Assembly (NCBI GenBank): GCA_002748735.1
Contig: PDTC01000009.1
Coordinates: forward strand, 151,738 to 215,737
Length of the DNA stretch: 64,000 nt
Source: Desulfobulbus propionicus
GTDB taxonomy: Bacteria > Desulfobacterota > Desulfobulbia > Desulfobulbales > Desulfobulbaceae
Reading direction: 5' to 3'
The notes beneath the pieces are model-generated. The model saw nothing but the letters and a program-made list of their open reading frames with translations, was not told the DNA's origin and made no database searches. Position numbers and translations under genes: made by a program. Every line of letters starts with the position of its first letter. Within the stretch, counting starts at the first letter, position 1. Shown in pieces: positions 1-64,000 of the stretch.

Positions 1-1
1 C

Positions 2-3001
2 TCTATCAACCTGGCTGCCGGTATTTTTCTCCAGGACTTGGGACTTCCCCGGTATTTTTTTACCAATATTGAAAAAGACTCGTTAAAAAATATCCTGGCT
101 TCCATCGCCACCTCCATCGGCTTCAAAGACGGTACGCCAACGCTGTACGGCTCTGTGGCCAACGTTGACTTCAATCTGGAACGCCGGAAAAATGTGCAGC
201 GGGTTCGTATTGCCACCGCAGAAACCCGAGACTCCATGGAAGCGGCGCTTGGTGATCTTATCACCGGTCATCGCCGGGAGTACTACTTCAGCCCCAAAAG
301 CGGGTATCACACCTATCTCATTAGCCCAAAGACCGTCGCCGATTTTCCCCAAGAAGCCTTTCATGATTCACGATTTCTTTTCAGCTTCTCTGACGATTAT
401 TCGAGAACAGTGGAAGCCACTCGACTGCGGTATGAAAAGTTTCTCATAAAATCGGAAACCTCGACATTACCACTAATTGAGGTCTACAACCTCTCGGAAA
501 CCGACGAGACCCGTATCGTCTTCAAAAGCGATTTCGGGGTTTCTCAGATGCCTGTGATGCGCAAGCTCATTGAAGATCACGATCTGCTGCTGCGGCGGGC
601 CTACTGGGAGCCCTTTTGCGGTGCCGTCGGCGTGCCGTCGTCCATCTGCTCCATCTACGTTCAGGGTGGAGTAACTCGCCGAACCGAAGATGCGCTGCTT
701 GCCTCACTCAGGTCCTATCTTTCCTTCCACGTCGGTGAAGTTACCGAGCTTTTTGTCCAGGGAAAACTGACGTTCCAGGAGATGCTCTTTGCCGGCAACT
801 TCATCGACTGTGCCCGGATGTTCATCTACAAGGAGAGAGACAACCCCATCGACCGCGAGATCATGGCAAGCCTTGAGTGCCAGGATCTCCGGGAGTCATT
901 TGCGGCCAGGGTCCACAACGCCAACCGCTCCACCTATACCCCGAAAGTGATCAATGCGGTGGTCTGCAGCAACCCGGATCTGATTAAATTACTGTACAAA
1001 ATCTTTGCCGGTCGCTTTGATCCCGCAAGCAAGCACCGTATCACCGACGAGGAGATCGCTGCGCTCTACCAGGAGTTCAATGCCCTGGCCACCTCACGAT
1101 TTATCGACTACCTGTACGGGTATGAAATCTTCCAGTTCATTTACAAACTGGTGATGAGCACCAGGAAAACCAACTTCTTCATGGTGGAAAAACGCAGTTT
1201 TGCCTTCCGCTTCGATACAACCATCCTCGACCCCCTGGTCTTCAGCAAAACTGTCCACGGTATATTTTTTGTCAACGGCCACTATGCCTGCGGTACCCAC
1301 CTGCGGGCTGCAGATATTGCCCGCGGAGGCCTTCGCCTCATCCGGGTGACCAACTCCAACCACGACCGTGAGCTGGATAACGCTGTGCTACTCAACTATG
1401 CGCTCGGCCCCAAGGCGCAGCGCCTCAAACACAAGGACATCTGCGAGTCCGGTTCCAAGGGGGTTATCGTTCCTCATCCAATGTATGCCAAGTGCGGCCA
1501 TGATGCCGTCAATGACTATACCCAGGGTATCATAGACCTGATGCTGCCCAACAGCGAAATCATTGACGACCTGGGGCAACCGGAGATGATCTTTTTCGGC
1601 CCTGACGAAGGGACGGCGCCGCTGATGGACAATGTAGCCTACAACGCCAGGGCACGTGACTACACGTACTGGCGCACCATCACCACCGGCAAGAGCTTTG
1701 GCATCCCTCACGACGCCTACGGTCTCCTGGACAACGGTGACCTGTTCGGCCTGAAGGACCAGGGAGCGAGCGGAACAGAACTGCAGATTAACGGTGAAAC
1801 ATTCTGCACCTGCACCGATCCTGAAACCATCTGGAAGCGAATCGGTGGGCAGGTTGCCACCAGCGGCATGACCACCACCAGTATCATGAGCTCCTTTCGT
1901 ACCCTGATCGAGCACGCCGGCGTCAAAGAGGAGGACCTGAACCTGATGATGACCGGTGGCCCGGATGGCGACCTGGGTGCCAACGAGATCCAGTGCTACC
2001 GGGGCAAAATCTGCCTGATAATAGACGGTGGCTCGGTCCTCTTCGACCCTGCCGGCTTAAACCGCGAAGCACTGAGTCGCCTTGCCTTCTCCCGCCACAC
2101 TCAGCCAAGGGACAACTCCATGGCCTTTCCGGCAGAGCTCATTGGCGAGGGCGGATTCCGCGTGCCCCTGGGCGCACGCAACGTCCACCTGCCCGACGGC
2201 TCGGTGATCGATGACGGTACGGTCTTTCACCGTGATTTTCTCACCAACCCGGCCAATCGCAAATGGATTGCCCAGGCGGGTATTGGCGCCTTTATTCCCT
2301 GCGGCGGTTTCAAAGACACCATTAACCGCAGTAATGTCAACCCCTTCCTCGAGCTGTTTCAGGAGCTCAGGTTTATTGTTGAGGGAGCAAACGTCTTTTT
2401 CGACGATGCAGCCAGGCGCACCATCGCCCAGGCTGGTATCCTGCAGATCAAAGACTCCTCTGCCAACAAGGGAGGCGTGTACAGCAGCTCGGTCGCCGAG
2501 GTACTCACCGCCTTTCTCCTGGGCAATCAATACGAAGAAAAACTGCTCAATGATCAGAAAATCCGCTGGTCCCTGATCCGTGACATCATCACCAGCGTCG
2601 AGGAGTATGCCCGTGCCGAAACCGCCATGTTGTTGACGTTGCACAAGCGTGACCCCAAAGTTCCGCTGTTTGAACTCTCCGAGCTTACCAGCGAGCAGAT
2701 CTTTTCCCTGCAAGCCTTGGCAGAGCAGCGACTTGATGAATTTCTCGGTGACCCTGAACTCGTCTGGCAGGTACTGGTCAGGTATATTCCACCTGTGCTG
2801 GTCCGAGTCCTTGGCAGGGAAAAAATTCTGGCACTGCTCTCTTCCCCTGAGCTGATGAGTTATCGCAACGCCATTCTTACGAAAAAACTTGCGGCCATGG
2901 CCTTCTACCGTTTCGGTATGGAATGGGAACAGCTCGTCGAGGAGTTCACCGATGATTTTATCGGTACCGCCCGCAAAGTAACGGCTTTGGCAAAGGATTG
3001 A
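2..3001 (+). CDS. NAD-specific glutamate dehydrogenase, large type (5' end outside window)
   Basis: Oxidative deamination of glutamate to 2-oxoglutarate with NAD, linking amino-acid catabolism to the TCA cycle. The frame is open from the first bases of the window, so the start lies upstream. An internal TTG at 38 is only the first possible start inside the window. About 1000 residues are visible, which fits the large GDH classes rather than the 450-residue hexameric type. The catalytic core is clear: GGLRLI, then the lysine-bearing KDICESGSKGV stretch, then FFGPDEGTAP. A Rossmann-type region with VEGANVFF follows. The long N-terminal third is typical of these large enzymes. The gene ends with TGA and stands alone. 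The family call is firm; quaternary structure and regulation cannot be judged. Confidence 0.9.
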   Translation, partial: SINLAAGIFLQDLGLPRYFFTNIEKDSLKNILASIATSIGFKDGTPTLYGSVANVDFNLERRKNVQRVRIATAETRDSMEAALGDLITGHRREYYFSPKSGYHTYLISPKTVADFPQEAFHDSRFLFSFSDDYSRTVEATRLRYEKFLIKSETSTLPLIEVYNLSETDETRIVFKSDFGVSQMPVMRKLIEDHDLLLRRAYWEPFCGAVGVPSSICSIYVQGGVTRRTEDALLASLRSYLSFHVGEVTELFVQGKLTFQEMLFAGNFIDCARMFIYKERDNPIDREIMASLECQDLRESFAARVHNANRSTYTPKVINAVVCSNPDLIKLLYKIFAGRFDPASKHRITDEEIAALYQEFNALATSRFIDYLYGYEIFQFIYKLVMSTRKTNFFMVEKRSFAFRFDTTILDPLVFSKTVHGIFFVNGHYACGTHLRAADIARGGLRLIRVTNSNHDRELDNAVLLNYALGPKAQRLKHKDICESGSKGVIVPHPMYAKCGHDAVNDYTQGIIDLMLPNSEIIDDLGQPEMIFFGPDEGTAPLMDNVAYNARARDYTYWRTITTGKSFGIPHDAYGLLDNGDLFGLKDQGASGTELQINGETFCTCTDPETIWKRIGGQVATSGMTTTSIMSSFRTLIEHAGVKEEDLNLMMTGGPDGDLGANEIQCYRGKICLIIDGGSVLFDPAGLNREALSRLAFSRHTQPRDNSMAFPAELIGEGGFRVPLGARNVHLPDGSVIDDGTVFHRDFLTNPANRKWIAQAGIGAFIPCGGFKDTINRSNVNPFLELFQELRFIVEGANVFFDDAARRTIAQAGILQIKDSSANKGGVYSSSVAEVLTAFLLGNQYEEKLLNDQKIRWSLIRDIITSVEEYARAETAMLLTLHKRDPKVPLFELSELTSEQIFSLQALAEQRLDEFLGDPELVWQVLVRYIPPVLVRVLGREKILALLSSPELMSYRNAILTKKLAAMAFYRFGMEWEQLVEEFTDDFIGTARKVTALAKD

Positions 3002-3102
3002 GCCATTGCTCCTGCAAGAGCTCAGCTGGACAAACGCTCGCGAGAGGCAAGCTGCTGTCAAGGCTTTTCTTTTCAACCACCTGTAACGTTAGGCTTCTCC
3101 TC

Positions 3103-3139
3103 GCCGGCACAACCAGAAAAAACCATTGGTTGTGCCGGC
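3103..3139. repeat. 13-bp perfect inverted repeat, possible terminator
   Basis: Arms 3103-3115 and 3127-3139 (GCCGGCACAACCA and its complement) are separated by an 11-base A-rich loop. The repeat lies between the convergent ends of the glutamate dehydrogenase gene and cbiA. It has no immediate T-run on either strand, so it is not a textbook intrinsic terminator. It may still end or protect transcripts from both sides. Confidence 0.5.
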
Positions 3140-3284
3140 CGCTCAACCATCTTGCCCAGACGTCGTTGTTGAGTTGTTTTTAGAGAGAGGACGCTGATAG
3201 TGAAACGACGTGACACCACCACAGAGATCTGCAGTGGATCACGAAGCTGTTACGGAAAAATCAGCGGCCAAGAAAAGGGCCTTT

Positions 3285-4679
3285 TCAGACCAGACCCTGA
3301 TGGAGAGCAGCCGCCCTGAGCACCCCTTCAGACCACTGGGGCAAGGCCGGTGCCAGCACGTGGGTATACAGGGCAAGCACATTGTTGTACCATAACCCGT
3401 CCCGGTTATCGGCAAATCCGGTTCCCCGTTCCATGCGCATCGCAAGCTGGTGGGGCTCACCGTCCCAGCTGTCCACCAACGAATACCTGAACTCATGACC
3501 TGTCACGACAGTTCCTGGCGCATAAAAGGCATTTTGCCTTTCAACAACACAACGCGAATACCCATGGGCCTGGGGCTTTTTCCCCATGGAAAAACGTACA
3601 GGAAACACGCCAGCCAGGGGATATTCTTTTTTGTCCAGGGTAATGGACTGGCCGAGAAAGATCAGACCGCCGCACTCGGCATAGATGGGAAGTCCGGCTT
3701 GGGCCTGCTCTTTGACGGAGCGCCGGAACCCTACATTTGCAGCAAGTGCCGGGGCACTGGTTTCCGGGAAGCCGCCGCCAATATAGAGAGCGTCGAGCTC
3801 GTCAGGCAGGCATTGATCACGCAGGGCATCGATTTCAACCAACTCCCCCCCCCCATTACTGAGGGCCTTCAGATTTTCTTCATAGTAAAACTGAAAAGCC
3901 TCATCCCTGAGGATTCCTATCCGTACCCTGGCCACAACCTTCACCCTGGCAGGACGTACCGTTGCAGGCAAACTGTCCGTTTTTACCCCAGCGGTACAGA
4001 CCGTTGGCTTCATTGCTGCAACAATGGCCTCCATCTCAAAACGTTTGCTGCAGATATCGTGCAAACGTGCAAGCATTGGTTCGACCTCGTCATATTCCTG
4101 ATGAGGGGTGACCCCAAGGTGACGCATGGGCAGTATGTCCTGGGGAAGTCTCGGCATGACACCGACAACAGGAACCCCGGTCAGGGTCTCAACACTTTGC
4201 CGAACAACTCGCTCATGCCGGGGGGTGGCTATCTGGTTGAGGATCACCCCGGCAATCTGTATCCGGGTATCAAGATGACAGCACCCCAACACCATGGCGG
4301 CAACAGTCCGGGTTGTCTTGGCACAGTTCACCACCAGGAGAACCGGGAGATCGAGCTGCAATGCCAGTTCAGCTGTTGAATATTCCCCCCTGGCACTGAC
4401 ACCATCGTACATACCCCGGTTTCCCTCGATCACGGCATATTCACCATCAAGCCTGTTAAAAAAACAGGCCGTGAGCGTTGCCGCATCCATGAGATAGGGG
4501 TCAAGATTATAGCAGGGATGCCTTGCCGCCCTTGCCAACCATCCTGCATCGATATAGTCGGGTCCTTTTTTAAAAGGAATCACCCTGCCCCTGCTGGCCA
4601 GGACAGTGAGCAGACCGATGGTCACCACAGATTTCCCGGTACCACCGCCGACCCCTGCAACCACGATGGAGCGTGTCAT
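3285..4679 (-). CDS. cbiA: cobyrinate a,c-diamide synthase CbiA
   Basis: Glutamine- and ATP-dependent amidation of the a and c carboxylates of cobyrinate in (anaerobic) cobalamin synthesis. The protein has 464 residues, normal for the family. The N-terminal dethiobiotin-synthetase-like domain has the P-loop GGGTGKS at residues 11-17. The C-terminal class I glutamine amidotransferase domain has its nucleophile Cys at about 336 in AECGGL, with GGGFPE just before it and a HEFRYS stretch near the end. The start ATG overlaps the stop of the upstream acyltransferase gene (ATGA), so the two are probably translationally coupled. Ni-sirohydrochlorin diamide synthase (CfbB) is a homologue, but CbiA is far more likely in this setting. 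Confidence 0.9.
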   Translation of the reverse strand: MTRSIVVAGVGGGTGKSVVTIGLLTVLASRGRVIPFKKGPDYIDAGWLARAARHPCYNLDPYLMDAATLTACFFNRLDGEYAVIEGNRGMYDGVSARGEYSTAELALQLDLPVLLVVNCAKTTRTVAAMVLGCCHLDTRIQIAGVILNQIATPRHERVVRQSVETLTGVPVVGVMPRLPQDILPMRHLGVTPHQEYDEVEPMLARLHDICSKRFEMEAIVAAMKPTVCTAGVKTDSLPATVRPARVKVVARVRIGILRDEAFQFYYEENLKALSNGGGELVEIDALRDQCLPDELDALYIGGGFPETSAPALAANVGFRRSVKEQAQAGLPIYAECGGLIFLGQSITLDKKEYPLAGVFPVRFSMGKKPQAHGYSRCVVERQNAFYAPGTVVTGHEFRYSLVDSWDGEPHQLAMRMERGTGFADNRDGLWYNNVLALYTHVLAPALPQWSEGVLRAAALHQGLV

Positions 4680-5362
4680 GGACGCTGTTCCCCTGTCCGG
4701 TCATGGGGCCCCTGGCCAACGGCTGCCCAGGCCTTTGCATAAAGGCTGTTCAAGGCCTCTTCCACCTGTTGCCGATACAACTCGAGTGTCTCCTTACCAC
4801 TATCAGCAGGAACATAGACGGGCTCTCCCATGATAAAATGAACACGGGTGAATGGCAATGGCAGCACAGTGCGATCCCAGCTGTTAAAGGTAAGGTAACG
4901 TTTGGCCGCCCAGGTCATCGGCAAGATCGGAGCCCCGGTCTTTGCCGCCAGGAGCACGACACCAGCCTGGAGCTTGCGGGCCGGCCCCTGGGAGCCATCG
5001 CCCACAAGTGCGGCATGCCTTCCCTTGCGGAGCTGGCGAATCAACCCCCTGAGTGCTGAGGCTCCCAGCCGATTGGATGAGCCACGCACAGGAACATAGG
5101 CATACAACCTGGCTATCCGCGCAATATACTCACCATCCCGGGACGCGCTCACCATAACCGCGGCACTGTTGCCGCGTACAAGGTGAAGAATAAAGGCAAA
5201 ACTGTAGTGCCAGAATACCCCGATAACCGGACCGTCAGCCACAGCGCTCTGTATCTGTTCCTTGCCTGTCCCGGTCAATCGGCAGGAGAGGAACCATACC
5301 CTGGTCAGCAGATACACGACCCGGGTCACCGGACCCATGAGATACCGACGTAGATCAGCCAA
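4676..5362 (-). CDS. DUF374-type lysophospholipid acyltransferase family protein
   Basis: Probable acyltransferase acting on a lipid or lipid A precursor at the inner membrane. At 228 residues it matches the DUF374 branch of the LPLAT superfamily. Visible marks are a hydrophobic N-terminus, FWHYS near residue 50 (the HX4D-like region), [10 protein letters not shown], and the block [13 protein letters not shown] followed by TGAPILP. It overlaps the uvrB stop by 8 bases and the cbiA start by 4, forming a tight uvrB-acyltransferase-cbiA string. The substrate is not deducible from sequence. Confidence 0.8.
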
Positions 5363-7385
5363 GTTCCAGCTCCATCAGCTTAAGGTCCTTTATTCGGTCC
5401 CGGTATCGGGCCGCATCCTCGAACTCCAGGGCGTCGGCTGCGGTGCGCATCTGCTGCTCCAGTTCATGAATCTGATTGCGCAGGTCCGCAAGACTGGCAA
5501 ACGTCGCTTCGGGTTCTGCCGTGGTGAGTCCAGCCATCCTGCTCTCTTCATCCTCATCACGGGATAGCCAGCCTGACGCCCTTAAATGTTGAGCCATGGA
5601 ATCCTTGATCTCTGAAACCACAGTAGTCGGCACAATCCCGTGTTCCCGGTTAAAGGTTTCCTGAATGGTACGCCGCCGATTGGTCTCCTTGATGGTGTAT
5701 TCCATGGATCCGGTTATATCGTCCGCATACAGCAACACCTTGCCCGAGGCATTGCGGGCGGCACGGCCACAGGTCTGCACCAGAGAACGCCGCGAACGAA
5801 GAAAGCCTTCCTTGTCTGCATCGAGAATCGCCACCAGGCTGACTTCAGGCAGATCAAGCCCCTCACGCAGCAGATTAATACCCACCAGCACATCAAAGTC
5901 GCGACTGCGGAGTCCCTGGATGAGTTCCACCCGTTCCAGGGTATTGATATCTGAGTGCAGATAACGAACCCGGACACCAACCTCCTCATAGTGGCGGGTG
6001 AGATCTTCAGCCATGCGCTTGGTCAGTGTGGTCACCAGCACAGCCTCGTTGCGGGCAGCCCGTTCACGAATCTCGGCGAGCAGGTCATCCACCTGATGGA
6101 CGGCCGGCCGTACCTCAATGAGGGGATCGAGGAGACCGGTCGGCCGGATCAGCTGCTCCACCACTTCATCGCCGGCCTGCTCCAGTTCATAGTCTCCTGG
6201 CGTTGCCGAGACATACACGGCCTGATGAACCCGCTCCTCGAACTCATCAAAACGAAGTGGCCGGTTGTCCAGTGCCGAGGGCAGGCGAAAGCCAAAATCC
6301 ACCAGCGTCTGTTTACGGGAACGGTCGCCATTGTACATGCCGCCAATCTGCGGTACGGCAATATGAGACTCATCAATAAACAACAGATAATCTTCGGGAA
6401 AATAGTCGAGCAGGTTGGGTGGCGGCACCCCGGGCGGTTTACCGGTAAGATGGCGGCTGTAGTTCTCAATGCCGTTGCAGTACCCGAGTTCAGCGATCAT
6501 CTCCAGGTCAAACATGGTCCGCTGCTCCAGGCGCTGCACCTCCACGAGCCGATTGTCTGTCTGAAGTTCGGCAAGTCGGTCCTTGAGTTCCTCCTTGATG
6601 GTTCTCATGGCCCGGTTGAGGTTCTCCTTGCCGGTGACAAAATGACTTGAGGGAAAGACGGTCAACTCATCGACCTCCTCCAGAATTTCTCCACGAAGAG
6701 GATCAATAATCGTGACCGCCTCGACAGTATCACCAAAGAACTCGACGCGAACAGCCCTCTCCTCTTCGTATGCCGGAAAGATGTCGAGGACATCGCCGCG
6801 TACCCGGAATGTCCCCCGATGAAACGAGTACTCATTACGCTCATACAGCATGAAGGCAAGCCGTCGCTGCACCTCTTCCATGGGGTACTCTTCTCCGACG
6901 GTAAGAAAGAGATGCATGGATTTGTACTCCTCAGGTGAACCGAGACCATAGATACAACTGACCGAGGCGACGATCAGGACGTCGCGTCGAGTGAGCAGGC
7001 TGCGGGTGGCGGAGTGCCGCATCTTGTCGATGGCATCATTGATTGAGGAGTCTTTTTCAATATAGGTATCCGAGGCGGGGATGTAGGCTTCTGGTTGATA
7101 ATAGTCATAATAGCTGACAAAAAACTCCACGGCATTATGCGGGAACAGTTCACGAAACTCGGAGAACAGCTGCGCAGCCAGCGTCTTGTTGGGGGCGAGG
7201 ATCAGGCTGGGCCGCTGCACCCTGGCGACGACCTGGGCCATGGTATAGGTCTTGCCCGAACCGGTGACACCCAGCAGTACCTGGTGTTTGCGACCATCTT
7301 CAATTCCGGCAACAAGCCGATCAATGGCCTGGGGCTGATCACCGGAAGGGGTAAAACTGCTGACAAGCTGAAAAGGGATGTCCAT
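5355..7385 (-). CDS. uvrB: excinuclease ABC subunit B (UvrB)
   Basis: Damage-verifying helicase-like subunit of nucleotide excision repair. It is loaded by UvrA and recruits UvrC. The protein has 676 residues, normal length. Walker A GVTGSGKT lies at residues 39-46. The beta-hairpin tyrosines ([10 protein letters not shown]) follow near residue 92. LLFIDESH is the Walker B equivalent, and helicase motifs V-VI with [14 protein letters not shown] and QTCGRAARN are present. The C-terminal UVR coiled-coil that binds UvrA/UvrC occupies the last 40 residues. It is the first gene of the run that continues into the acyltransferase and cbiA. Confidence 0.98.
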
Positions 7386-7524
7386 TATACGATGGATACT
7401 GCTCTTGCGTCTTGTTCAAGGAAACCGGATCATTGCCACGACATCTGCAAAATACCCCTAACCCGAAAGCATCGCAACCGGGTTCAGCAAAAAGAAGCGG
7501 CCGGCACATCAACGACAGGATTCA

Positions 7525-8823
7525 CTACTGCATACCGGCCTTCTCTGCGGACAGCGCTGTTGTCTCCCGGACAGAAGTGTCAGTACGGCCAGCGGCCTGC
7601 CGCAATCTCCTGAGTACTGCAGTGCGGGTGTTGGCCTCCTGGTTGAGCAGAATCACAAAGGGGCTGCCATCCTCCAGGTAGCCGGCAAAATTGTAGATAT
7701 TCTCCATGGTTCCTGTCTTGAGCAGCACATTTTCCCGGGGGTGCAGCAGCCGGGCAAAGGGTTTGAAGGCACCAAGCAGGGCAAGCATGGTTCTCGCGTC
7801 CAGACGATTCTCTCGGGAAAGGCCGGCACCCTCCTGCTGAATGATACCGGCGGCAACCTCTTTACCAAGATGTCTGCGCAACACAGCAGCCACAGCTCTC
7901 TTCGCCTTATCCCAGGTGGCTGGGTAGCCAAAGGTCTCAGCGCCGATTGTCAGGTAGAGCTGATTGGCGATGAAGTTGCTGGAATATCGGAGCATGATAC
8001 TGCAGGTTTCCTCCAGGCTCCTCGTACTTTCATGCACATGGACGCGCTTCGCTCCCGGCGGTACACGGCCACGGCCGACCCTGCCGATGACACTGCTCCC
8101 CTGCTGGCGCAGTATCTCGCTGAACAGTTCGGCAGCATATCGGGCCGCCCTGGTTGCGGCATCAGCACCATCATAACAGATATTGATCCGGTACCTGCCA
8201 GGAGACCTCCCAGCGGCAAATTCTCGCATCAACGGCAGCATTGGCGTTTGTGATTCACCCGAGGACATCGTCCCATCTGTGCCGATATTAAAGGGAACAG
8301 AGTTGAAGTTCACCGACGTCGGCGCCACAGGCGCATCATAGGGGTTGGTGCTGTGCTCACTCCCGGGAACAGGACCTTCGAGATGATAGGCCTGATCGTC
8401 GATGAAAACAGCGTCCACCTGATCAAGACCCCTTTCCCGTAACACCGCAGCAATCAGGGCGACCTCCTCGGAGACCAGGAGGGGATCACCAAATCCTCTG
8501 ATAAAAAGATTTCCAGACCTGTCCAGAAAAAATTCGGTTCGAAACCGGTAGTTCGGGCCAAGCACCTCAAGAGCGGCCAGTGCTGTGGAGATTTTGAGAA
8601 GACTGGCAGGAATGAAAGGGGTATCCAGGTTGCACCCCTGGCGAACCGTTCCTCCGATATCGGCAACCCCGTAGGCTCCCTGATCAATAACATCGGCAAA
8701 GTCAGCACAGCTTGCAGATGCAGTACTCCCGACCAGAAGTAGTGCCATGGCCAGGAGCACTGTTTTCTGTAAAGGAGAGCGTGTGAGATGAAACAGTCTG
8801 TTCAAGAGCTCAACTCCCGGCAC
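7525..8823 (-). CDS. dacB: D-alanyl-D-alanine carboxypeptidase/endopeptidase (PBP4 family)
   Basis: Periplasmic peptidase of the S13 family that trims or cuts peptidoglycan cross-links. The N-terminal hydrophobic stretch ending near STASAS is a likely signal peptide. The three penicillin-binding motifs are visible: SxxK as S74-LL-K77, SxN in YSSNF, and KTG in LLKTGTM. The length of 432 residues is at the short end for the family. The assigned ATG overlaps the end of the upstream radical SAM gene by 22 bases, consistent with cotranscription. A start a little further in, nearer the hydrophobic core, cannot be excluded. Confidence 0.9.
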   Translation of the reverse strand: MPGVELLNRLFHLTRSPLQKTVLLAMALLLVGSTASASCADFADVIDQGAYGVADIGGTVRQGCNLDTPFIPASLLKISTALAALEVLGPNYRFRTEFFLDRSGNLFIRGFGDPLLVSEEVALIAAVLRERGLDQVDAVFIDDQAYHLEGPVPGSEHSTNPYDAPVAPTSVNFNSVPFNIGTDGTMSSGESQTPMLPLMREFAAGRSPGRYRINICYDGADAATRAARYAAELFSEILRQQGSSVIGRVGRGRVPPGAKRVHVHESTRSLEETCSIMLRYSSNFIANQLYLTIGAETFGYPATWDKAKRAVAAVLRRHLGKEVAAGIIQQEGAGLSRENRLDARTMLALLGAFKPFARLLHPRENVLLKTGTMENIYNFAGYLEDGSPFVILLNQEANTRTAVLRRLRQAAGRTDTSVRETTALSAEKAGMQ

Positions 8824-11324
8824 CTGGTTTTCATAATTCTTGCCTCAAGGACCTGCTGCGGATTGATCTGCAGGATCTTTTCGAGTATCTCCCTGGGACT
8901 GACACCTGCCTTGGCCACAGGGCTGATAAGATCCAGGTGGAGAGAGCCCTGCCGAAACTCCATGGCTGTTATCAGCGAACGAGCATCGACGTGTCGACGC
9001 TTTTTTTTGCGCACCTGTTCAAGCAGATAACTCTCCTGGCTGAGAAATTCTCTGATCCTTGCTGGCAAGACATCCTCTAAAGGGGCTGGCAGGCGTATTT
9101 CATAGGTAAAGAGATAGGCCTGTGGTGGACGACCGGCAGACGGCTCCACCCGCTGTACCCGGATACCCTCAGGGAACCCCTTGTTGAGGAGAACCGCGCA
9201 GTTCTCCGAGGCCTTCAGGGGACGCGAAAGCTCCATGTCAAAATACTCTGCCTGGCTTTCGATGCCAACACCAAGCGCCGGGCTGAAGCTCACCTTGGGC
9301 GAGGGGTTGTATCCCTGGGAGAATCTCAGCGGCAATCCGGTACGGGCAAGGGCGCGAAAGACCAGCTGCAGTACCTCAAGATGGCCGTAAAAACGGGCAC
9401 TCTCCACCCTGCTGTACCAAATCCGGTATGTAAAGGTTTGCTGTTCCTCGACAGGGGCGTCTGTACGCTGTACCGGCACAGAAGGAGGGCTCGCAGGGTT
9501 TTTGCTCACCAGCGGCCTGACCGTCTTGAAATCACAAAGACCACAGCCTTGGCAGCCATGCACCCGGCAGTCCGGCGTATACTCTCGCGCCAGGGCCCGG
9601 CTTAACTCCTGGTGAAGAAAATCTGGATCCACACCACAGTCGACGTGACTCCACGGTAGCACCTCATCCAGCTGCCGCTCTCTCAGGAAGGTTATCAGCT
9701 CAAGCCCACAGTCATCAGCCGCTTGCTCCCAGGTGCGCAGGTCAAAATGCTCTGCCCAGCCATCAAGGCGGGCTCCTCGACGCCAGGCCGACTCGATAAG
9801 AGCAGCGAGTGTACGGTCACCACGACTGAAAACACCCTCCATAAAAGACATTCTCGGGTCGTGCCATTTGAGCTTGAAGCCTTTACGCGGCAGGTGCTGT
9901 TTCAGGTAATCGATCTTTGCCGCCGCCTCCTCCATGCGCAGCTGCCTGTGCCACTGAAACGGCGTATGCGGCTTGGGAACAAAGGTGGAGATGGAGACGT
10001 TTATCTGCACGGATCGACCACCTGGTGCCATGGCTCTGGCCTTCTGTGCAAGATCGATGATAGCCTGGATATCTTCCGGGGTTTCAGTGGGCAGACCGAT
10101 CATGAAATAGAACTTGATGAGTCGCCAGCCGAGGCGAAAGGCATCAGCGCAGGTGGTCAGCAGATCTTCCTCGGTGATCCCCTTGTTGATCACTTCCCTA
10201 AGCCGATCTGTGCCGGCCTCGGGTGCTACCGTAAAACCGGTTTTGCGCACCTGCCGGATCTCCTCCATGATCTCAGGGGTCAGGGTTCCCACCCGCATGG
10301 AGGGCATGGAGACGGAGACATGCTCGGCACTGTACTTCCGCATCAGTCCGGTAATCAGGTCATTGATACAGGAATAGTCACCTGTCGACAATGACAACAG
10401 GGCCAGCTCATCAAAACCCGAATCCCTGATGCCCTCCTCAGCAATGCGCAAAATCTCATCTATGTTGCGCTCACGCACGGGTCGGTAGATCATGCCTGCC
10501 TGGCAGAACCGACAGCCCCGGGTGCAACCGCGGGCAATCTCAATACCAAGTCGATCATGCACGGGCTTGACTACCGGGACAATAGGAGAGGGCACCTGCC
10601 CCCCAGCCTCAAGGCTTGGCAGCACCCGGCGCCTGACCTTGGGGGGTGCACCTGGGCCAGGGGTCATCCCGGTGAACCTGGTGCCATTGTCGGTCGGTGT
10701 ATACAGCGAGGGCACATAGACACCGTCAAGTCCCGCAAGGGTCTGTAAGACCTCATGCCGTGACACTCCAGGTTGCCGGCCAATTATGAGTGCTTTTCCC
10801 AGTTCCACCACTGCCTCTTCCCCGTCGCCAATGACAATGGCATCAAAAAAGGGGGCAACAGGTTCGGGATTAAAGGAACAGGAACCGCCACCAATCACCA
10901 GCGGATCAGCAGTTGTCCGCTGCGTTGCCCGGAGGGGGATGCCACCAAGGTCCAGCAGCGTCAGAATGTTGGTGAAACACAACTCATATGGCAGGGTAAT
11001 ACCGACCACGTCATAGGCACAAAGCGGTTTTCTGGCCTCCAGAGAAAATAGGGGCACGCCGGCTTGCCGCAGATGCTTCTCCATGTCCAGATCCGGTGCA
11101 AAGCATCGATGTGCAAGCATACCCTGTTGTCGATTGAGGATATGGTAGAGGATCTGGAGCCCCTGATGCGCCATGCCGATCTCGTACAGATCGGGGAAGG
11201 CCAGACAGAACTTGAGATCCTGCCCAGGCCATTCGCCGGACACCGTATTTCGCTCACCACCAATGTATCGCCCCGGTTTACGTACCAGGGGAAGGATGGT
11301 GTCAATCGTGACTTCCCTGCTCAT
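8802..11324 (-). CDS. TIGR03960-type radical SAM protein fused to a DUF2344 domain
   Basis: An 840-residue two-part protein. The N-terminal part has a B12-binding-like region followed by a radical SAM core with the cluster motif C267-x3-C271-x2-C274 in RGCTRGCRFC. The C-terminal part, from about residue 630, reads as the TIGR03936/DUF2344 domain (LARTGLPLRFSQGYNP, then PKVSFSPALGVG). A Cys-rich CRVHGCQGCGLC segment lies between the two and could bind a second iron-sulfur cluster. Fused or adjacent copies are common in Desulfobacterota, and the function is not established. It is the first gene of the run with dacB, and its start faces the divergent AMIN gene. Confidence 0.88.
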   Translation of the reverse strand: MSREVTIDTILPLVRKPGRYIGGERNTVSGEWPGQDLKFCLAFPDLYEIGMAHQGLQILYHILNRQQGMLAHRCFAPDLDMEKHLRQAGVPLFSLEARKPLCAYDVVGITLPYELCFTNILTLLDLGGIPLRATQRTTADPLVIGGGSCSFNPEPVAPFFDAIVIGDGEEAVVELGKALIIGRQPGVSRHEVLQTLAGLDGVYVPSLYTPTDNGTRFTGMTPGPGAPPKVRRRVLPSLEAGGQVPSPIVPVVKPVHDRLGIEIARGCTRGCRFCQAGMIYRPVRERNIDEILRIAEEGIRDSGFDELALLSLSTGDYSCINDLITGLMRKYSAEHVSVSMPSMRVGTLTPEIMEEIRQVRKTGFTVAPEAGTDRLREVINKGITEEDLLTTCADAFRLGWRLIKFYFMIGLPTETPEDIQAIIDLAQKARAMAPGGRSVQINVSISTFVPKPHTPFQWHRQLRMEEAAAKIDYLKQHLPRKGFKLKWHDPRMSFMEGVFSRGDRTLAALIESAWRRGARLDGWAEHFDLRTWEQAADDCGLELITFLRERQLDEVLPWSHVDCGVDPDFLHQELSRALAREYTPDCRVHGCQGCGLCDFKTVRPLVSKNPASPPSVPVQRTDAPVEEQQTFTYRIWYSRVESARFYGHLEVLQLVFRALARTGLPLRFSQGYNPSPKVSFSPALGVGIESQAEYFDMELSRPLKASENCAVLLNKGFPEGIRVQRVEPSAGRPPQAYLFTYEIRLPAPLEDVLPARIREFLSQESYLLEQVRKKKRRHVDARSLITAMEFRQGSLHLDLISPVAKAGVSPREILEKILQINPQQVLEARIMKTRCRELSS

Positions 11325-11364
11325 GCGAGTATAAAGGCAACTACGCCCTTTGCCTAAATTGTGT

Positions 11365-11393
11365 TGACATTATCCTTTGTTACGAGGTATCTC
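11365..11393 (+). promoter_or_regulatory. sigma70-like promoter for the AMIN gene
   Basis: TTGACA at 11365-11370 is followed 17 bases later by GTATCT (TATCTC with 18). It lies 45 bases before the ATG at 11438, in the 113-base divergent gap. The -35 is perfect and the -10 is weak. Confidence 0.45.
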
Positions 11394-11437
11394 TTAGAAA
11401 AGAAAGTATTTTTTCACGTCCACCCGCCGAGCACCCA

Positions 11438-12469
11438 ATGATACGCTACAACCTGCATGTTGCCATAATCGCCCTGTTCTGCTGCCTTGCCGGACCGGTC
11501 CTGGCCGCAGAACCGCTTATCATCAGCAATATCAAGTTTACCGCTCTGGACGCAGATAACGAATGGATATCGTTTCAGCTCAATGGCTCGTATACCCCTA
11601 AACCGTTCACCATCAAGGGAGAACGGCCCCGCATCGTCTTTGACTTTTTTGATGTGGGTGTTGCCAGCACCGTCCCCAGCCTGACAAATACTCATGGCCG
11701 CTTAGTCCGCCGTATCCGCGTTGGTGTACACAAGGGCTCTTCCCCCAAGGCCCGGATTGTTGTCGATCTTCAACCCAACAGCAAGGTGGCCTTTGAGATG
11801 CAGGCTGATCCCCGGAAAAAACAGCTCAACGTTCATCTGTTCAACCCCGAGGCCATGCCCAACCCCGCTGATGTACCCGAATATTCAGAAGAGACCGCTC
11901 CATCTGTCGGTGATTCCCCTGGGCAACAGCCAGCCCCGGATGCCAAGATCGACACCTCGGCTTCAAAGGGTACCCCTGCGGCTGAGCCCGAGGGCACGGC
12001 CAAGGAAACAACGGCTCCAGCGGTCAGCGCCGGTGCTGCTGAACAACAGGCAACCAAACCTGCCGATACTGTACACAACGACAAGGCCCAGCCCTTCCTT
12101 GAGTCAGTTAGATTTGACGACTCTTCCAGCAAGGGAGAGATGGTGCTCTTCAAACTCAATGACTTTTACCCGCCGGTGGTCTTCGGTATCGAAGAGGATT
12201 CCCCCCGGGTTGTCTGCGACTTCAAGGATACGACTGTCAGCGCCAAGGTCAAGGGAACCATCGCAGCCGATGGCCACTATGTCCGTTCCATTCGGGTCGG
12301 GCAACACGCCAGCCCCCAGAAAGTCCGGGTTGTTCTCGATCTTGAGCCTCATCACAACTATGATCTGCAACAGGTCTTTTTTCGCGAGGATAACCTGTTC
12401 GTTATCATTGTCAACACCATCAAGGAGCTTCCGCCGGCATCGGCGAAATCCAAAGGACAAGCTGAATAG
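11438..12469 (+). CDS. double AMIN-domain periplasmic protein
   Basis: Predicted exported protein of 343 residues with a signal peptide (hydrophobic to about residue 23, ending VLAAE). Two homologous beta-rich modules lie at roughly 27-135 and 215-330. Each carries an RIVFDF/RVVCDF strand and an RRIRVGVHK/RSIRVGQHA strand followed by RIVVDL/RVVLDL. This is the AMIN pattern seen in AmiC-like amidases and secretin PilQ, where it binds peptidoglycan. A Pro/Ala/Thr-rich linker of about 75 residues separates them. No catalytic domain is present, so a cell-wall anchoring or scaffold role is inferred. It is monocistronic and convergent with the lipoprotein gene, with a 6-base gap. Confidence 0.75.
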   Translation: MIRYNLHVAIIALFCCLAGPVLAAEPLIISNIKFTALDADNEWISFQLNGSYTPKPFTIKGERPRIVFDFFDVGVASTVPSLTNTHGRLVRRIRVGVHKGSSPKARIVVDLQPNSKVAFEMQADPRKKQLNVHLFNPEAMPNPADVPEYSEETAPSVGDSPGQQPAPDAKIDTSASKGTPAAEPEGTAKETTAPAVSAGAAEQQATKPADTVHNDKAQPFLESVRFDDSSSKGEMVLFKLNDFYPPVVFGIEEDSPRVVCDFKDTTVSAKVKGTIAADGHYVRSIRVGQHASPQKVRVVLDLEPHHNYDLQQVFFREDNLFVIIVNTIKELPPASAKSKGQAE

Positions 12470-12475
12470 AGAGGG

Positions 12476-13243
12476 CTACCGCCGCTTCTCTTCCCGAAAA
12501 TGTGCCGGCGCCTCTGGCTGGAAAACAGTAGCACCAAAGGGCCCGTTGATTGGGTAGATATGCTGAAACACCAGTCTGAGGGCACCGCTCATGTCAACCT
12601 CTATCTGCCGGGGGAACAGTTGCCCACCTGCGCCTGTAATCTCTCCTGTGTAACGCATCTCCATTCCCTTTTGTTTCGGCAGCTGTAAGGTCTTGAGCCG
12701 GGCACTGTGTCGATCAAGCAGTACCCGCACATCCTGGCCGCTACTGCGTCCATCATACCAGTAGTTCCCCGCCTGGTCACGGCCTGCCGGGGTCAACTCG
12801 GTCTGCTCCTGGCACAGAGTGCCCAGCATGGTACTGACCAGTAGCTCTGCAGGGATATCCACTGGAAAGTATTCCTGCCACGACCCTGAAGCCACAGTAC
12901 CGGTATGAATGATCGCTTCTGATATATCAAGGGCACGGTATGTGGTGCCGTCTGAAGCCAGGATAAAAAAAGGTCTGCCCAGCGGATCCAGCAGGGAAAG
13001 TCGCAGCTTGTCCGGCAACACCGCCTGCACAGTGGCATCAACGCTTTGTGTGCCGGTGAGTGTCTCCCAGCTCAGATGCACATCTGCATCCAGGGCCACA
13101 GGCCGCTCCAGTGTGGTAAAACGGGTCAGCAGGTCCCGGGCTTCACCAGCCTCTTCTGGGGTAAGGGTCAACACCGAGGGGGGGATGGCACATCCCTGTA
13201 CCTGAGCGAGTATGAGCAGCACCACCGCAAGTCGAAGCACCAT
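12476..13243 (-). CDS. LolB-like outer-membrane lipoprotein
   Basis: A 255-residue protein with a lipoprotein signal peptide: hydrophobic residues 2-16, then lipobox VQGC with Cys at about 18. The body contains repeated strands (VHLSWETLTG, KLRLSLLDPLGRPFFILASDG) of the LolB/LolA-type half-barrel that carries lipoproteins to the outer membrane. Its start codon overlaps the stop of the TPR lipoprotein by one base (TGATG). Pairing of a TPR lipoprotein with a LolB-like protein is common in this phylum. True LolB activity is inferred. Confidence 0.65.
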   Translation of the reverse strand: MVLRLAVVLLILAQVQGCAIPPSVLTLTPEEAGEARDLLTRFTTLERPVALDADVHLSWETLTGTQSVDATVQAVLPDKLRLSLLDPLGRPFFILASDGTTYRALDISEAIIHTGTVASGSWQEYFPVDIPAELLVSTMLGTLCQEQTELTPAGRDQAGNYWYDGRSSGQDVRVLLDRHSARLKTLQLPKQKGMEMRYTGEITGAGGQLFPRQIEVDMSGALRLVFQHIYPINGPFGATVFQPEAPAHFREEKRR

Positions 13244-14967
13244 CAGTGTTCCTCGTGGTCGCGGATGATTTTCAGTTTCTGGAGCAGCAGGGCCCGGCCC
13301 TCGGCTGCATCATCGAGAAGAGCAAGTCCTTTCTCGTAAGCTCCTCTGGCCTTGTCCACCATACCCATCTCCAGATAGACATCACCAAGATGGTCATAGA
13401 TGTCATAGGCGTCATCAACAAGACGGACCGCCTCCTGCAGATGTTCCAGAGCCAGCTCCAGGTTTCCCAGTCGGTAATGCACCCATCCAAGGCTGTCACG
13501 GATATAGCCATTATCCGGCTGCAGCTCCATGGCTCGCTGGATATATTCCAGCGCCTGGTCAAGATGAATTTTTTTATCTGCCCAGGTATATCCGACAAAA
13601 TTGAGGGCTCCGGCATTGTCAGGCTTCAAGGTGATAACCTGCTGCATGACTTTCATGGCCTCCAGGTGATCGCCTTTCTGTTCGAGAAAGAGCCCGAACT
13701 CGTAGAGAAGGCCGTCATCTTCAGGAAAAAGGGAAAGTCCCTGGAAATAGGCATCTGCACGTTTCTGCCCCTCTCCCAAAAGCTGGTATAGGGTCGCCAG
13801 CAGGGCAAACATTTCAGGAGTTCTCGACGCCTCCTTAGCGATGGCCGCCTCCATCATCTGTACGGCAATGTCGACACGATCAGTAATCTGGTAGATACGC
13901 GCCTGCAAAAACAGGGCATCCTCGTATTCTTCTGCCTGGTTGTCAATACGGTGAAGTTGTGCCAGGGCCCACGCATATTCCTGCTTTTGAAAGTAAATGA
14001 TTGCGAGCAGATAGCGGGCCTGACTTGAGTCGTTGAGTTCTAAAAACTTTTCCAGGACAGCGGCAGCCTTGCCATACTGCTTCTTGCGGGCATACAACCG
14101 GGCAATTGTCACATCAACCTGCTGAGAACGCCCGGTCACGGCCTTCAGTTGTTGAAGTTCCTCAAGAGCCTCGTCTTCCTGATCCTGGAGCAGCAACGTA
14201 TAGATCAGGGCAATCCTGACCTCTTCGTTGTCCCGTTCGGCTTTGAGAACTTCCCGGTACATGGCAGCGGCTTCGGTAAAACGCTCCTGGCTGGCGAGGA
14301 ACTGGGCGGTCTCGAGAACAAGTTCGGCAGACCAGTCTACCTCAAGGGCTCTTTTGTACCGGGCAACTGCTGCGTCGGGCCGCGATGACATCCTCAACAG
14401 CCGGGCAAGTTGAACCAGGGCGATATGGGCGTTCGGGTCAATCTCAAGGACCTGCAACAGACTCTTTTCTGCCTGATCCAGGAGACCACGGCCCATAAAA
14501 AGTTCGGCGAGCAGCAGCAGTGGCGCCGGGTCCTCAGGGGACTGGGCAAAGACGATGCGGTACTGCTCCACGGCCTTGTCATACGCCTTACGCTGCACAA
14601 GAATCCCCGCATACAACAGCCGTATATGTCGGTCCTCTGGATGCTCTGCCAGCTGCGTCTCCAGCCACTGCAATGCCTCATCGGGTCGCTCCAGGCGAAC
14701 AAGAAGAAGGGGTACCCGTCCAGCCACAAACGAGGCTTGCGGGTCACAGATCATCGCCTTCTGATAGTACTCCAGAGCTTCTTCAAACTGAAGACTTAAC
14801 TCGGCATATCTACCGCAGAGAAAGTAATAACTGGCACAGCCAAGATCAGGTTCTTCTCCACCGGAAGCAGGTGCCTCTTCCACCTGAGCTTGGGGAGGAG
14901 GAGCAACAGGTGAGCAGGCCTGCACGAGCATGACGCAGAACAGAAGACAGCACAGCGGCCGGCTCAC
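13243..14967 (-). CDS. TPR-repeat lipoprotein
   Basis: A 574-residue lipoprotein. The signal peptide ends in VQAC (Cys near 18), followed by a Pro/Ala/Glu linker. The rest is a chain of tetratricopeptide repeats with canonical A-L-x-x-A-x-x-P-x-x positions. Clear repeats include ALEYYQKAMICDP, AEKSLLQVLEIDP, ALEYIQRAMELQPD and ALEHLQEAVRLVDD. It probably scaffolds protein complexes at the outer or inner membrane facing the periplasm. Its start overlaps the tmk stop (ATGA), and its own stop overlaps the start of the LolB-like gene. Confidence 0.8.
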   Translation of the reverse strand: MSRPLCCLLFCVMLVQACSPVAPPPQAQVEEAPASGGEEPDLGCASYYFLCGRYAELSLQFEEALEYYQKAMICDPQASFVAGRVPLLLVRLERPDEALQWLETQLAEHPEDRHIRLLYAGILVQRKAYDKAVEQYRIVFAQSPEDPAPLLLLAELFMGRGLLDQAEKSLLQVLEIDPNAHIALVQLARLLRMSSRPDAAVARYKRALEVDWSAELVLETAQFLASQERFTEAAAMYREVLKAERDNEEVRIALIYTLLLQDQEDEALEELQQLKAVTGRSQQVDVTIARLYARKKQYGKAAAVLEKFLELNDSSQARYLLAIIYFQKQEYAWALAQLHRIDNQAEEYEDALFLQARIYQITDRVDIAVQMMEAAIAKEASRTPEMFALLATLYQLLGEGQKRADAYFQGLSLFPEDDGLLYEFGLFLEQKGDHLEAMKVMQQVITLKPDNAGALNFVGYTWADKKIHLDQALEYIQRAMELQPDNGYIRDSLGWVHYRLGNLELALEHLQEAVRLVDDAYDIYDHLGDVYLEMGMVDKARGAYEKGLALLDDAAEGRALLLQKLKIIRDHEEH

Positions 14968-15572
14968 CTTGGACCTCCTTCAAGCAGGGGTTGAACCGCC
15001 TGACGGATAGCGGCCTGCACGTGGTCAAAAGGAGCAGAGGCGTCTAGACGGTGGATGCAGGGATGGGTGAAACGTTGATACAGCTCCGCTACCCGCCGCA
15101 GCTGAGTCAACTGTTCAAAATCATTTAATCTGTCACCGCGGCTGACACGGATGCGCTGCACCGCTTCCTCAGGGCTGAGTACCAGCAACAGGACCAGATG
15201 CGGCTCAGGGGCAAACCCGTGCCGGGCAAAAATCGCCTCGGGATCTCCGCCGGCAGCCCCCTGGTATGCGGCAGAAGAAAAATAGTACCGATCTGTGAGG
15301 ATAATCCGACCACGCCGCAGATCAGGCATGATCAGCTCATGGACATGCTGGCGGCGATCGTTGATAAACAGCGCCAGTTCCTCGTCTGGATCAAGCTGGT
15401 GACGACGGGAAAAATGCTCCCGCAGTTTTTTTCCGTACGGGCCATCTGTAGGTTCACGGGTGATGGTGACCTCACGACCAAGCTCCTTAAGATATGCGGC
15501 CAGGCTATGGAGCTGGGTGGTTTTCCCTGTACCGTCTATGCCCTCAAAGACGATCAGCAGTCCGCCACACAT
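14964..15572 (-). CDS. tmk: thymidylate kinase
   Basis: Phosphorylates dTMP to dTDP. The protein has 202 residues, normal length. The P-loop EGIDGTGKTT is at residues 10-19, the DRYYFSSAAYQG substrate region is in the middle, and the DR(Y/H) motif is intact. The start lies inside the 3' end of pdxA (19-base overlap), and the stop overlaps the TPR gene, so tmk sits in one transcription unit from ffh onward or a sub-operon of it. Confidence 0.95.
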   Translation of the reverse strand: MCGGLLIVFEGIDGTGKTTQLHSLAAYLKELGREVTITREPTDGPYGKKLREHFSRRHQLDPDEELALFINDRRQHVHELIMPDLRRGRIILTDRYYFSSAAYQGAAGGDPEAIFARHGFAPEPHLVLLLVLSPEEAVQRIRVSRGDRLNDFEQLTQLRRVAELYQRFTHPCIHRLDASAPFDHVQAAIRQAVQPLLEGGPR

Positions 15573-16606
15573 GCCTTGCCTCCTTTCATGCCTCGCTTGC
15601 GGTTGGCAATGATTTCAACAGCAAGATCAAAGGCGGCAACCAGGCTTTCTTCGCTTGCAACAGCCTGGCCGGCGATATCATAGGCCGTGCCATGATCCAC
15701 TGAGGTTCTCACGATCGGCAGGCCCAGGGTTACATTAACGCCATCACTGAAGTGCACGAGCTTGAAAGGAATCAAGCCCTGGTCATGATACATGGCCACC
15801 ACAGCGTCAAACTCTCCTGCATGCGCCTGTAAAAAAACGGTATCCGGAGGCCAGGGTCCACTGATCTGCCCCGGCCCCTGATAGGCCTTGATTGCCGGAG
15901 TGATGACCGTTTCCTCTTCTCTGCCAAACAGTCCACGTTCTCCGGCATGAGGGTTCAGCCCAGCCACTGCTACCCTGGGGGCCTGTACAGCAAAATCTTC
16001 CCTGAGGGAATTCACTGTCATGGTAATACAGTCCAGTACCGCCCTGGTATGCAAACAGGTGGCAACATCAGCCAACGGCAGGTGAATAGTGACCAACACC
16101 ACCTTGAGCCGTGGCCCGGCCATCATCATACGAAACTGCTTGGTTCCGGTGAGTGACGCCAGCATCTCCGTATGACCAGGGAAGGGGTAGCCGGCCAGGT
16201 TGAGGCTGGTCTTGGTAATGGGACAGGTGACCATCCCAGCAACTCTTCCCTGGCTGATCAAGCGAACAGCTGTCTCGATATAGGCGCCCATTGCCTTGCC
16301 GGTCTGCTGGTTTGGCTCACCCCACTGCAGAGCAGAGGCATCAAGACGACTCGCCTCAACGACCTGGATGTCGTGGGTTGTCGGCACGCTGCCGGTGTTC
16401 CAGGGATGAAACGTCAGGGCGAGCCCAACCACAGCAGCCGCCTTTTCAAGAACCCCGATATCACCAACAACCAAGGGGAGTTTCAGCCCTTTCTCCAGAC
16501 GTCTGTGCATCAAACGGAGAACAAGCTCAGGCCCTATCCCCACGGGGCAGCCCATCGTGAGACAGGGAAGGTTTCCGTGCAGAGGAAAGACAGGCGTGTT
16601 AGTCAT
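15554..16606 (-). CDS. pdxA: 4-hydroxythreonine-4-phosphate dehydrogenase PdxA
   Basis: NAD-dependent oxidation in the DXP-dependent pyridoxal phosphate pathway. A 350-residue protein with family motifs MGCPVGIGPEL near the N-terminus, PGHTEMLA, a metal-site GLNPHAGERGLFG, MYHDQGLIPFK and SVDHGTAYDIAG. It overlaps yraN by 8 bases upstream and tmk downstream. In this phylum pdxA often lies next to tmk and RNase HII genes, as here. Confidence 0.95.
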   Translation of the reverse strand: MTNTPVFPLHGNLPCLTMGCPVGIGPELVLRLMHRRLEKGLKLPLVVGDIGVLEKAAAVVGLALTFHPWNTGSVPTTHDIQVVEASRLDASALQWGEPNQQTGKAMGAYIETAVRLISQGRVAGMVTCPITKTSLNLAGYPFPGHTEMLASLTGTKQFRMMMAGPRLKVVLVTIHLPLADVATCLHTRAVLDCITMTVNSLREDFAVQAPRVAVAGLNPHAGERGLFGREEETVITPAIKAYQGPGQISGPWPPDTVFLQAHAGEFDAVVAMYHDQGLIPFKLVHFSDGVNVTLGLPIVRTSVDHGTAYDIAGQAVASEESLVAAFDLAVEIIANRKRGMKGGKACVADC

Positions 16607-17030
16607 CTGTCAGCTCAAAGGCATTCTGATAGAGTTCAATCACCGGATCGTCAGTACGTTCCAAGTCAACACTGACTACATCAAAACGTACGAAAGTATC
16701 AAGCAAATTATGCCGTCCCAGATAGCTGAGCGCCAATCGGCCAAGCTGTCGCTGCTTACGGACATCAACAGCCTCGGCAGGATCACCAAATCGTCTGCTG
16801 GTGCGGGTCTTGACCTCTATGAAAACCAGACAGTCACCCTGCCGGGCAATCAGATCAATCTCTCCACAGCGCTCGCGATAGTTGCGTTCCAACAGCGTAT
16901 ACCCTCTCTTTTTCAGGTACTGGGCCGCAAGTTTCTCACCGCGCAGACCAATGTCCCTGGTTGCCCCCGGTCGTTTCTGCTGCCGATCCCACCACATGGC
17001 TACGCTACCGTTCGTTGCTCCAGCACCCAA
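16599..17030 (-). CDS. YraN family (UPF0102) nuclease-fold protein
   Basis: A 143-residue protein with the Holliday-junction-resolvase-like core seen in UPF0102: G-x-x-GE near residue 30, then GEIDLIARQGDCLVFIEVKTR carrying the D-E-x-K residues of PD-(D/E)xK nucleases. An ATG 33 bases further in (16997) would give MWWDRQQ and is an alternative start. The gene sits between rnhB and pdxA. Its biochemical role is unproven, but a DNA-processing function is usually assumed. Confidence 0.85.
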   Translation of the reverse strand: MGAGATNGSVAMWWDRQQKRPGATRDIGLRGEKLAAQYLKKRGYTLLERNYRERCGEIDLIARQGDCLVFIEVKTRTSRRFGDPAEAVDVRKQRQLGRLALSYLGRHNLLDTFVRFDVVSVDLERTDDPVIELYQNAFELTDD

Positions 17031-17154
17031 AAGGGTTACAGAACCGCTGGCCCGGCCACCACCTTCCCATGGAGGAGGCTCCAGCTCCTCCTCCCGGGTC
17101 GCCTGGGGTGAAAGCCTGAGGGTTGACGGTGAAGGTACCTGCAGTGTTCATGGG

Positions 17155-17880
17155 CTACCACAACCTCTGCTGTTCCCTGGCACCTCCAGGTTCAGTGACA
17201 AAGTATTCTCTCACCCCTTTAAAGGTGCGGCGGTGTTCTGCACAGGGCCCATAGGTGGCCACTGCCTGTCGGTGCTCTCTGGTAGGATAGCCCTGGTTGC
17301 GTCTGAAGTTGTACTGGGGATATCGTTCGTGCAATTGTGCCATAATTCGGTCCCTGGTGACCTTGGCAACGATGGAAGCGGCGGCGATGGAGGCACTCTT
17401 TGACTCTCCCTTGATCAGGGCCTGCTGGTCGATATCAAGGGAGGTGGTGAACTTGCCGTCAACAAGAAGAAAGTCGGGACGGCACCGGCAGGTGTGGATG
17501 CAGTCGGCAACGGCCCGTTCCATGGCCAACAGCGATGCCCTCAGGATATTGTACGTCTCTATCTCTCTTGCAGAGACAGAACCAACACCAATCATCGCCG
17601 CTCCTGACGTCAACTGCGCAAAAAGTTTTTCCCGACGGGCTGCCGAGAGCGTCTTCGAGTCCTGGTACAGGGAAGGCTCGTCTCCGGGAGCAAGGACAAC
17701 ACAGCCTGCAACTACAGGTCCGGCCAGCGGACCACGCCCGGCTTCATCCACTCCGGCAATGCAGGTGTACCCCCGCTCGGTGAGCTGCCGCTCCAGGCGG
17801 AAGGTATCCCGCTGGCCATTCTCACTGTCCAACGCTGCCACCCTGGTATTCATCAACACCAGGGCGGCAGCGAGATACAA
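17155..17880 (-). CDS. rnhB: ribonuclease HII
   Basis: Removes ribonucleotides embedded in DNA. The catalytic core is plain: AGVDEAGRGPLAGPVVAG with the first Asp-Glu pair near residue 43, DSKTLSAARRE, and DFLLVDGKF with the later Asp. The longest frame starts with TTG at 17880, directly after the rplS stop. The first ATG in frame is at 17853. Neither has an ideal Shine-Dalgarno, so the start is uncertain. It follows rplS as in many Proteobacteria. Confidence 0.93.
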   Translation of the reverse strand: MYLAAALVLMNTRVAALDSENGQRDTFRLERQLTERGYTCIAGVDEAGRGPLAGPVVAGCVVLAPGDEPSLYQDSKTLSAARREKLFAQLTSGAAMIGVGSVSAREIETYNILRASLLAMERAVADCIHTCRCRPDFLLVDGKFTTSLDIDQQALIKGESKSASIAAASIVAKVTRDRIMAQLHERYPQYNFRRNQGYPTREHRQAVATYGPCAEHRRTFKGVREYFVTEPGGAREQQRLW

Positions 17881-18234
17881 CTAACGAACACCACGCTCCT
17901 TGATGCGGGCAGCCTTACCGCGACGTTGCCGCAGGTAGTACAGCCGTGAGCGGCGAACCCGGCCCCTGGTGACCACCTCTATCTTCTCCAGGCGCGGAGA
18001 GTGCAGGGCAAAGGTCTTCTCCACACCGACGCCATGGCTGATTTTACGAACGGTGAAGCTGGCGTTCATCATCCCACGCTTACGCTTGATAACCACACCC
18101 TCAAACACCTGTACACGCTCTTTCGTCCCCTCGATAATTCGAATATGGACCTTTACTTTATCCCCGGGACGAAACTCGGGGTGATCGAAGCGCAACTGCT
18201 CCCTGTCAATCCTATCAATAATAGACATACTCAT
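17881..18234 (-). CDS. rplS: 50S ribosomal protein L19
   Basis: L19 at the 30S-50S interface. From ATG 18234 the product is 117 residues ([10 protein letters not shown]...), the usual length. The open frame extends upstream to 18369, but those 45 residues have no L19 similarity. GAGAA lies at Shine-Dalgarno distance before 18234. A second ATG at 18228 is possible. Motifs [11 protein letters not shown] and [10 protein letters not shown] are diagnostic. It completes the rpsP-rimM-trmD-rplS set, here with an RNA methyltransferase inserted before rplS. Confidence 0.96.
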
Positions 18235-18486
18235 TGTTCTCGAATTTACGGGCTGAAAAAAGTGATATTGGCCAGGCCCGATGGATGCCTCCGGTTCATC
18301 CATGCTATAGCGTTTAGGTACCCACAGCCAGTGACGCACGTCACTCCTGAGTACTGTCCGGTGCTCCACTGTATGAATGGAGAACTCGTTTACACAAAAA
18401 CAAAAAACAGGCTATACCTGCTGGTTACAAAGACAACTGCTTTACCTCAATACCTCAAAAACTGAAACCATCTTTTTGCACCAGGG

Positions 18487-19050
18487 TCATGAAGCCAGCA
18501 ACCGGTCCATTATAATGGCAGCGGCCGACCTCACAGAAAGGTGATTATACCGGCCTCCACCCTGCAGCGGTTCAAGTACCATGTCCGCCTGGGACAACAC
18601 ATCCGGGGCAAGTCCCCATGCCGTCCCCAGCAGAAGGAGTATCTGTCTGCCCCGGCTGATCTGCACCCGCAGGGCATCATGGGCAAACGCCAGCTCAGTA
18701 CGTCTTGCACTGGTTGCAACCACAAGCGGTTGTTCGTCTTTTTCACCGGTCATCTTTGTGACAACCTCTGCCAGGTCGCTGGCGATGGCAATTCGCGCCA
18801 GGGCTGTCCGTCTGTCAGGATTGACTCGCCTGCCCAACCCTTCGACCCAGTGATCAATGATGTCCTGTGCCAGTCGCTGCTGTTCACCATGCGGAGTGAC
18901 AATCCAGTAGGTACCGATACCATAGGTACAGGCAGCTCTGGCTATATCGTGTATATCCAGATTGGTCACCGAAGAACAGATGACCTCGCCCTGTCGGTTG
19001 ACCACTGGATAGTGGAGCAAGGCGACATCTACCTTTGGTTCGATACCCAT
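18487..19050 (-). CDS. PF09936-type SAM-dependent RNA methyltransferase
   Basis: A 187-residue predicted SPOUT-fold RNA methyltransferase. The N-terminus (VDVALLHYPVVNRQGE) and the trefoil-knot-like C-terminus (LLLLGTAWGLAPDVLSQADMVLEPL followed by YNHLSVRSAAAIIMDRL) are typical of this small family, which is found beside trmD in many deltaproteobacteria. The start overlaps the trmD stop by one base. The target nucleotide is unknown to me. Confidence 0.82.
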   Translation of the reverse strand: MGIEPKVDVALLHYPVVNRQGEVICSSVTNLDIHDIARAACTYGIGTYWIVTPHGEQQRLAQDIIDHWVEGLGRRVNPDRRTALARIAIASDLAEVVTKMTGEKDEQPLVVATSARRTELAFAHDALRVQISRGRQILLLLGTAWGLAPDVLSQADMVLEPLQGGGRYNHLSVRSAAAIIMDRLLAS

Positions 19051-19808
19051 CAGTCTCTGTGGCCGAGACGGCGGAGCTCATCAAGGAGCCCAGCCTCTTC
19101 CAGCACCTTTTCCTCGGCCTGAGAAAACCCTGGATTACGCAACAGTTCTGGCCGACGCTGCAGGGTCAACCGCACTGACTCCACCAATCTGTACGCGGCA
19201 ATTTTTTCATGGTCACCGCTGAGCAGCACCTCGGGGACCCTGTCTCCCTCAAAATCACGCGGTCGCGTGTACTGGCCATGTTTGAGCAGACCACAACTGA
19301 AGGTGTCATTTTCAGCACTGTCGGCACATCCGAGCACACCCGGCAACAGTCGGATAATCGAATCGACCAGGACCATGGCCGCCAGCTCACCGCCGGTCAG
19401 GATATAATCGCCGATGGAAATTTCCTCATCCACATGGTGACGCCGAAAACGTTCATCAACACCTTCATACCGGCCGCACACGAGAATCAACCGCTCACAT
19501 CCAGATAACTCCTCGGCCTTGTTCTGGTTATATCGGGTACCTGCGGGCGTCAACAGCACCACCCGACCCTTTACTCCGGTTTGCCGAACCTGCCGCAGGC
19601 AGGCGACCAGAGGCTCAGGTTTCATGACCATCCCTTCGCCCCCCCCAAACGGGCGGTCATCGGTGGTCCGCTGTCTGTCCAGGGCGAAATCCCGGATATT
19701 GTGCAGGTGTATCTGGACAGCCCTATCGGCGACAGCACGCCGGATAATCCCTTCCTCGAGCGGACCGGTGAACAGCCCCGGGAAAATCGTTACAATGTCG
19801 AAGATCAT
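19050..19808 (-). CDS. trmD: tRNA (guanine37-N1)-methyltransferase TrmD
   Basis: Methylates G37 of tRNAs to prevent frameshifting. A 252-residue protein with DRPFGGGEGMVMKPEPL, LVCGRYEGVDERF and the deep trefoil-knot motif SIGDYILTGGELA. The ATG at 19808 overlaps the rimM stop (ATGA), implying coupling. Confidence 0.97.
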   Translation of the reverse strand: MIFDIVTIFPGLFTGPLEEGIIRRAVADRAVQIHLHNIRDFALDRQRTTDDRPFGGGEGMVMKPEPLVACLRQVRQTGVKGRVVLLTPAGTRYNQNKAEELSGCERLILVCGRYEGVDERFRRHHVDEEISIGDYILTGGELAAMVLVDSIIRLLPGVLGCADSAENDTFSCGLLKHGQYTRPRDFEGDRVPEVLLSGDHEKIAAYRLVESVRLTLQRRPELLRNPGFSQAEEKVLEEAGLLDELRRLGHRD

Positions 19809-20347
19809 ACGCGTTCCGGGCGATTTATCTCAAGGAGCCCAGGCGGCAGTTCCAAGACAACCCGTTCTTCATCTATCTGCAGAATAAATTCCGCCACAAC
19901 CGGCACGAGATATTCTCGGTCACCGGCAAAAATCCGCATCACATCCTGGCCGGGACGCTGGAGAAAGCCCGATACCCTCCCAAGAACCCGACCATCTGCG
20001 CTATGGGCAAGCTTTCCTTCAAGCTCATGCAGGTACAACCGGCCATTAGCTGGCAGATCATCGAGGTGTAGCCAGACGCTTCTGCCCACCAGGTGTTCTG
20101 CCGCATTTCTGTGGTCGATTTCGTGCAGCCCCAGCAGTACCATCCGCCCCTGTGGCCGAACCTGCCGCACAGTATACGCTTTTTCGGGAAATGCTTCAGC
20201 CTCGCCCAGAAAGACTCTGGGGTAATCCCGAAAGTTTTCAGGTTGACCGGAATCGGCAAAGACCTTGATCTCTCCTCGAATTCCGTGCGCCTTGACAACC
20301 TTACCCAACAGGAGATACCGGTTTTCACCGCTGCTCCCCTGCTGCAT
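19805..20347 (-). CDS. rimM: ribosome maturation factor RimM
   Basis: Binds S19 and assists maturation of the 30S head. From ATG 20347 it is 180 residues (MQQGSSGENRYLLLG...), the usual length. The frame runs further upstream through the khpA gene, but that part is an antiphase shadow. The N-terminal RimM domain has GKVVKAHGIRGEIKV. A PRC-barrel follows from about residue 105. It starts 4 bases after the khpA stop. Confidence 0.94.
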   Translation of the reverse strand: MQQGSSGENRYLLLGKVVKAHGIRGEIKVFADSGQPENFRDYPRVFLGEAEAFPEKAYTVRQVRPQGRMVLLGLHEIDHRNAAEHLVGRSVWLHLDDLPANGRLYLHELEGKLAHSADGRVLGRVSGFLQRPGQDVMRIFAGDREYLVPVVAEFILQIDEERVVLELPPGLLEINRPERV

Positions 20348-20351
20348 GACC

Positions 20352-20582
20352 CTACTCGACGATTTCGAGGCGGGACTGTTTTTTCTCTTGAGCCGCCACT
20401 GCGGCGAGCAATGAGCGCATCGCCCTGGCAGTCCGTCCCTGCTTGCCGATGACCTTGCCCAGATCCTCCTTGGCCACACGCAACTGGATGGTGCACAGGT
20501 CGTCCGTTTCCACCATGCTCACGTCTACAGCATCGGGATTGTCCACCAGGCGGGACGCCATAAACCGAGCCAGCTCATCCAT
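20352..20582 (-). CDS. khpA: KH-domain RNA-binding protein KhpA
   Basis: A 76-residue single KH domain protein (YlqC/KhpA). The G-x-x-G loop appears as IGKQGRTARAMRSLL. It lies between rpsP and rimM, its conserved position in many bacteria. The RNA partners are unknown here. It often works with KhpB, which is not in this window. Confidence 0.9.
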   Translation of the reverse strand: MDELARFMASRLVDNPDAVDVSMVETDDLCTIQLRVAKEDLGKVIGKQGRTARAMRSLLAAVAAQEKKQSRLEIVE

Positions 20583-20586
20583 GGCT

Positions 20587-20847
20587 CTAGGCCTCGGTCA
20601 ACGGAGCCGCCGGGACAGCCTTCTTGATCAGGCTTGTCACAGTTCCTGAAGGTTTGGCACCTTTGGCCAGCCAGTCGTTGAGTTTTTCGGTGTCAAGCGT
20701 GATGGCAGCTGGTTCCTGCATGGGGTCATAGGTCCCGACGATGTCCAAAAACTTTCCATCACGGGGTGATTCACTGTTGGCGACAACAATACGGTAAAAC
20801 GGTTTCTTCTTGCGACCCTTTCTGGTCAAGCGAATACGTACAGCCAT
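20587..20847 (-). CDS. rpsP: 30S ribosomal protein S16
   Basis: S16 begins [20 protein letters not shown], an unmistakable signature. The in-frame ATG at 20853 is too close to the GGAGGAG Shine-Dalgarno, whereas ATG 20847 has good spacing (9 bases) and gives the standard N-terminus. The product is 86 residues. It is the second gene of the ffh-rpsP-rimM-trmD-rplS string. Confidence 0.96.
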
Positions 20848-20915
20848 GTGCATTCTCCTCCTGTGGAGTGCGGTATCTCGACAGTTTATCTGGGGTATGT
20901 GCTACTTTTTTACAA

Positions 20916-22265
20916 TTAACGCCGTAATCCCTTGGGCAGCTTACGGCGTTTACCACCGCGTACCGCCGCTTTGCCCTTGAGTTTTTTCATCATTTTCAAC
21001 ATCATCGAATAACTTTTAAGCACCCGGTTGACCTCGGCCACCGAAGTACCCGAGCCCCTGGCAATGCGCTGCCGTCGGCTCGCATTGATGATCCGGTGAT
21101 TGCCCCGCTCCTTTGCAGTCATCGAGCGGATAATCGCCTCGGTTTTTTTCAGCTCTTTTTCGTCCGGCTGCGGTGCGTCCTTGAGCTGCTTAAGCTTGTT
21201 TATCCCTGGGATCATGTTCATCAACTCGCCAAGATTTCCCATTTTCTTGATCTGCTGAATCTGATCAAGAAAATCTTCCAGGGTAAAAGCGTTTTTCTGG
21301 ATCTTCCGTGCCAGCCGTTTGGCTTCCTTCTGATCCACTACCGCCTCGGCCTTTTCAATAAGGCTGAGAACATCTCCCATACCAAGGATACGTGAGGCAA
21401 CCCGTTCCGGATGAAAGACTTCAAGGGCATCTACAGCTTCGCCGACACCGACAAACTTCACGGGCTTGCCAGTAACATTTTTGACGGAAAGCGCCGCGCC
21501 TCCGCGGGCATCACCTTCCATCTTGGTGAGGACGACACCGGTTATCTCGAGCTCCTTATTAAAGGCGTCAGCCACTGTTACCGCATCCTGGCCGGTCATG
21601 GCGTCAGCGACGAACAGAACCTCGGAAAGCTCAACCGTGGCCGCGATCTTCCGGAGCTCATCCATCAGCTCCTGATCAACATGCAACCGGCCAGCCGTAT
21701 CGATTAACACGGTGTCATGATTGCCCTGGGTTGCCTGTTGAACAGCGCTACGGGCAATATCAACCGGATGCTGGTCTGTTGAGGAAGGGAAGACCGGAAC
21801 GCCTATCTGTTCGCCGAGTACATGCAGCTGATCAATGGCAGCCGGTCGGTAGACGTCGGCAGGCACCATAAGGGGACGGCGCCCCTTACTCAGCAGCATT
21901 TTTGCCAGTTTGGCGGTCGTGGTTGTCTTACCGCTGCCCTGCAGGCCAGCCATCATGATCACCACCGGCTGACGGCCATCAAGGCGCAGCGGCTCAGCCT
22001 GACTTCCCAGGAGTCTCACCAGCTCGTCATGGACGAGCTTGATGACCTGCTGTCCTGGCGCAAGACTTGCCAGCACCTCCTTCCCCACGGCCTTTTCGGT
22101 AACCGCGGCAATAAACTCCTTGACCACGCTAAAGTTGACATCCGCCTCAAGCAGGGCAGTGCGCACCTCTCGCATGGCGTCGGCGATATTCTCTTCAGTC
22201 AGGGTGCCGTGGCCGCGCAGCTTTTTAAAAACAGCATCAAGCCGGTCTGTCAGATTCTCAAACAT
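20916..22265 (-). CDS. ffh: signal recognition particle protein Ffh
   Basis: GTPase of the bacterial SRP, binding signal sequences and 4.5S RNA. A 449-residue protein with an N domain, a G domain with GLQGSGKTTTTAKLA, DTAGRLHVD and LTKMEGDARGGA, and a Met-rich M domain at the C-terminus (SYSMMLKMMKKLKG). It heads the minus-strand translation/secretion operon, with 68 bases before rpsP. Confidence 0.97.
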   Translation of the reverse strand: MFENLTDRLDAVFKKLRGHGTLTEENIADAMREVRTALLEADVNFSVVKEFIAAVTEKAVGKEVLASLAPGQQVIKLVHDELVRLLGSQAEPLRLDGRQPVVIMMAGLQGSGKTTTTAKLAKMLLSKGRRPLMVPADVYRPAAIDQLHVLGEQIGVPVFPSSTDQHPVDIARSAVQQATQGNHDTVLIDTAGRLHVDQELMDELRKIAATVELSEVLFVADAMTGQDAVTVADAFNKELEITGVVLTKMEGDARGGAALSVKNVTGKPVKFVGVGEAVDALEVFHPERVASRILGMGDVLSLIEKAEAVVDQKEAKRLARKIQKNAFTLEDFLDQIQQIKKMGNLGELMNMIPGINKLKQLKDAPQPDEKELKKTEAIIRSMTAKERGNHRIINASRRQRIARGSGTSVAEVNRVLKSYSMMLKMMKKLKGKAAVRGGKRRKLPKGLRR

Positions 22266-22422
22266 AGTTCATTTCATACGATGAGCTATTCAATAACAGG
22301 GTGCCCACGACGTTGCCCTGATCACTGAAGGGAAACGTGAAGTTTTCGGGGGTACAACCAAGGCAGGCAGCACTGCCTATCACCGGTACGCAGCTCGTCT
22401 TCCGGCAATAACAGTTAGCCAT
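22258..22422 (-). CDS. possible small Cys-rich protein upstream of ffh
   Basis: From ATG 22422 this frame encodes 54 residues with clustered cysteines (ANCYCRKTSC, AACLGC) and a TFPFSDQGNVVGTLLLN tail. It overlaps the ffh start by 8 bases, the spacing of a cotranscribed gene. A longer frame reaches 22509. The Shine-Dalgarno is poor and I recognise no family. It may be a real small metal-binding protein or a chance frame in a 270-base gap. Confidence 0.25.
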   Translation of the reverse strand: MANCYCRKTSCVPVIGSAACLGCTPENFTFPFSDQGNVVGTLLLNSSSYEMNYV

Positions 22423-22535
22423 ACCGCAGAGATTGAAAAACTTCTGTGCAAGACTCCCGTAAAGCGCAAACGATAATAGATACCCTACTGTATCGTTCTT
22501 GTCAAGCATGGGCCATCAGGGCGCAAGGCGCCTGT

Positions 22536-23480
22536 CTACGCTGCAATGGCCCGGGCCACCCTGTCCATGGCATCCGGTGTATCTGCCTGCAGGCAGACAA
22601 TCCCGGATTTTCGCGGCAACAGTTTTTTCATCATACCAGTGAGGACGCTCTTGGGGCCCAGCTCCACAAATATCTCAACACCGGCATCAACCATAGCGGC
22701 AATGCTGTCTACCCACCGCACTCTCGAAACGACCTGTTCGGCCATTATCCGGCGGATCTCGTCAGGTCTCTGCTCAGTACTCGCTGTTATATTAAAGAAC
22801 ACCGGCAATGCCGGTGGATGGACTTCAACCGTATCGATAAAACTCCTGAAATCTTCGACAGCACCTGCAACCAGCGGGCTGTGGTTGGCAAGACTCACGG
22901 GCAGGGGAATACACTTGCCGCCCTCTTCGCGGCACAGGGCTCCAAGTCCTTCAAGCCCTTTTTCGTCTCCGGAAATAACAATCTGCTGCGGCGTGTTGTG
23001 GTTGGCGACAACGACAACGCCCTCGCCCTCATACTCGTTGAGAAGCCGTTCAATCGTTGCGATATCCAGTCCAAGAACGGCGTGCATGCCTCCGGGCCGA
23101 GCCGTCCCTTCACGCTCCATGAGCTCGCCCCGCCGGGTGACCAGGCGCAGGGCATCATCTTCCGCGAAGACTCCGGCACAGAAAAGCGCTGAGTACTCAC
23201 CAAGGCTGTGCCCGGCACTACAGACAGGCTTGAAACCGGGCAGCCGCTTCTGCAGTTGCTGCCAGCAGATAAGGTTGATCGCTGTCAGCGCCGGTTGCAG
23301 ATGAATCCCGCGGGTCAGCTCTTCCAGCGGCCCCTCCTGAGTCAAGCGGACCAGGGGATACCCGCTGATCTTCTCAGCCCGCTCAAGGAGCTCAGCGGCT
23401 TCGACGTCATCAAGAAACGGGGCACCCATACCCACATACTGGGACCCCTGCCCCGGAAAAAGTATAGCTGTTTTTTTCAT
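22536..23480 (-). CDS. fabD: malonyl-CoA:ACP transacylase
   Basis: Loads malonyl groups onto acyl carrier protein for fatty-acid synthesis. A 314-residue protein. FPGQGSQYVGMG is at residues 8-19, the nucleophile Ser92 is in GHSLGEYSAL, and the catalytic His is in LANHSPLVAG. It overlaps the lspA stop by ATGA and is the last gene of ileS-lspA-fabD. The other fab genes are not here. Confidence 0.95.
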   Translation of the reverse strand: MKKTAILFPGQGSQYVGMGAPFLDDVEAAELLERAEKISGYPLVRLTQEGPLEELTRGIHLQPALTAINLICWQQLQKRLPGFKPVCSAGHSLGEYSALFCAGVFAEDDALRLVTRRGELMEREGTARPGGMHAVLGLDIATIERLLNEYEGEGVVVVANHNTPQQIVISGDEKGLEGLGALCREEGGKCIPLPVSLANHSPLVAGAVEDFRSFIDTVEVHPPALPVFFNITASTEQRPDEIRRIMAEQVVSRVRWVDSIAAMVDAGVEIFVELGPKSVLTGMMKKLLPRKSGIVCLQADTPDAMDRVARAIAA

Positions 23481-23974
23481 CTGTCACCCACCTGTTGCTG
23501 CCTGTCCGCGCGGTCAAAAAGTACGCTGACAAAAATAAACACGGTCACGCCGATAGTGATTCCTGCATCGGCAACATTAAACGCCGGCCAATGATGATCG
23601 CCAACATACACATCAAGAAAGTCGATCACCGCTCCCTGACGCACCCGGTCAATCAGGTTGCCAACCGCACCTCCGGCGATCAAGGCCATGCCCACAGTGT
23701 ACCAGGCAGACTGTCGGCCAAAACGGTGATGGGCGATCACAAGGAGTATAAGGGCAACAAGGGCTATAGTGATGAACAGCACCTGGCGCCACAGGGCCGG
23801 AGTACCGGCAAGCATGGAAAAGGCAGCGCCATTGTTGGTCAGGTACGTCAGGTTAAAAAGCCCCGGCACGACAACCCTGGACTCATACAGGACAAACTCT
23901 CTGACAATCCACAGCTTGGTCAGCTGATCAAGGAGGATCACCACAGCGGCGATCAACAAAAAACGAAAGTACAC
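23477..23974 (-). CDS. lspA: lipoprotein signal peptidase (signal peptidase II)
   Basis: Aspartyl peptidase that cleaves prolipoproteins. A 165-residue protein with four membrane segments. It has the conserved region NNGAAFSML and the catalytic Asp residues in GGAVGNLIDRVRQGAVIDFLDV. It starts 3 bases after ileS. It would process the lipoproteins encoded elsewhere in the window. Confidence 0.95.
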   Translation of the reverse strand: MYFRFLLIAAVVILLDQLTKLWIVREFVLYESRVVVPGLFNLTYLTNNGAAFSMLAGTPALWRQVLFITIALVALILLVIAHHRFGRQSAWYTVGMALIAGGAVGNLIDRVRQGAVIDFLDVYVGDHHWPAFNVADAGITIGVTVFIFVSVLFDRADRQQQVGDR

Positions 23975-23977
23975 GAA

Positions 23978-26773
23978 CTACAGTTCCCGCACCACGTGAA
24001 CACAGCGCTGACACAGCTGCCGATGCTCCTGGTCTTCACCGACAGAACGGCTCAGGGTCCAGCATCGGTCACATTTCTTTCCCGGGGCCTGACGTATGGC
24101 AATGGCCAGTCCCGGTACCTGCTCTGCCTGTTCAACAGTTTCAGCACCCTCACTTTCCAGCACCAAGGAAGAGACAATACACAGCTCACGCAGTAACTCC
24201 TCCTTCCCCTGCAGAAAGGTGAGTGTCTCTCCTTCTGCCCTGAGCACGACCTCTGCATCCAGGGCCAGGCCGATGCGTTTATCGCGGCGGGCCGCTTCCA
24301 GCATCCGCGTGATCTCGCTACGCACTGCCAGCAGCCGGTCCCAGCGCTCCATCAGTGCGGCGTTTCTGCCTATATCATCGACGACCTGAAAATCCTGCAG
24401 GTAAATGGACTCTTCCAGGGGGCTGTTCTGCTGCATCCCGCGAAAAGACTCCCAGGCCTCGCCGGCGGTAAAGCAAAGTATTGGCGCCATCAGGCGAAGC
24501 AGGCCATCAAGGATGCGATGAATCACGGTCTGAGCTGCCCGCCGCTCGCGCGAATCAGGGGCAGAGCAGTAAAGGCGGTCTTTGCATACATCCAGATAGA
24601 TATTAGAGATAGTGGTTGTGCAGAAGTTGTGCAAGCGGTGATACACAGTATGAAACTCATACTGACGATAGGCGCGGAGAACCCGTTCAGACATCTCGGC
24701 GTAGCGTATCAGCGCCCAGGTATCCAGTTCACCCAGTTCGTCCAGGGGGACCTGGTGCCGCCCTGGATCGAAATCATAAAGATTTCCCAGGAGAAAACGG
24801 ATGGTGTTACGGATCTTGCGATAGGCGTCACTGACATGCTTGAGGATCTCGGCGCTGACCTTGACATCATCCTGGTAATTCTCACTGGCAACCCACAGGC
24901 GGAGCACCTCAGCACCGTACTGGTCGATAACCTCCTGGGGCGCCACAACATTCCCCACGGATTTGGACATTTTTTTGCCCTGGCCGTCCACCACATAGCC
25001 ATGGGTCAAGACACTCCGGTAAGGGGCTTGTCCCCGAGTGCCCACGGCACTGAGCAGGCTGGATTGAAACCAGCCCCGATGCTGATCCGATCCTTCCAGG
25101 TAGAGGTCTGCTGGTGACTGCAGCTCCGGGTGAGGTTCCAGGACGGCGGCATGACTGGTCCCGGAGTCGAACCAGACGTCGAGAATATCCGATTCCTTGG
25201 TGAATGACCGGCAGCCACAGGCGCACCTGACATTTTCCGGAACAAAGGCAGCCGCCTCGTGCCGGAACCAGGCATCTGCCCCCTCTTTGCCGAAAAGCTC
25301 ATCAATCCGGTCGCACACCTCCGAGCTTTTCAGCACCTCACCGCAGTCATCACAGGTCAAGACCGTGACCGGTACGCCCCATGAACGCTGGCGGGACAGG
25401 CACCAGTCCGGTCGTGCCGCAACCATGCCGAAAATTCGCTGCTGGCCCCAGGCTGGAGTCCAGGTAACCTCTTCAATGGCCTTCAACGCTTTTTTACGAA
25501 GATCATTCTGGGCCATGGAGACGAACCACTGCTCTGTGGCCCGGTACATCACCGGCAGCTTGCAGCGCCAGCAGTGAGGATAGCTGTGACTGATAGCCAT
25601 CTCCTTGATCAAAAAGCCTGCTGCACCAAGATCAGCGGTGATGTCGCTGTTGACATCTGGAATGGACCGTCCCTCATACTTTCCAGCCTCAGCCGTGTAT
25701 TGGCCGGCATCATTGACAGGCGAGAGGATCTCCAGGCCGTAGCGCAAGCCGGTAAGATAGTCGTCGGTGCCGTGGCCGGGCGCCGTATGTACGCAGCCGG
25801 TGCCCGCATCAGTGGTTACATAGTCGGCCAGTACCATCAATGAATCACGTGCCATAAAGGGGTGACGACACCGCCGGTGCTCCAGGGTACGGGCAGAAAA
25901 GTCGGCAAGGACGGTGTACTGTTCAATCCCGAACTCTTCAAGGCAGGGCTCCACCAGATCCTTGGCCAGCAACCATACCTCGTCGCCCACCTGAACACCG
26001 CTGTACTCAAGGTCGGGATGAAAGGCGACGGCAAGATTGGCAGGCAGCGTCCAGGGAGTGGTCGTCCAGATGAGGGCATACACCTTTTTCCCGGCAAACT
26101 GCGGGGCCACATCTTTAAGGTCGCTGACCACCGGAAACTTGACATAGATGGACGGCGAGGTGTGATCGGCATAGTCCACTTCAGCCTCGGCAAGAGCTGT
26201 ACCGCAGGTGGAACACCAGTACACCGGTTTTTTCGAGCGAACCACCGCGCCGGAAAGCAAAAGCCTGTTGAACTCTCTGGCGATGACAGCCTCATAGGCG
26301 TAATTCATGGTTAAGTAGGGGGCCTCCCAGTCTCCAAGTACCCCCAGTCGCGTAAACTGCTGCCGCTGGACCTTGATCCATTTCTCGGCATACTTACGGC
26401 AGGCGCGCCGCTTGGACAGTGTAGGAATCTCTTTTTTCTTGGCCCCCAGCTCCTTATCGACATTGTGCTCAATCGGCAGCCCATGGCAATCCCAGCCGGG
26501 GATATAGGGGGCGTTAAAGCCGTCCATTCGTCGACTGCGAAGAACGATGTCCTTGAGTACCTTATTGAAGGCTGTCCCCAGATGGATATTGCCGTTGGCA
26601 TAGGGAGGGCCGTCATGAAGGACGAAAAGCGGCCGGCCGGCGTGGGCCTCCTGGATCTTCTCATAAAGCCCTTCCCTGTGCCAGCGTTGCAGAATCATCG
26701 GTTCCCGCTGCGTCAAGTTGGCCTTCATCTTGAAGTTGGTTTTGGGCAGATTGAGTGAATCCTTGTAATCCAT
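23978..26773 (-). CDS. ileS: isoleucyl-tRNA synthetase
   Basis: Class I aminoacyl-tRNA synthetase. Start chosen at ATG 26773, with AAGAG at proper spacing. The frame is open 7 codons further upstream. The product is 931 residues. The HIGH motif appears as GNIHLGT near residue 60, KMSKS as [10 protein letters not shown], and a C-terminal zinc site as KCDRCW...CQRC. The editing CP1 domain is present. It leads the ileS-lspA-fabD operon. Confidence 0.97.
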
Positions 26774-27078
26774 GAAAAGTCTCTTACAGGACAAGGTTAA
26801 AAGAAAAGGTAAAATTTTGGGAAAAGTGTTAATTTTACCAACCTCACATCAAGTTGCAAGAGAAAAGAAAAGGTAGTGACGGGTGGAAACAACGGTAACG
26901 GGAGGAGCCGGTCGACAAAACAATAACGGTACTGATGAGGCCGGTCCGTGTACCTGCCCTCTTGTGGTGCAAGCGACCTTTTTTGGACAGTTGTTCTTTT
27001 TTTCCCCACGCTGTACGCTCCCCAGAGGGACACTCCATGACAACATTCGCTGCTGCCGCCACCAACCAAGGAGCCAAT

Positions 27079-27621
27079 ATGTCACGATTTCCTCAAAAAT
27101 GCGCTCTGTGCGGAAAAAAACGAAAGACCGAACACCACGACAACCGCCAGGTCTGCCGAAGCTGCCGTAACCTGACAACAGCGATCCGCAATGCCCCCCA
27201 GGTGGTGAAAACCCTCTGGCGAGAGCTACAGGATGAGCCGATTCTCCTCGAGCAGGACTCCCGGGTCATCACTTCGGATATCGAACTGCCTGACGTTCTC
27301 GAAGGCACCCGCTACCGGACAATGGACCGGGACCGTAACACATGGTACCTCTCTGTAAGCGAACTGGAAGGGAACCCCGTGGAAATTTTTGCGTCGACCG
27401 CCTTTGACAGGGACCACGAGCTGCAAAACAGAATCTCCAACCTCACCACCATTACCCGGTTGATCAGCCTGTTACTCCGGCACCTGTTCCTCAACGAACG
27501 CCTCACCTTTGACAAGATGCTCAAACAGATCCAACGAAGCTCACGCCAGGAAAACGACCTGCCTGATATGCTCTTTCGCGTACTGAGCCGGTACAATGTT
27601 TCGGCAGCATCACAGCGGTAA
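27079..27621 (+). CDS. zinc-ribbon protein with NrdJ-type TSCPD domain
   Basis: From ATG 27079, preceded by AAGGAG at 5-base spacing, it encodes 180 residues. The N-terminus has a four-cysteine ribbon (CALCGK, then CRSC 18 residues on). Residues 75-175 resemble the C-terminal TSCPD-type domain of adenosylcobalamin-dependent ribonucleotide reductase (YLSVSELEGNPVEIFAS, then TRLISLLLRHLF and DLPDMLFRVLSRY). No catalytic reductase part is present, so it may be a regulator or partner of NrdJ. The frame continues upstream to 26935, but without family similarity. Family assignment is by eye and moderately sure. Confidence 0.6.
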   Translation: MSRFPQKCALCGKKRKTEHHDNRQVCRSCRNLTTAIRNAPQVVKTLWRELQDEPILLEQDSRVITSDIELPDVLEGTRYRTMDRDRNTWYLSVSELEGNPVEIFASTAFDRDHELQNRISNLTTITRLISLLLRHLFLNERLTFDKMLKQIQRSSRQENDLPDMLFRVLSRYNVSAASQR

Positions 27622-27650
27622 CAGGGACCTGGGGTATTCTGCCCGCCCTT

Positions 27651-27689
27651 AAAAAAAAGCCTGCGCTCAAAAAAAATTAGCGCAGGCTT
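27651..27689 (-). terminator. rho-independent terminator of msrAB
   Basis: An 11-bp perfect stem (arms 27657-27667 and 27679-27689, AAGCCTGCGCT) is followed on the minus strand by eight T. It lies 34 bases after the msrAB stop. On the plus strand there is no T-run, so it mainly serves the minus-strand gene. Confidence 0.85.
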
Positions 27690-27722
27690 CACAAGCGATA
27701 ACAACGGCAAAACGTCTCTCAG

Positions 27723-28784
27723 CTACTCTGCAAACTCCTTTGCGAACTCTCCATATCCCTCCTGCTCAAGGTCCTCACGGGGAATAAAGCGTAGTGCCGC
27801 CGAGTTAATGCAGTAGCGGCGGCCGCCTGGTGCAGGACCGTCGGAAAAAACATGTCCCAAATGAGAGTCTCCATGTCTTGAACGCACCTCTGTGCGGGTG
27901 GTGAACAGGCTGCTATCTTCGCGTTCAACAATATGCTCATCTTTCAACGGCTTACTGAAGCTGGGCCACCCTGTCCCTGAATCAAATTTGTCCCGGGAGG
28001 AGAAAAGAGGCTCACCGCTGACGACGTCGACATAGATTCCCTCACGCTTTTCCTTCCAGAACTCGTTAGCAAAGGGCGGCTCGGTTCCTTGTTTCTGGGT
28101 CACCTTGTACTGTAGGGGCGTGAGACTCTGGCGGAGTTGTTCATCAGGGGGCTTCGTGAACCTGCCGTCCGCCTCCCCTTTTTTTTGTTCATCACCCCAG
28201 GTTTTCGCCAAATAGCCGGCCCTGCCTGAGCCCACCTTGTACCTGGTGTAATGGGCCATGTTCTTGCGAAAGTAATCCTGATGATACTCTTCGGCCCGGT
28301 AAAACGGCGCCATATCAAGAATGGCAGTAGCCACGGGCCGGGTAAACTTACCAGACTGCTCAAGACGGCGTTTCGAGGCTTCAGCTGCTGCCCGCTGCTC
28401 GTCATCCTCAACAAAGATGGCGGTGCGGTACTGTGTACCACGATCAGCAAACTGCCCCCCACCATCGGTGGGGTCGATCTGGCGCCAAAAGATATCCAGC
28501 AGTTGCGCATAGCTGACCTGAGCCGGATCATATATTACTTCCACGGCTTCATAATGACCGGTTTTTCCGGAAGTAACCTCCTCATAGGTCGGGTTCTCGG
28601 TGGAACCACCGATATACCCGACGGTCACCTCCTGGACCCCGGTGGTTTGCTCAAAGGGCGGTTCCATGCACCAGAAACAACCGCCGGCAAACACCGCTTT
28701 TTTTATTTCAGCGCTGTGCAGTGGCGTGACATGCATCATCAGCCCGGCGATCACTGTCAGCGTCATTCCCCCAAATATTCCCAT
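27723..28784 (-). CDS. msrAB: secreted methionine sulfoxide reductase MsrA-MsrB fusion
   Basis: Repairs both S- and R-methionine sulfoxide in exported proteins. Start ATG 28784 has AAGGAGG five bases upstream and gives a signal peptide ending near PLHSA. MsrA domain: GGCFWCME, nucleophile Cys36. MsrB domain: GTGWPSF, HLGHVF and the catalytic Cys in [12 protein letters not shown] near the C-terminus. The CxxC pairs that bind structural zinc in many MsrB proteins are missing, so this is the zinc-free type. An exported Msr suggests periplasmic oxidative stress defence in an otherwise anaerobic gene set. Confidence 0.93.
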
Positions 28785-28949
28785 GTTGACCTCCTTGGCA
28801 AGCTGCACTGCCTGTCGTCGTCTGTGTGTAACGCTACCATCCTCCAATGTAGGAACTTACATGGCGTTTGGCAACGCAAAGGTCTCAGGTAATGATTACC
28901 AGATGCTGTTCCGGCTTCTCTTCCCAGGCCACCAGCGGGCGCTGCTTCT

Positions 28950-30662
28950 CTACAGAGGCCTGGTTGCTCCCATGTACAACTCTCCCATCTCGTCATTTCG
29001 TAACCGGTTGCTGATCCGCAGGAACTCAGCCTCGCTAGCCTCAAACGCTTCAACAATCAAGGGGTCAAAACCGGTACCCGAATTCCCGGCAACGATGCGC
29101 ACCGCTTCGTCATGGGGGATCCTCACCTTGTCGGCCACCCCGGTGGTCAGCTCCTCATAATGATCGGCCACCGCCATAATTCTCGCTGACAAGGGGATAT
29201 CAAGACCACTGAGGCCATAGGGATATCCTGTTCCATCCCACCGCTCGTGATGGAAATAGGCAATTTCAGCGGCCACAGCCAGAAAACCGCTTGTTGGACT
29301 ATCCTTGCCCATATCCCGGATAACGTTGCCACCGATTCTGGTGTGCTGTCGCATGACATCACGTTCCTTGTCGCTCAGTTCGCCACTCTTTTCGAGAATA
29401 TGGTCCGGTATGGCAACTTTGCCAATATCGTGAAGGATAGCACCATGATAGATATCCTCAATATAGGCTTCGTCGACCACGGCAGCTGTAGATTGATGAA
29501 ACTGCAGGTACCGCGCCAGCTCTTTACAGTACGCCCGTATCCGTTCCAAATGTCTGCCCGGGGTGACCACCCGGAATTCACTGAGTCTTGCCAGAGCAAG
29601 AATTGTGGCAATTTCTGTCTGTTTGACTGTTTCAAGTGATGCAACCAGTTGCTGTTCAAGAACCCGGCGTACACCTATATCGCGGATGACCAACTGAATT
29701 CCTAACAGTGCATTTCGACGACGCAGGAGGGTCCCGCTCACCTCTGCATCAATTAACTTCCCGTTTCTGGCCCGCAAAAAAACTGGTATAGCGATTGCCG
29801 GGTTGCCAGAGACCAGCACCTGTTCCAGTTCCTCCTGCAAAACTTTTCGCTTGTCCTCGTCGAGGAGATCGTACACGACCCAGCTCTCCTCAGCGGCCGT
29901 GCTGCCAAAATGCCGGATAAAACTGGCATTGGCCTGAAGAATCTTTCCCTGGGAATCAATCACCACCACATCATCAGCGAGCTGGTCAAAGAGCAGTTGA
30001 TACTGCCTGTCAGCGACCTCTTTTTCCTCGCTGCGCCGTTTTACCTCTGCCTCCAGATGCTGGGCATGTCGTTCAACCCGATCAGTACCCTCCTGGACCT
30101 TACTGCGAAGAGAAAATTCCTGCCGTCGAAGCGAGGTATCTAGCCGACTCTTTACAGAGACAACCAAGACAAAACAGACCATAAAAAAAACTTTGCTGTA
30201 CGGAAAAACTACACTGGTCAAGGGGGGAGGCACCTGGAGCAACAGGCAAGCGACATAGGCAAAAACAAGCAAAAAACCACTGCCAAGGGCCTGTGCCAGG
30301 GTCAGTGGCGCAAAACCAATATACAGTCCTATGGCCACAAGGAGACCAACATAATAGGGTACGGCAAGCTCCTGGTAAAAAAACAACATATTCAAGGTGA
30401 TAAGCCCTATCCCCACATAGGCGGTAAAACCGATAAACAGGGCCCTGCGTCCCTGGCGATCAAGGGCATTAGCAACAACTAACACTATGCCAATTGCCAG
30501 TGCCACGAGCCGATAAAAAAGCAAAACTGTAAAAAATTCGGGGACAACGAGGTACTCAAGGATGGCGTACGACACGAAAAGGCCAAGGCCAAAGGCAATA
30601 ATCAGGTAGACCCTGCGGTGATGCAGGGCATTGAGTTCTTGGATATATCCCTGGTTGTTCAC
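28950..30662 (-). CDS. membrane PAS/HD-GYP protein (likely c-di-GMP phosphodiesterase), copy A
   Basis: A 570-residue signalling protein. Residues 15-185 form about six membrane helices. A coiled linker follows, then a PAS domain (about 215-330) with DDVVVIDSQGKILQAN. The C-terminal HD-GYP domain has LHDIGKVAIPDHIL and HHERWDGTGYPYGLSG followed by ARIMAVADHYEELTTG. The HD and GYP motifs are intact, consistent with c-di-GMP hydrolysis. Its ATG overlaps the stop of the upstream paralogue (ATGA), so the two are coupled. Confidence 0.88.
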   Translation of the reverse strand: MNNQGYIQELNALHHRRVYLIIAFGLGLFVSYAILEYLVVPEFFTVLLFYRLVALAIGIVLVVANALDRQGRRALFIGFTAYVGIGLITLNMLFFYQELAVPYYVGLLVAIGLYIGFAPLTLAQALGSGFLLVFAYVACLLLQVPPPLTSVVFPYSKVFFMVCFVLVVSVKSRLDTSLRRQEFSLRSKVQEGTDRVERHAQHLEAEVKRRSEEKEVADRQYQLLFDQLADDVVVIDSQGKILQANASFIRHFGSTAAEESWVVYDLLDEDKRKVLQEELEQVLVSGNPAIAIPVFLRARNGKLIDAEVSGTLLRRRNALLGIQLVIRDIGVRRVLEQQLVASLETVKQTEIATILALARLSEFRVVTPGRHLERIRAYCKELARYLQFHQSTAAVVDEAYIEDIYHGAILHDIGKVAIPDHILEKSGELSDKERDVMRQHTRIGGNVIRDMGKDSPTSGFLAVAAEIAYFHHERWDGTGYPYGLSGLDIPLSARIMAVADHYEELTTGVADKVRIPHDEAVRIVAGNSGTGFDPLIVEAFEASEAEFLRISNRLRNDEMGELYMGATRPL

Positions 30663-32380
30663 GAACTACTCTCTTTCTCAGGTGTGTTACAGATGGCGCG
30701 AAACAGACCTTGCACTTTAAGAAAGGCCCGAACTACGCTAGGGTCAAAATGCGTACCAGAATCAGCCTTGATCATCGCCGTTGCCTTCTCGTGAGAAAAC
30801 GCCGGCTTATAGATCCTTTTTGAGGTGAGAGCATCGTAAACGTCAGCCAGGGCAACAATCCGTGCGACCAGGGGTATCGCTTCGCCGACGATACCATCCG
30901 GGTAGCCGCTACCATCCCACCATTCATGATGAGACCGGGCGATATTTTTTGCCATGGAAAGGAATCCCTGGCCGCCATCCGGGTCTTTTACAGAACCAAG
31001 GACCTGACTCCCATACTCACAATGGTACTGCATGAGCCGGAATTCCTCAGGTGTAAGCTTGCCGGATTTTTGCAACACATGGTCGCCCACACCAATCTTC
31101 CCGATATCATGAAGGATCGATGAAGAAGAGATATTTTCAATAAACTTTTCGGTAATCGTTGCAGCATACCTCGGATTTTTGGCCAGCTCCTCTGCGAGTA
31201 TCCGGGTGTAGTCGCGTATACGGAGAAGATGAGCACCGGTCTCGTTGTCCCGACATTCGACCAGGCGCGCCAGACCAAAAATGGCTGCCTGCCTGGAGTT
31301 GTCAATAAGTTTCTTTGATTCAAGGACCTTCCGCTCTATCACCTTTTGCTGACTGATATCACGAATAGTCAGCTGGAAATATTGTTGATCCCCAAAGGTT
31401 ACACGGTTAGCATTAATTTCCACCCAAAGGGGGTTATTCTCTGATCTGCCCCGATATAACCGGGCTTGCAACCCGGTGATGTCGTCGTCACGACAGAGGC
31501 GCTCAACGATATTGAATCCTTGAACCGCTGGTTGATCCGCTTGATCGATCTTGAGCAAACTCACCACGTTCATGCCGACCAACTCTTTGGCAGGCAACCC
31601 CGCATATTCCTCGCCATAACGGTTAGTCATTGCGATGTTTCCGGAAGGATCGACAAGAAGCACCATGTCCAGCAGACTATCGTACAGATACCTGAACCTG
31701 AGGACAGCCTCTTCCAACTGCTCGATGCGCTGGTCAACAAGAGATTCCAAATCCTCTGTATACAGAGTGACTTCACTGTAAATGTCTTCAAGTTGCCTTT
31801 TGGCTGCAAACGATTTCACCTGCATACGCAGGTCATCAAAACACTGTATGGTGGCAATGCCGAGAGTAGAGAGAAAGAAGAAGCAGTTATTGATAAGATC
31901 GCCAAGAGAAGTATCACGGAAACCACCCGTACCTGCGAGGACAGTCACCAGATAGACAGCGAGCATGGCCAGGCCAAATCCCAGGGCGCTGTGTAAACCA
32001 AGCGGCAGGATCGAGAATGCTCCTACTATCATCAAGAGAATGCCCACATAGTAGTCTGACGTAAATCCTCCGAGTTGCACAGTCATCAAGGAGATGTCCA
32101 AGGTGCCGAGTAACAAGGCGCCAAACATGAGCACTTTGACATATCTCTTCTGCACCATAGGCAGGCGCAGCAGCAAAAGGAAGATAAGCATCACGCCAGC
32201 ATAACTCAGACGCAGGCAGAAAAAATAGACGAACTGCTCCCGGCAACAGACATAATCCAGTAGGGAAAAGAGCAGAAAAAAAACAGCGGCCATCCACAGG
32301 CAGATAATGGTGCGCCTATAGAAAAGCTGATCTACCTCTGTTGTAAAGCTATCAGAAGCTATTGACTGATAGGGAAGCAC
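30659..32380 (-). CDS. membrane PAS/HD-GYP protein, copy B
   Basis: A 573-residue paralogue of the next gene with the same layout: about six membrane helices to residue 185, coiled linker, PAS (DMVLLVDPSGNIAMTNRYG) and HD-GYP (LHDIGKIGVGDHVL, then HHEWWDGSGYPDGIVGE and LADVYDALTSKRIYKPAFSHEKA). The start is GTG 32380, set by AGGAGG four to five bases upstream. Tandem arrangement and overlap suggest duplication and joint expression. The input signal is unknown. Confidence 0.88.
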   Translation of the reverse strand: MLPYQSIASDSFTTEVDQLFYRRTIICLWMAAVFFLLFSLLDYVCCREQFVYFFCLRLSYAGVMLIFLLLLRLPMVQKRYVKVLMFGALLLGTLDISLMTVQLGGFTSDYYVGILLMIVGAFSILPLGLHSALGFGLAMLAVYLVTVLAGTGGFRDTSLGDLINNCFFFLSTLGIATIQCFDDLRMQVKSFAAKRQLEDIYSEVTLYTEDLESLVDQRIEQLEEAVLRFRYLYDSLLDMVLLVDPSGNIAMTNRYGEEYAGLPAKELVGMNVVSLLKIDQADQPAVQGFNIVERLCRDDDITGLQARLYRGRSENNPLWVEINANRVTFGDQQYFQLTIRDISQQKVIERKVLESKKLIDNSRQAAIFGLARLVECRDNETGAHLLRIRDYTRILAEELAKNPRYAATITEKFIENISSSSILHDIGKIGVGDHVLQKSGKLTPEEFRLMQYHCEYGSQVLGSVKDPDGGQGFLSMAKNIARSHHEWWDGSGYPDGIVGEAIPLVARIVALADVYDALTSKRIYKPAFSHEKATAMIKADSGTHFDPSVVRAFLKVQGLFRAICNTPEKESSS

Positions 32381-32382
32381 AT

Positions 32383-32568
32383 TTACCTCCTGACAGCCCT
32401 GACAAAGAGATTGACCGCTGTCTCCTCCTCAATGATTTTCATATCTTCACCAAAAGGGGTAGGCAGGAACAACTGCCGCAGCTCATCGCAAATACGATAA
32501 ATCAGCTCCCATCGGAGCACCTTATCGAGAAACCGTGAATCCGGATACTGCGTAACATTTTCTAACAA
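32383..32568 (-). CDS. small unknown protein at head of HD-GYP operon
   Basis: A 61-residue frame from TTG 32568, preceded by GGAGGT at 6 bases. It ends inside the Shine-Dalgarno of the HD-GYP gene. It contains an amphipathic stretch (LIYRICDELRQLFLPTPFG). The same frame stays open upstream for 114 nt to a TGA at 32647 and then again to an ATG at 32760, just downstream of a good promoter. It may therefore be the 3' part of a longer gene interrupted by the TGA. No family recognised. Confidence 0.35.
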   Translation of the reverse strand: MLENVTQYPDSRFLDKVLRWELIYRICDELRQLFLPTPFGEDMKIIEEETAVNLFVRAVRR

Positions 32569-32799
32569 CAGGGTACCTCCGGGGCTGGGATGTTCATGAC
32601 GCCGAATAATCAGGGCCCAAAATTTCTTTGAAAATATAGCCCCACATCACCTGTTCATAGCCTGTACCGGCAAGGCAACACGAAAAATGGAAAAATCAGC
32701 AAAGGCCTCCACGTTCGAGCATACCAACGCACCTCGGCGCTGTTGAACTGCCAGGCTCATCTTCCCCTTTCCCAATTCTTCCTTTCAGAAACCAAGAGT

Positions 32800-32828
32800 A
32801 TTATCTGACAAGTCAGAGAATTATTCAA
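32800..32828 (-). promoter_or_regulatory. sigma70-like promoter of the HD-GYP operon
   Basis: On the minus strand TTGAAT (32823-32828) is followed by a 17-base spacer and GATAAT (32800-32805). It lies about 40 bases upstream of ATG 32760 and about 230 bases upstream of the TTG at 32568. Confidence 0.5.
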
Positions 32829-32992
32829 GAAAGTGCAAAAAAAAACTGGAGAGGATAAAAGAGCGTTTGGTCGACAGGGCGGACGTGCTCCTGGCCAACG
32901 AGAGATGCAGGTTTCACCAATCGGCAGGCTACTGCGTGGGGGCAAGGTTGCAACTAAGGGGGTAAACGAAAAAGCTGGGCTCTCTTGAAGCG

Positions 32993-33038
32993 TAATCTTT
33001 CCTGGGGCATAAAAAAATATATGCCCCAGGAAAGATTA
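32993..33038 (-). terminator. 18-bp perfect hairpin downstream of tRNA-Pro
   Basis: Arms 32993-33010 and 33021-33038 pair perfectly (core CTTTCCTGGGGCAT), with a 10-base A/T loop. It starts 8 bases past the tRNA 3' end. The uridine run is in the loop on the minus strand, not after the stem, so it is an atypical terminator or processing hairpin. Confidence 0.6.
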
Positions 33039-33045
33039 TCGTAAC

Positions 33046-33122
33046 TGGTCGGGAAGAGAGGATTCGAACCTCCGACCCCAGCGTCCCGAACGCTGTGCTC
33101 TACCAGACTGAGCCACTTCCCG
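33046..33122 (-). tRNA. tRNA-Pro (anticodon CGG)
   Basis: Full cloverleaf on the minus strand. Acceptor CGGGAAG pairs with CTTCCCG. D-stem GCTC/GAGC. Anticodon stem CAGCG/CGCTG holds loop TTCGGGA with anticodon CGG, reading CCG. T-loop is TTCGAAT. The CCA end is encoded (33046-33048). Confidence 0.97.
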
Positions 33123-33411
33123 ATCTGTATTTGTCTCTTGAGAGTTTTCCTTTTGTTCTATGGAATACAGGATAAAAAGAAAGGTTTCCCGGGTATTGCC
33201 TCTAACGGTTCGCTCCCGTTAAAAGGAACGAAGATATTTAGCATGATGCGCGTATAGTGTCCAGAGATTTTATGGGCTGGCACCTCATATTTTCTAATGG
33301 TGCCCAGGTAAAAAATTACATTAACCATCTACAATGATGTACAAAAAATCAGTTATTCTGGTTAGTTTTCAGAGTTAATCCAAATGGTTGAGCGATTTCA
33401 CGCCAGCCTAA

Positions 33412-33546
33412 GTGCTTGAACTATCTTTTAACCAGCACAAATTTTGGAAAAGAGAAGAACCACCTGAAGACGAGCAAGAAACGCTTGTTTCCGTGTTGAA
33501 TCCACTTATAAAAAAGAATAACTTTCAAAAAATTGCAACGCGTTGA
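33412..33546 (+). pseudogene. possible 3' relic of a lost gene
   Basis: A 44-codon frame that opens after a TAA with GTG and reads ...FWKREEPPEDEQETL...NPLIKKNNF.... It has no Shine-Dalgarno but is followed 24 bases later by a strong hairpin, as if it were a gene end. No homologue recognised. It may be chance. Confidence 0.25.
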
Positions 33547-33569
33547 AGATATCCAACCTTTCCAATCCA

Positions 33570-33614
33570 ACGACAAAAGCGGCTGAGATTTTCCTCCTCA
33601 GCCGCTTTTGTCGT
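33570..33614 (+). terminator. 18-bp stem hairpin
   Basis: Arms 33570-33587 and 33597-33614 (core GACAAAAGCGGCTGAG) with a 9-base loop. The TTTT lies inside the 3' arm. It is probably a transcription stop for whatever once preceded it. Confidence 0.5.
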
Positions 33615-33625
33615 AGAGTTTAGAA

Positions 33626-33665
33626 TAGTCGACCTTGAAAAAAAGGCTTTTTTCAAGGTCGACTA
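33626..33665. repeat. 18-bp perfect palindrome with 4-base loop
   Basis: TAGTCGACCTTGAAAAAA (33626-33643) and its exact complement (33648-33665) flank AGGC. The arms carry A6/T6 next to the loop and a SalI-like GTCGAC near the ends. It lies 11 bases after the preceding hairpin. Function unknown; it may be a terminator or a repeat element. Confidence 0.6.
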
Positions 33666-33865
33666 ATTATTTTCTCTTTAGGAATTTAAAATTTAACCTG
33701 TAATAACAACTCTTCATTGTATTTTATGTAAATTTTTTATTTATAAACAGAACACCCCTGTAACAACTCTAAAATTATATCTAGAAAATATCCCGACAAA
33801 AATAGCTTGCAATCTTTTAGCTACACTTCACAGGGAAATAGTTTTTTTACACATCGGAGAAGGGG

Positions 33866-34294
33866 TCATCGTAACAAGGAATCTACTTCACTGCTGATCT
33901 GAGCAAGCACCTCTTTAATTTTTTCTGGTTCACTCTCAACAGCATTTTTCAAAATCTTGCCCCAATTTTTTATCATTGCTGTATCAATACGCCGCACCTC
34001 ATTATCCCGGCTCCACTCCTTGCCGATTTTTTTCCCCAGTTCATTGAGCCGAGCCTGCCGCGCTTCTCGCTCTTCGACTGGTGTCACCGTTAAAACTGTC
34101 TTCTCGATCTCCTGCCAGCCGTCAAACATCAGATAGCCCTGTTGAAATCGATTGTACCACCTCTGTTCTTCCATTACCTGTTCTGAAATCTCCGAAGAAG
34201 ATACCACTTCATCCTCAGACGACCATGAACAGGAAACTCCCCCCGACAACTGCACAAAAAGTACTCCCCAAAATGCACAAAAAAATTTCAGCAT
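33866..34294 (-). CDS. small lipoprotein of unknown function
   Basis: From ATG 34294 it encodes 142 residues. The N-terminus MLKFFCAFWGVLFVQLSGG followed by VSC fits a lipoprotein signal, then an acidic Ser-rich linker. The rest is predicted helical and charged (RQARLNELGKKIGKEWSRD). The frame is open to 34387, but that extension would bury the signal peptide. No family recognised. It is transcribed alone as far as visible. Confidence 0.55.
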   Translation of the reverse strand: MLKFFCAFWGVLFVQLSGGVSCSWSSEDEVVSSSEISEQVMEEQRWYNRFQQGYLMFDGWQEIEKTVLTVTPVEEREARQARLNELGKKIGKEWSRDNEVRRIDTAMIKNWGKILKNAVESEPEKIKEVLAQISSEVDSLLR

Positions 34295-34557
34295 CAAAAC
34301 TCGCAATTCAGCCTCCAAAAAGATATCTATAAACGATACGATAAATATATCAATGGTTCGACGATTCGGCACAAGCTGTGCAAACAACGACTATCAATTA
34401 TTCCGGCGTGCTTCCCGTCAGCCTCGGCAGATCTCCTCTGCCAGCCTGCCGCCAAGTCGCTCAAACCGCTGAGAGTAGCCTTTGATTTTGACGACAGTCT
34501 ACAGGGTTCAATCCATATTCACCCCCAGCCCTGTCGGGTATCCCCTCTCTGTACGAT

Positions 34558-34590
34558 AAAAAAAACTCCCCGGTAGAACCTACCGGGGAG
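34558..34590 (-). terminator. rho-independent terminator after the symporter gene
   Basis: An 11-bp stem CTCCCCGGTAG (34580-34590 paired with 34566-34576), 3-base loop, then T8 on the minus strand. It lies 155 bases past the symporter stop. Confidence 0.85.
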
Positions 34591-34744
34591 ATATACGCTG
34601 ACAACAGCTCATCATCAGGGCATCCTCCAGACTTGCCTGCTCACCCAATCGCTTTGGTCTGCAAGAAAAATATCCTCGGAAAATTTTCTCACAGACCTTG
34701 CTCTTGAACAACCACTCTCCTTCTTTAGGGATACCCCAAAAAAC

Positions 34745-36082
34745 TTACTTCAACTGTGAGAAATAGCTCTTTGTCTCCTGGACAATAACAGGCGTCAGAA
34801 GGAGCAGGCCGATAAGGTTGGGAACCGCCATCAACCCGTTCAGGGTATCAGAGATATTCCAGACCAGACTCAGCTTGGCCACAGCACCAACGCCAATAAC
34901 CGCGACAAAAACCACCCGGTAGGCCATAACTGACTTGACACCAAAGAGATACTCCATGGACTTTTCACCATAGTAGCACCAGCCAAGGATGGTAGAGTAC
35001 GCAAACAGAATAATACCAATTGTAACGATGTACCCTCCACCCGGCATACCAGCCTCAAAGGCGGTGGTGGTCAACTCAGCACCTGTCTGCCCATTGGACC
35101 ACGCACCCGTGAGCACCAGTACCAGTCCGGTCATGGAGCAGACGACAATGGTATCGATGAAGGTTTGTGTCATGGAGACCAGGGCCTGGGATGTCGGATG
35201 TTTGGTCTTGGCAGCGGCAGCGGCAATCGGAGCGGAACCAAGGCCGGACTCGTTAGAAAAAACACCGCGGGCAACACCAAAGCGGATAGCCATCATCACT
35301 GTTGCACCAGCAAAACCACCAACAGCAGCGGTCGGTGAAAAGGCCTGTTTGACGATAAGAACAAGGGCGCCCGGCACCTCGCCAATATTCGTGAAGATAA
35401 TGTAGCAGGCAGCACAGATGTAAAAAACCACCATAACCGGCACCAACAAACTGGTGACCCGGGCAATGGACTTGATCCCGCCAAGAACTACGATGGCGGT
35501 CAGCACCATCAAGACAGCGCCGGTGAGCCAGAATGGCACATGAAAGGTCGCGTTAACGGCATCTGCCACCGAATTAGCCTGGACCATATTGCCAATACCA
35601 AAGGCGGCACAGGCGGCAAAAAAGGCAAAGACAGCGCCCAGCCACGGCATATTCAGTCCTTTGGAGATATAGTACATGGGCCCACCGCTCATCTCACCGT
35701 TCTCGTCAACAACGCGGTACTTGACGGCAAGGATGGCCTCGGCATATTTGGTGGCCATACCAACCAGTCCGGTGATCCACATCCAGAAAAGTGCCCCAGG
35801 TCCACCAAGGGCGATGGCTGTGGCGACACCGGCGATATTTCCTGTCCCCACAGTGGCAGCCATCGCCGTCATCAGGGCCTGAAAGTGTGAAATATCACCT
35901 GGCTCATCGCCATCTTCCTTACGCTTGATCAGGGCAAGATACAGCGCATAGCCCAACTTGGTAAACTGAATGCCCTTCAGGTTAATGGTCAGCCAAATCC
36001 CTGTGCCAACCAGCAAAATGAGCATAGGTGGTCCCCATGCAAAGGCATTGATTTTTCCAACAATGGCATCTAAAGTTTCCAT
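34745..36082 (-). CDS. alanine/glycine:cation symporter (AGCS family, AlsT-like)
   Basis: Sodium-coupled uptake of alanine or glycine. Start ATG 36082 has AGGAG five bases upstream; the upstream extension is not family-like. The product is 445 residues with about eleven membrane helices. AGCS signatures include [26 protein letters not shown], the PMYYISKGL region, [19 protein letters not shown] and [13 protein letters not shown]. It is monocistronic, with a long leader (see 36147-36235) and a terminator at 34558. Confidence 0.92.
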
Positions 36083-36819
36083 CTTTTCTCCTGCCCTCCT
36101 TATGATACTTGATCTCGGCGTCAGACTACGATGACACCTGGTACATCCGTGGCCACAAGGCCGCGGAACTTGCCGGATAGCTGCCAAAGCTGATCACTGC
36201 CAGAAAAGCACCGTTGAAAAAGGTGCCTCTCCGCGACAGCTGACTGCAGTATCCTCCTCAACAACGACAACCTTCTTGAAATCAGGGGGAACTCTCTTTT
36301 GGAAACTCCCTCCCTGTTTATACAGGAAAAAGGCCTTCCTTAAAAAGAGCTCCAGCACGACTGTTTCCCAGAAGGAATTGTTTGACAACCCGTAAGTATC
36401 AACGACAAAAGCCCCAGCAATGCAGGACTTGTGAAAAAATCAACCAAAATACCATGAAATATCTGCACTACCCTAATAAAAACGAAAATTCCCCGCAATT
36501 AAAATGTACATTCATCGCCGGTCTCCGTGGATGCTCTTTCTTTCAACCGATCAAGAGCACTGTCAGGAAATGAAAAAAAAATTACGGAGAACAATTTCCT
36601 TTTTTTTAAATAGTTACAAAGAGCTGTCGATATCAGCTGCTTTCCGCAAGACAGCGTTTCTCCTCCCCCAGTCATTACCCCTCTCTTGATATTTTTCTTG
36701 TTCTGAGATAAACCCGCTAAAACTCACATCTCCCCAGGCCCGTGCTCTCTCGTTTCAGAAAAGAGCGAGCCATTTTGGCATATGCCCGCCTGCGCACCCC
36801 AGGAATGAGGACTCCTCTT
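36083..36819. other. intergenic region between symporter and lactate dehydrogenase
   Basis: This 737-base divergent gap contains the symporter leader with mutually exclusive pairings and a small GCACC/GGTGC hairpin (about 36209-36224). An AT-rich stretch around 36400-36700 probably holds promoters. Short frames of 60-65 codons here lack ribosome sites and look spurious. Confidence 0.5.
36147..36235 (-). promoter_or_regulatory. possible switch-like leader of the symporter mRNA
   Basis: On the minus strand the segment at 36160-36168 (TCCGCGGCC) can pair upstream with CGCGGA (36230-36235), closing a multihelix region. Alternatively it can pair downstream with GGCCACGGA (36147-36155), forming a tight 9-bp hairpin. 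The two pairings exclude each other. It lies 65-150 bases before the start codon. I recognise no known riboswitch class. Confidence 0.25.
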
Positions 36820-39648
36820 ATGCTGCCCCGAGAATATCAGGCTTTCCTTGACAGTATCAGCCCTGAGATTGCACAAGACAATCTCATCACCGACCCCTTG
36901 CGAACGATCATCTTCGGTACAGATGCCAGCTTTTACCGACTTATCCCCAAAATTGTCATCAACGTCGAGAATGAAACTGAAGTCCAGCTCATTCTGCGTA
37001 CCGCAAATCGGCTAAAATTAGCGGTCACCTTTCGGGCTGCTGGAACGAGCCTGTCAGGGCAGGCGATCAGTGACTCCATTCTGGTACGCCTGGGAAATGG
37101 CTGGGAGAAGTGGCGAGTGTTCGATAATGCAAAAAAGATTCAACTGGAGCCTGGTATTATTGGCAGCCGGGCAAACGCCATCCTCGCCGAATTTGACAAA
37201 AAAATCGGACCTGATCCAGCCTCTATTGATTCCGCAAAGATTGGCGGCATTCTGGCAAACAACGCCAGTGGCATGTGTTGTGGTACCGAGGAAAACAGTT
37301 ACCAGACTCTCGATTCCATGCGGGTGGTGCTGATGGACGGAACCGTTCTTGATACAGCGGAAGACAAGAGTCGGGCAGCTTTCAAGCGAACACATGGGCA
37401 TATTCTCGATGGTCTTACCCGGCTTCGCCAGGACATCCTTGACAACCCCACTCTTGAAGAGCGCATTCGTTACAAGTTCAAAATCAAGAACACCACCGGG
37501 TACGCCCTGAACGCCCTGATTGATTTTACAGACCCCTATGACATCCTGCAGCACCTGATGATTGGCTCTGAAGGAACACTGGCCTTCATCTCGGATGTTG
37601 TCTACCGCACCGTAATCGAGCACCCCCACAAAGCCAGCGCCTTGATTCTCTATCCAGACGTGGAAACCGCCTGCCGGGCCATCCCCATTCTTCAGCAGCA
37701 GCCGGTAGCTGCCGCCGAGCTCATGGACCGTGCCGGTCTGGCTTCAGTGGAAGGCAAGCCGGGTATGCCCGATTACCTCTCCTCACTCGGTGATACGGTG
37801 ACCGCCCTTCTCGTGGAAACCAGGGCCATGGATGGCGAATCTCTTCAGGAGCAGATCAACGCCATCACCGCTGCAATGAGTGCCTTACCAACAGTAACAC
37901 CGCTTCATTTCACGAACATTCCCGATGAATTCAATGCACTGTGGAAGATACGAAAAGGCCTCTTCCCTGCTGTCGGCGCCGTGAGAAAAACCGGAACCAC
38001 CGTAATTATTGAAGACGTCGCCTTTCCCATCGAACATCTGGCCACTGCCGCCCTCGACTTACAAGACCTGTTCCAGAAATATCACTACACAGAAGCCATT
38101 ATTTTCGGACATGCCCTGGCCGGTAATTTTCACTTTGTCTTTACCCAGGATTTTTCCCGGGAGGAAGAGGTTATCCGCTATCGCAATTTTATGGACGAAG
38201 TTGTCCATATGGTGGTGGAAAAATATGACGGGTCGCTCAAAGCCGAACATGGAACCGGCCGCAACATGGCGCCCTTTGTTGAAAAAGAGTGGGGCGAGGC
38301 TGCTTACGCGTTGATGAAGGAGATCAAGGCCCTCTTTGATCCCGACTGTCTCCTCAATCCGGGCGTCATTTTGAACTCCGATGCTGAAGCCCATATAAAA
38401 AATCTCAAACCGCTGCCAGCGACACACGAAATTGTCGACAAATGTATCGAATGCGGATTCTGCGAGCCTGTCTGTCCGTCAAGAAATCTGACCTTTACCC
38501 CTCGCCAGCGTATTGTCGGCCGCCGCGAACTTTCCCGACGGCTGGCCACCAAGACAACGACCAGTGACCTGAAAAAACTCTTCAAGGCCTACGTCTACCC
38601 CGGAAAAGATACCTGCGCCGCCGACAGCCTCTGTGCCACCAAATGTCCGGTTGGCATCGACACCGGCAAAATGGTCAAAGCCCTTCGCGAGGAGGCAAAC
38701 GGCCCGCTGGCCAACAAGATAGCCGATGCCACGGCCTTCCATTTTGGCACCATTGCCAGAACCATCAGCCACACCTTAAAGGGTGTCGATACCCTCCACA
38801 AAATCACGGGCACCCCCTTCATGGATGCTGCATCAGGGATAGCCCGCAAGGCGACCCTGGGACGGCTGCCGCTCTGGAATAAAGAGATGCCCGGCGGGGT
38901 GGCCAAAATCACGCCACAACCAGTCAACAGCGACCACCCACTCCAGGTGGTCTACTTTCCCAGCTGTGCCAGCAGGGCTATGGGCGGCCCGGCACGCCAG
39001 GAGTCTGAGCGGGCCGCCCTGCCGGAAAAGACAAGATCTCTTTTACTCAAGGCCGGCTACCAGGTGCGGTATCCGGCAAATCTTGACCGGCTGTGCTGTG
39101 GCCAGGCCTTTGAAAGCAAGGGGTTCATGGCCCAAGCCGACCGTAAATCCGGTGAACTCTCCGATGAACTCCTCAAGGCAACCGACAATGGCAGGCTCCC
39201 GGTTCTCTGCGATACCAGCCCCTGTCTCTACCGAATGCGCGCCACCCTGGACCCGCGCCTGGAGTTGTACGAGCCGATCGAGTTTGTCCTCAACTTCCTT
39301 ATGTCACGCCTTACATTCACCCAGCAGGACGTTCGGGTGGCCGTCCACCCCACCTGCTCAACACGTAAGATGGGGCTGGAGAAAAAACTGGAAGAACTGG
39401 CAAGGGCCTGCGCCCGCGAAGTGATTATGCCCGACGATATCTACTGTTGCGGCTTTGCCGGTGACCGCGGCTTCAACTTTCCAGAGTTAAACAAGGCCGC
39501 ACTGCAGGGACTCAAGGAACACGTCTGTACCTGCGAGGCAGGGTATTCAACGAGTAAAACCTGTGAGGTAGGCCTCTCTCTGCACGGCGGCATCCCGTAT
39601 CGCTCCATTCTCTACCTGGTTGACGATGCCACTGAACCTTTGCCCTGA
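36820..39648 (+). CDS. FAD/(Fe-S) D-lactate dehydrogenase, GlcD-GlcF type fusion
   Basis: Oxidises D-lactate (or another 2-hydroxyacid) and passes electrons through Fe-S clusters towards quinone or another acceptor. From ATG 36820 it is 942 residues. The frame begins at GTG 36742, but homology starts near MLPREYQAF. The N-terminal half is a VAO-type FAD domain (FRAAGTSLSGQAISDS, GGILANNASGM, IGSEGTLAFISDV). Then two cluster motifs follow: CIECGFCEPVCPSR and CAADSLCATKCPVG. Two CCG-type domains end in CCGQAFESKG and CCGFAGDRGFNFPEL. Monocistronic. Substrate preference is inferred. Confidence 0.88.
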   Translation: MLPREYQAFLDSISPEIAQDNLITDPLRTIIFGTDASFYRLIPKIVINVENETEVQLILRTANRLKLAVTFRAAGTSLSGQAISDSILVRLGNGWEKWRVFDNAKKIQLEPGIIGSRANAILAEFDKKIGPDPASIDSAKIGGILANNASGMCCGTEENSYQTLDSMRVVLMDGTVLDTAEDKSRAAFKRTHGHILDGLTRLRQDILDNPTLEERIRYKFKIKNTTGYALNALIDFTDPYDILQHLMIGSEGTLAFISDVVYRTVIEHPHKASALILYPDVETACRAIPILQQQPVAAAELMDRAGLASVEGKPGMPDYLSSLGDTVTALLVETRAMDGESLQEQINAITAAMSALPTVTPLHFTNIPDEFNALWKIRKGLFPAVGAVRKTGTTVIIEDVAFPIEHLATAALDLQDLFQKYHYTEAIIFGHALAGNFHFVFTQDFSREEEVIRYRNFMDEVVHMVVEKYDGSLKAEHGTGRNMAPFVEKEWGEAAYALMKEIKALFDPDCLLNPGVILNSDAEAHIKNLKPLPATHEIVDKCIECGFCEPVCPSRNLTFTPRQRIVGRRELSRRLATKTTTSDLKKLFKAYVYPGKDTCAADSLCATKCPVGIDTGKMVKALREEANGPLANKIADATAFHFGTIARTISHTLKGVDTLHKITGTPFMDAASGIARKATLGRLPLWNKEMPGGVAKITPQPVNSDHPLQVVYFPSCASRAMGGPARQESERAALPEKTRSLLLKAGYQVRYPANLDRLCCGQAFESKGFMAQADRKSGELSDELLKATDNGRLPVLCDTSPCLYRMRATLDPRLELYEPIEFVLNFLMSRLTFTQQDVRVAVHPTCSTRKMGLEKKLEELARACAREVIMPDDIYCCGFAGDRGFNFPELNKAALQGLKEHVCTCEAGYSTSKTCEVGLSLHGGIPYRSILYLVDDATEPLP

Positions 39649-39690
39649 AAAAAATCGTCCACAGAGAGGAAATCTTGCCCCCTGTGGACG
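39649..39690 (-). terminator. rho-independent terminator of ndk
   Basis: Stem CGTCCACAG (39656-39664 with 39682-39690), 17-base loop, followed on the minus strand by a T7 run. It lies 24 bases after the ndk stop and immediately beyond the convergent dehydrogenase stop. Confidence 0.75.
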
Positions 39691-39714
39691 CATGGTTTTC
39701 CCCTGCTACTGCAC

Positions 39715-40128
39715 TCACATCAGTTCCAGGCCAGAAAAAAAATAGTGTATCTCAAAGGCAGCGGTTTCCGGAGCGTCAGATCCGTGGGTCGCGTTTGTCC
39801 CCACCGATGTGCCGTAAAGTCTGCGTAGCGTACCGTTATCCGCGTCTACAGGATTGGTTGCCCCCATCAGGTTGCGCCACTTTTTGATTGCGTTTTCTGC
39901 TTCAAGTACCATGACAAGACAGGGAGCGCTGCTCATAAAAGTGGTGACATCATCAAAAAAAGGTCTGTCTGCATGTACATGGTAAAAGCCTTCGGCCTGA
40001 CTCTTGGTCATGAGAATTTTTTTTAAGCCGCGAACAATAAACCCTTCCTCGTAAATTCTGGCAAGGATAGCTCCAGCATGCCCGGCAGCAAAGGCGTCAG
40101 GTTTGATGATCGCAAATGTCTGTTCCAC
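39715..40128 (-). CDS. ndk: nucleoside diphosphate kinase
   Basis: Transfers the gamma phosphate between nucleotides. Start GTG 40128 with AAGGAGGAGG upstream gives MEQTFAIIKPDAF and 137 residues, the standard length. The frame extends to 40203 without similarity. The phospho-histidine is His115 in TNATHGSDA. NxxH and Kpn loop residues are present. Confidence 0.95.
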   Translation of the reverse strand: MEQTFAIIKPDAFAAGHAGAILARIYEEGFIVRGLKKILMTKSQAEGFYHVHADRPFFDDVTTFMSSAPCLVMVLEAENAIKKWRNLMGATNPVDADNGTLRRLYGTSVGTNATHGSDAPETAAFEIHYFFSGLELM

Positions 40129-40632
40129 TGTTCCTCCTCCTTGTTCCTGAAGGTGTGATTGCCAGTTAATAACCACCCGGTGCAAAACCTGTAAATATAC
40201 CACTTCGAGCCGTTAGCGGCAAGGCAGGCCCACCCCAAGCGTTACCAACAGCCTTATATTCGACAAAGGTGAGGCAGGCTTTCAGCATTCACCATATAAC
40301 CATAGCTGAGTCTGCTTATCTGTTTTTCTTACGTGTTGGAAGGTGGGAAGGAGAGAGAGTACAGATCTCTATGAAAGAATCAGAAAATTTTCTGGAATAT
40401 TTTTTTAGTTACCATGGGCAAGTTTTGCGGGAAAAAACTGAGCGCCCCGTCACGATGACAATACTGGAAAAATTTTTCTCCTGTCCTTTACCGGACTGTA
40501 TCGTAAATACCTGCAATACATTTTAGCAAAATGACTCAAGCTGGAATATCAAACCCTACAGCAGGCATCAGTGACATTGCAGTCTCCGGATGTCTAGATC
40601 TCTTGCTTTTTCCGTGCGGCAGACCCTTTCCG
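40129..40632. other. intergenic region between ndk and the DUF2325 gene
   Basis: About 500 bases without a supported gene. A plus-strand frame at 40269-40526 (85 codons, alternative ATG 40371) lacks a ribosome site and family similarity. I see no strong terminator or tRNA. Confidence 0.5.
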
Positions 40633-41988
40633 TTATTGAACGACGTCTGTCAGACCTTTCATTAGTGAGGACAAGCCTGAGCTACGCATCATAACAAAGG
40701 GTTTCTGGTACCTCTTGCACATCTTCTTCACGCAGGTACATGCATTATGGCTGACGCAGTCCACAGGACACAGCACAACATCGGCTGTTGCCAGCATCTT
40801 CGGCAGCATACTCCGGGCCGCCTCCTTGCCACCGTCATGGTGCATGAACTGCCCCCCATGCTGCTCAACAAGAATGCGGTAATGCGAGACCAATCTGTGC
40901 AGGCCACCAACATACAGAACTGTTTTTCCACATAAATCCGGACCAGGACACCGTTCAGTGTCAAGGTCGGCACAGTTTTCATTACCGCAGCAGGACGTAA
41001 CAGGAGAACGCTGCATCAGGGCTGTTTCCAGGGCGGCAATTTCGTGGCGATGCTCTGTGTCTGTCTCCTGCCAGGCAATTTTTTCAGCCTCTAAGGCCTG
41101 CACCTGCTCCTGAAGCTGCTCAAGCTGTGCCGACAGTTTCCCAAGCTCGTTTTGGGCGGCATCCTTCATGCTAGATAATTCAGTATTTTTCGCCTGCAGG
41201 CCGGAGATCATCTCCTGTAGCGCTTCATTTTTTTCAGCAACGCTGTTCAAGGTGCTACCCGATTCCAACGCCTCGCAACGCTTTCGCAACTGTTCATTGT
41301 CAGTGACGAACTGTCTCGCCTTTTCAGCCTCTACCTGTAGCCTTTCGAGCTCTTGTTCGAGCCGGGTTTTCTCTTCCAGATACATCTGGCGCTCCGAGCC
41401 GAGGACCTCAGAAAGCATAGTCTCACGCGCCTGCAGATCATCAATGCGTTTACGCTCACGCTGCTGATCGCCAAAGATATCAAAGCTGATCATATGCGAC
41501 TGGCCATAGACATGATCTATAAGTTCCTTGCTCGCAGCTGGATGGGTCATGACCGCCCAGTACGCCCCGGCAATGTTTTTTTTCTGCACATCCTCCTGCC
41601 ACAGAGTACGCAGTTCATCATCATCGCTAGCCACAGCGTAGCGCTTCAGACTCACCCGATATTTCGTATCAAGTATCTTTTGAAGAGCCCTGGTCTTGGG
41701 GGTCCTTGACGAGGAATAGGAGGAGAGAAAGGAGTGTACCTCATAGTCTGAGTACCCCGTATCAAGACAGAACACCTTCTTTTTGGCAATCCTGCGCAGA
41801 TCCTGGCGACGCAGACAAATGCCCATGACCGAACAGTGATATCCTTTCTTGATCTCCCAAAGCTTCTTGCGCTTCCGCCCTGTCTCTCCCGACACTGGCA
41901 GTGCCTCTGGTTCGCCTTTTAGTATTTGTCCACAACCAGCATCTTCACCTTGAAGAGATTCAATAAATTTCATAACTTCATGGGTCAT
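40633..41988 (-). CDS. DUF2325 coiled-coil protein
   Basis: A 451-residue protein. The N-terminal third is globular and unassigned. Residues about 185-330 form a long coiled coil rich in Glu/Gln/Leu. A Cys cluster (SCCGNENC, CPGPDLCG) precedes the C-terminal DUF2325 domain: VLYVGGLHRLVSHY, HHDGGKE, ADVVLCPVDCVSHNAC and KPFVMMRSSGLSSL. DUF2325 proteins are small Rossmann-like and often metal- or stress-linked; the biochemical role is unknown. The promoter has a TTAGTCT/AGACTAA inverted repeat (42007-42037) like the iron-box half sites found elsewhere in this region, which suggests iron control. Confidence 0.75.
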   Translation of the reverse strand: MTHEVMKFIESLQGEDAGCGQILKGEPEALPVSGETGRKRKKLWEIKKGYHCSVMGICLRRQDLRRIAKKKVFCLDTGYSDYEVHSFLSSYSSSRTPKTRALQKILDTKYRVSLKRYAVASDDDELRTLWQEDVQKKNIAGAYWAVMTHPAASKELIDHVYGQSHMISFDIFGDQQRERKRIDDLQARETMLSEVLGSERQMYLEEKTRLEQELERLQVEAEKARQFVTDNEQLRKRCEALESGSTLNSVAEKNEALQEMISGLQAKNTELSSMKDAAQNELGKLSAQLEQLQEQVQALEAEKIAWQETDTEHRHEIAALETALMQRSPVTSCCGNENCADLDTERCPGPDLCGKTVLYVGGLHRLVSHYRILVEQHGGQFMHHDGGKEAARSMLPKMLATADVVLCPVDCVSHNACTCVKKMCKRYQKPFVMMRSSGLSSLMKGLTDVVQ

Positions 41989-42006
41989 AACAGCCTCTGG
42001 CTTTTA

Positions 42007-42037
42007 GTTAGTCTCAATATTATTTGTCAAGACTAAC
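42007..42037 (-). promoter_or_regulatory. promoter of the DUF2325 gene with iron-box-like inverted repeat
   Basis: GTTAGTCT (42007-42014) and AGACTAAC (42030-42037) form an 8-bp inverted repeat with a 15-base spacer. On the minus strand TTGACA sits between them and TAAAAG follows at 18 bases, so the half sites straddle a likely promoter 19 bases upstream of the start codon. Confidence 0.5.
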
Positions 42038-42209
42038 ATAAAAAATAAAAAAAATCCACTTTTTTGATGAACGGTAATGGCACTATGCCGAGCCCCTCCG
42101 GTGAAATACTCGCTGAGTCAGACCGTCCTGGACTCCAGGCCAGCAATACTGCGGTGGCGAGGGAGCAGCTATTCCCGTTCTTTCAAAAAACCACTTACAG
42201 TATACCGGT

Positions 42210-43202
42210 CTAGTTACCGGTACCGGCCTGAGCCGACAGAACAGTTGCCCAAACGGTAAAGATCTCGGGATACTCGAGAACACCACTATCGTAGTATGCG
42301 GGCAGCGCATACACTGCCTGCTGTGTAATGAGTGGTAACTCGGCCAGCTCAGGGGTCTCAACAACTGCCTGGTGGAGAGCCATCTGTACAGCTGCGGCAT
42401 CCCCGGTAATGACCAGTGCGTCCGGTTTTATCTCAAGAAGCTTGCGCAAAGATCGAATTGTCACATGCCCTTTTTCCGGTTTTTTCCCGGCAGTGAGGCC
42501 ATCGCCTACGTTCTTGCAGCCAAGCGGTTCAAGCATAAAACGATCGGAGTATCCACCCGGTGTCTCAACCCGTAGAAACTTTTTCCCGGCTTTGCTCAAT
42601 ACACCATTAATCACAACAACATTGAGGCCAAGCTTGCCCACTTTCTTTTTCAGCGCCTCAAGTCGATCTGTTGCTTCCCTGTACTTGCCGGCAAGTTTCT
42701 CGGCCTTTTCCTCCAGCCCGAGGACCTTGCCGACCTCTAGGATTGCAGGCCCCACTCCCTGGGTAAAATCGACATATTCTACGGCAACGGTATCACCGAC
42801 GATAGCGGCAATGTCTGTGGGTTTAACTGCTGGCCGATACAGACAGAAATTCTCGCTTTTTTCAACGAGCAGACGTTGAACATCCGGGTAACGCTTCAGG
42901 GCTTCGGGTACGGCTTCCTTGTTCTTCTTTGTCACATAGTTCGGACAACCAAGGATCTGGCTTGCCGTTTTGAGTTGTTTAGCCTTTGGCCACAAAGAGC
43001 CACGAACAGACATGGCGACAGGCAAGACACCCAGCTCATGGGCTACGTCCACCAGACGATCGCCAATCATGATGACCTGCCGAACTTCCGGTGGTTTTGC
43101 CCGCATCTTGCCAGTACTGGCAACGGCCACAGCCCCCCACGCCAAAGCCACCAGGCATACCAACGTAAAAATCAACATCTGGCCAAACGCTCTTTTCAAC
43201 AT
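42210..43202 (-). CDS. periplasmic FepB/BtuF-type binding protein
   Basis: Predicted substrate-binding protein of a metal-chelate or vitamin ABC importer (TroA-like fold). Start ATG 43202 has AGGTGA upstream; the product is 330 residues. The signal peptide is hydrophobic residues 8-27 (LIFTLVCLVALAWGAVAVAS). The body shows VIMIGDRLVDVAHELGV and, in the second lobe, TIRSLRKLLEIKPDALVITGD. A helical bridge (GKVLGLEEKAEKLAGKYREA) joins the lobes. No permease or ATPase gene is adjacent. The iron-box promoter 450 bases upstream points to an iron-chelate substrate, but cobalamin or molybdate cannot be excluded. Confidence 0.72.
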   Translation of the reverse strand: MLKRAFGQMLIFTLVCLVALAWGAVAVASTGKMRAKPPEVRQVIMIGDRLVDVAHELGVLPVAMSVRGSLWPKAKQLKTASQILGCPNYVTKKNKEAVPEALKRYPDVQRLLVEKSENFCLYRPAVKPTDIAAIVGDTVAVEYVDFTQGVGPAILEVGKVLGLEEKAEKLAGKYREATDRLEALKKKVGKLGLNVVVINGVLSKAGKKFLRVETPGGYSDRFMLEPLGCKNVGDGLTAGKKPEKGHVTIRSLRKLLEIKPDALVITGDAAAVQMALHQAVVETPELAELPLITQQAVYALPAYYDSGVLEYPEIFTVWATVLSAQAGTGN

Positions 43203-43657
43203 GTCATTCACCTGTGTTTCTGGTATCATGGACAGTCATGTCATGCGTACGTTTGTTTGGATAGCCCGAAAGCGTACGCCCTTGGCGATAAAACTGGGCA
43301 GGTATCTGCCATGACCCGATAACAGATACCCACCCACACCAACACCACCAGCTTCAAAAAATAGCGATCTCCTCCGTCAATCCCTTTATTGAGGCAGAGA
43401 TCTGCCAGCTCTGTGGTGTCGATATTTCTGCCCTTTTCTGCACGCACAGAATGAAGAGCGATACCGCCCACGGCTACCGCTCTCTGCCTCGGAACCAGCA
43501 CTCCTGTACGGCTGTTTCTGAGAAAAGGCCACAAACAGCAACTGCTCTTCAAAGCGTTTCGCCACGCAGACTGAACACTTTTTTCTGCGATCAACGCTCT
43601 GGTTACTCGTGAAAAAGTCGGCCAACGCTCACCACTCTTACGTATTCCTCCATATTT
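43203..43657 (-). other. long leader between the iron-box promoter and the binding-protein gene
   Basis: The promoter at 43655-43683 lies about 450 bases upstream of the start codon. The leader has a 10-bp inverted repeat (43391-43400 with 43481-43490, GAGGCAGAGA) and a hairpin GGTATCTG/CAGATACC near 43295-43330. Frames of 79 codons (43386-43625) and 117 codons (43241-43594) start with TTG without a good ribosome site. They overlap in different frames, so I do not call a gene. It may be a structured RNA or a decayed small gene. Confidence 0.4.
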
Positions 43658-43683
43658 TTAGTAAAAACTAAGTTTATTGTCAA
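43655..43683 (-). promoter_or_regulatory. promoter with embedded iron box upstream of the binding-protein gene
   Basis: On the minus strand TTGACA (43678-43683), 17-base spacer, TAAAAA (43655-43660). The exact palindrome TTAG-N6-CTAA at 43658-43671 overlaps the spacer and -10, the classic repressor position. It matches the core of the DtxR box (TTAGGTTAGCCTAA). Confidence 0.65.
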
Positions 43684-43850
43684 CGATAGTTTTTTATGAC
43701 AGGCATATCACTGGAAGTCAGCAATTGAGTTTCATGGTGTTGGCGTACATGCTCAGCTGAAATTCTCTCCTGCCAGAAAACAGGACTCTATTCCTTTGCA
43801 CCAGCAAAACCTCACAAAGGCTCAGACTGGACCCATCGCTACATCACGAA

Positions 43851-43864
43851 TTAGCTTAGACTAA
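43851..43864. promoter_or_regulatory. iron box TTAG-N6-CTAA
   Basis: The sequence TTAGCTTAGACTAA is flanked by A and T to give a longer ATTAG...CTAAT palindrome. It lies in an AT-rich patch 288 bases upstream of the HU gene. A 33-codon ORF (43897-43998, MPVENEQDAH...) follows directly but has no clear ribosome site. Confidence 0.5.
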
Positions 43865-44151
43865 TTTAATTTTACATGTTAAAATTTTTAATTGCAATGC
43901 CCGTGGAAAACGAACAAGATGCACATTCCAAGGTGGGTGAACCCCGCGATATCTCACTAAAGGACAAGGAAAACAGGGAAACGCATCTTGATCATTAGTT
44001 CAATCAAGATCGAGATCCGCCGGAAAAGGCCAGCGGCAATTCCCCAGGAAGGGCCTCTCAGGATACCTCTGTAACGGCAAGAAGGCCTGACCGGAAAGAC
44101 GCTGACCAGCCAGTAACCAACTGAAAAAAACCCTGTGGCAGGGAGGCAGAT

Positions 44152-44424
44152 ATGAATAAAGGAGAACTCGTCGCCATGGTGGCCAACCACTGCGACACAT
44201 CAAAAAATGAGGTCACCAAAGTTATAGATGCCCTGCTTGAGTGCATCACTAAAACAGTCGCCTCAGGTGAAAACGTACGACTGGTCGGCTTTGGCTCATT
44301 CTCTAGCATCAAACGGGCCCCACGGGTGGGGCGAAATCCCCAAACCGGCAAAACGATCGCCATTCCCGCAAGAAAAACAGTGAAGTTCACAGCAGGCAAC
44401 AAGCTTAACAGCGCCCTTAGATGA
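44152..44424 (+). CDS. HU-family DNA-binding protein
   Basis: A 90-residue histone-like protein that bends and compacts DNA. It begins MNKGELVAMVANHC and has the HU signature GFGSFSSIKRAPRVGRNPQTGKTI followed by IPARKTVKF. GGGAGG lies at ribosome-site distance before the ATG. It is isolated within the iron island, with an iron box upstream at 43851. A weak hairpin with TTT (44449-44486) lies between it and the convergent DUF4198 gene. Confidence 0.93.
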   Translation: MNKGELVAMVANHCDTSKNEVTKVIDALLECITKTVASGENVRLVGFGSFSSIKRAPRVGRNPQTGKTIAIPARKTVKFTAGNKLNSALR

Positions 44425-44504
44425 TCCCCCCACAACACACCTGCACTGACGACTGGCGGCTCACAAAATTTTCTGCAGTCGTTTTCTGAGGGCCACAGCC
44501 GATA

Positions 44505-45428
44505 TTATTCACTTTCCACCCTGGGCCGCCGCCGCTCATTGCGAGCCTCAACGACCAAGGTGGCCGTTCGCTTCTCCATGAGGTACTGCTCGCGAAATTT
44601 TTCAGGAGCCTCTGTTTTCACAAAAAAACGGATAAACCATCGTCCACCGACATCCAGGGGTACGGTAAACTTTCCCTTCGCTATCTGGGTCTGCGGAATA
44701 TACATGTCTTCAGCTTCCGTGGAAAAACCGCTGTAGGTTGCATCCCAGACACCTTCTCCGATAAATGGCTTGCCATTTTCGTAGATCTGAATTTCCAGTT
44801 TTTCTCCTTCCTTCAACGCCGAAACATCACGAACTGGTACCAGTTCCAAGGGCAGGCCAACAACTGCAGGAAACTGAGCGCTGGGTTCTCCTGAGACGAC
44901 GTATGTCTTTGCCCATTGACTGCTGCGCATACTGGAGCTGATCTCTACAGCCTCCTCGACAAAGGTATTCAATGGTTTCAAGGAGTGGCGTTTGCGCCCT
45001 TTTTTATCAGTATACATGGCAAAATAGCCAGGCACAGTCTCTGCGACCAGCGTATAGGTTCCAGGTTGTTCATAGGTAACCAGGTAGGAATGCAGGGATT
45101 TTTCATCCCGTAGCTGCACGTGGTCTACACTGCCATCCGGATGTATCACCTTGACACTGTGAAGTTTTTTTCTGCGCAACGCGCCATCCACCGGAAAATG
45201 ATGTCCGAAGCAGAAGAAAAGAGGCGTACCTCTTCCCTCCGCCACCTTGAACCGTCCCGATTGAATATAGAGCGAATGTGCGGAAAGAAAAACCGGCGCC
45301 AGTATAATCACTGCCGCCAGCAGACAACCCCCGATGATTGCCGGGCACCTCAATCTGCTGCAAAAACTGCTCCCCGCATCGGGAAGGGCTTTGCCCTGTT
45401 GGCCTTGGTACAATTTTTCCTGTTGCAT
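44505..45428 (-). CDS. DUF4198-type periplasmic protein
   Basis: Start ATG 45428 with AAGGAG six bases upstream gives 307 residues. After a basic N-terminus there is one hydrophobic segment (CPAIIGGCLLAAVIILAPVFL) and then AHSLYIQSG, the usual beginning of the mature DUF4198 fold. Two beta domains follow (TPLFFCFGHHFPVDGAL, YEQPGTYTLVAE, LELVPVRDVSALKEGEKLEIQIYENGKP). DUF4198 proteins accompany metal and TonB-type uptake systems. Here it follows the ferrosome-like cluster and may handle iron in the periplasm, which is an inference. Confidence 0.7.
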   Translation of the reverse strand: MQQEKLYQGQQGKALPDAGSSFCSRLRCPAIIGGCLLAAVIILAPVFLSAHSLYIQSGRFKVAEGRGTPLFFCFGHHFPVDGALRRKKLHSVKVIHPDGSVDHVQLRDEKSLHSYLVTYEQPGTYTLVAETVPGYFAMYTDKKGRKRHSLKPLNTFVEEAVEISSSMRSSQWAKTYVVSGEPSAQFPAVVGLPLELVPVRDVSALKEGEKLEIQIYENGKPFIGEGVWDATYSGFSTEAEDMYIPQTQIAKGKFTVPLDVGGRWFIRFFVKTEAPEKFREQYLMEKRTATLVVEARNERRRPRVESE

Positions 45429-45659
45429 GTTTTTCTCCTTGTCCGGGTAACTACTGGCTCCCCCCTGCAAGACCATGAAAGAACCTCGTGTTCAGTACAG
45501 GCAAAAAGAGTATCTGCAATGATAACAAGACCGAAACCGCTCACAAGCGATGAAAAAGACCAATACCTGCAGGGTCCAGAGCTGGGCTCTCCCACGCAGT
45601 GCCGCTGGCCAAACACGACAGCCACTTTTCTTGCAGGTGAGCTGCCAAAAGACAAAAAA

Positions 45660-45983
45660 TTACTCCGCAGCAGACTTACCCACTGCCTCGGCCTCGGCCT
45701 CGGCTCTGGCATCTTCGAACTTCTCCTTCATCTCCTCAATACCACTCTGAGCTGCAGCGGTGAGCCTGGAGACAGACTTGACAACACCCTTTTGTACTGA
45801 CTCGTTCGTCAACAGCAAAGTGATGGCTGCTCCAACAAGCGCGCCTTTCCAAAACTTGGTGTCGCTGACATCAAGGCCCAGCAGGCTGGTGGCGGTCGGA
45901 TAAACTGGCTGCTGATACATTGGTGCCGTTGCCTGGGCTGTCTGGTAGTTGAGAGGTTGAACTGGTACTGTATTCTGATCCAT
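45660..45983 (-). CDS. small FWKG-motif membrane protein, copy 1 (ferrosome-like cluster)
   Basis: Start ATG 45983 has AAGGAAG nine bases upstream; the product is 107 residues. A Pro/Gln/Tyr-rich N-terminus is followed by one hydrophobic segment in the motif FWKGALVGAAITLLLTNESV, then an amphipathic, acidic helix with Ala-Glu repeats (EDARAEAEAEAVGKS). The same FWKGxLVGAAxxxLLxxExV motif occurs in the product of 46507-47133. No established family recognised, though it resembles YtxH-like single-pass proteins. As last gene of the minus-strand run from the ATPase at 47695, it probably coats or shapes the membrane of the compartment. Confidence 0.7.
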   Translation of the reverse strand: MDQNTVPVQPLNYQTAQATAPMYQQPVYPTATSLLGLDVSDTKFWKGALVGAAITLLLTNESVQKGVVKSVSRLTAAAQSGIEEMKEKFEDARAEAEAEAVGKSAAE

Positions 45984-46067
45984 AACCGTTATCTTCCTTG
46001 TGTAGTAATGTGCATATATCTTTGCCACCGGACGATTAATCGCGGCAACACCCTGAACGGACAGATG

Positions 46068-46502
46068 TTATTTTTCCAGCAGATAGCTGACTCCGGTTGC
46101 CGTTGCCAAAGTGACAGCAAGCCCGGCAATCCCTCCGCTGGTCAGGCCGTTGGCAGCAGCAGTGGCAGCCGCAGCCGCCATACCGCCGGCCGCACCCCTG
46201 ACAAGGCTGTCAGCCACAGCCGCTCCCACACTCATCTCGCCAGCCTCAACCTTGTGCAGGTTTGCCCCCATAGTACCGGTTCCGGCGACAATCAGGCCGA
46301 AGACCCCTGCTGCCAGGGCAGGAGAAGCGGTGCTCGCCGGGGGAGCAGCGAGTGTTTGCGGTTGAACGTGTCCGGGCATCGGAGCCTGTGGTGGGAGACC
46401 ATAGAGCGGCGAAGCAAGCGGTACGTACTGATGGAGCGGTTCTGTAACCTGCGTAGTCATCTGGGGCATGGTTCCGGGACCGGGGACCTGTTGTGTTTGC
46501 AT
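46068..46502 (-). CDS. Gly/Ala-rich hydrophobic protein, copy 1 (ferrosome-like cluster)
   Basis: Start ATG 46502 with GGGAG seven bases upstream, 4 bases after the previous stop; the product is 144 residues. A Pro/Gln-rich soluble N-terminus (to about 60) is followed by two or three Ala/Gly-rich membrane segments (VFGLIVAGTGTMGANL, GGMAAAAATAAANGL, GLAVTLATATGVSYLL). It is a paralogue of the product of 53483-53869: both share G-x-NL-x-x-V-x-x-G-x-M and a final TM before a short charged tail. Glycine-zipper helices like these can oligomerise and bend membranes. Function inferred from context. Confidence 0.7.
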   Translation of the reverse strand: MQTQQVPGPGTMPQMTTQVTEPLHQYVPLASPLYGLPPQAPMPGHVQPQTLAAPPASTASPALAAGVFGLIVAGTGTMGANLHKVEAGEMSVGAAVADSLVRGAAGGMAAAAATAAANGLTSGGIAGLAVTLATATGVSYLLEK

Positions 46503-46506
46503 GGTT

Positions 46507-47133
46507 CTACTCCCTTCCCGAAGGTGTATCACCCTGTTGTGGCTTTGCGGGGGCAGGGCCCTGTTCCTCGTTCTTCTTCAGGCCAGGAAACAGCCCTCCG
46601 AAATTCTTGCCCATGGCATTTCTCACCGGTTCGCTGGAGAGCAGCACTGATGCTGCAGCACCGACCAGGAGCCCTTTCCAGAACTGCTCATCCTGGGCTG
46701 TATTTGTATACAGGGTCTTGACCACCTCACCAACATTAGCCTCACCATTGATGAACTGTTCGACACTACTGACAATCTGGCCATAGCGTTGCTGGGCTGC
46801 CGCCTGCTGGGCGGCAAGTTCCTCCGCTGTAGGTGGTGGGGGGTGCACATACACCGGCCCCGGGGCAGTATACGGAGGCTGCCAGCCGACAAACACAGGC
46901 TGTCCTGTAGCAGGATCAAGGAGGTATCCTGGCGGCAACGGTGGCCATTGTCCCGGGTATTCAGCCCGGGGGGGAGCTGTGGAGGCGGCGACTTGAGGCC
47001 CATCACCAGGCGGCTGCCCCGCAGCAGCCTGATAATCAGTACCACTGACCGTCTCGCCTGCCGGAGTATCCTCCCCCGTTGTTTCAGCACCCTCTTGCAG
47101 GCCCTGATCCTGACTGGCAATCTCCTTGTCCAT
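46507..47133 (-). CDS. Pro-rich FWKG-motif membrane protein, copy 2 (ferrosome-like cluster)
   Basis: A 208-residue protein with AGAGGAG before the ATG. Residues 1-95 are acidic then Pro/Tyr/Gly-rich (PPLPPGYLLDPATGQPVF). A short helix follows (EELAAQQAAAQQRY), then a single membrane segment in FWKGLLVGAAASVLLSSEPV. The tail is Lys/Pro-rich. It is the long version of the 45660-45983 product. Proline-rich N-termini on small membrane proteins recall organelle-associated proteins of magnetosomes and ferrosomes. No direct family match known to me. Confidence 0.68.
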   Translation of the reverse strand: MDKEIASQDQGLQEGAETTGEDTPAGETVSGTDYQAAAGQPPGDGPQVAASTAPPRAEYPGQWPPLPPGYLLDPATGQPVFVGWQPPYTAPGPVYVHPPPPTAEELAAQQAAAQQRYGQIVSSVEQFINGEANVGEVVKTLYTNTAQDEQFWKGLLVGAAASVLLSSEPVRNAMGKNFGGLFPGLKKNEEQGPAPAKPQQGDTPSGRE

Positions 47134-47145
47134 ACCGCTTCTCCT

Positions 47146-47490
47146 CTATTTCTGCTGGTCCAGCAATGCGAGCAATTTTGCCCTGACCGGTTCCCGCTGC
47201 AACGGATACTTATGCAAGGTCCCGATCTCTTCCCAGAGATCGAACGGGAGCAGCGACGGGTCATAGTCGATGACCACAGACAGGGCTTTACGGTTCACCC
47301 GGAAACCCTGCACACCAGGAATTCTCGCAACAAGCTCTTCGATATCTTGCTGCTCAACAGCGGCAAGATCCTTGAGCTTGCTCCATTTCGCCTTGATCCG
47401 GATCCGTCCCCGAACATGGTGGGCAATCTGTAGGTGGCGGACATGATCAAGAAAGGCGTCCACCACCTCATCGTTACTGTACTCCATCAT
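47146..47490 (-). CDS. CxxC-less heavy-metal-associated (HMA-like) domain protein
   Basis: A 114-residue soluble protein with GAGGGG before the ATG. It has a ferredoxin-like HMA pattern: first strand HHVRGRIRIKA, helix, IPGVQGFRVN, strand KALSVVIDYD, then a C-terminal helix. The CxxC copper/zinc motif is absent, as in HMA_2-type domains. HMA-containing FezC-type proteins accompany ferrosome ATPases. Related N-terminal domains precede both ATPases in this cluster. Probable adaptor or iron sensor of the complex. Confidence 0.72.
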   Translation of the reverse strand: MMEYSNDEVVDAFLDHVRHLQIAHHVRGRIRIKAKWSKLKDLAAVEQQDIEELVARIPGVQGFRVNRKALSVVIDYDPSLLPFDLWEEIGTLHKYPLQREPVRAKLLALLDQQK

Positions 47491-47694
47491 CGCTTCCCCT
47501 CTGTCACCGGGACCTCAGCGTCAGCCTGGCCCGCATCAACGCTCAACCTGCCTGAGCATCCCTACAGCCCTCAGGCGATCCTGCTTCGGGATGACTTTAC
47601 TGAATTCTCTGCATTCATGCATGGAAAAAGCAACCTGAGATGTTGGTTAAGGGTGAAATACCCCTCTCAGTATGCATTTTGCTACCGTGCAGTG

Positions 47695-49941
47695 CTACTC
47701 ACGCTTCAACGGTTCTACCGGAGGTTCCCAGGACAACAGCCTGCTGGAATTGATGAGGATACCTCCGGTGTGAAAAATATGAATCATCCCTGCGAGAATC
47801 GGAGAGAGTACGCCCGCCATTCCCAGAGCTGCACCAAAAAGGTCGGTACCAATCGCCAGATAGTGATTCTGGTCAATCACGGCCATGGTTTTATGGCTCA
47901 GATTGCGTACCTTCATCAAGCCCTCAAGGTTCGAATCAGCCAGGGCAATATCCGCAGCCTCCATGGCCACTTCAGCGCCGGCAGCCCCCATGGCAACCCC
48001 GATATCTGCACAGGCCAGGGCCAAGGCATCGTTGACACCATCTCCCACCATAACAACGTGCTGACCAGCCTGCTGGATCTCCTTTATCCAGGCCGCCTTC
48101 GCTTCGGGCATCAGCGCTGAACGGCAATCATCAAAGGGAAAGGCCTGCAGCAAGGATCTGGCCACGTCATCACTGTCACCGGTAACCAGGTGTACCTGCT
48201 TGACACCGTCACGTATCAGCGAATGAAGGGTTGAGACGGCTTCGACGCGGATCGGGTTGGCCACGGCCATCATGCCCTGTGCCTTGCCATTGCGAGAAAT
48301 GTAGACAACCGTGTTTCCCGCCTCTCGAAGAGTGGTTGAGGCCCTGTCAAACCAACGTACATCAACCTGATGCTCCTCCATAAACTGCTTATTCCCCACC
48401 AAAATCACAGCATCTCCACCCACCGTGCAGAGAACCCCGCGGCCTGGTTTGAACTCACAGACGGCGTGACGATCAGGCAGCAACTCACGGGCCTGGGCCT
48501 CGGCAAGGATGGCCTTGGCCATGGGATGCTGATTATGTGACTCGGCGGTAGCGGCCATAACCAGAAGGGCCTCTTCAGTGATCGTCGGCGTCCTGCCGAT
48601 GATACGGACGATCTTCGGCTGTTCAGTTGTCAGGGTGCCGGTCTTGTCAAAACAGTACACCTCGGCCTTACCCACAGCCTCAAGGTACAGCCCTCCCTTG
48701 ATCAAGATCGAGTTTTTGGCGGCATTGGCGAGGGCGGCCGTGACCGCAGAAGAGGCGGCCAGTACAGTAGCGCAGGGGCAAGACATGACCAGCATCACCG
48801 TCAGAGCCCGGAGTGGATCACCGGTCAGCAGCAGGGTCATCGCCGTGGCGGCGACCCCGATCTTCAACAGCCGGGCGGCAAGCTGATCGGCGCGCTGTTC
48901 CACGGGTGCCCGGTTGACCAGGCTGTCCTCGACCATTTGCATGATATGGGCAAGGTAGGTATCTTCCCCGGTCTTTGTGGTCTTGATAAACAAGATACCC
49001 TGACTGACGGAGGTGCCTGCATAGACGACATCTCCTGAAGAGCGAAGCACAGCCTCTGCCCTGCCGTTTATGGTGGCCTCATCCACCAGGGCCTCGCCAT
49101 CGGTAACAACCCCGTCCACAGGAAGTTTTTCACCGGTATGCACTGCGACAACGTCACCGGGACGAATGTCAGCCACCGGGGTTTCCAGTTCCATGCCATC
49201 GACCATCACATAGGCATTTGCTGGAGCAACCTCCAACATATCACGGATAGCCTGCCTGGAACGCTGTGCCACATACTCTTCGGTGAGTTCGGCCACATTG
49301 TAGATCCAGAGGATCTGCAGTGCCGAAAAGGCCTCCCCCATGGCAATAGTAATCACTGCTCCACAGGCCAAAAGTGGTTTGACTGTCATCTTATGGCAGG
49401 TAAAAGTGTCGTCTGCTGCCTCCTTTAAAAGCGGCATGATACCGGCCATGGCCACCACGCCAATCAGGCTTAACGGGCTCTGGAGAAGCGGCAGTTTGAA
49501 CATCCAGCTACGCAGACCAACATAGGCCATAAAGCCGCTCAACCAGATCACCCGGTTGCGTTTTTGAGAAAATGACTGCTGCGAATCGGTAAGACAGGTA
49601 TCACACGATTGTAGCTGCCTGGAGAGTAGCGGCGGGGCTTCCGGATAGATGACTGGCTGTAGCACCTGCTCGACTATTTCCAGGAGAAGGGTGCGCATCT
49701 GCGTGCGTTCATCATCATAGATGACAATCACCGAGCCGGTGGCAAACCTCGTCTCCACGCTGGAAACACCGGTTACACCAGTGAGACGGGTTTTCATCCA
49801 GGTCTGCTGCCTGCGACGGCGGCAAAGATCAGTGACCCGTACCCGGAAACGTCCGGGCATCGACTGTTTGACCTTCACCCCAGCCTTGTGCAAAAGTCCT
49901 GGTGTAAGCCTGGTTTTTCCATGAGGTGAAGAGACGTCCAT
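47695..49941 (-). CDS. P1B-type ATPase with SCPC motif and degenerate TGE (ferrosome-like cluster)
   Basis: A 748-residue heavy-metal ATPase. The N-terminal HMA-like domain (PGRFRVRV, residues 29-36) lacks CxxC. The core has M4 motif S387-C-P-C390, phosphorylation site DKTGT at 432, HP in SHNQHPMAKAI, and GDGVNDALA. The actuator TGES loop reads NGRA (about residue 293), so the glutamate that drives dephosphorylation is missing. The enzyme may thus be slow, locked or structural. It is the first gene of the run to 45660, with its own promoter at 49990-50018, and is divergent from two small membrane-protein genes. Relation to FezB-type ATPases is inferred. Confidence 0.88.
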   Translation of the reverse strand: MDVSSPHGKTRLTPGLLHKAGVKVKQSMPGRFRVRVTDLCRRRRQQTWMKTRLTGVTGVSSVETRFATGSVIVIYDDERTQMRTLLLEIVEQVLQPVIYPEAPPLLSRQLQSCDTCLTDSQQSFSQKRNRVIWLSGFMAYVGLRSWMFKLPLLQSPLSLIGVVAMAGIMPLLKEAADDTFTCHKMTVKPLLACGAVITIAMGEAFSALQILWIYNVAELTEEYVAQRSRQAIRDMLEVAPANAYVMVDGMELETPVADIRPGDVVAVHTGEKLPVDGVVTDGEALVDEATINGRAEAVLRSSGDVVYAGTSVSQGILFIKTTKTGEDTYLAHIMQMVEDSLVNRAPVEQRADQLAARLLKIGVAATAMTLLLTGDPLRALTVMLVMSCPCATVLAASSAVTAALANAAKNSILIKGGLYLEAVGKAEVYCFDKTGTLTTEQPKIVRIIGRTPTITEEALLVMAATAESHNQHPMAKAILAEAQARELLPDRHAVCEFKPGRGVLCTVGGDAVILVGNKQFMEEHQVDVRWFDRASTTLREAGNTVVYISRNGKAQGMMAVANPIRVEAVSTLHSLIRDGVKQVHLVTGDSDDVARSLLQAFPFDDCRSALMPEAKAAWIKEIQQAGQHVVMVGDGVNDALALACADIGVAMGAAGAEVAMEAADIALADSNLEGLMKVRNLSHKTMAVIDQNHYLAIGTDLFGAALGMAGVLSPILAGMIHIFHTGGILINSSRLLSWEPPVEPLKRE

Positions 49942-49989
49942 ACACTATTGCCCCCCAGGGCCACCTCCACACGGTGCTGAGTTCATCAC

Positions 49990-50018
49990 ATCTTAGGAGG
50001 TAAAAAATAAGTTGTCAA
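49990..50018 (-). promoter_or_regulatory. promoter of the 47695-49941 ATPase gene
   Basis: On the minus strand TTGACA (50013-50018), 17-base spacer, TAAGAT (49990-49995). It is 49 bases from the ATPase start. No exact TTAG-N6-CTAA box is present. Confidence 0.55.
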
Positions 50019-50048
50019 AAGCAAATAAAATATAATGATTTTAGATAG

Positions 50049-50077
50049 TTGACAGCGAATCACATCGCCATTACAAT
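50049..50077 (+). promoter_or_regulatory. strong sigma70 promoter for the small GKKxG pair
   Basis: TTGACA (50049-50054), 17-base spacer, TACAAT (50072-50077), 76 bases before ATG 50154. It is arranged back to back with the ATPase promoter. Confidence 0.65.
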
Positions 50078-50153
50078 ACCAGTAAACATAACGACTGGGT
50101 TTCTTGACCAAGAAAAGGTACCCGTTTGATTCACCATGGACAAAGGAGACATC

Positions 50154-50336
50154 ATGCTCTACGTACCCCTGACGGCACATCCCCTTGGCTGGCTCATCCT
50201 TGGCGCCGGCGGCTATGCCCTGTACAAGGCTGGTAAAAAGAAGGGTGAAAAAGAAGTTACCTCCACTGAAATTCCTCGTGTTCCTGCCTCTCTTACGCAG
50301 ACGGCAACAGTCGAGGAGAAAAAAGGAGACAGATGA
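50154..50336 (+). CDS. small GKKxG single-pass membrane protein 1
   Basis: From ATG 50154, with AAAGGAG five bases upstream, it encodes 60 residues. The motif LGWLILGAGGYALYKAGKKKGEK gives one glycine-rich membrane helix followed by a basic patch and a short polar tail. The next gene encodes a paralogue and overlaps by ATGA. Such one-helix proteins beside metal ATPases recall PacL/DUF1490 partners of mycobacterial P-ATPases in layout, though I see no homology. Likely cluster component on the opposite strand. Confidence 0.7.
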   Translation: MLYVPLTAHPLGWLILGAGGYALYKAGKKKGEKEVTSTEIPRVPASLTQTATVEEKKGDR

Positions 50337-50617
50337 TGGCACATCCCATAGGCTACATCCCCCTGTTAGGGAGCAATCCCGTTGGTTGGGCCGTGCTGGG
50401 CACAGCTGGCTATCTGGCTTACCGCGCCGGGAAAAAATCGGGCCAAAAAAGCGACCAACAGGTCGAACGCGAAAACCTTGCCGACCGGACCATAAAGGGC
50501 GCCATGAAAACCGCGTACAAGACCAAAAAGAAGGTTGACACTTCGCTGACAAAGACCAGGGAAAAGTACTCTGGCATGTGGCAGGAAGCCCGCAATGAGC
50601 TGGAAGGAGAGGCATAA
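50333..50617 (+). CDS. small GKKxG single-pass membrane protein 2
   Basis: A 94-residue paralogue of the upstream gene: VGWAVLGTAGYLAYRAGKKSGQK. It has a longer, basic, helical tail (KGAMKTAYKTKKKVDTS) ending in an acidic stretch. AAAGGAG precedes it; ATG 50333 or 50336 may be used. The stop lies 3 bases from the convergent stop of the triple-FeoA gene. Confidence 0.7.
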   Translation: MMAHPIGYIPLLGSNPVGWAVLGTAGYLAYRAGKKSGQKSDQQVERENLADRTIKGAMKTAYKTKKKVDTSLTKTREKYSGMWQEARNELEGEA

Positions 50618-50620
50618 CCG

Positions 50621-51379
50621 TCACTGTTGTTGCCCTGTCAACGGGTCACTATCGTTTGCCTCACTTCGGACAATGACCTGACCCGCCTGTGTCGGTGTGA
50701 GATACAGGCGGAGCCCGCCAGCACTGCTGATCGTTACTGGCTGCGATACCGGTTTGTGCAGTTCCTGCGTCTGCTCTATGGACTCGAGAAACAGGGAGCA
50801 CCCTGCCCGAATCCCATGGGTCTTTAAATGGAGCTGTATCTTTTTACCGCCGATGATTTCCTGAAGGAAAAACTCCTCCCGGCGTCGGGCAAAATAAAAC
50901 TGTGTTGGTTCACCTCCTCGGGGATATCCCCAGAGGCGGGCCGCCTCGCCCTCCGACAGCCTGGTGCGTGTCTGCCGGTCGACAATCGTTATATAATCCA
51001 TGTGCGGCAGACTCCTGATCATGGTTACAGGGCCATCAAGGACCAGGCCAAGATGCTCCAGTGCCTTGGTGCATCCTCTTCCACAGGTTGTCGTCTCAAT
51101 GTGGCCGGTCTCACCTCGCTCTAACTCCACCAGGGGTTTACGCTCGCCAGCACTGTCGGAGTGCACCAGCACCTTGATTCCCAGACCAGCGGGCACCACC
51201 ACGTCTCCCTTGGTTCCCCGTACCCGCACAGGATTAAAACTGATCTCATCATCAAGCCGCAACAGGTGGCTGCCGGGAAACAGTCCCAAGCGCTGCAGCC
51301 AGGAACCCAATGCAGCGTCGACCACTTCCAGCAGTTCCAAGTCGGTATTGACGGGTGCATCTATCAGCGCTGAATACAT
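50621..51379 (-). CDS. triple FeoA-domain protein
   Basis: From ATG 51379 (GAGG ten bases upstream, 22 bases after the ATPase stop) it encodes 252 residues. The frame is open to 51508 inside the ATPase gene. Three SH3-like FeoA modules can be seen: LGLFPGSHLLRLDDE...VVVPAGLGIKVLV; LGLVLDGPVTMIRSLPHMDYITIV; and HGIRAGCSLFLESI...GGLRLYLTPTQAGQVIV. The first and third carry the FeoA-like leucine-glycine turns and end in the substrate-like beta strand. FeoA domains bind FeoB and are fused to some DtxR regulators. Here the protein may link the compartment ATPase to ferrous iron. Domain count is by eye. Confidence 0.7.
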   Translation of the reverse strand: MYSALIDAPVNTDLELLEVVDAALGSWLQRLGLFPGSHLLRLDDEISFNPVRVRGTKGDVVVPAGLGIKVLVHSDSAGERKPLVELERGETGHIETTTCGRGCTKALEHLGLVLDGPVTMIRSLPHMDYITIVDRQTRTRLSEGEAARLWGYPRGGEPTQFYFARRREEFFLQEIIGGKKIQLHLKTHGIRAGCSLFLESIEQTQELHKPVSQPVTISSAGGLRLYLTPTQAGQVIVRSEANDSDPLTGQQQ

Positions 51380-51401
51380 CTCTGCATGTCCTCGAAAAAG
51401 G

Positions 51402-53486
51402 TTACTCCGCCTTTCTGCCCCGTATCCCTGCATATCCAAGAATCCCCACCGTACTGAGATTATGGAGCAGGGCTGCTGCCACTGGTGGGATACCCCCAAA
51501 GGTGGCAAGCAGTAAAAACGTAGAATTCAGGCCAACTGCAGCGACAAAAGACTGTTTAATCGTTGTTTCACTGCGCTGGGCAATGTGTCGCCCAATCAGT
51601 AAACAGCGAAGATCATCTCGCAACAAAATCACCTGAGAAGACTCTTTGGCGAGATCAGCCCCATCGGGGAGGCAGATGCCCACATCGGCTGAGACCAGTG
51701 CAGGAGCGTCATTGACACCATCACCGACAAAACCGACCCGCTGCCCATCTTCTTTGAGTTCCGCGACAATTCTGGCCTTGTCCTCGGGTTTGAGTTCCCA
51801 GTGTACCTCATCGACGCAGGGAAGCTGTGCGGCCAGGGCCAAGGCGGTCCGCCTGGCATCACCGGTGAGGATAACGATCTTTTCTATCCCGCTCTGTTTG
51901 AGACCATGGAGTATCTCCCCGGTCTCCGGCCGCAGTTCATCACGCAGTCCGATCACCCCGACCAGTTTGCCGGCGCAGCTCACGTACAAGAGGCTCTTGC
52001 CGTCTTCCTGGAGCGCTGTCACCTCCTGGTCAACACCGCTGCAATCAATACCCTCGTCATGTTCGATAAAATGCCGGCTACCCACCAGTACGTTTTCCCC
52101 GTCGATATACGCGGAAACACCATGGGCAACAATAAAGTCTACCTGGCTGGTGCGGGGCAGGTGTAGCCCTCGATCACGTGCTGCCTGAACCACTGCCCCG
52201 GCCACGGGATGACTGTAATGCTCCTCAGCGCTGGCTGCCAAGCGCAGGAGGCCATCGCCATCGTAGCCGTTCAACCCATAAATATCCGTGACTCTGAGCT
52301 GGCCTTTGGTCAATGTTCCTGTCTTGTCAAAGACCAGCGTATTCACTCTGGAAAGTCCGTCCATGGCCTGCGCACCTTTGAGCAAAACTCCATGCCGGGC
52401 AGCCGTGTACATGGCCACTTTAACGGCAACAGGGGTTGCCAGTTTTATGGCACAGGAATAGTCAACCGTGAGGACAGCGGCGGCCTTTTGCAGGTCACGC
52501 GTAAGGGCGAGCAGACCAAGGCCGAGCCCAAAGGTGACTGGGACGAGTTTATCGGCAAGCTCGTCGCTCTTTTTCTGGCTCTCTGACTGGTAGCGCAGTG
52601 AGTTTTCCAGGAAGGTGGATATCCTGGCCATGGAGGTCTCAGCCCCTACTCGCACCGCCTCAAAAACAAGGCGCCCCTCCTCAACTATCGATCCAGAGAG
52701 GACTTCAGCCCCCGGTTCCACATGGACCGGCACAGACTCGCCGGTGATGGAGCTGGTATTCACCGAGGCCTCCCCTTCAACGACAATACCGTCAAGGGGA
52801 ATGAGCTCGCCGGCGCCGCAGACGACCCGGTCACCGATACGGGCATCCTGGAGAGGGATCTCCATCTCATGGCCGTCGATCTCTACCCAGAGCTTTTCCA
52901 CCTGCGGTTTCAGTAGACTCTTCAGCAGACCGGTGGTCTGATTCTCACTGAGATCTTCAATATACTCTCCCAGGGAAAGGAGAAAGACGATGGAGGTGGC
53001 AGTGACATAACTACCGCAGACCAGAGAAAACAGTACCGCAGAGGCATCAAGGACTTCAACCTTGACCCCCCGGGTCCACAGGGTCGTGACGCCCTCTGCA
53101 AGCACGGGCAGGCACAGCGCCAAGGCAAAAGGCCCAGCCACCACTGACGGCAGCAGTAAAAGTGACAGACTCGCCACACCACGCCCAACAAGGGAAAGCG
53201 GCGACTGCAGGGTCTTTTCCACGCCATTGCCGGTGAGAACATTACGCGGGACTTGGGCAAGACAGCTCAGCAAGGCGCTACGGGTCTGCTGACAGCCGTC
53301 GTAGTGGATGACCACGCACCTCGCCCTGGTGTTGACACGGGCCAAATCTACCCCGGAAATGTTTTCCAGGGTCGCTTCAAGGTAGGTGGCGTCCAGTTCC
53401 TGATGGCAGAGGACTGGCGAGCGTAGACGAATTCTGTGCTGTAATTCATGAACTATGGTAACTGCCGAGTTCTCCCCACACCTCAC
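51402..53486 (-). CDS. P1B-type ATPase with DYSCA motif (FezB-like candidate)
   Basis: A 694-residue P-type ATPase. The N-terminal HMA-like domain (QHRIRLRS) lacks CxxC. TGES is intact at 248-251. The M4 region reads V-D342-Y-S-C345-A instead of CPC/SPC. DKTGT has its Asp at 387; HYSHPVAGAV and GDGVNDAPAL are intact. A single-Cys, Pro-less M4 motif is unlike the Cu, Zn and Co subgroups and, as I recall without being able to check it, suits the iron-linked P1B-6 group to which FezB belongs. It starts with GTG overlapping the upstream small gene (GTGA). It probably pumps Fe(II) into a membrane compartment. Confidence 0.85.
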   Translation of the reverse strand: MRCGENSAVTIVHELQHRIRLRSPVLCHQELDATYLEATLENISGVDLARVNTRARCVVIHYDGCQQTRSALLSCLAQVPRNVLTGNGVEKTLQSPLSLVGRGVASLSLLLLPSVVAGPFALALCLPVLAEGVTTLWTRGVKVEVLDASAVLFSLVCGSYVTATSIVFLLSLGEYIEDLSENQTTGLLKSLLKPQVEKLWVEIDGHEMEIPLQDARIGDRVVCGAGELIPLDGIVVEGEASVNTSSITGESVPVHVEPGAEVLSGSIVEEGRLVFEAVRVGAETSMARISTFLENSLRYQSESQKKSDELADKLVPVTFGLGLGLLALTRDLQKAAAVLTVDYSCAIKLATPVAVKVAMYTAARHGVLLKGAQAMDGLSRVNTLVFDKTGTLTKGQLRVTDIYGLNGYDGDGLLRLAASAEEHYSHPVAGAVVQAARDRGLHLPRTSQVDFIVAHGVSAYIDGENVLVGSRHFIEHDEGIDCSGVDQEVTALQEDGKSLLYVSCAGKLVGVIGLRDELRPETGEILHGLKQSGIEKIVILTGDARRTALALAAQLPCVDEVHWELKPEDKARIVAELKEDGQRVGFVGDGVNDAPALVSADVGICLPDGADLAKESSQVILLRDDLRCLLIGRHIAQRSETTIKQSFVAAVGLNSTFLLLATFGGIPPVAAALLHNLSTVGILGYAGIRGRKAE

Positions 53487-53869
53487 AGTGAATGATCCTC
53501 CAGCTCTTCCATGTGAGGGGAAGTGGTTGCACTTTTTTTGGTGAGAGAATCAATGGCATAGCCGGCAGCAACGAGAATCCCCGCTGTGCCGACAATTTCC
53601 GGGATCGTGGTTCGCCTGGTTTGTGCGAGAATAATCGAGGAGAGGGCTCCCTTAGCAAGGCCGTTGACGAGGGCCTGCGGTAGGGTCATCGTCCCCCGGC
53701 TGACACTGACCAGGTTGGAACCGATGGCAACTGCACTGGAAATGGCAAGGCCCGTGGCAATAGTTGTGACAGGGACGTTCTGCTGTAAGGCGCCGGTTGA
53801 CGGTACTAACTGCATACCTGGTGCAGCGTTGCCCGGATATCCAGCCGTCCCTCCAGGAGGGGCTGCCAT
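53483..53869 (-). CDS. Gly/Ala-rich hydrophobic protein, copy 2 (ferrosome-like cluster)
   Basis: Start ATG 53869, with AGGTGA at good spacing, gives 128 residues; a TTG at 53884 overlapping the regulator stop is the alternative. The N-terminus is Pro/Gly/Gln-rich. Three hydrophobic segments follow (ATGLAISSAVAIGSNL, ALVNGLAKGALSSIILA, IVGTAGILVAAGYAI). It is a paralogue of 46068-46502, located at the other end of the cluster in front of the FezB-like ATPase. It overlaps the ATPase start and follows the DtxR-type regulator, making a three-gene string. Confidence 0.7.
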   Translation of the reverse strand: MAAPPGGTAGYPGNAAPGMQLVPSTGALQQNVPVTTIATGLAISSAVAIGSNLVSVSRGTMTLPQALVNGLAKGALSSIILAQTRRTTIPEIVGTAGILVAAGYAIDSLTKKSATTSPHMEELEDHSL

Positions 53870-53880
53870 GAAATCACCTA

Positions 53881-54342
53881 TCAACGCTCTGATTCCTCAA
53901 CTTTTTTGAGGTATTTCTCAAAGCATTCGTACTTATCGCACCCCTGATCCGGACACTCGTGCCGCAGAAATTCTGTATACTTGATCATGCGTTCAATGAT
54001 ACCGCTGGAGGCGACATGCTCCATCTTGCACGCCCCCTCATCAGCAGTGTCGTGGTCGATGCCCAAAACCTCAATAAAAAAATCTCGCAACGCCACATGG
54101 CGATAAAGAACTTTTTGCGCAGCAACCTTTCCCTTCTTGGTCAGGGTAATCGCTTCATAAGGGGCATAGTTGACGAGTCCCTTCTCGCTAAGCATTCGCA
54201 GAGCCTCGGTCACCGAAGGGCCAGTGACTTTCAATCGTTCCATAATATCCTTGGATCGTGCAGCTCCCTTATCCTGACAAACAAGATAAATTGCCTCAAG
54301 ATAGTCTTCAGAGCTGGCACTCAATCCGGATTTTTTGGCCAT
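53881..54342 (-). CDS. DtxR-family metalloregulator 1
   Basis: A 153-residue regulator. The N-terminal winged helix (SSEDYLEAIYLVCQDKGAARSKDI...VTGPSVTEALRMLSEKGLV) is followed by the metal-binding dimerisation domain (RHVALRDFFIEVLGIDHDTADEGACKMEHVAS). The SH3-like third domain is missing. The C-terminus has extra cysteines (HECPDQGCDKYECFEKY). It leads directly into the hydrophobic protein and the FezB-like ATPase, so it likely represses them when Fe(II) or Mn(II) is ample. It is a paralogue of 58392-58889. Confidence 0.9.
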   Translation of the reverse strand: MAKKSGLSASSEDYLEAIYLVCQDKGAARSKDIMERLKVTGPSVTEALRMLSEKGLVNYAPYEAITLTKKGKVAAQKVLYRHVALRDFFIEVLGIDHDTADEGACKMEHVASSGIIERMIKYTEFLRHECPDQGCDKYECFEKYLKKVEESER

Positions 54343-54504
54343 GGTGACCTCGACAAAAAATGTTAACGTTTAGTCCGGCTGGACTGTTATACCACCGATT
54401 CTCTTCAACAGTTCAGAAAAACCTGAGTTATTCGGTTTTTCAAGTAAAATCAAGACATACAATTTTTTTCCCAGCGTCATTTCACGCTTTTTCTGAAATT
54501 CATG

Positions 54505-54660
54505 CTACTCTTCCTTGGTCGCTCCTTTCGAACTCTCGGTCTGGGAAGAGCGTGAACACGAACCACAGGAGCACCCCCTGTTCACCACAAAGACGCGGTA
54601 CAGGTACCAGATTGCCCCAACCACCACCGCACCCGTAAGTAAATAATCCCACCATTGCAT
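54505..54660 (-). CDS. FeoB-associated Cys-rich membrane protein
   Basis: A 51-residue protein: MQWWDYLLTGAVVVGAIWYLYRV forms one membrane helix, followed by the cysteine motif GCSCGSCS and a polar tail. GGAGGT lies five bases before the ATG. This matches the small FeoB-associated Cys-rich proteins that accompany ferrous iron transporters, perhaps as a pore-side iron ligand or redox element. It lies between the regulator and the periplasmic protein gene, on the strand opposite to feoAB. Confidence 0.85.
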   Translation of the reverse strand: MQWWDYLLTGAVVVGAIWYLYRVFVVNRGCSCGSCSRSSQTESSKGATKEE

Positions 54661-54827
54661 TGCTCACCTCCGCAAGAGACCCAGACGAAAAATCGCGGAG
54701 CGGCACCAGGAAAACGGCCGTGCCCTTGACACTGCCATGTCCATCAGGCCACGAGACAGCAGTAGGTACGAGCAGACAAGGTAACGTCTGTTGCTCGCCG
54801 CCCACACCACACAAAAGTGGAAGAAAG

Positions 54828-55145
54828 CTACTCGACTATTTCCTTGCCTGGTACCTGAATCTGGTGGCCTTCGCCAGCATCAAACATGACGACATAGTCT
54901 TCTTTGGGTTTATCAAAGGAAAAATCTGAGTCTTCGCCCATCTTCCCTTCGAACAGAACCTTGCCATCAGGTGTTTCAACGCGCATGGTAACCCCGCTGG
55001 CAGAAGAGCCATCAGAAAAACCACCCTCGCAGGTAATGGTTCCATCACCGTTATCAAAGCAGGAACACAGCGGCGTATGCGCCTGTGCAATAACAGCGGT
55101 GAAAAGAAGTATTGACATCGTCAAAAAACAACTTGTTACACGCAT
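54828..55145 (-). CDS. small periplasmic protein divergent from feoA
   Basis: A 105-residue protein with a signal peptide ending near AQA. The mature part starts HTPLCSCFDNGDGTITCEGGF and continues as a small beta domain (VTMRVETPDGKVLFEGKMGEDSDFSF). Three Cys and a His near the N-terminus could bind metal. The beta part recalls NikL/DUF4198-type periplasmic metal proteins, without certainty. Two exact iron boxes lie 10-40 bases upstream, so it belongs to the same regulon as feoAB. Confidence 0.65.
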   Translation of the reverse strand: MRVTSCFLTMSILLFTAVIAQAHTPLCSCFDNGDGTITCEGGFSDGSSASGVTMRVETPDGKVLFEGKMGEDSDFSFDKPKEDYVVMFDAGEGHQIQVPGKEIVE

Positions 55146-55154
55146 GGGAACCCC

Positions 55155-55185
55155 TTAGAACTCGCTAATATTTAGGGAAAACTAA
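55155..55185. promoter_or_regulatory. two tandem iron boxes in the feoAB divergent promoter
   Basis: TTAGAACTCGCTAA (55155-55168) and TTAGGGAAAACTAA (55172-55185) both fit TTAG-N6-CTAA exactly, 17 bases apart start to start. They lie between the periplasmic-protein gene and feoA. Spacing and symmetry suggest cooperative binding of a DtxR-type repressor. Confidence 0.7.
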
Positions 55186-55340
55186 CAAATACGATGTTAC
55201 AGCACTGGTCCCGTTTGTCAATACTTTTTTCACCTGCAAAAAAGAAACAAAGCTCGATCTCCAGCCTTCAGCAGCCCCAGACGCTGTCGATCAACAGGAC
55301 AAACCATTGACAGGGAAAGAGTATTTCTTTACAGTCACAA

Positions 55341-55370
55341 TGTACATCCTTGTACCTTCCTGTACCGTAC
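55341..55370. repeat. three 10-bp TGTAC repeats upstream of feoA
   Basis: TGTACATCCT, TGTACCTTCC and TGTACCGTAC follow each other exactly every 10 bases, 22 bases before the feoA start. The helical phasing could serve a DNA-binding protein, or the repeat may be chance. Confidence 0.4.
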
Positions 55371-55391
55371 ATTCGCCTGTTCTTAGAGAGT

Positions 55392-55673
55392 ATGAACAAT
55401 GTACTTTTCCATGAGGAGGCCCACATCCACCAGGAACTCATATGCCGCTGTATGCTCGACAGTGTGCCGCCGGGCAAACAGGCCACAATAAAACGCCACC
55501 ACGCTAAGGGTGCTGTACGACAACGCCTCCTTGATCTGGGGTTTATTCCGGGAAAACTGGTAACTGTTGTCCGCCGAGCACCCCTGGGCGACCCCGTTCA
55601 ATGCAGGGTGGCAGGCTATAACGTTACCCTGCGAAAAACAGAAGCAGCGCTCATCGAGATAGAAGAAGACTGA
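55392..55673 (+). CDS. feoA: ferrous iron transport protein A
   Basis: Small SH3-like cytosolic partner of FeoB. ATG 55392 gives 93 residues; ATG 55452 would give 73, closer to the usual length, since the first 20 residues are not typical. The core reads AVRQRLLDLGFIPGKLVTVVRRAPLGDPVQCRVAGYNVTLRKTEA, which is diagnostic. It precedes feoB by 52 bases and lies downstream of the iron boxes. Confidence 0.92.
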   Translation: MNNVLFHEEAHIHQELICRCMLDSVPPGKQATIKRHHAKGAVRQRLLDLGFIPGKLVTVVRRAPLGDPVQCRVAGYNVTLRKTEAALIEIEED

Positions 55674-55725
55674 CTGTAACGTGCCAGCATTACGGGAAAG
55701 ACTGCTATCTGTACGTGATTTTCCC

Positions 55726-58272
55726 ATGACAGAATCCTTCACGCAAAAAACGTTGCTGGTCGGCCTTGCCGGTCAACAGAATACCGGCAAGTCGACCGTC
55801 TTCAACATGCTGACCGGCGCGAATCAGCATGTCGCCAATTATCCGGGTGTAACGGTTGACAAAAAATCGGGCACCTACACCTCCAAGGGGGTCAAGGTGG
55901 AAACCGTTGACCTGCCCGGTACCTACAGCCTCTCCTCCTTTTCCCTTGAAGAAAGGGTCACCCGCGATTTTCTTATCCGAGAACAGCCCGATGTGCTGGT
56001 CAACGTCGTCGACGCCTCCTCGCTTAAACGCAGTCTGTATTTCACCTTCCAGCTTCTGGAGATGGGATATCCTCTGGTGGTCGCCCTCAACATGATGGAT
56101 GTGGCCAGACGTAATGGTGTGCAAATCGACACTGAGCGCCTGCAACAACACCTTGGTGTTCAGGTCATCCCCACAGTGGGCCGTCGCCGCAAAGGTAAAA
56201 AGGAACTGCGCGACGCTATTCTTGCTGCCGCGACCCAAAAAGAAGCGCAGCCTCTGGAGATCTCGTATGGCCAACTGGAGCCCCAGCTGACAGCTCTCAC
56301 TGCAGAAATTGGCCGGAGCGAGTGGGCAAAGACGCATCCTGCCCGCTGGCTGGCGGTAAAACTTGCCGAGGGTGACAGCGAAGCAGAACGCATCGTCACC
56401 GAAGAAATGGGGCCATCAAGCCCTGCCCTGACAATAGCGGCAGAACTCAGGCAAAGGTTTGAGGAAGGGCATCACCTCTCTGTCGCCGACTTCATGGTCA
56501 GCTGCCGCGACACACTTGCCGCCTCCGTTATCGAGACCTGCGTCAGCAAGACAAAAAACAACAGAAAGAACATCTCCGAGCACATAGACTCCCTGGTGCT
56601 CAATCGCCTTGCAGCCCCCTTCTTTCTGGTGGGCACCGTCTTTGTTATCTACCAGCTGTCAATCGTCAAGGGATACGAGCTCACCCAGTACTGGTGGCCA
56701 GTACTGGCCAACGTCCGTGCCATTGTCGCCTCGATTCTTCCGGATGCGGGCCTGGTGGAAGACCCCTACATTCGCTCCATGGGACTCTGGATGGTCGATT
56801 CCGCCAATGCCCTGCTGAACTATATTCCCATCTTTCTCATTCTGTTCAGCCTCATCGCCATCCTTGAAGACTCGGGATATATGGCGAGAATTGCCTTTAT
56901 TCTCGATAAACTTTTCCATGCCTTTGGCCTACATGGACAATCGACCCTGCCCTACATTCTCGGAGGAGTCTTTGCGGGTGGCTGCGCTGTTCCCGGGGTC
57001 ATGGCAACCAAGGGAATCCCTGACGAACGTTCACGCATGGCCACCATCCTCACCGTACCGTACATGAACTGTCTGGCCAAAATCCCCTTTTACACACTGC
57101 TGGTCAACGTTTTCTTTGCGCAGCACAAATCCTGGGTCATGCTGTTTCTCTCCACCATCACCATCTTTGTGGCACTGCTAGTGGCAAGGTTGCTGACAGC
57201 CACCCTGCTTAAGCCCATGGAAACCGCCCCCTTTGTTATGGAGCTGCCCAATTACCACCCACCAACCCTGTTCGGTGTCGGCCAACGGGCCATTGAGCGG
57301 ACATGGCAGTACATCAAAAAAGTTGGCTCTATTGTGGTTGCGGTTTCCGTCTGCGTCTTCACTCTCCTGCAGTTTCCTGGGCTCAGTGATGAACGCATGG
57401 CGTACTACAACACCCAGATGAATCAGGCGGTAGAGAAATTTTTCAAAAAAACCGAGAAGAGTACCTATGCCTCGCAGTTCCAGGATGAGGCCTCACTGAT
57501 CAGGCTCATCAATATTTACACCGCCTACAAGGCTGCCAAGCTCAACATCAGTAATGCCGAGGCCAGCAAAGCACTTGACGCCAATTATCAGAAAAACTAT
57601 CCGGAACTCTTCGTCTTTCTTAAACCCAAAAAAGACAACGAGGCCAAAATAGTCAACAAGGCGCTGCGAAGGCTGACCAAAACGCGTAAATCCCTGCGCC
57701 GCACCATCAAGGAAGAACACATCGAGGCCAGTTTTCTTGGCCATGTGGGGCGCAGCCTCGAACCGATAACCCAATGGGCTGGTTTCAACTGGAAAATCAA
57801 TATCGCTATTCTCTCAAGCTTTGCTGCCCGTGAATCAAGCGTCGCCACCATCGGTGTACTCTACCAGCAGGGTGCCGAGGAGAACAAAGAACTCGAAGAG
57901 CGCGTGAAAAGAGAAAGTGACGAGAGCGGCGGCAACATTACCCCCCTGCACGCCCTGGCGATCATGGTCTTCTTTGCCCTATACCCGCCCTGCCTTGCCA
58001 CCACCATTATGATCAAAGTCCAGACAGGCTCGTATAAGTGGATGATATTTTCCATGCTCTTTCCCACCACCTTGGGTTTTCTGGTGGCCACCGGTATCTA
58101 CACCGGCGGTAACCTTCTGGGATTGAGTGGGCTCGAGATGATGGCTGCTTTCTCTGTACTTGTCGTGACACTGGCAATCGTCACCGGCCTGCACAAGACC
58201 TGGCGGGACACCCATCGGGGTATCAGAGGATTGCCGGTTTTCAGCAGCAAAAAACCACCATTCTCTTCCTGA
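55726..58272 (+). CDS. feoB: ferrous iron transporter FeoB
   Basis: Fe(II) importer with an N-terminal GTPase domain and a polytopic membrane domain. Start at ATG 55726; GTG 55681 would add 15 residues. The product is 848 residues. G1 is GQQNTGKS (residues 16-23), a variant of GNPNxGKT. G2 VTVDKKSG, G3 DLPGTYSL and G4 NMMD follow. Gate motifs FLGGxFAGGCAVPGVMATKGIPDERSRM and YMNCLAKIPFYT are present. About 110 residues of Lys-rich insertion (57400-57730) sit between late membrane segments, longer than usual. It ends before a bidirectional terminator. Confidence 0.95.
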   Translation: MTESFTQKTLLVGLAGQQNTGKSTVFNMLTGANQHVANYPGVTVDKKSGTYTSKGVKVETVDLPGTYSLSSFSLEERVTRDFLIREQPDVLVNVVDASSLKRSLYFTFQLLEMGYPLVVALNMMDVARRNGVQIDTERLQQHLGVQVIPTVGRRRKGKKELRDAILAAATQKEAQPLEISYGQLEPQLTALTAEIGRSEWAKTHPARWLAVKLAEGDSEAERIVTEEMGPSSPALTIAAELRQRFEEGHHLSVADFMVSCRDTLAASVIETCVSKTKNNRKNISEHIDSLVLNRLAAPFFLVGTVFVIYQLSIVKGYELTQYWWPVLANVRAIVASILPDAGLVEDPYIRSMGLWMVDSANALLNYIPIFLILFSLIAILEDSGYMARIAFILDKLFHAFGLHGQSTLPYILGGVFAGGCAVPGVMATKGIPDERSRMATILTVPYMNCLAKIPFYTLLVNVFFAQHKSWVMLFLSTITIFVALLVARLLTATLLKPMETAPFVMELPNYHPPTLFGVGQRAIERTWQYIKKVGSIVVAVSVCVFTLLQFPGLSDERMAYYNTQMNQAVEKFFKKTEKSTYASQFQDEASLIRLINIYTAYKAAKLNISNAEASKALDANYQKNYPELFVFLKPKKDNEAKIVNKALRRLTKTRKSLRRTIKEEHIEASFLGHVGRSLEPITQWAGFNWKINIAILSSFAARESSVATIGVLYQQGAEENKELEERVKRESDESGGNITPLHALAIMVFFALYPPCLATTIMIKVQTGSYKWMIFSMLFPTTLGFLVATGIYTGGNLLGLSGLEMMAAFSVLVVTLAIVTGLHKTWRDTHRGIRGLPVFSSKKPPFSS

Positions 58273-58288
58273 GCAGAAGCCAGCAGAC

Positions 58289-58325
58289 AAAAAGGCCGCT
58301 CCCTTGAAAAAGGGGCGGCCTTTTT
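58289..58325. terminator. bidirectional terminator between feoB and regulator 2
   Basis: Stem AAAAAGGCCGC with its complement (58289-58299 and 58315-58325), extended inward by CCC/GGG, small loop. T5 on the plus side and A5 on the other let it serve both convergent genes. Confidence 0.85.
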
Positions 58326-58391
58326 GTCGCTGACATCACCTCTGTTTTCTTTGCAACATCCTGCCGGGTTGTCAGCTCACGGCAAGCGCCG

Positions 58392-58889
58392 TCACTCCTC
58401 TGTCTCTGTCGCACAGTACTTACAGGAAACATTGGCGCAGCCATGTTTGCAGTAATACCCAAAACCTGAATCCCAGTTAATCCCACTCTTGGGACACTTC
58501 TCCACATATTCAGCATACTGAACCAGTCGATCAACAATGGCCTTGGGCACGGAATGCTCCATCTTACAGGCGGCCTCATCCGCCTCCTGACCGTCAATGC
58601 CGAGGACGTTCACAAGAAAACGTTCCAACGCCTTGTGGCGGCGGACAATCTCCTTGGCCACGACCCTGCCTTTATCCGTCAAGGTGACGAGGTCGTATGG
58701 GGCATAGTTAATCAAGCCGAGCGACCCTAAGGTACGCAAGGCGACAGTTACCGAAGAAGCCCTGACATTCAAGTAGTTAGATATATCTTTGGCTTTGGCA
58801 GCCATCTTTTGTTCAGAAATCTGATAAATGGCTTCCAGGTAATCTTCCTGGCTGGCGGTGAGTTTAACATCTACAGCGTCTGTACCCAT
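58392..58889 (-). CDS. DtxR-family metalloregulator 2 with Cys-rich tail
   Basis: A 165-residue regulator: winged helix (TASQEDYLEAIYQISEQKMAAKAKDI) and metal-binding domain (RHKALERFLVNVLGIDGQEADEAACKMEHSVP). Like regulator 1 it lacks the SH3 domain, but its last 45 residues carry six cysteines (KCPKSG, YYCKHGCANVSCKYC). The tail could bind a metal or Fe-S cluster and add a second input. It is divergent from the ABC transporter genes, whose promoter has a near-perfect iron box. Confidence 0.9.
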   Translation of the reverse strand: MGTDAVDVKLTASQEDYLEAIYQISEQKMAAKAKDISNYLNVRASSVTVALRTLGSLGLINYAPYDLVTLTDKGRVVAKEIVRRHKALERFLVNVLGIDGQEADEAACKMEHSVPKAIVDRLVQYAEYVEKCPKSGINWDSGFGYYCKHGCANVSCKYCATETEE

Positions 58890-59207
58890 GACTTTCCTCG
58901 AAGGTTAAGGTGAGGATGCTAGCTGGAAGAGAAGAGTCACGGTAAAGGCCTGTAAGGCGCTTCCACCTGACCTGGACAAAAATTCTCCCCCCTGCAACAA
59001 TTTTACAATAGCAATGCTGTCCTGTAATTGCAAGCATTTCCAGTGCTCATCAATAGCTATTATGATAGGTCTTCAAATAAAAATTTAAAATTGACAATTT
59101 TTTTAGAGTACGCTAGAGACGTGATGTATCTTTTTGCCGTGGTCGTTGTATCGCCTGTATGAGACTGCGGTACTTTTCCATCCTGATAGAGGGTTTTTCA
59201 AGCACAC
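58890..59207. other. divergent intergenic region, regulator 2 / ABC transporter
   Basis: About 320 bases, AT-rich in the second half. It contains the promoter at 59091-59119 and no supported small gene. A frame beginning 59159 overlaps the permease gene and is a shadow. Confidence 0.5.
59091..59119 (+). promoter_or_regulatory. promoter of the ABC transporter operon with near iron box
   Basis: TTGACA (59091-59096), 17-base spacer, TAGAGA (59114-59119). The sequence TTAG-AGTACG-CTAG (59103-59116) differs from the iron box by one base and lies between the promoter elements. Confidence 0.45.
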
Positions 59208-60011
59208 ATGTCCGGTTTACCCAACAGGTTTCCTGTTTCATGGCTTCGCCAGCCAACCCTGCAGCGGTTCCTGTTACCGTTGTTTCTGCTTTTCACCTGG
59301 TGGCTGTTTGGCCGTGTCGATGCCCTCAATACCTACCTTTTTCCCGCTCCTGAAATGGTCTTTGCCGCTGGCCTCGAAGGCCTTGTCAGCGGTGAACTGT
59401 TCAAACACGCCAGTGTCAGCCTCGGCAGGGTTTTCTGCGGCTTCAGTCTGACCTGCCTCTTCGCCCTACCTCTGGCATGCAGTATCGCAGCCTGGCCTCT
59501 TCTCGAACGCATTGTCAGTGTTCCGCTGGAGTTTATCCGCATCACTCCACCCCTGGCTGCCATCCCCCTGCTGATCCTCTGGTTTGGTATCGGGGAAGGC
59601 TCCAAGCTGGCCCTGATTATTCTTGCCAGCTTTTTTCCGGTCTTTCTCAGCGCTCTTAACGGACTGCGAAATGTCGATGACAATCTACTGGAAATGGGCG
59701 CCACCATTGAGCTCTCTCCATGGAAACAGTTCCGCTTCATCAAGCTCCCAGCAGCCCTGCCAATGATCATCACCGGTCTTCGCCTGGGCTTTGGCTATTC
59801 CTGGCGCGCCCTGATCGGCGCAGAGCTGATCGCCGCTGCCAGCGGTCTTGGGTATATGATTCTTGATGCTGAAGAACTGGCCCGGACAGACCGTGTCTTT
59901 GTGGGCATCCTCCTCATTGGTTTGCTTGGTTATCTCTTTGATACGCTTTTTTTAAAAGCTGCAACCAGCATCAGCAGACGCCTGGAACTTTCAACAGGAC
60001 AATTAAGGTGA
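59208..60011 (+). CDS. ABC transporter permease, SsuC/TauC type
   Basis: A 267-residue inner-membrane permease with about six helices. The conserved EAA-like loop appears as GATIELSPWKQFRFIKLPAALPMIITGLRLGFGYSWRAL. The ITPPLAAIPLLILWFGIGEGSK stretch is typical of the nitrate/sulfonate/taurine branch. Its stop overlaps the ATPase start (GTGA). The Shine-Dalgarno is weak, so the exact start is moderately sure. Confidence 0.88.
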   Translation: MSGLPNRFPVSWLRQPTLQRFLLPLFLLFTWWLFGRVDALNTYLFPAPEMVFAAGLEGLVSGELFKHASVSLGRVFCGFSLTCLFALPLACSIAAWPLLERIVSVPLEFIRITPPLAAIPLLILWFGIGEGSKLALIILASFFPVFLSALNGLRNVDDNLLEMGATIELSPWKQFRFIKLPAALPMIITGLRLGFGYSWRALIGAELIAAASGLGYMILDAEELARTDRVFVGILLIGLLGYLFDTLFLKAATSISRRLELSTGQLR

Positions 60012-60769
60012 TACGCGTCATCCTTACAGCACTCAGCAAAAACTATTGTACTGGCGGTACCAACGTACAGGCACTCAACGCCATTGATCTCGTCATTGAG
60101 GCAGGAACCTTTGTCGCCATCATTGGCTACAGTGGTTGCGGCAAAACCACCCTGCTCCGCCATATTGCCGGTCTTGAACAGCCAGACAGCGGTACCATCA
60201 ATTTCCAGCGGCCGGCTGAGAGCCAGCAACAAGACCGTGTCCGGCTCGGTGTCGTCTTTCAGGAGCCACGGCTGCTTCCCTGGCTTACGGTTGCGGCAAA
60301 CGTCGAACTTGCCCTCCATGGTTTCCCCCCTGCCGTACAGCAGCGAAAAAGAGCCGAAGCCCTGGCCCTTGTCGGGCTCGACGACTTTGCCGAGGCCTAC
60401 CCCCGTGAACTCTCCGGTGGAATGGCGCAACGGGTCGCCCTGGCCCGAGCCCTCTGCAGGGATCCGCATCTCCTCTTGCTGGACGAGCCTTTCGGTGCCC
60501 TTGACGCCCTGACCCGCATGCTGCTCCAGCGTGAACTGGCGATGATCTGCTCCCGGCAATCCATGACCGTGCTGTTTATCACCCATGACATCGGCGAGGC
60601 AGTGCAGCTCGCCGACAGGGTCATGATCATGCGATCAGGCCGGATCACCGATCAGATTGACATTCACCTCCGGCGCCCCCGGGCGGAAGATGATCCGCAG
60701 CTGGTCCCCCTGCGCCGGGACATTTTCAACCTTATCCTATCCCCTAGGGGGGTAAAGGAGAACCAATGA
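60008..60769 (+). CDS. ABC transporter ATP-binding protein, SsuB/TauB type
   Basis: A 253-residue ATPase starting with GTG inside the end of the permease gene. Walker A GYSGCGKTT near residue 40, Q-loop VVFQEPRLLPW, signature LSGGMAQRVALARAL, Walker B LLLLDEPFGALDAL and the H-loop FITHDIGEAV are all intact. It energises uptake with the neighbouring permease and binding protein. Confidence 0.92.
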   Translation: MIRVILTALSKNYCTGGTNVQALNAIDLVIEAGTFVAIIGYSGCGKTTLLRHIAGLEQPDSGTINFQRPAESQQQDRVRLGVVFQEPRLLPWLTVAANVELALHGFPPAVQQRKRAEALALVGLDDFAEAYPRELSGGMAQRVALARALCRDPHLLLLDEPFGALDALTRMLLQRELAMICSRQSMTVLFITHDIGEAVQLADRVMIMRSGRITDQIDIHLRRPRAEDDPQLVPLRRDIFNLILSPRGVKENQ

Positions 60770-61719
60770 TGCACTACATCAAACGACTTCTTGTCATCGG
60801 CACCACCCTCATCCTGTATGCAGCCACCGCCGCCCAGGGCACGCCACTGAAGGAAATCAACATCTCCTACGTTAAATCTCCTTTTAACCTGCAGGTCATG
60901 GTCATGAAAAACCAGCGGCTGCTGGAAAAGGAATTTGCGGGGGACGGTATTACCATTAACTGGCACGAGATCACCTCGGGGGCCAAACAGGCCCAGGCAA
61001 TGGCTGCCGGCTCCCTTGACATTGGCTCGGTGATGAACACCACCTCGGTCCTGCTTGCCAACGCGGCAGGCAATCCGATACGGATCATCAATGGCGTCAG
61101 CAGACCCTCCAAGACCTTTGCCATCGTCGCCCGCAAAAACGGCCCCACCACCGTTGAAGAGCTCAAGGGTGCCTCCATTGCCGGGCCCAAGGGCACCGTG
61201 CTGCACCAGCTGCTTGTTGCCGCCCTGGACAGCAAGGGCATGACCATTGACGACGTCAACTTCATCTCCATGAAACTCCCGCAGGCGAGAACAGCGATGC
61301 TGGCCGGCAAAATCGACGCAGCCCTGCTTGCCGCCAGCCTGGTGATTAAATCTGTGGATGCCGGCGCCCATGTGATTACCACTGCCGACGGTCTGGTCAC
61401 CCCAAAACTGGTGTCGGCAGCCAGTGGTGCCTTTGCCGCCGAGCACCCGGACGTAATCAAGCGCTACCGCAAGGTTTTTATGGCAACGATGCAGTTCATC
61501 GATACCCATTGGGATGAAGCGCTCGCCATCGGCATCAATGAACATGGGATCTCGAAAAAAGACGGGCAGACCCTTGCCGACTGGGCCGGTTTCACCGATC
61601 ATCTCTTGCCTGCTGACCTGGACTCCATGCGTGAAGATGTCAAGTTCCTCAAGGCCAATAACATGCTGAAAAACGATGTCAACCCGGAGGAAATCTGTCT
61701 CCCTGGCGCTGTCAAGTGA
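60766..61719 (+). CDS. ABC transporter substrate-binding protein, SsuA/NMT1 type
   Basis: A 317-residue periplasmic binding protein with a signal peptide (to about residue 24) and GGTAAAGGAG before the ATG. The fold marks are KEINISYVKSPFNLQVM, AQAMAAGSLDIGSVMNTTSVL, AIVARKNGPTTVEELKGASIAGPKGT and LAGKIDAALLAASL. The family covers sulfonates, taurine, nitrate and thiamine precursors, and the ligand is not deducible. The start overlaps the ATPase stop (ATGA). Confidence 0.88.
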   Translation: MMHYIKRLLVIGTTLILYAATAAQGTPLKEINISYVKSPFNLQVMVMKNQRLLEKEFAGDGITINWHEITSGAKQAQAMAAGSLDIGSVMNTTSVLLANAAGNPIRIINGVSRPSKTFAIVARKNGPTTVEELKGASIAGPKGTVLHQLLVAALDSKGMTIDDVNFISMKLPQARTAMLAGKIDAALLAASLVIKSVDAGAHVITTADGLVTPKLVSAASGAFAAEHPDVIKRYRKVFMATMQFIDTHWDEALAIGINEHGISKKDGQTLADWAGFTDHLLPADLDSMREDVKFLKANNMLKNDVNPEEICLPGAVK

Positions 61720-61732
61720 GAAGAGGCCTGAT

Positions 61733-62254
61733 ATGTCACTCTCTTTCACCGTCGCCGAACGGGGCCGCCACATCCCGGTCACCCGAGAACAGCTGACCCT
61801 GTACAGTGGTCCATCACAGATCATTGCCACCGCCCTGATGTTCCGGTTGTTCAGGCGGGCGATCACTGATCTTTCTCCTGAAACGCCCCCGGAAAGGACA
61901 GCCTTTTCGACGCTTGTCGCCTTTCCCGGCCCTGGAATCCTCGATTGCATCGAATACGTGACCCGGGCACGCACCCACGGACCCGATCGCCTGATTATCG
62001 ATACCGAGGCAGGTCCGGAGGATGCCCCGAGAGCACCGAAAGGCAGATTTTACTTTGAACTGGAGATCAACGGGCGGCGTCGCGCCTACTGGCCTGCCCC
62101 GGGGCTCTTTGACGAGACCTTCCTGGAGATGGTCCGCAGGTATCAACCCGGCGAGAATACCCCGGCAGAGGAGGCGGCCTACCAGCAGTTCAAGCAGCAG
62201 ATGGTCGGCAAACTGCTGGGGGCTCCAGGGCCTGAGCTCTTCCGGAGTGCATGA
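61733..62254 (+). CDS. unknown protein linked to the ABC transporter
   Basis: From ATG 61733 (AGAGG upstream, 13 bases after the binding-protein stop) it encodes 173 residues. It is soluble with mixed structure: LTLYSGPSQIIATALMFRLFRRA, FPGPGILDCIEYVTRARTHG, DRLIIDTEAGPEDAP, FYFELEINGRRRAYWPAPGLF. The arrangement faintly recalls FmdE-like metal-binding domains, but the conserved His/Cys are not obvious, so I leave it unassigned. Cotranscription suggests a role in using the imported substrate. Confidence 0.6.
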   Translation: MSLSFTVAERGRHIPVTREQLTLYSGPSQIIATALMFRLFRRAITDLSPETPPERTAFSTLVAFPGPGILDCIEYVTRARTHGPDRLIIDTEAGPEDAPRAPKGRFYFELEINGRRRAYWPAPGLFDETFLEMVRRYQPGENTPAEEAAYQQFKQQMVGKLLGAPGPELFRSA

Positions 62255-62369
62255 TCACAAAGAGGATGGTACGTTTCGTCTGCATGTTCCAGACGCCTGT
62301 TTGCTGCGAGTCAGTGCAGTTTTTCTGGCTGGCAGCGACAGGGGCGCTACCAGGTGAGTTGACCAAGCA

Positions 62370-63353
62370 CTACCGATGTAGACCATCCCTAAGGCTATCG
62401 GTGTACAAGCGGTTTTCCATGTACAGGGAAAGTGAGGCCACGGCACGGTCGCAGACCGGAAACACAGGGATGCCCTGCCGGAGAAGGGCATCCCTGAGCG
62501 GATCAAACATTCTGCCACCATCAACAACCCCAACGACCGGAATCTCGCTGTCGTTGACAACCTTGGCAAGCAGAAACACGTCCTGGAATTCAGTGAACGA
62601 TCCGGTGACAATGGCTCCAGCCTGGCGGATACAACTCTCGCAGACCATATAGTCACCGGCAAGGGAGGCAGTGTGGCCGCTGGTTGCCCGCTGACCTTCT
62701 GTCGTGCGTCCCGCCTTGTAAAACACCACCTCTTTACCCAGCAAGATCGCCTCGCGAACAGCCCTGGCAAATTCAAGCCCGTCCAGATCCTTAAACCCTT
62801 CCGCGTAAACGGCAATAACGTCAACCTCGTCTGAATCTTTGAAGTATTTGATCATATCACCAAGGGAAAGGTCAGTCTGATTACCCATGGAGACCAGATA
62901 TGCAGGTGCCAACTCTGGACATTGACTCAGACGGTGCAGCATAAACGCGCCGCTCTGACTGACAAAGGCTGCGCGGTGAATCTTCTCCCTGCTGTTTTTG
63001 GGGAGTTTTTCCTCGGGAATGAACCAGGTGTCATATCCTCCGGGATGGGAGATAACGCCCATGCAGTTGGCGCCAAGAAAAACCGGTCCGCCCCTTTCGC
63101 TGGCATGTACCTCATTGATCCTGGCAATAAGTTGGGTTGCCCTTTCTCTACTCTGGTCATTCTCCCCCATATTGCCAGGAATCAGCATCACAGCGTTGGC
63201 ACAATCGAGCTCAAGCACCTCGTCCACCAGGGCTGGCATCTGATCAGCATCGATAGCGACAACAAAAAAATCGAGTTTTTCGGACAGAGATTGCAAGGTT
63301 GGCACACATAGCACATCATCTAACGCGGTGCTAACGCCCGCAACCCAACAATT
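62370..63353 (-). pseudogene. acyl-CoA synthetase (NDP-forming) CoA-ligase fragment, 5' end lost
   Basis: The frame encodes about 314-327 residues of an acetyl/acyl-CoA synthetase (ADP-forming) alpha-type protein: FLGANCMGVISHPGG, AAFVSQSGAF, SMGNQTDLSLGDMIKYF, YAEGFKDLDG, YKAGRTTEGQRATSGHTASLAGD. The protein sequence enters in the middle of the CoA-binding domain (LDDVLCVPTLQSL). Upstream the frame runs only a few codons before a TGA at 63354, and mobile-type sequence begins. The usual first 60-80 residues are missing, so the gene was most likely cut by an insertion. A GTG at 63314 could still start a shortened product. Confidence 0.7.
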
Positions 63354-63363
63354 TCAACAAAAA

Positions 63364-63427
63364 GAGTCGCATTTTTTGTACATTGGAAATTCACGACAAT
63401 TTTCAAAAATACAAAAGGGAGCGACTC
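63364..63427 (+). promoter_or_regulatory. 64-base hairpin leader covering the ribosome site of the mobile ORF
   Basis: GAGTCGC (63364-63370) pairs with GCGACTC (63421-63427). Inside, TTTTGTA pairs with TACAAAA and TTGGAAATT with AATTTTCAA (one wobble). The GGGAG ribosome site lies at the base of the stem directly before the ATG, so translation would be blocked in readthrough transcripts. Confidence 0.6.
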
Positions 63428-64000
63428 ATGAAAAAACTTATAGAAAAGTTTTCAGGTCTAGTCAAGGGGTCAATAACTTGTTTTGATCGTATCGTCTTCA
63501 AAGGATTTATCCTACTATTGATGTCTGCCAAACAAGTAATGCAGTTTTACACAGCTCAAGGTGTGCTCAACAAAGAGTACAAATCGTGGATGATGGCTCA
63601 GACAAAGAAGATAATTGACCACGCCAAGCAGTATGCAAAGGACAACTGCGGTAATGGCATAACCTATCTCCCGACCTGGCGTACCAGAAAAGAATCACTG
63701 ACCCACGAACGGCAACAACAGATCGACAGTGGATTGATCGGTATATGGTCGTGTCTGGAAGCGGGTTCCTCCTATCGCGCCAGGTATTGTCGGACAGCAG
63801 GGTATCCGCAATTGCAAAAGTATCAAACTCGTTGCAAGCACCTGTACTTTTACTTTGATGATCCTGATTTTGGTTTCATAACTATTCGATTGCAAACATG
63901 TTTCCCTTACCACATCCAGGTTTGTTTGAATGGCCGTGAATGGTTGCGCCGTAGTCTTGAAAAGGAGAAGATTGATTTTCTGGCTAAAGGTAACAAGTTT
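63428..64000 (+). mobile_element. mobile-element-type ORF of uncharacterised family (runs off window)
   Basis: Open from ATG 63428 to the window end (191 codons). It reads MKKLIEKFSGLVKGSITCFD, later RIVFKGFILLL, then LTHERQQQIDSGLIG, FGFITIRLQTCFPYHIQVCLNGREWL. I recall this type of protein (FDRIVFKG near the start, IQVCLNGREWL further in) as widespread, multi-copy and variously annotated as hypothetical or transposase. Codon use and AT content differ from the neighbours. Its left boundary falls where the acyl-CoA synthetase gene is cut. Terminal repeats cannot be judged because the right end is missing. Confidence 0.55.

Follow-up and report, generated by a model that had tools for sequence, protein, structure and literature searches.

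The window, the whole 64,000-nucleotide stretch of DNA analysed here (G000:C3:151738-215737), belongs to an assembly of 1.81 Mb that is 85.6% complete; by ATPase sequence, the nearest named relatives are Desulfobulbaceae and Desulfocapsaceae genomes. On the minus strand, running from 54.3 down to 45.7 kb, lie a DtxR-family regulator, s133, ATPase 2, a triple-FeoA protein, ATPase 1, an HMA protein, s208, s154 and s122. Two small genes, p66 and p94, sit between the FeoA gene and ATPase 1 on the plus strand, opposite to the rest of the cluster, which is adjoined by feoA and then feoB, also on the plus strand. The features are:

45660-45983, minus: s122, YtxH-like with a Pro/Gln-rich N-terminus (YtxH E 0.007, below cut-off) and the core (W/F)xKGALVGAA..LLTNExVQ
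46068-46502, minus: s154, a MamC-family small protein with two TM-like stretches (NCBIfam MamC E 3.8e-4)
46507-47133, minus: s208, Pro/Gly-rich, with a Gly-rich C-terminal stretch FWKGxLVGAA
47146-47490, minus: HMA_2-type protein with 0 Cys and an HHVxGRIR motif (PF19991 E 1.7e-5, below its cut-off)
47695-49941, minus: ATPase 1, a P1B ATPase of the CPCAT clade with NGR in place of TGE, an N-terminal HMA_2 domain and CDTC in the linker
50154-50336, plus: p66, a small protein, conserved and with codon-position bias
50333-50617, plus: p94, a small protein, conserved and with codon-position bias
50621-51379 (start corrected), minus: predicted triple FeoA-domain protein (PF04023 E 3.6e-8, one match; AlphaFold model)
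51402-53486, minus: ATPase 2, a P1B ATPase assigned to the FezB type, with VDYSCAIKL in TM4, LLHNLST in TM6 and an N-terminal HMA_2 domain
53483-53884, minus: s133, a second MamC-family protein with a shorter hairpin, aligned with s154; MamC scores E 1.7e-12 with the s133 profile
53881-54342, minus: DtxR/MntR-family regulator with a Cys-containing tail (NCBIfam MntR E 1.7e-23, below its cut-off)
54505-54660, minus: small Cys-containing protein with no NCBIfam match, near feoB in L045 and L049 too
54828-55145, minus: small NikL-like protein (NF058648 E 5.6e-15, below its cut-off)
55350-55673, plus: feoA, adjoining the cluster
55681-58272, plus: feoB, Fe(II) transporter (TIGR00437 E 6e-142)

The sequence-only reading had placed two P1B ATPases, an HMA protein lacking CxxC, a triple-FeoA protein, a DtxR regulator and six small membrane proteins at 45.66-54.34 kb, with feoA and feoB adjoining. 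All of these genes are present, and the HMA protein is indeed free of Cys. The six small genes are likewise there, but a simple hydropathy scan of the small proteins gave clear TM-like stretches only in s154 and s133, and the label of membrane protein is less sure for s122, s208, p66 and p94. Three FeoA domains are predicted from the secondary structure of the AlphaFold model (mean pLDDT 89.7), in which the same strand/helix pattern can be read three times, together with a single match to Pfam FeoA. With the corrected start, the FeoA gene need not overlap that of ATPase 2, and MYSxLxDAP is close to the start of most relatives in alignment A3. The probable starts of s122 and s154 are 45983 and 46502.

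Codon comparison with relatives supports the reading of the small genes as coding. In s122, s154, s208, HMA, p66, p94 and s133, third-position codon differences exceeded those at the first or second position in every comparison made. This bias rules out p66 and p94 as mere antisense ORFs; by eye, the N-terminus of p94 resembles p66 (PxGWxxLGxxGYxxYxAGKK). The NikL-like protein accompanies feoB in relatives as well (L044, L045, L049 and L098), and this neighbour would also fit nickel or cobalt. Matching to the Fur consensus, with no shuffled control, revealed no clear Fur box at the cluster; the best match was 13/19, and several such sites lie inside genes.

The two ATPases were placed in a tree of P1B ATPases. 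From 158 sequences, two P2-type pumps were dropped and the remaining 156 were reduced to 124 by removal of redundancy; presence of DKTGT was the condition of entry into alignment and tree. Of 76 rows with D(Y/F)(S/A/G)C in TM4, 74 form one branch (SH-aLRT 100, quick method), the exceptions being L055 and L061. This branch unites ATPase 2 with ATPases from the fez-like operons of Shewanella, Azospirillum and purple bacteria, and its members commonly carry VDYSCAxKL in TM4 and LHNxxT in TM6; we take the DYSCA motif to go with the P1B-6 label. The placement supports ATPase 2 as FezB-type, a class that here means membership of the clade with the ATPases of fez-like operons. E. coli CopA, E. coli ZntA and the Sinorhizobium TPC ATPase lie outside the DYSC branch, and CopA and ZntA are equally outside the CPCAT clade that holds ATPase 1. 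A reading of the two ATPases as copper or zinc exporters, a grouping that the earlier reading had named as evidence against itself, is rejected on this tree. Both window ATPases share with CopA and ZntA the core domains, DKTGT and GDGxND, and ATPase 1 shares CPC in TM4. They differ in forming separate clades, ATPase 1 in lacking TGE and carrying HxxH(T/S) in TM6, and ATPase 2 in carrying DYSCA in TM4.

The arrangement is not due to chance, because it recurs in other genomes. Within the family, an ATPase-2 match at E <= 1e-100 was found in 12 of 73 genomes, and eight of the 12 (the window included) show at least 61% identity. The order of the cluster is kept in L045, L047, L049 and L050, and also in L046, L048 and L051 as far as the contigs reach, with s133 undetected in L046 and L051; L044 has the cluster in a changed order. 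A third ATPase (TCPCALRL) follows s122 in L045, L047, L049 and L076, and the window has none.

To extend the comparison, named genomes were scanned with a 150-residue fragment alignment (A1), which gave 79 loci from the best 80 of 590 confirmed stretches; these were annotated with profiles built from the window's proteins. Some genomes are represented by two loci each (L045/L075, L046/L070 and L097/L214). Operons of the form HMA-s208-s154-s122-FezB, without extras, occur in Shewanella, Photobacterium, Hafnia and purple bacteria, and the block HMA-s208-s154-s122 is common to Shewanella (L136), Photobacterium (L103), Vibrio (L067) and purple bacteria. The Azospirillum operon reads HMA-HMA-s154-s122-FezB. 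An expanded form, ATP1-HMA-s208-s154-s122-FezB-FeoA3, is found in MAGs or strains of Desulfovibrio, Desulfuromusa, Desulfocarbo and Deferribacteraceae (L081, L082, L087, L096, L097 and L101), and L080 has the same order without a separate HMA gene. The expanded form thus recurs in Desulfobacterota and Deferribacteraceae, and the cultured carriers Desulfobacter vibrioformis DSM 8776 (L076) and Desulfocarbo indianensis SCBM (L097) make the system testable.

Neighbours within 6.5 kb of FezB were counted at 55 of the 79 loci (24 with short flanks were left out). HMA, s154 and s122 each occurred at 45, s208 at 33, triple FeoA at 20, ATPase 1 at 15 and p94 at 5; the s122 family is thus a usual neighbour of FezB in fez-like operons. 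All 15 loci with ATPase 1 among these 55 also have the triple FeoA within 6.5 kb. L072, L074, L075 and L076 were counted as lacking s154 and s122 because the FezB block has moved, and L074, L075 and L076 do have both genes at a greater distance. The purple-bacterial loci L090, L091, L092 and L095 combine a FezB-type ATPase and triple FeoA with no s154 or s122 detected within 6.5 kb, a point against the fez reading.

Co-occurrence of the ATPases provides further evidence. Among 395 Desulfobacterota genomes, at least 18 carry ATPase 1 (E <= 1e-125), at least 34 an ATPase-2 match (E <= 1e-110) and at least 11 both, counts that are lower bounds since only the two best candidates per genome were scored; the expectation for both was 1.5 (p 8e-9). 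G349, counted among the 11, carries the cluster ATPase 1-HMA-s208-s154-s122-p66/p94, yet in its second ATPase TM4 reads ACPCGIGL and not DYSC. With G349 not taken as FezB-type and the window set aside, both are found in 9 of 17 genomes against 1.4 expected (Fisher p 8e-7). D(Y/F)(S/G)C was present in 16 of the 16 ATPase-2 matches checked as loci, out of the 34. At the level of genes, these comparisons support the window cluster as an expanded fez-type locus, as had been proposed: ATPase 2 belongs to the DYSC clade, and its HMA, Pro-rich, MamC-like and YtxH-like neighbours are those of fez-like operons.

The earlier reading had also held that FezC-type proteins carry HMA domains. According to PMC11334425, FezC is a DUF4405-like haem b protein, and the window HMA protein was dropped as a FezC candidate on that ground. 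The claim survives in part, since the Azospirillum, Azoarcus and Thauera loci encode fusions of a FezC-like hairpin with an HMA_2 domain (E 2e-8 to 5e-6). Fourteen collinear or near-collinear loci, expanded ones among them, encode a two-helix-like protein, mostly of 65-100 residues, between s122 and FezB, and these proteins served as the profile seed. The resulting FezC-like profile finds members near the cluster in L045, L048, L051, L074 and L076; in the window genome the gene is absent from the cluster and lies on another contig (G000:C10, about 47768-48013). All 16 aligned members share two invariant His; nine of them match DUF4405 at E <= 0.05 (best 3e-5) and three match cytochrome b561, with the DUF4405 model being unspecific (matches in 24/30 genomes and 11/14 controls); the same holds for a weak DUF4405 match beside FezB in G303 (E 0.008).

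ATPase 1 falls in the separate CPCAT clade (SH-aLRT 100), whose actuator motif is altered. Dephosphorylation of the phosphoenzyme depends on the TGE motif (PMC8880997). The motif is absent from all 26 CPCAT-clade sequences (25 distinct), with [NTS]GR in 25 and NGV in one, and ATPase 1 of the window has NGR; each of the other 130 P1B sequences aligned carries TGE or SGE. GDG(V/I)ND is kept in 26/26, and DKTGT is present in 26/26 by construction. No full-length ATPase-1 ORF at fez loci was lost through the DKTGT condition, the others without DKTGT there being fragments of 118-351 aa. The Glu is missing as well from relatives found in other contexts (TGR, SGR or TGC), one fez locus has TGQ (L211), and one relative outside fez has DKTGA (G466, L208). 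Replacement of the Glu of TGE by Arg suggests that phosphorylation should be possible and that phosphate would be lost slowly, so that gating, sensing or slow movement of iron would be likelier than fast pumping. As a conserved P1B clade without the dephosphorylation Glu, these proteins test how far the P-type cycle can change.

A missing TGE could also be a sign of decay or incomplete assembly of the fez locus, in a small genome where the second ATPase is dead and the operon has lost FezC; both the unlinked FezC-like gene and the assembly size and completeness fit such a history. We rate it the least probable of the readings considered, given that the loss is clade-wide with GDGxND retained, and so is an old, conserved change; moreover, the frames are open, their codon-position bias is normal, and relatives keep the same gene order.

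Among the 18 genomes with ATPase 1, eight have no FezB-type gene (G349 counted here), and in one of them (G365, L201) the neighbours of the ATPase 1 relative are feoAB, a DtxR gene and a FezC-like gene, with no FezB-type gene on the stretch read and without the fez small proteins. The arrangement at L201 ties the ATPase 1 clade to iron independently. It would also suit a plasma-membrane locus for efflux or detoxification of iron (or Ni/Co), in which both ATPases export, FeoA and DtxR regulate and no vesicle exists; P1B ATPases are usually exporters, and a NikL-like protein is nearby. The conserved Pro-rich, YtxH-like, MamC-like and FezC-like proteins, however, have no evident role in a simple exporter, and the same gene set recurs in fez-like operons. 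Efflux is therefore unlikely, though the strongest of the alternatives to a fez locus.

In magnetosomes, MamC faces the mineral and influences its growth. Of the 15 proteins in the s154/s133 alignment, 14 are hit by the curated MamC model NF038051 (best E 7e-15), with window s154 alone giving the weaker value listed above, and hhalign aligns the fez family with MamC collinearly over 88 columns (probability 98.8, E 1.4e-16). Applied to 16 named fez genomes, the model gave 14 hits (E 3e-16 to 0.007) spread over 12 of them; when coordinates were compared by hand, 13 were inside the fez locus and one, in Thiohalocapsa halophila, elsewhere. None of 14 control genomes matched. Among 148 Desulfobacterota genomes, six match at E <= 0.01: the window, the G015 fez cluster, three weak hits inside long frames and an isolated G070 ORF, around which no fez context was seen by eye on its 7.5-kb contig.

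The reverse search agrees. In the family of Magnetospirillum fulvum, MamC exceeds the 100-bit cut-off in 21 of 55 genomes, and 20 MamC loci were taken from this family, several near-identical (15 distinct rows in the tree); MamD adjoins MamC in the one locus examined. A fez-only profile finds MamC in all 20 loci (E 2e-18 to 6e-15; best reversed decoy E 0.012), and the profiles of s154 and s133 each find it too. These profiles mark s154 and s133 as homologues of the MamC of magnetosomes, and the earlier notion of duplicated small membrane proteins was right for this pair. The homology is clear in both directions, but fez matches score 19-61 bits against the 100-bit equivalog cut-off and none reaches it, which makes them relatives of MamC and not established orthologues.

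In a tree of 101 rows, MamC forms one clade (100/100), nearest to 15 fez rows that are chiefly from Desulfobacterota and Deferribacteraceae (92/80); window s154 and s133 fall into an adjacent fez group. Being unrooted and built on only 84 columns, the tree does not show which way transfer went. MamC (Mms13) of magnetosome islands (mamGFDC) and the fez proteins belong to the same hairpin family; they differ in the Pro-rich N-terminal extension of many fez members and in the separate clade of MamC. The AlphaFold model of s154 has three helices at low confidence (mean pLDDT 68.7), and a search for solved structures of the MamC-like family gave no convincing hit (best E 0.05). The accessible text of papers mentioning both MamC and ferrosomes contains no link between them, the founding papers (Grant 2022; Pi 2023) lying outside this scope.

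With two MamC-family proteins and feoAB adjoining, the locus might be thought to build a magnetosome-like organelle with crystalline mineral instead of a ferrosome. This we consider highly improbable. The ATPases are of the fez type, and profiles of s122, s208, HMA, p66, p94 and FeoA3 had no match at E <= 1 in the ORFs of 38 kb around mamC in one Magnetospirillaceae genome. Furthermore, none of the window genes inspected stood out as a mam or mad gene, the genome-wide mam search having covered mamC only. The shared family hints that two kinds of bacterial iron organelle, ferrosome and magnetosome, have parts in common.

Ferrosomes are a recent discovery. The window cluster is probably an expanded fez (ferrosome) locus, and we infer for it a vesicle-building mechanism. 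The DtxR-family repressor would sense cell iron and control the cluster genes together with feoAB, while FeoB, a member of a known family, would import Fe(II). ATPase 2, located in the vesicle membrane, would move Fe(II), its presumed substrate by clade, into the lumen. The Pro/Gly-rich s122, s208, p66 and p94 may coat or shape this membrane, and s154 and s133, by their homology to MamC, would span it, face the mineral and influence its growth. ATPase 1 would be a specialised add-on that gates, senses or slowly moves iron rather than acting as a fast pump, with the triple-FeoA protein as a cytosolic partner of the pumps. We know of no organelle seen from a cluster of the expanded type; one formed by this locus would be an additional iron store, since a ferritin gene is also present in the genome and the locus is not its sole store. 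The FezC-like protein encoded elsewhere, a putative haem protein, may change the redox state of iron for loading or release, as PMC11334425 would suggest.

A wider proposal is put forward only tentatively and may well prove wrong: ferrosomes and magnetosomes would share a homologous mineral-meeting membrane protein, fez operons would include MamC-type proteins as a regular component, and the MamC of magnetosomes would have come from ferrosomes or been handed on to them. The expanded loci would make a regulated iron organelle by joining a double layer of MamC-like protein, an ATPase lineage changed from TGE to [NTS]GR without fast dephosphorylation and a triple-FeoA adaptor, with loading (FezB) and gating or release (ATPase 1) divided between two pumps. 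The MamC relative in fez operons links both bacterial iron organelles and is a concrete gene to delete.

Among known fez systems, Desulfovibrio magneticus reportedly has fezABC and Shewanella putrefaciens is said to have a six-gene fez cluster. Rhodopseudomonas palustris has six fez genes, RPA2333-2338 (PMC12016538), and in Clostridioides difficile FezA and FezB are required for ferrosomes and are Fur-repressed (PMC12574912). The window cluster resembles these systems in its FezB-type ATPase, HMA_2 protein, small Pro/Gly-rich proteins and iron context, and in the FezC-like gene of its relatives. By gene content and order, the expanded locus appears to differ from known fez clusters as described outside the founding ferrosome papers: the window has a second ATPase clade without TGE, a triple FeoA, the p66/p94 pair, a duplicated MamC-like protein and its own DtxR regulator, with the FezB-FeoA block moved to the front and the FezC-like gene unlinked.

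Additional FezB-like ATPases were identified at several loci. At three loci from Desulfovibrio metagenome-assembled genomes (L081, L082 and L094), the additional enzyme carries DFACAVKF or DYACAVKL in TM4. At L081 and L082, a separate set of small genes, in inverted orientation, accompanies this enzyme, and each of these loci is two adjacent fez-like units. At L056 (10231-12258) and L057 (2093-4180), a second FezB-like ATPase stands in tandem beside the normal one and keeps the DYSCA sequence of TM4. A search of these two proteins for the DxxGxL(T/S) and GDxxND motifs found neither; they are possibly catalytically inactive partner pumps.

The FezB position can also be occupied by a different pump. 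The fez-like cluster of the Desulfobacterota genome G349 (L210) contains ATPase 1, the CPCAT-clade enzyme, together with the small genes, and an ATPase with TM4 ACPCGIGL takes the place of FezB. In G070, also of the Desulfobacterota, a MamC-like ORF (L178:2776-3153, E 2.5e-16) lies on a 7.5-kb contig on which neither fez nor mam neighbours are visible.

Three further features were recorded in the Desulfobulbus genome:

Window 40633-41988: coiled-coil protein, 3.7 kb away from the cluster
Window 58392-58889: second regulator of the DtxR/MntR family, Cys-rich in its tail, located after feoB
Contig C10, about 47768-48737 (L222): FezC-like gene and adjoining gene

The coiled-coil protein, one end of which is DUF2325-like, has relatives at 8 of the other loci examined. 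By eye, the neighbour of the FezC-like gene resembles DUF2202 proteins.

Fez-like operons are also carried by plasmids of Cereibacter, Azospirillum and Arcobacter (L064, L065 and L066). The Arcobacter operon includes an annotated DUF2202 gene, and the Cereibacter azotoformans plasmid was typed as conjugative.
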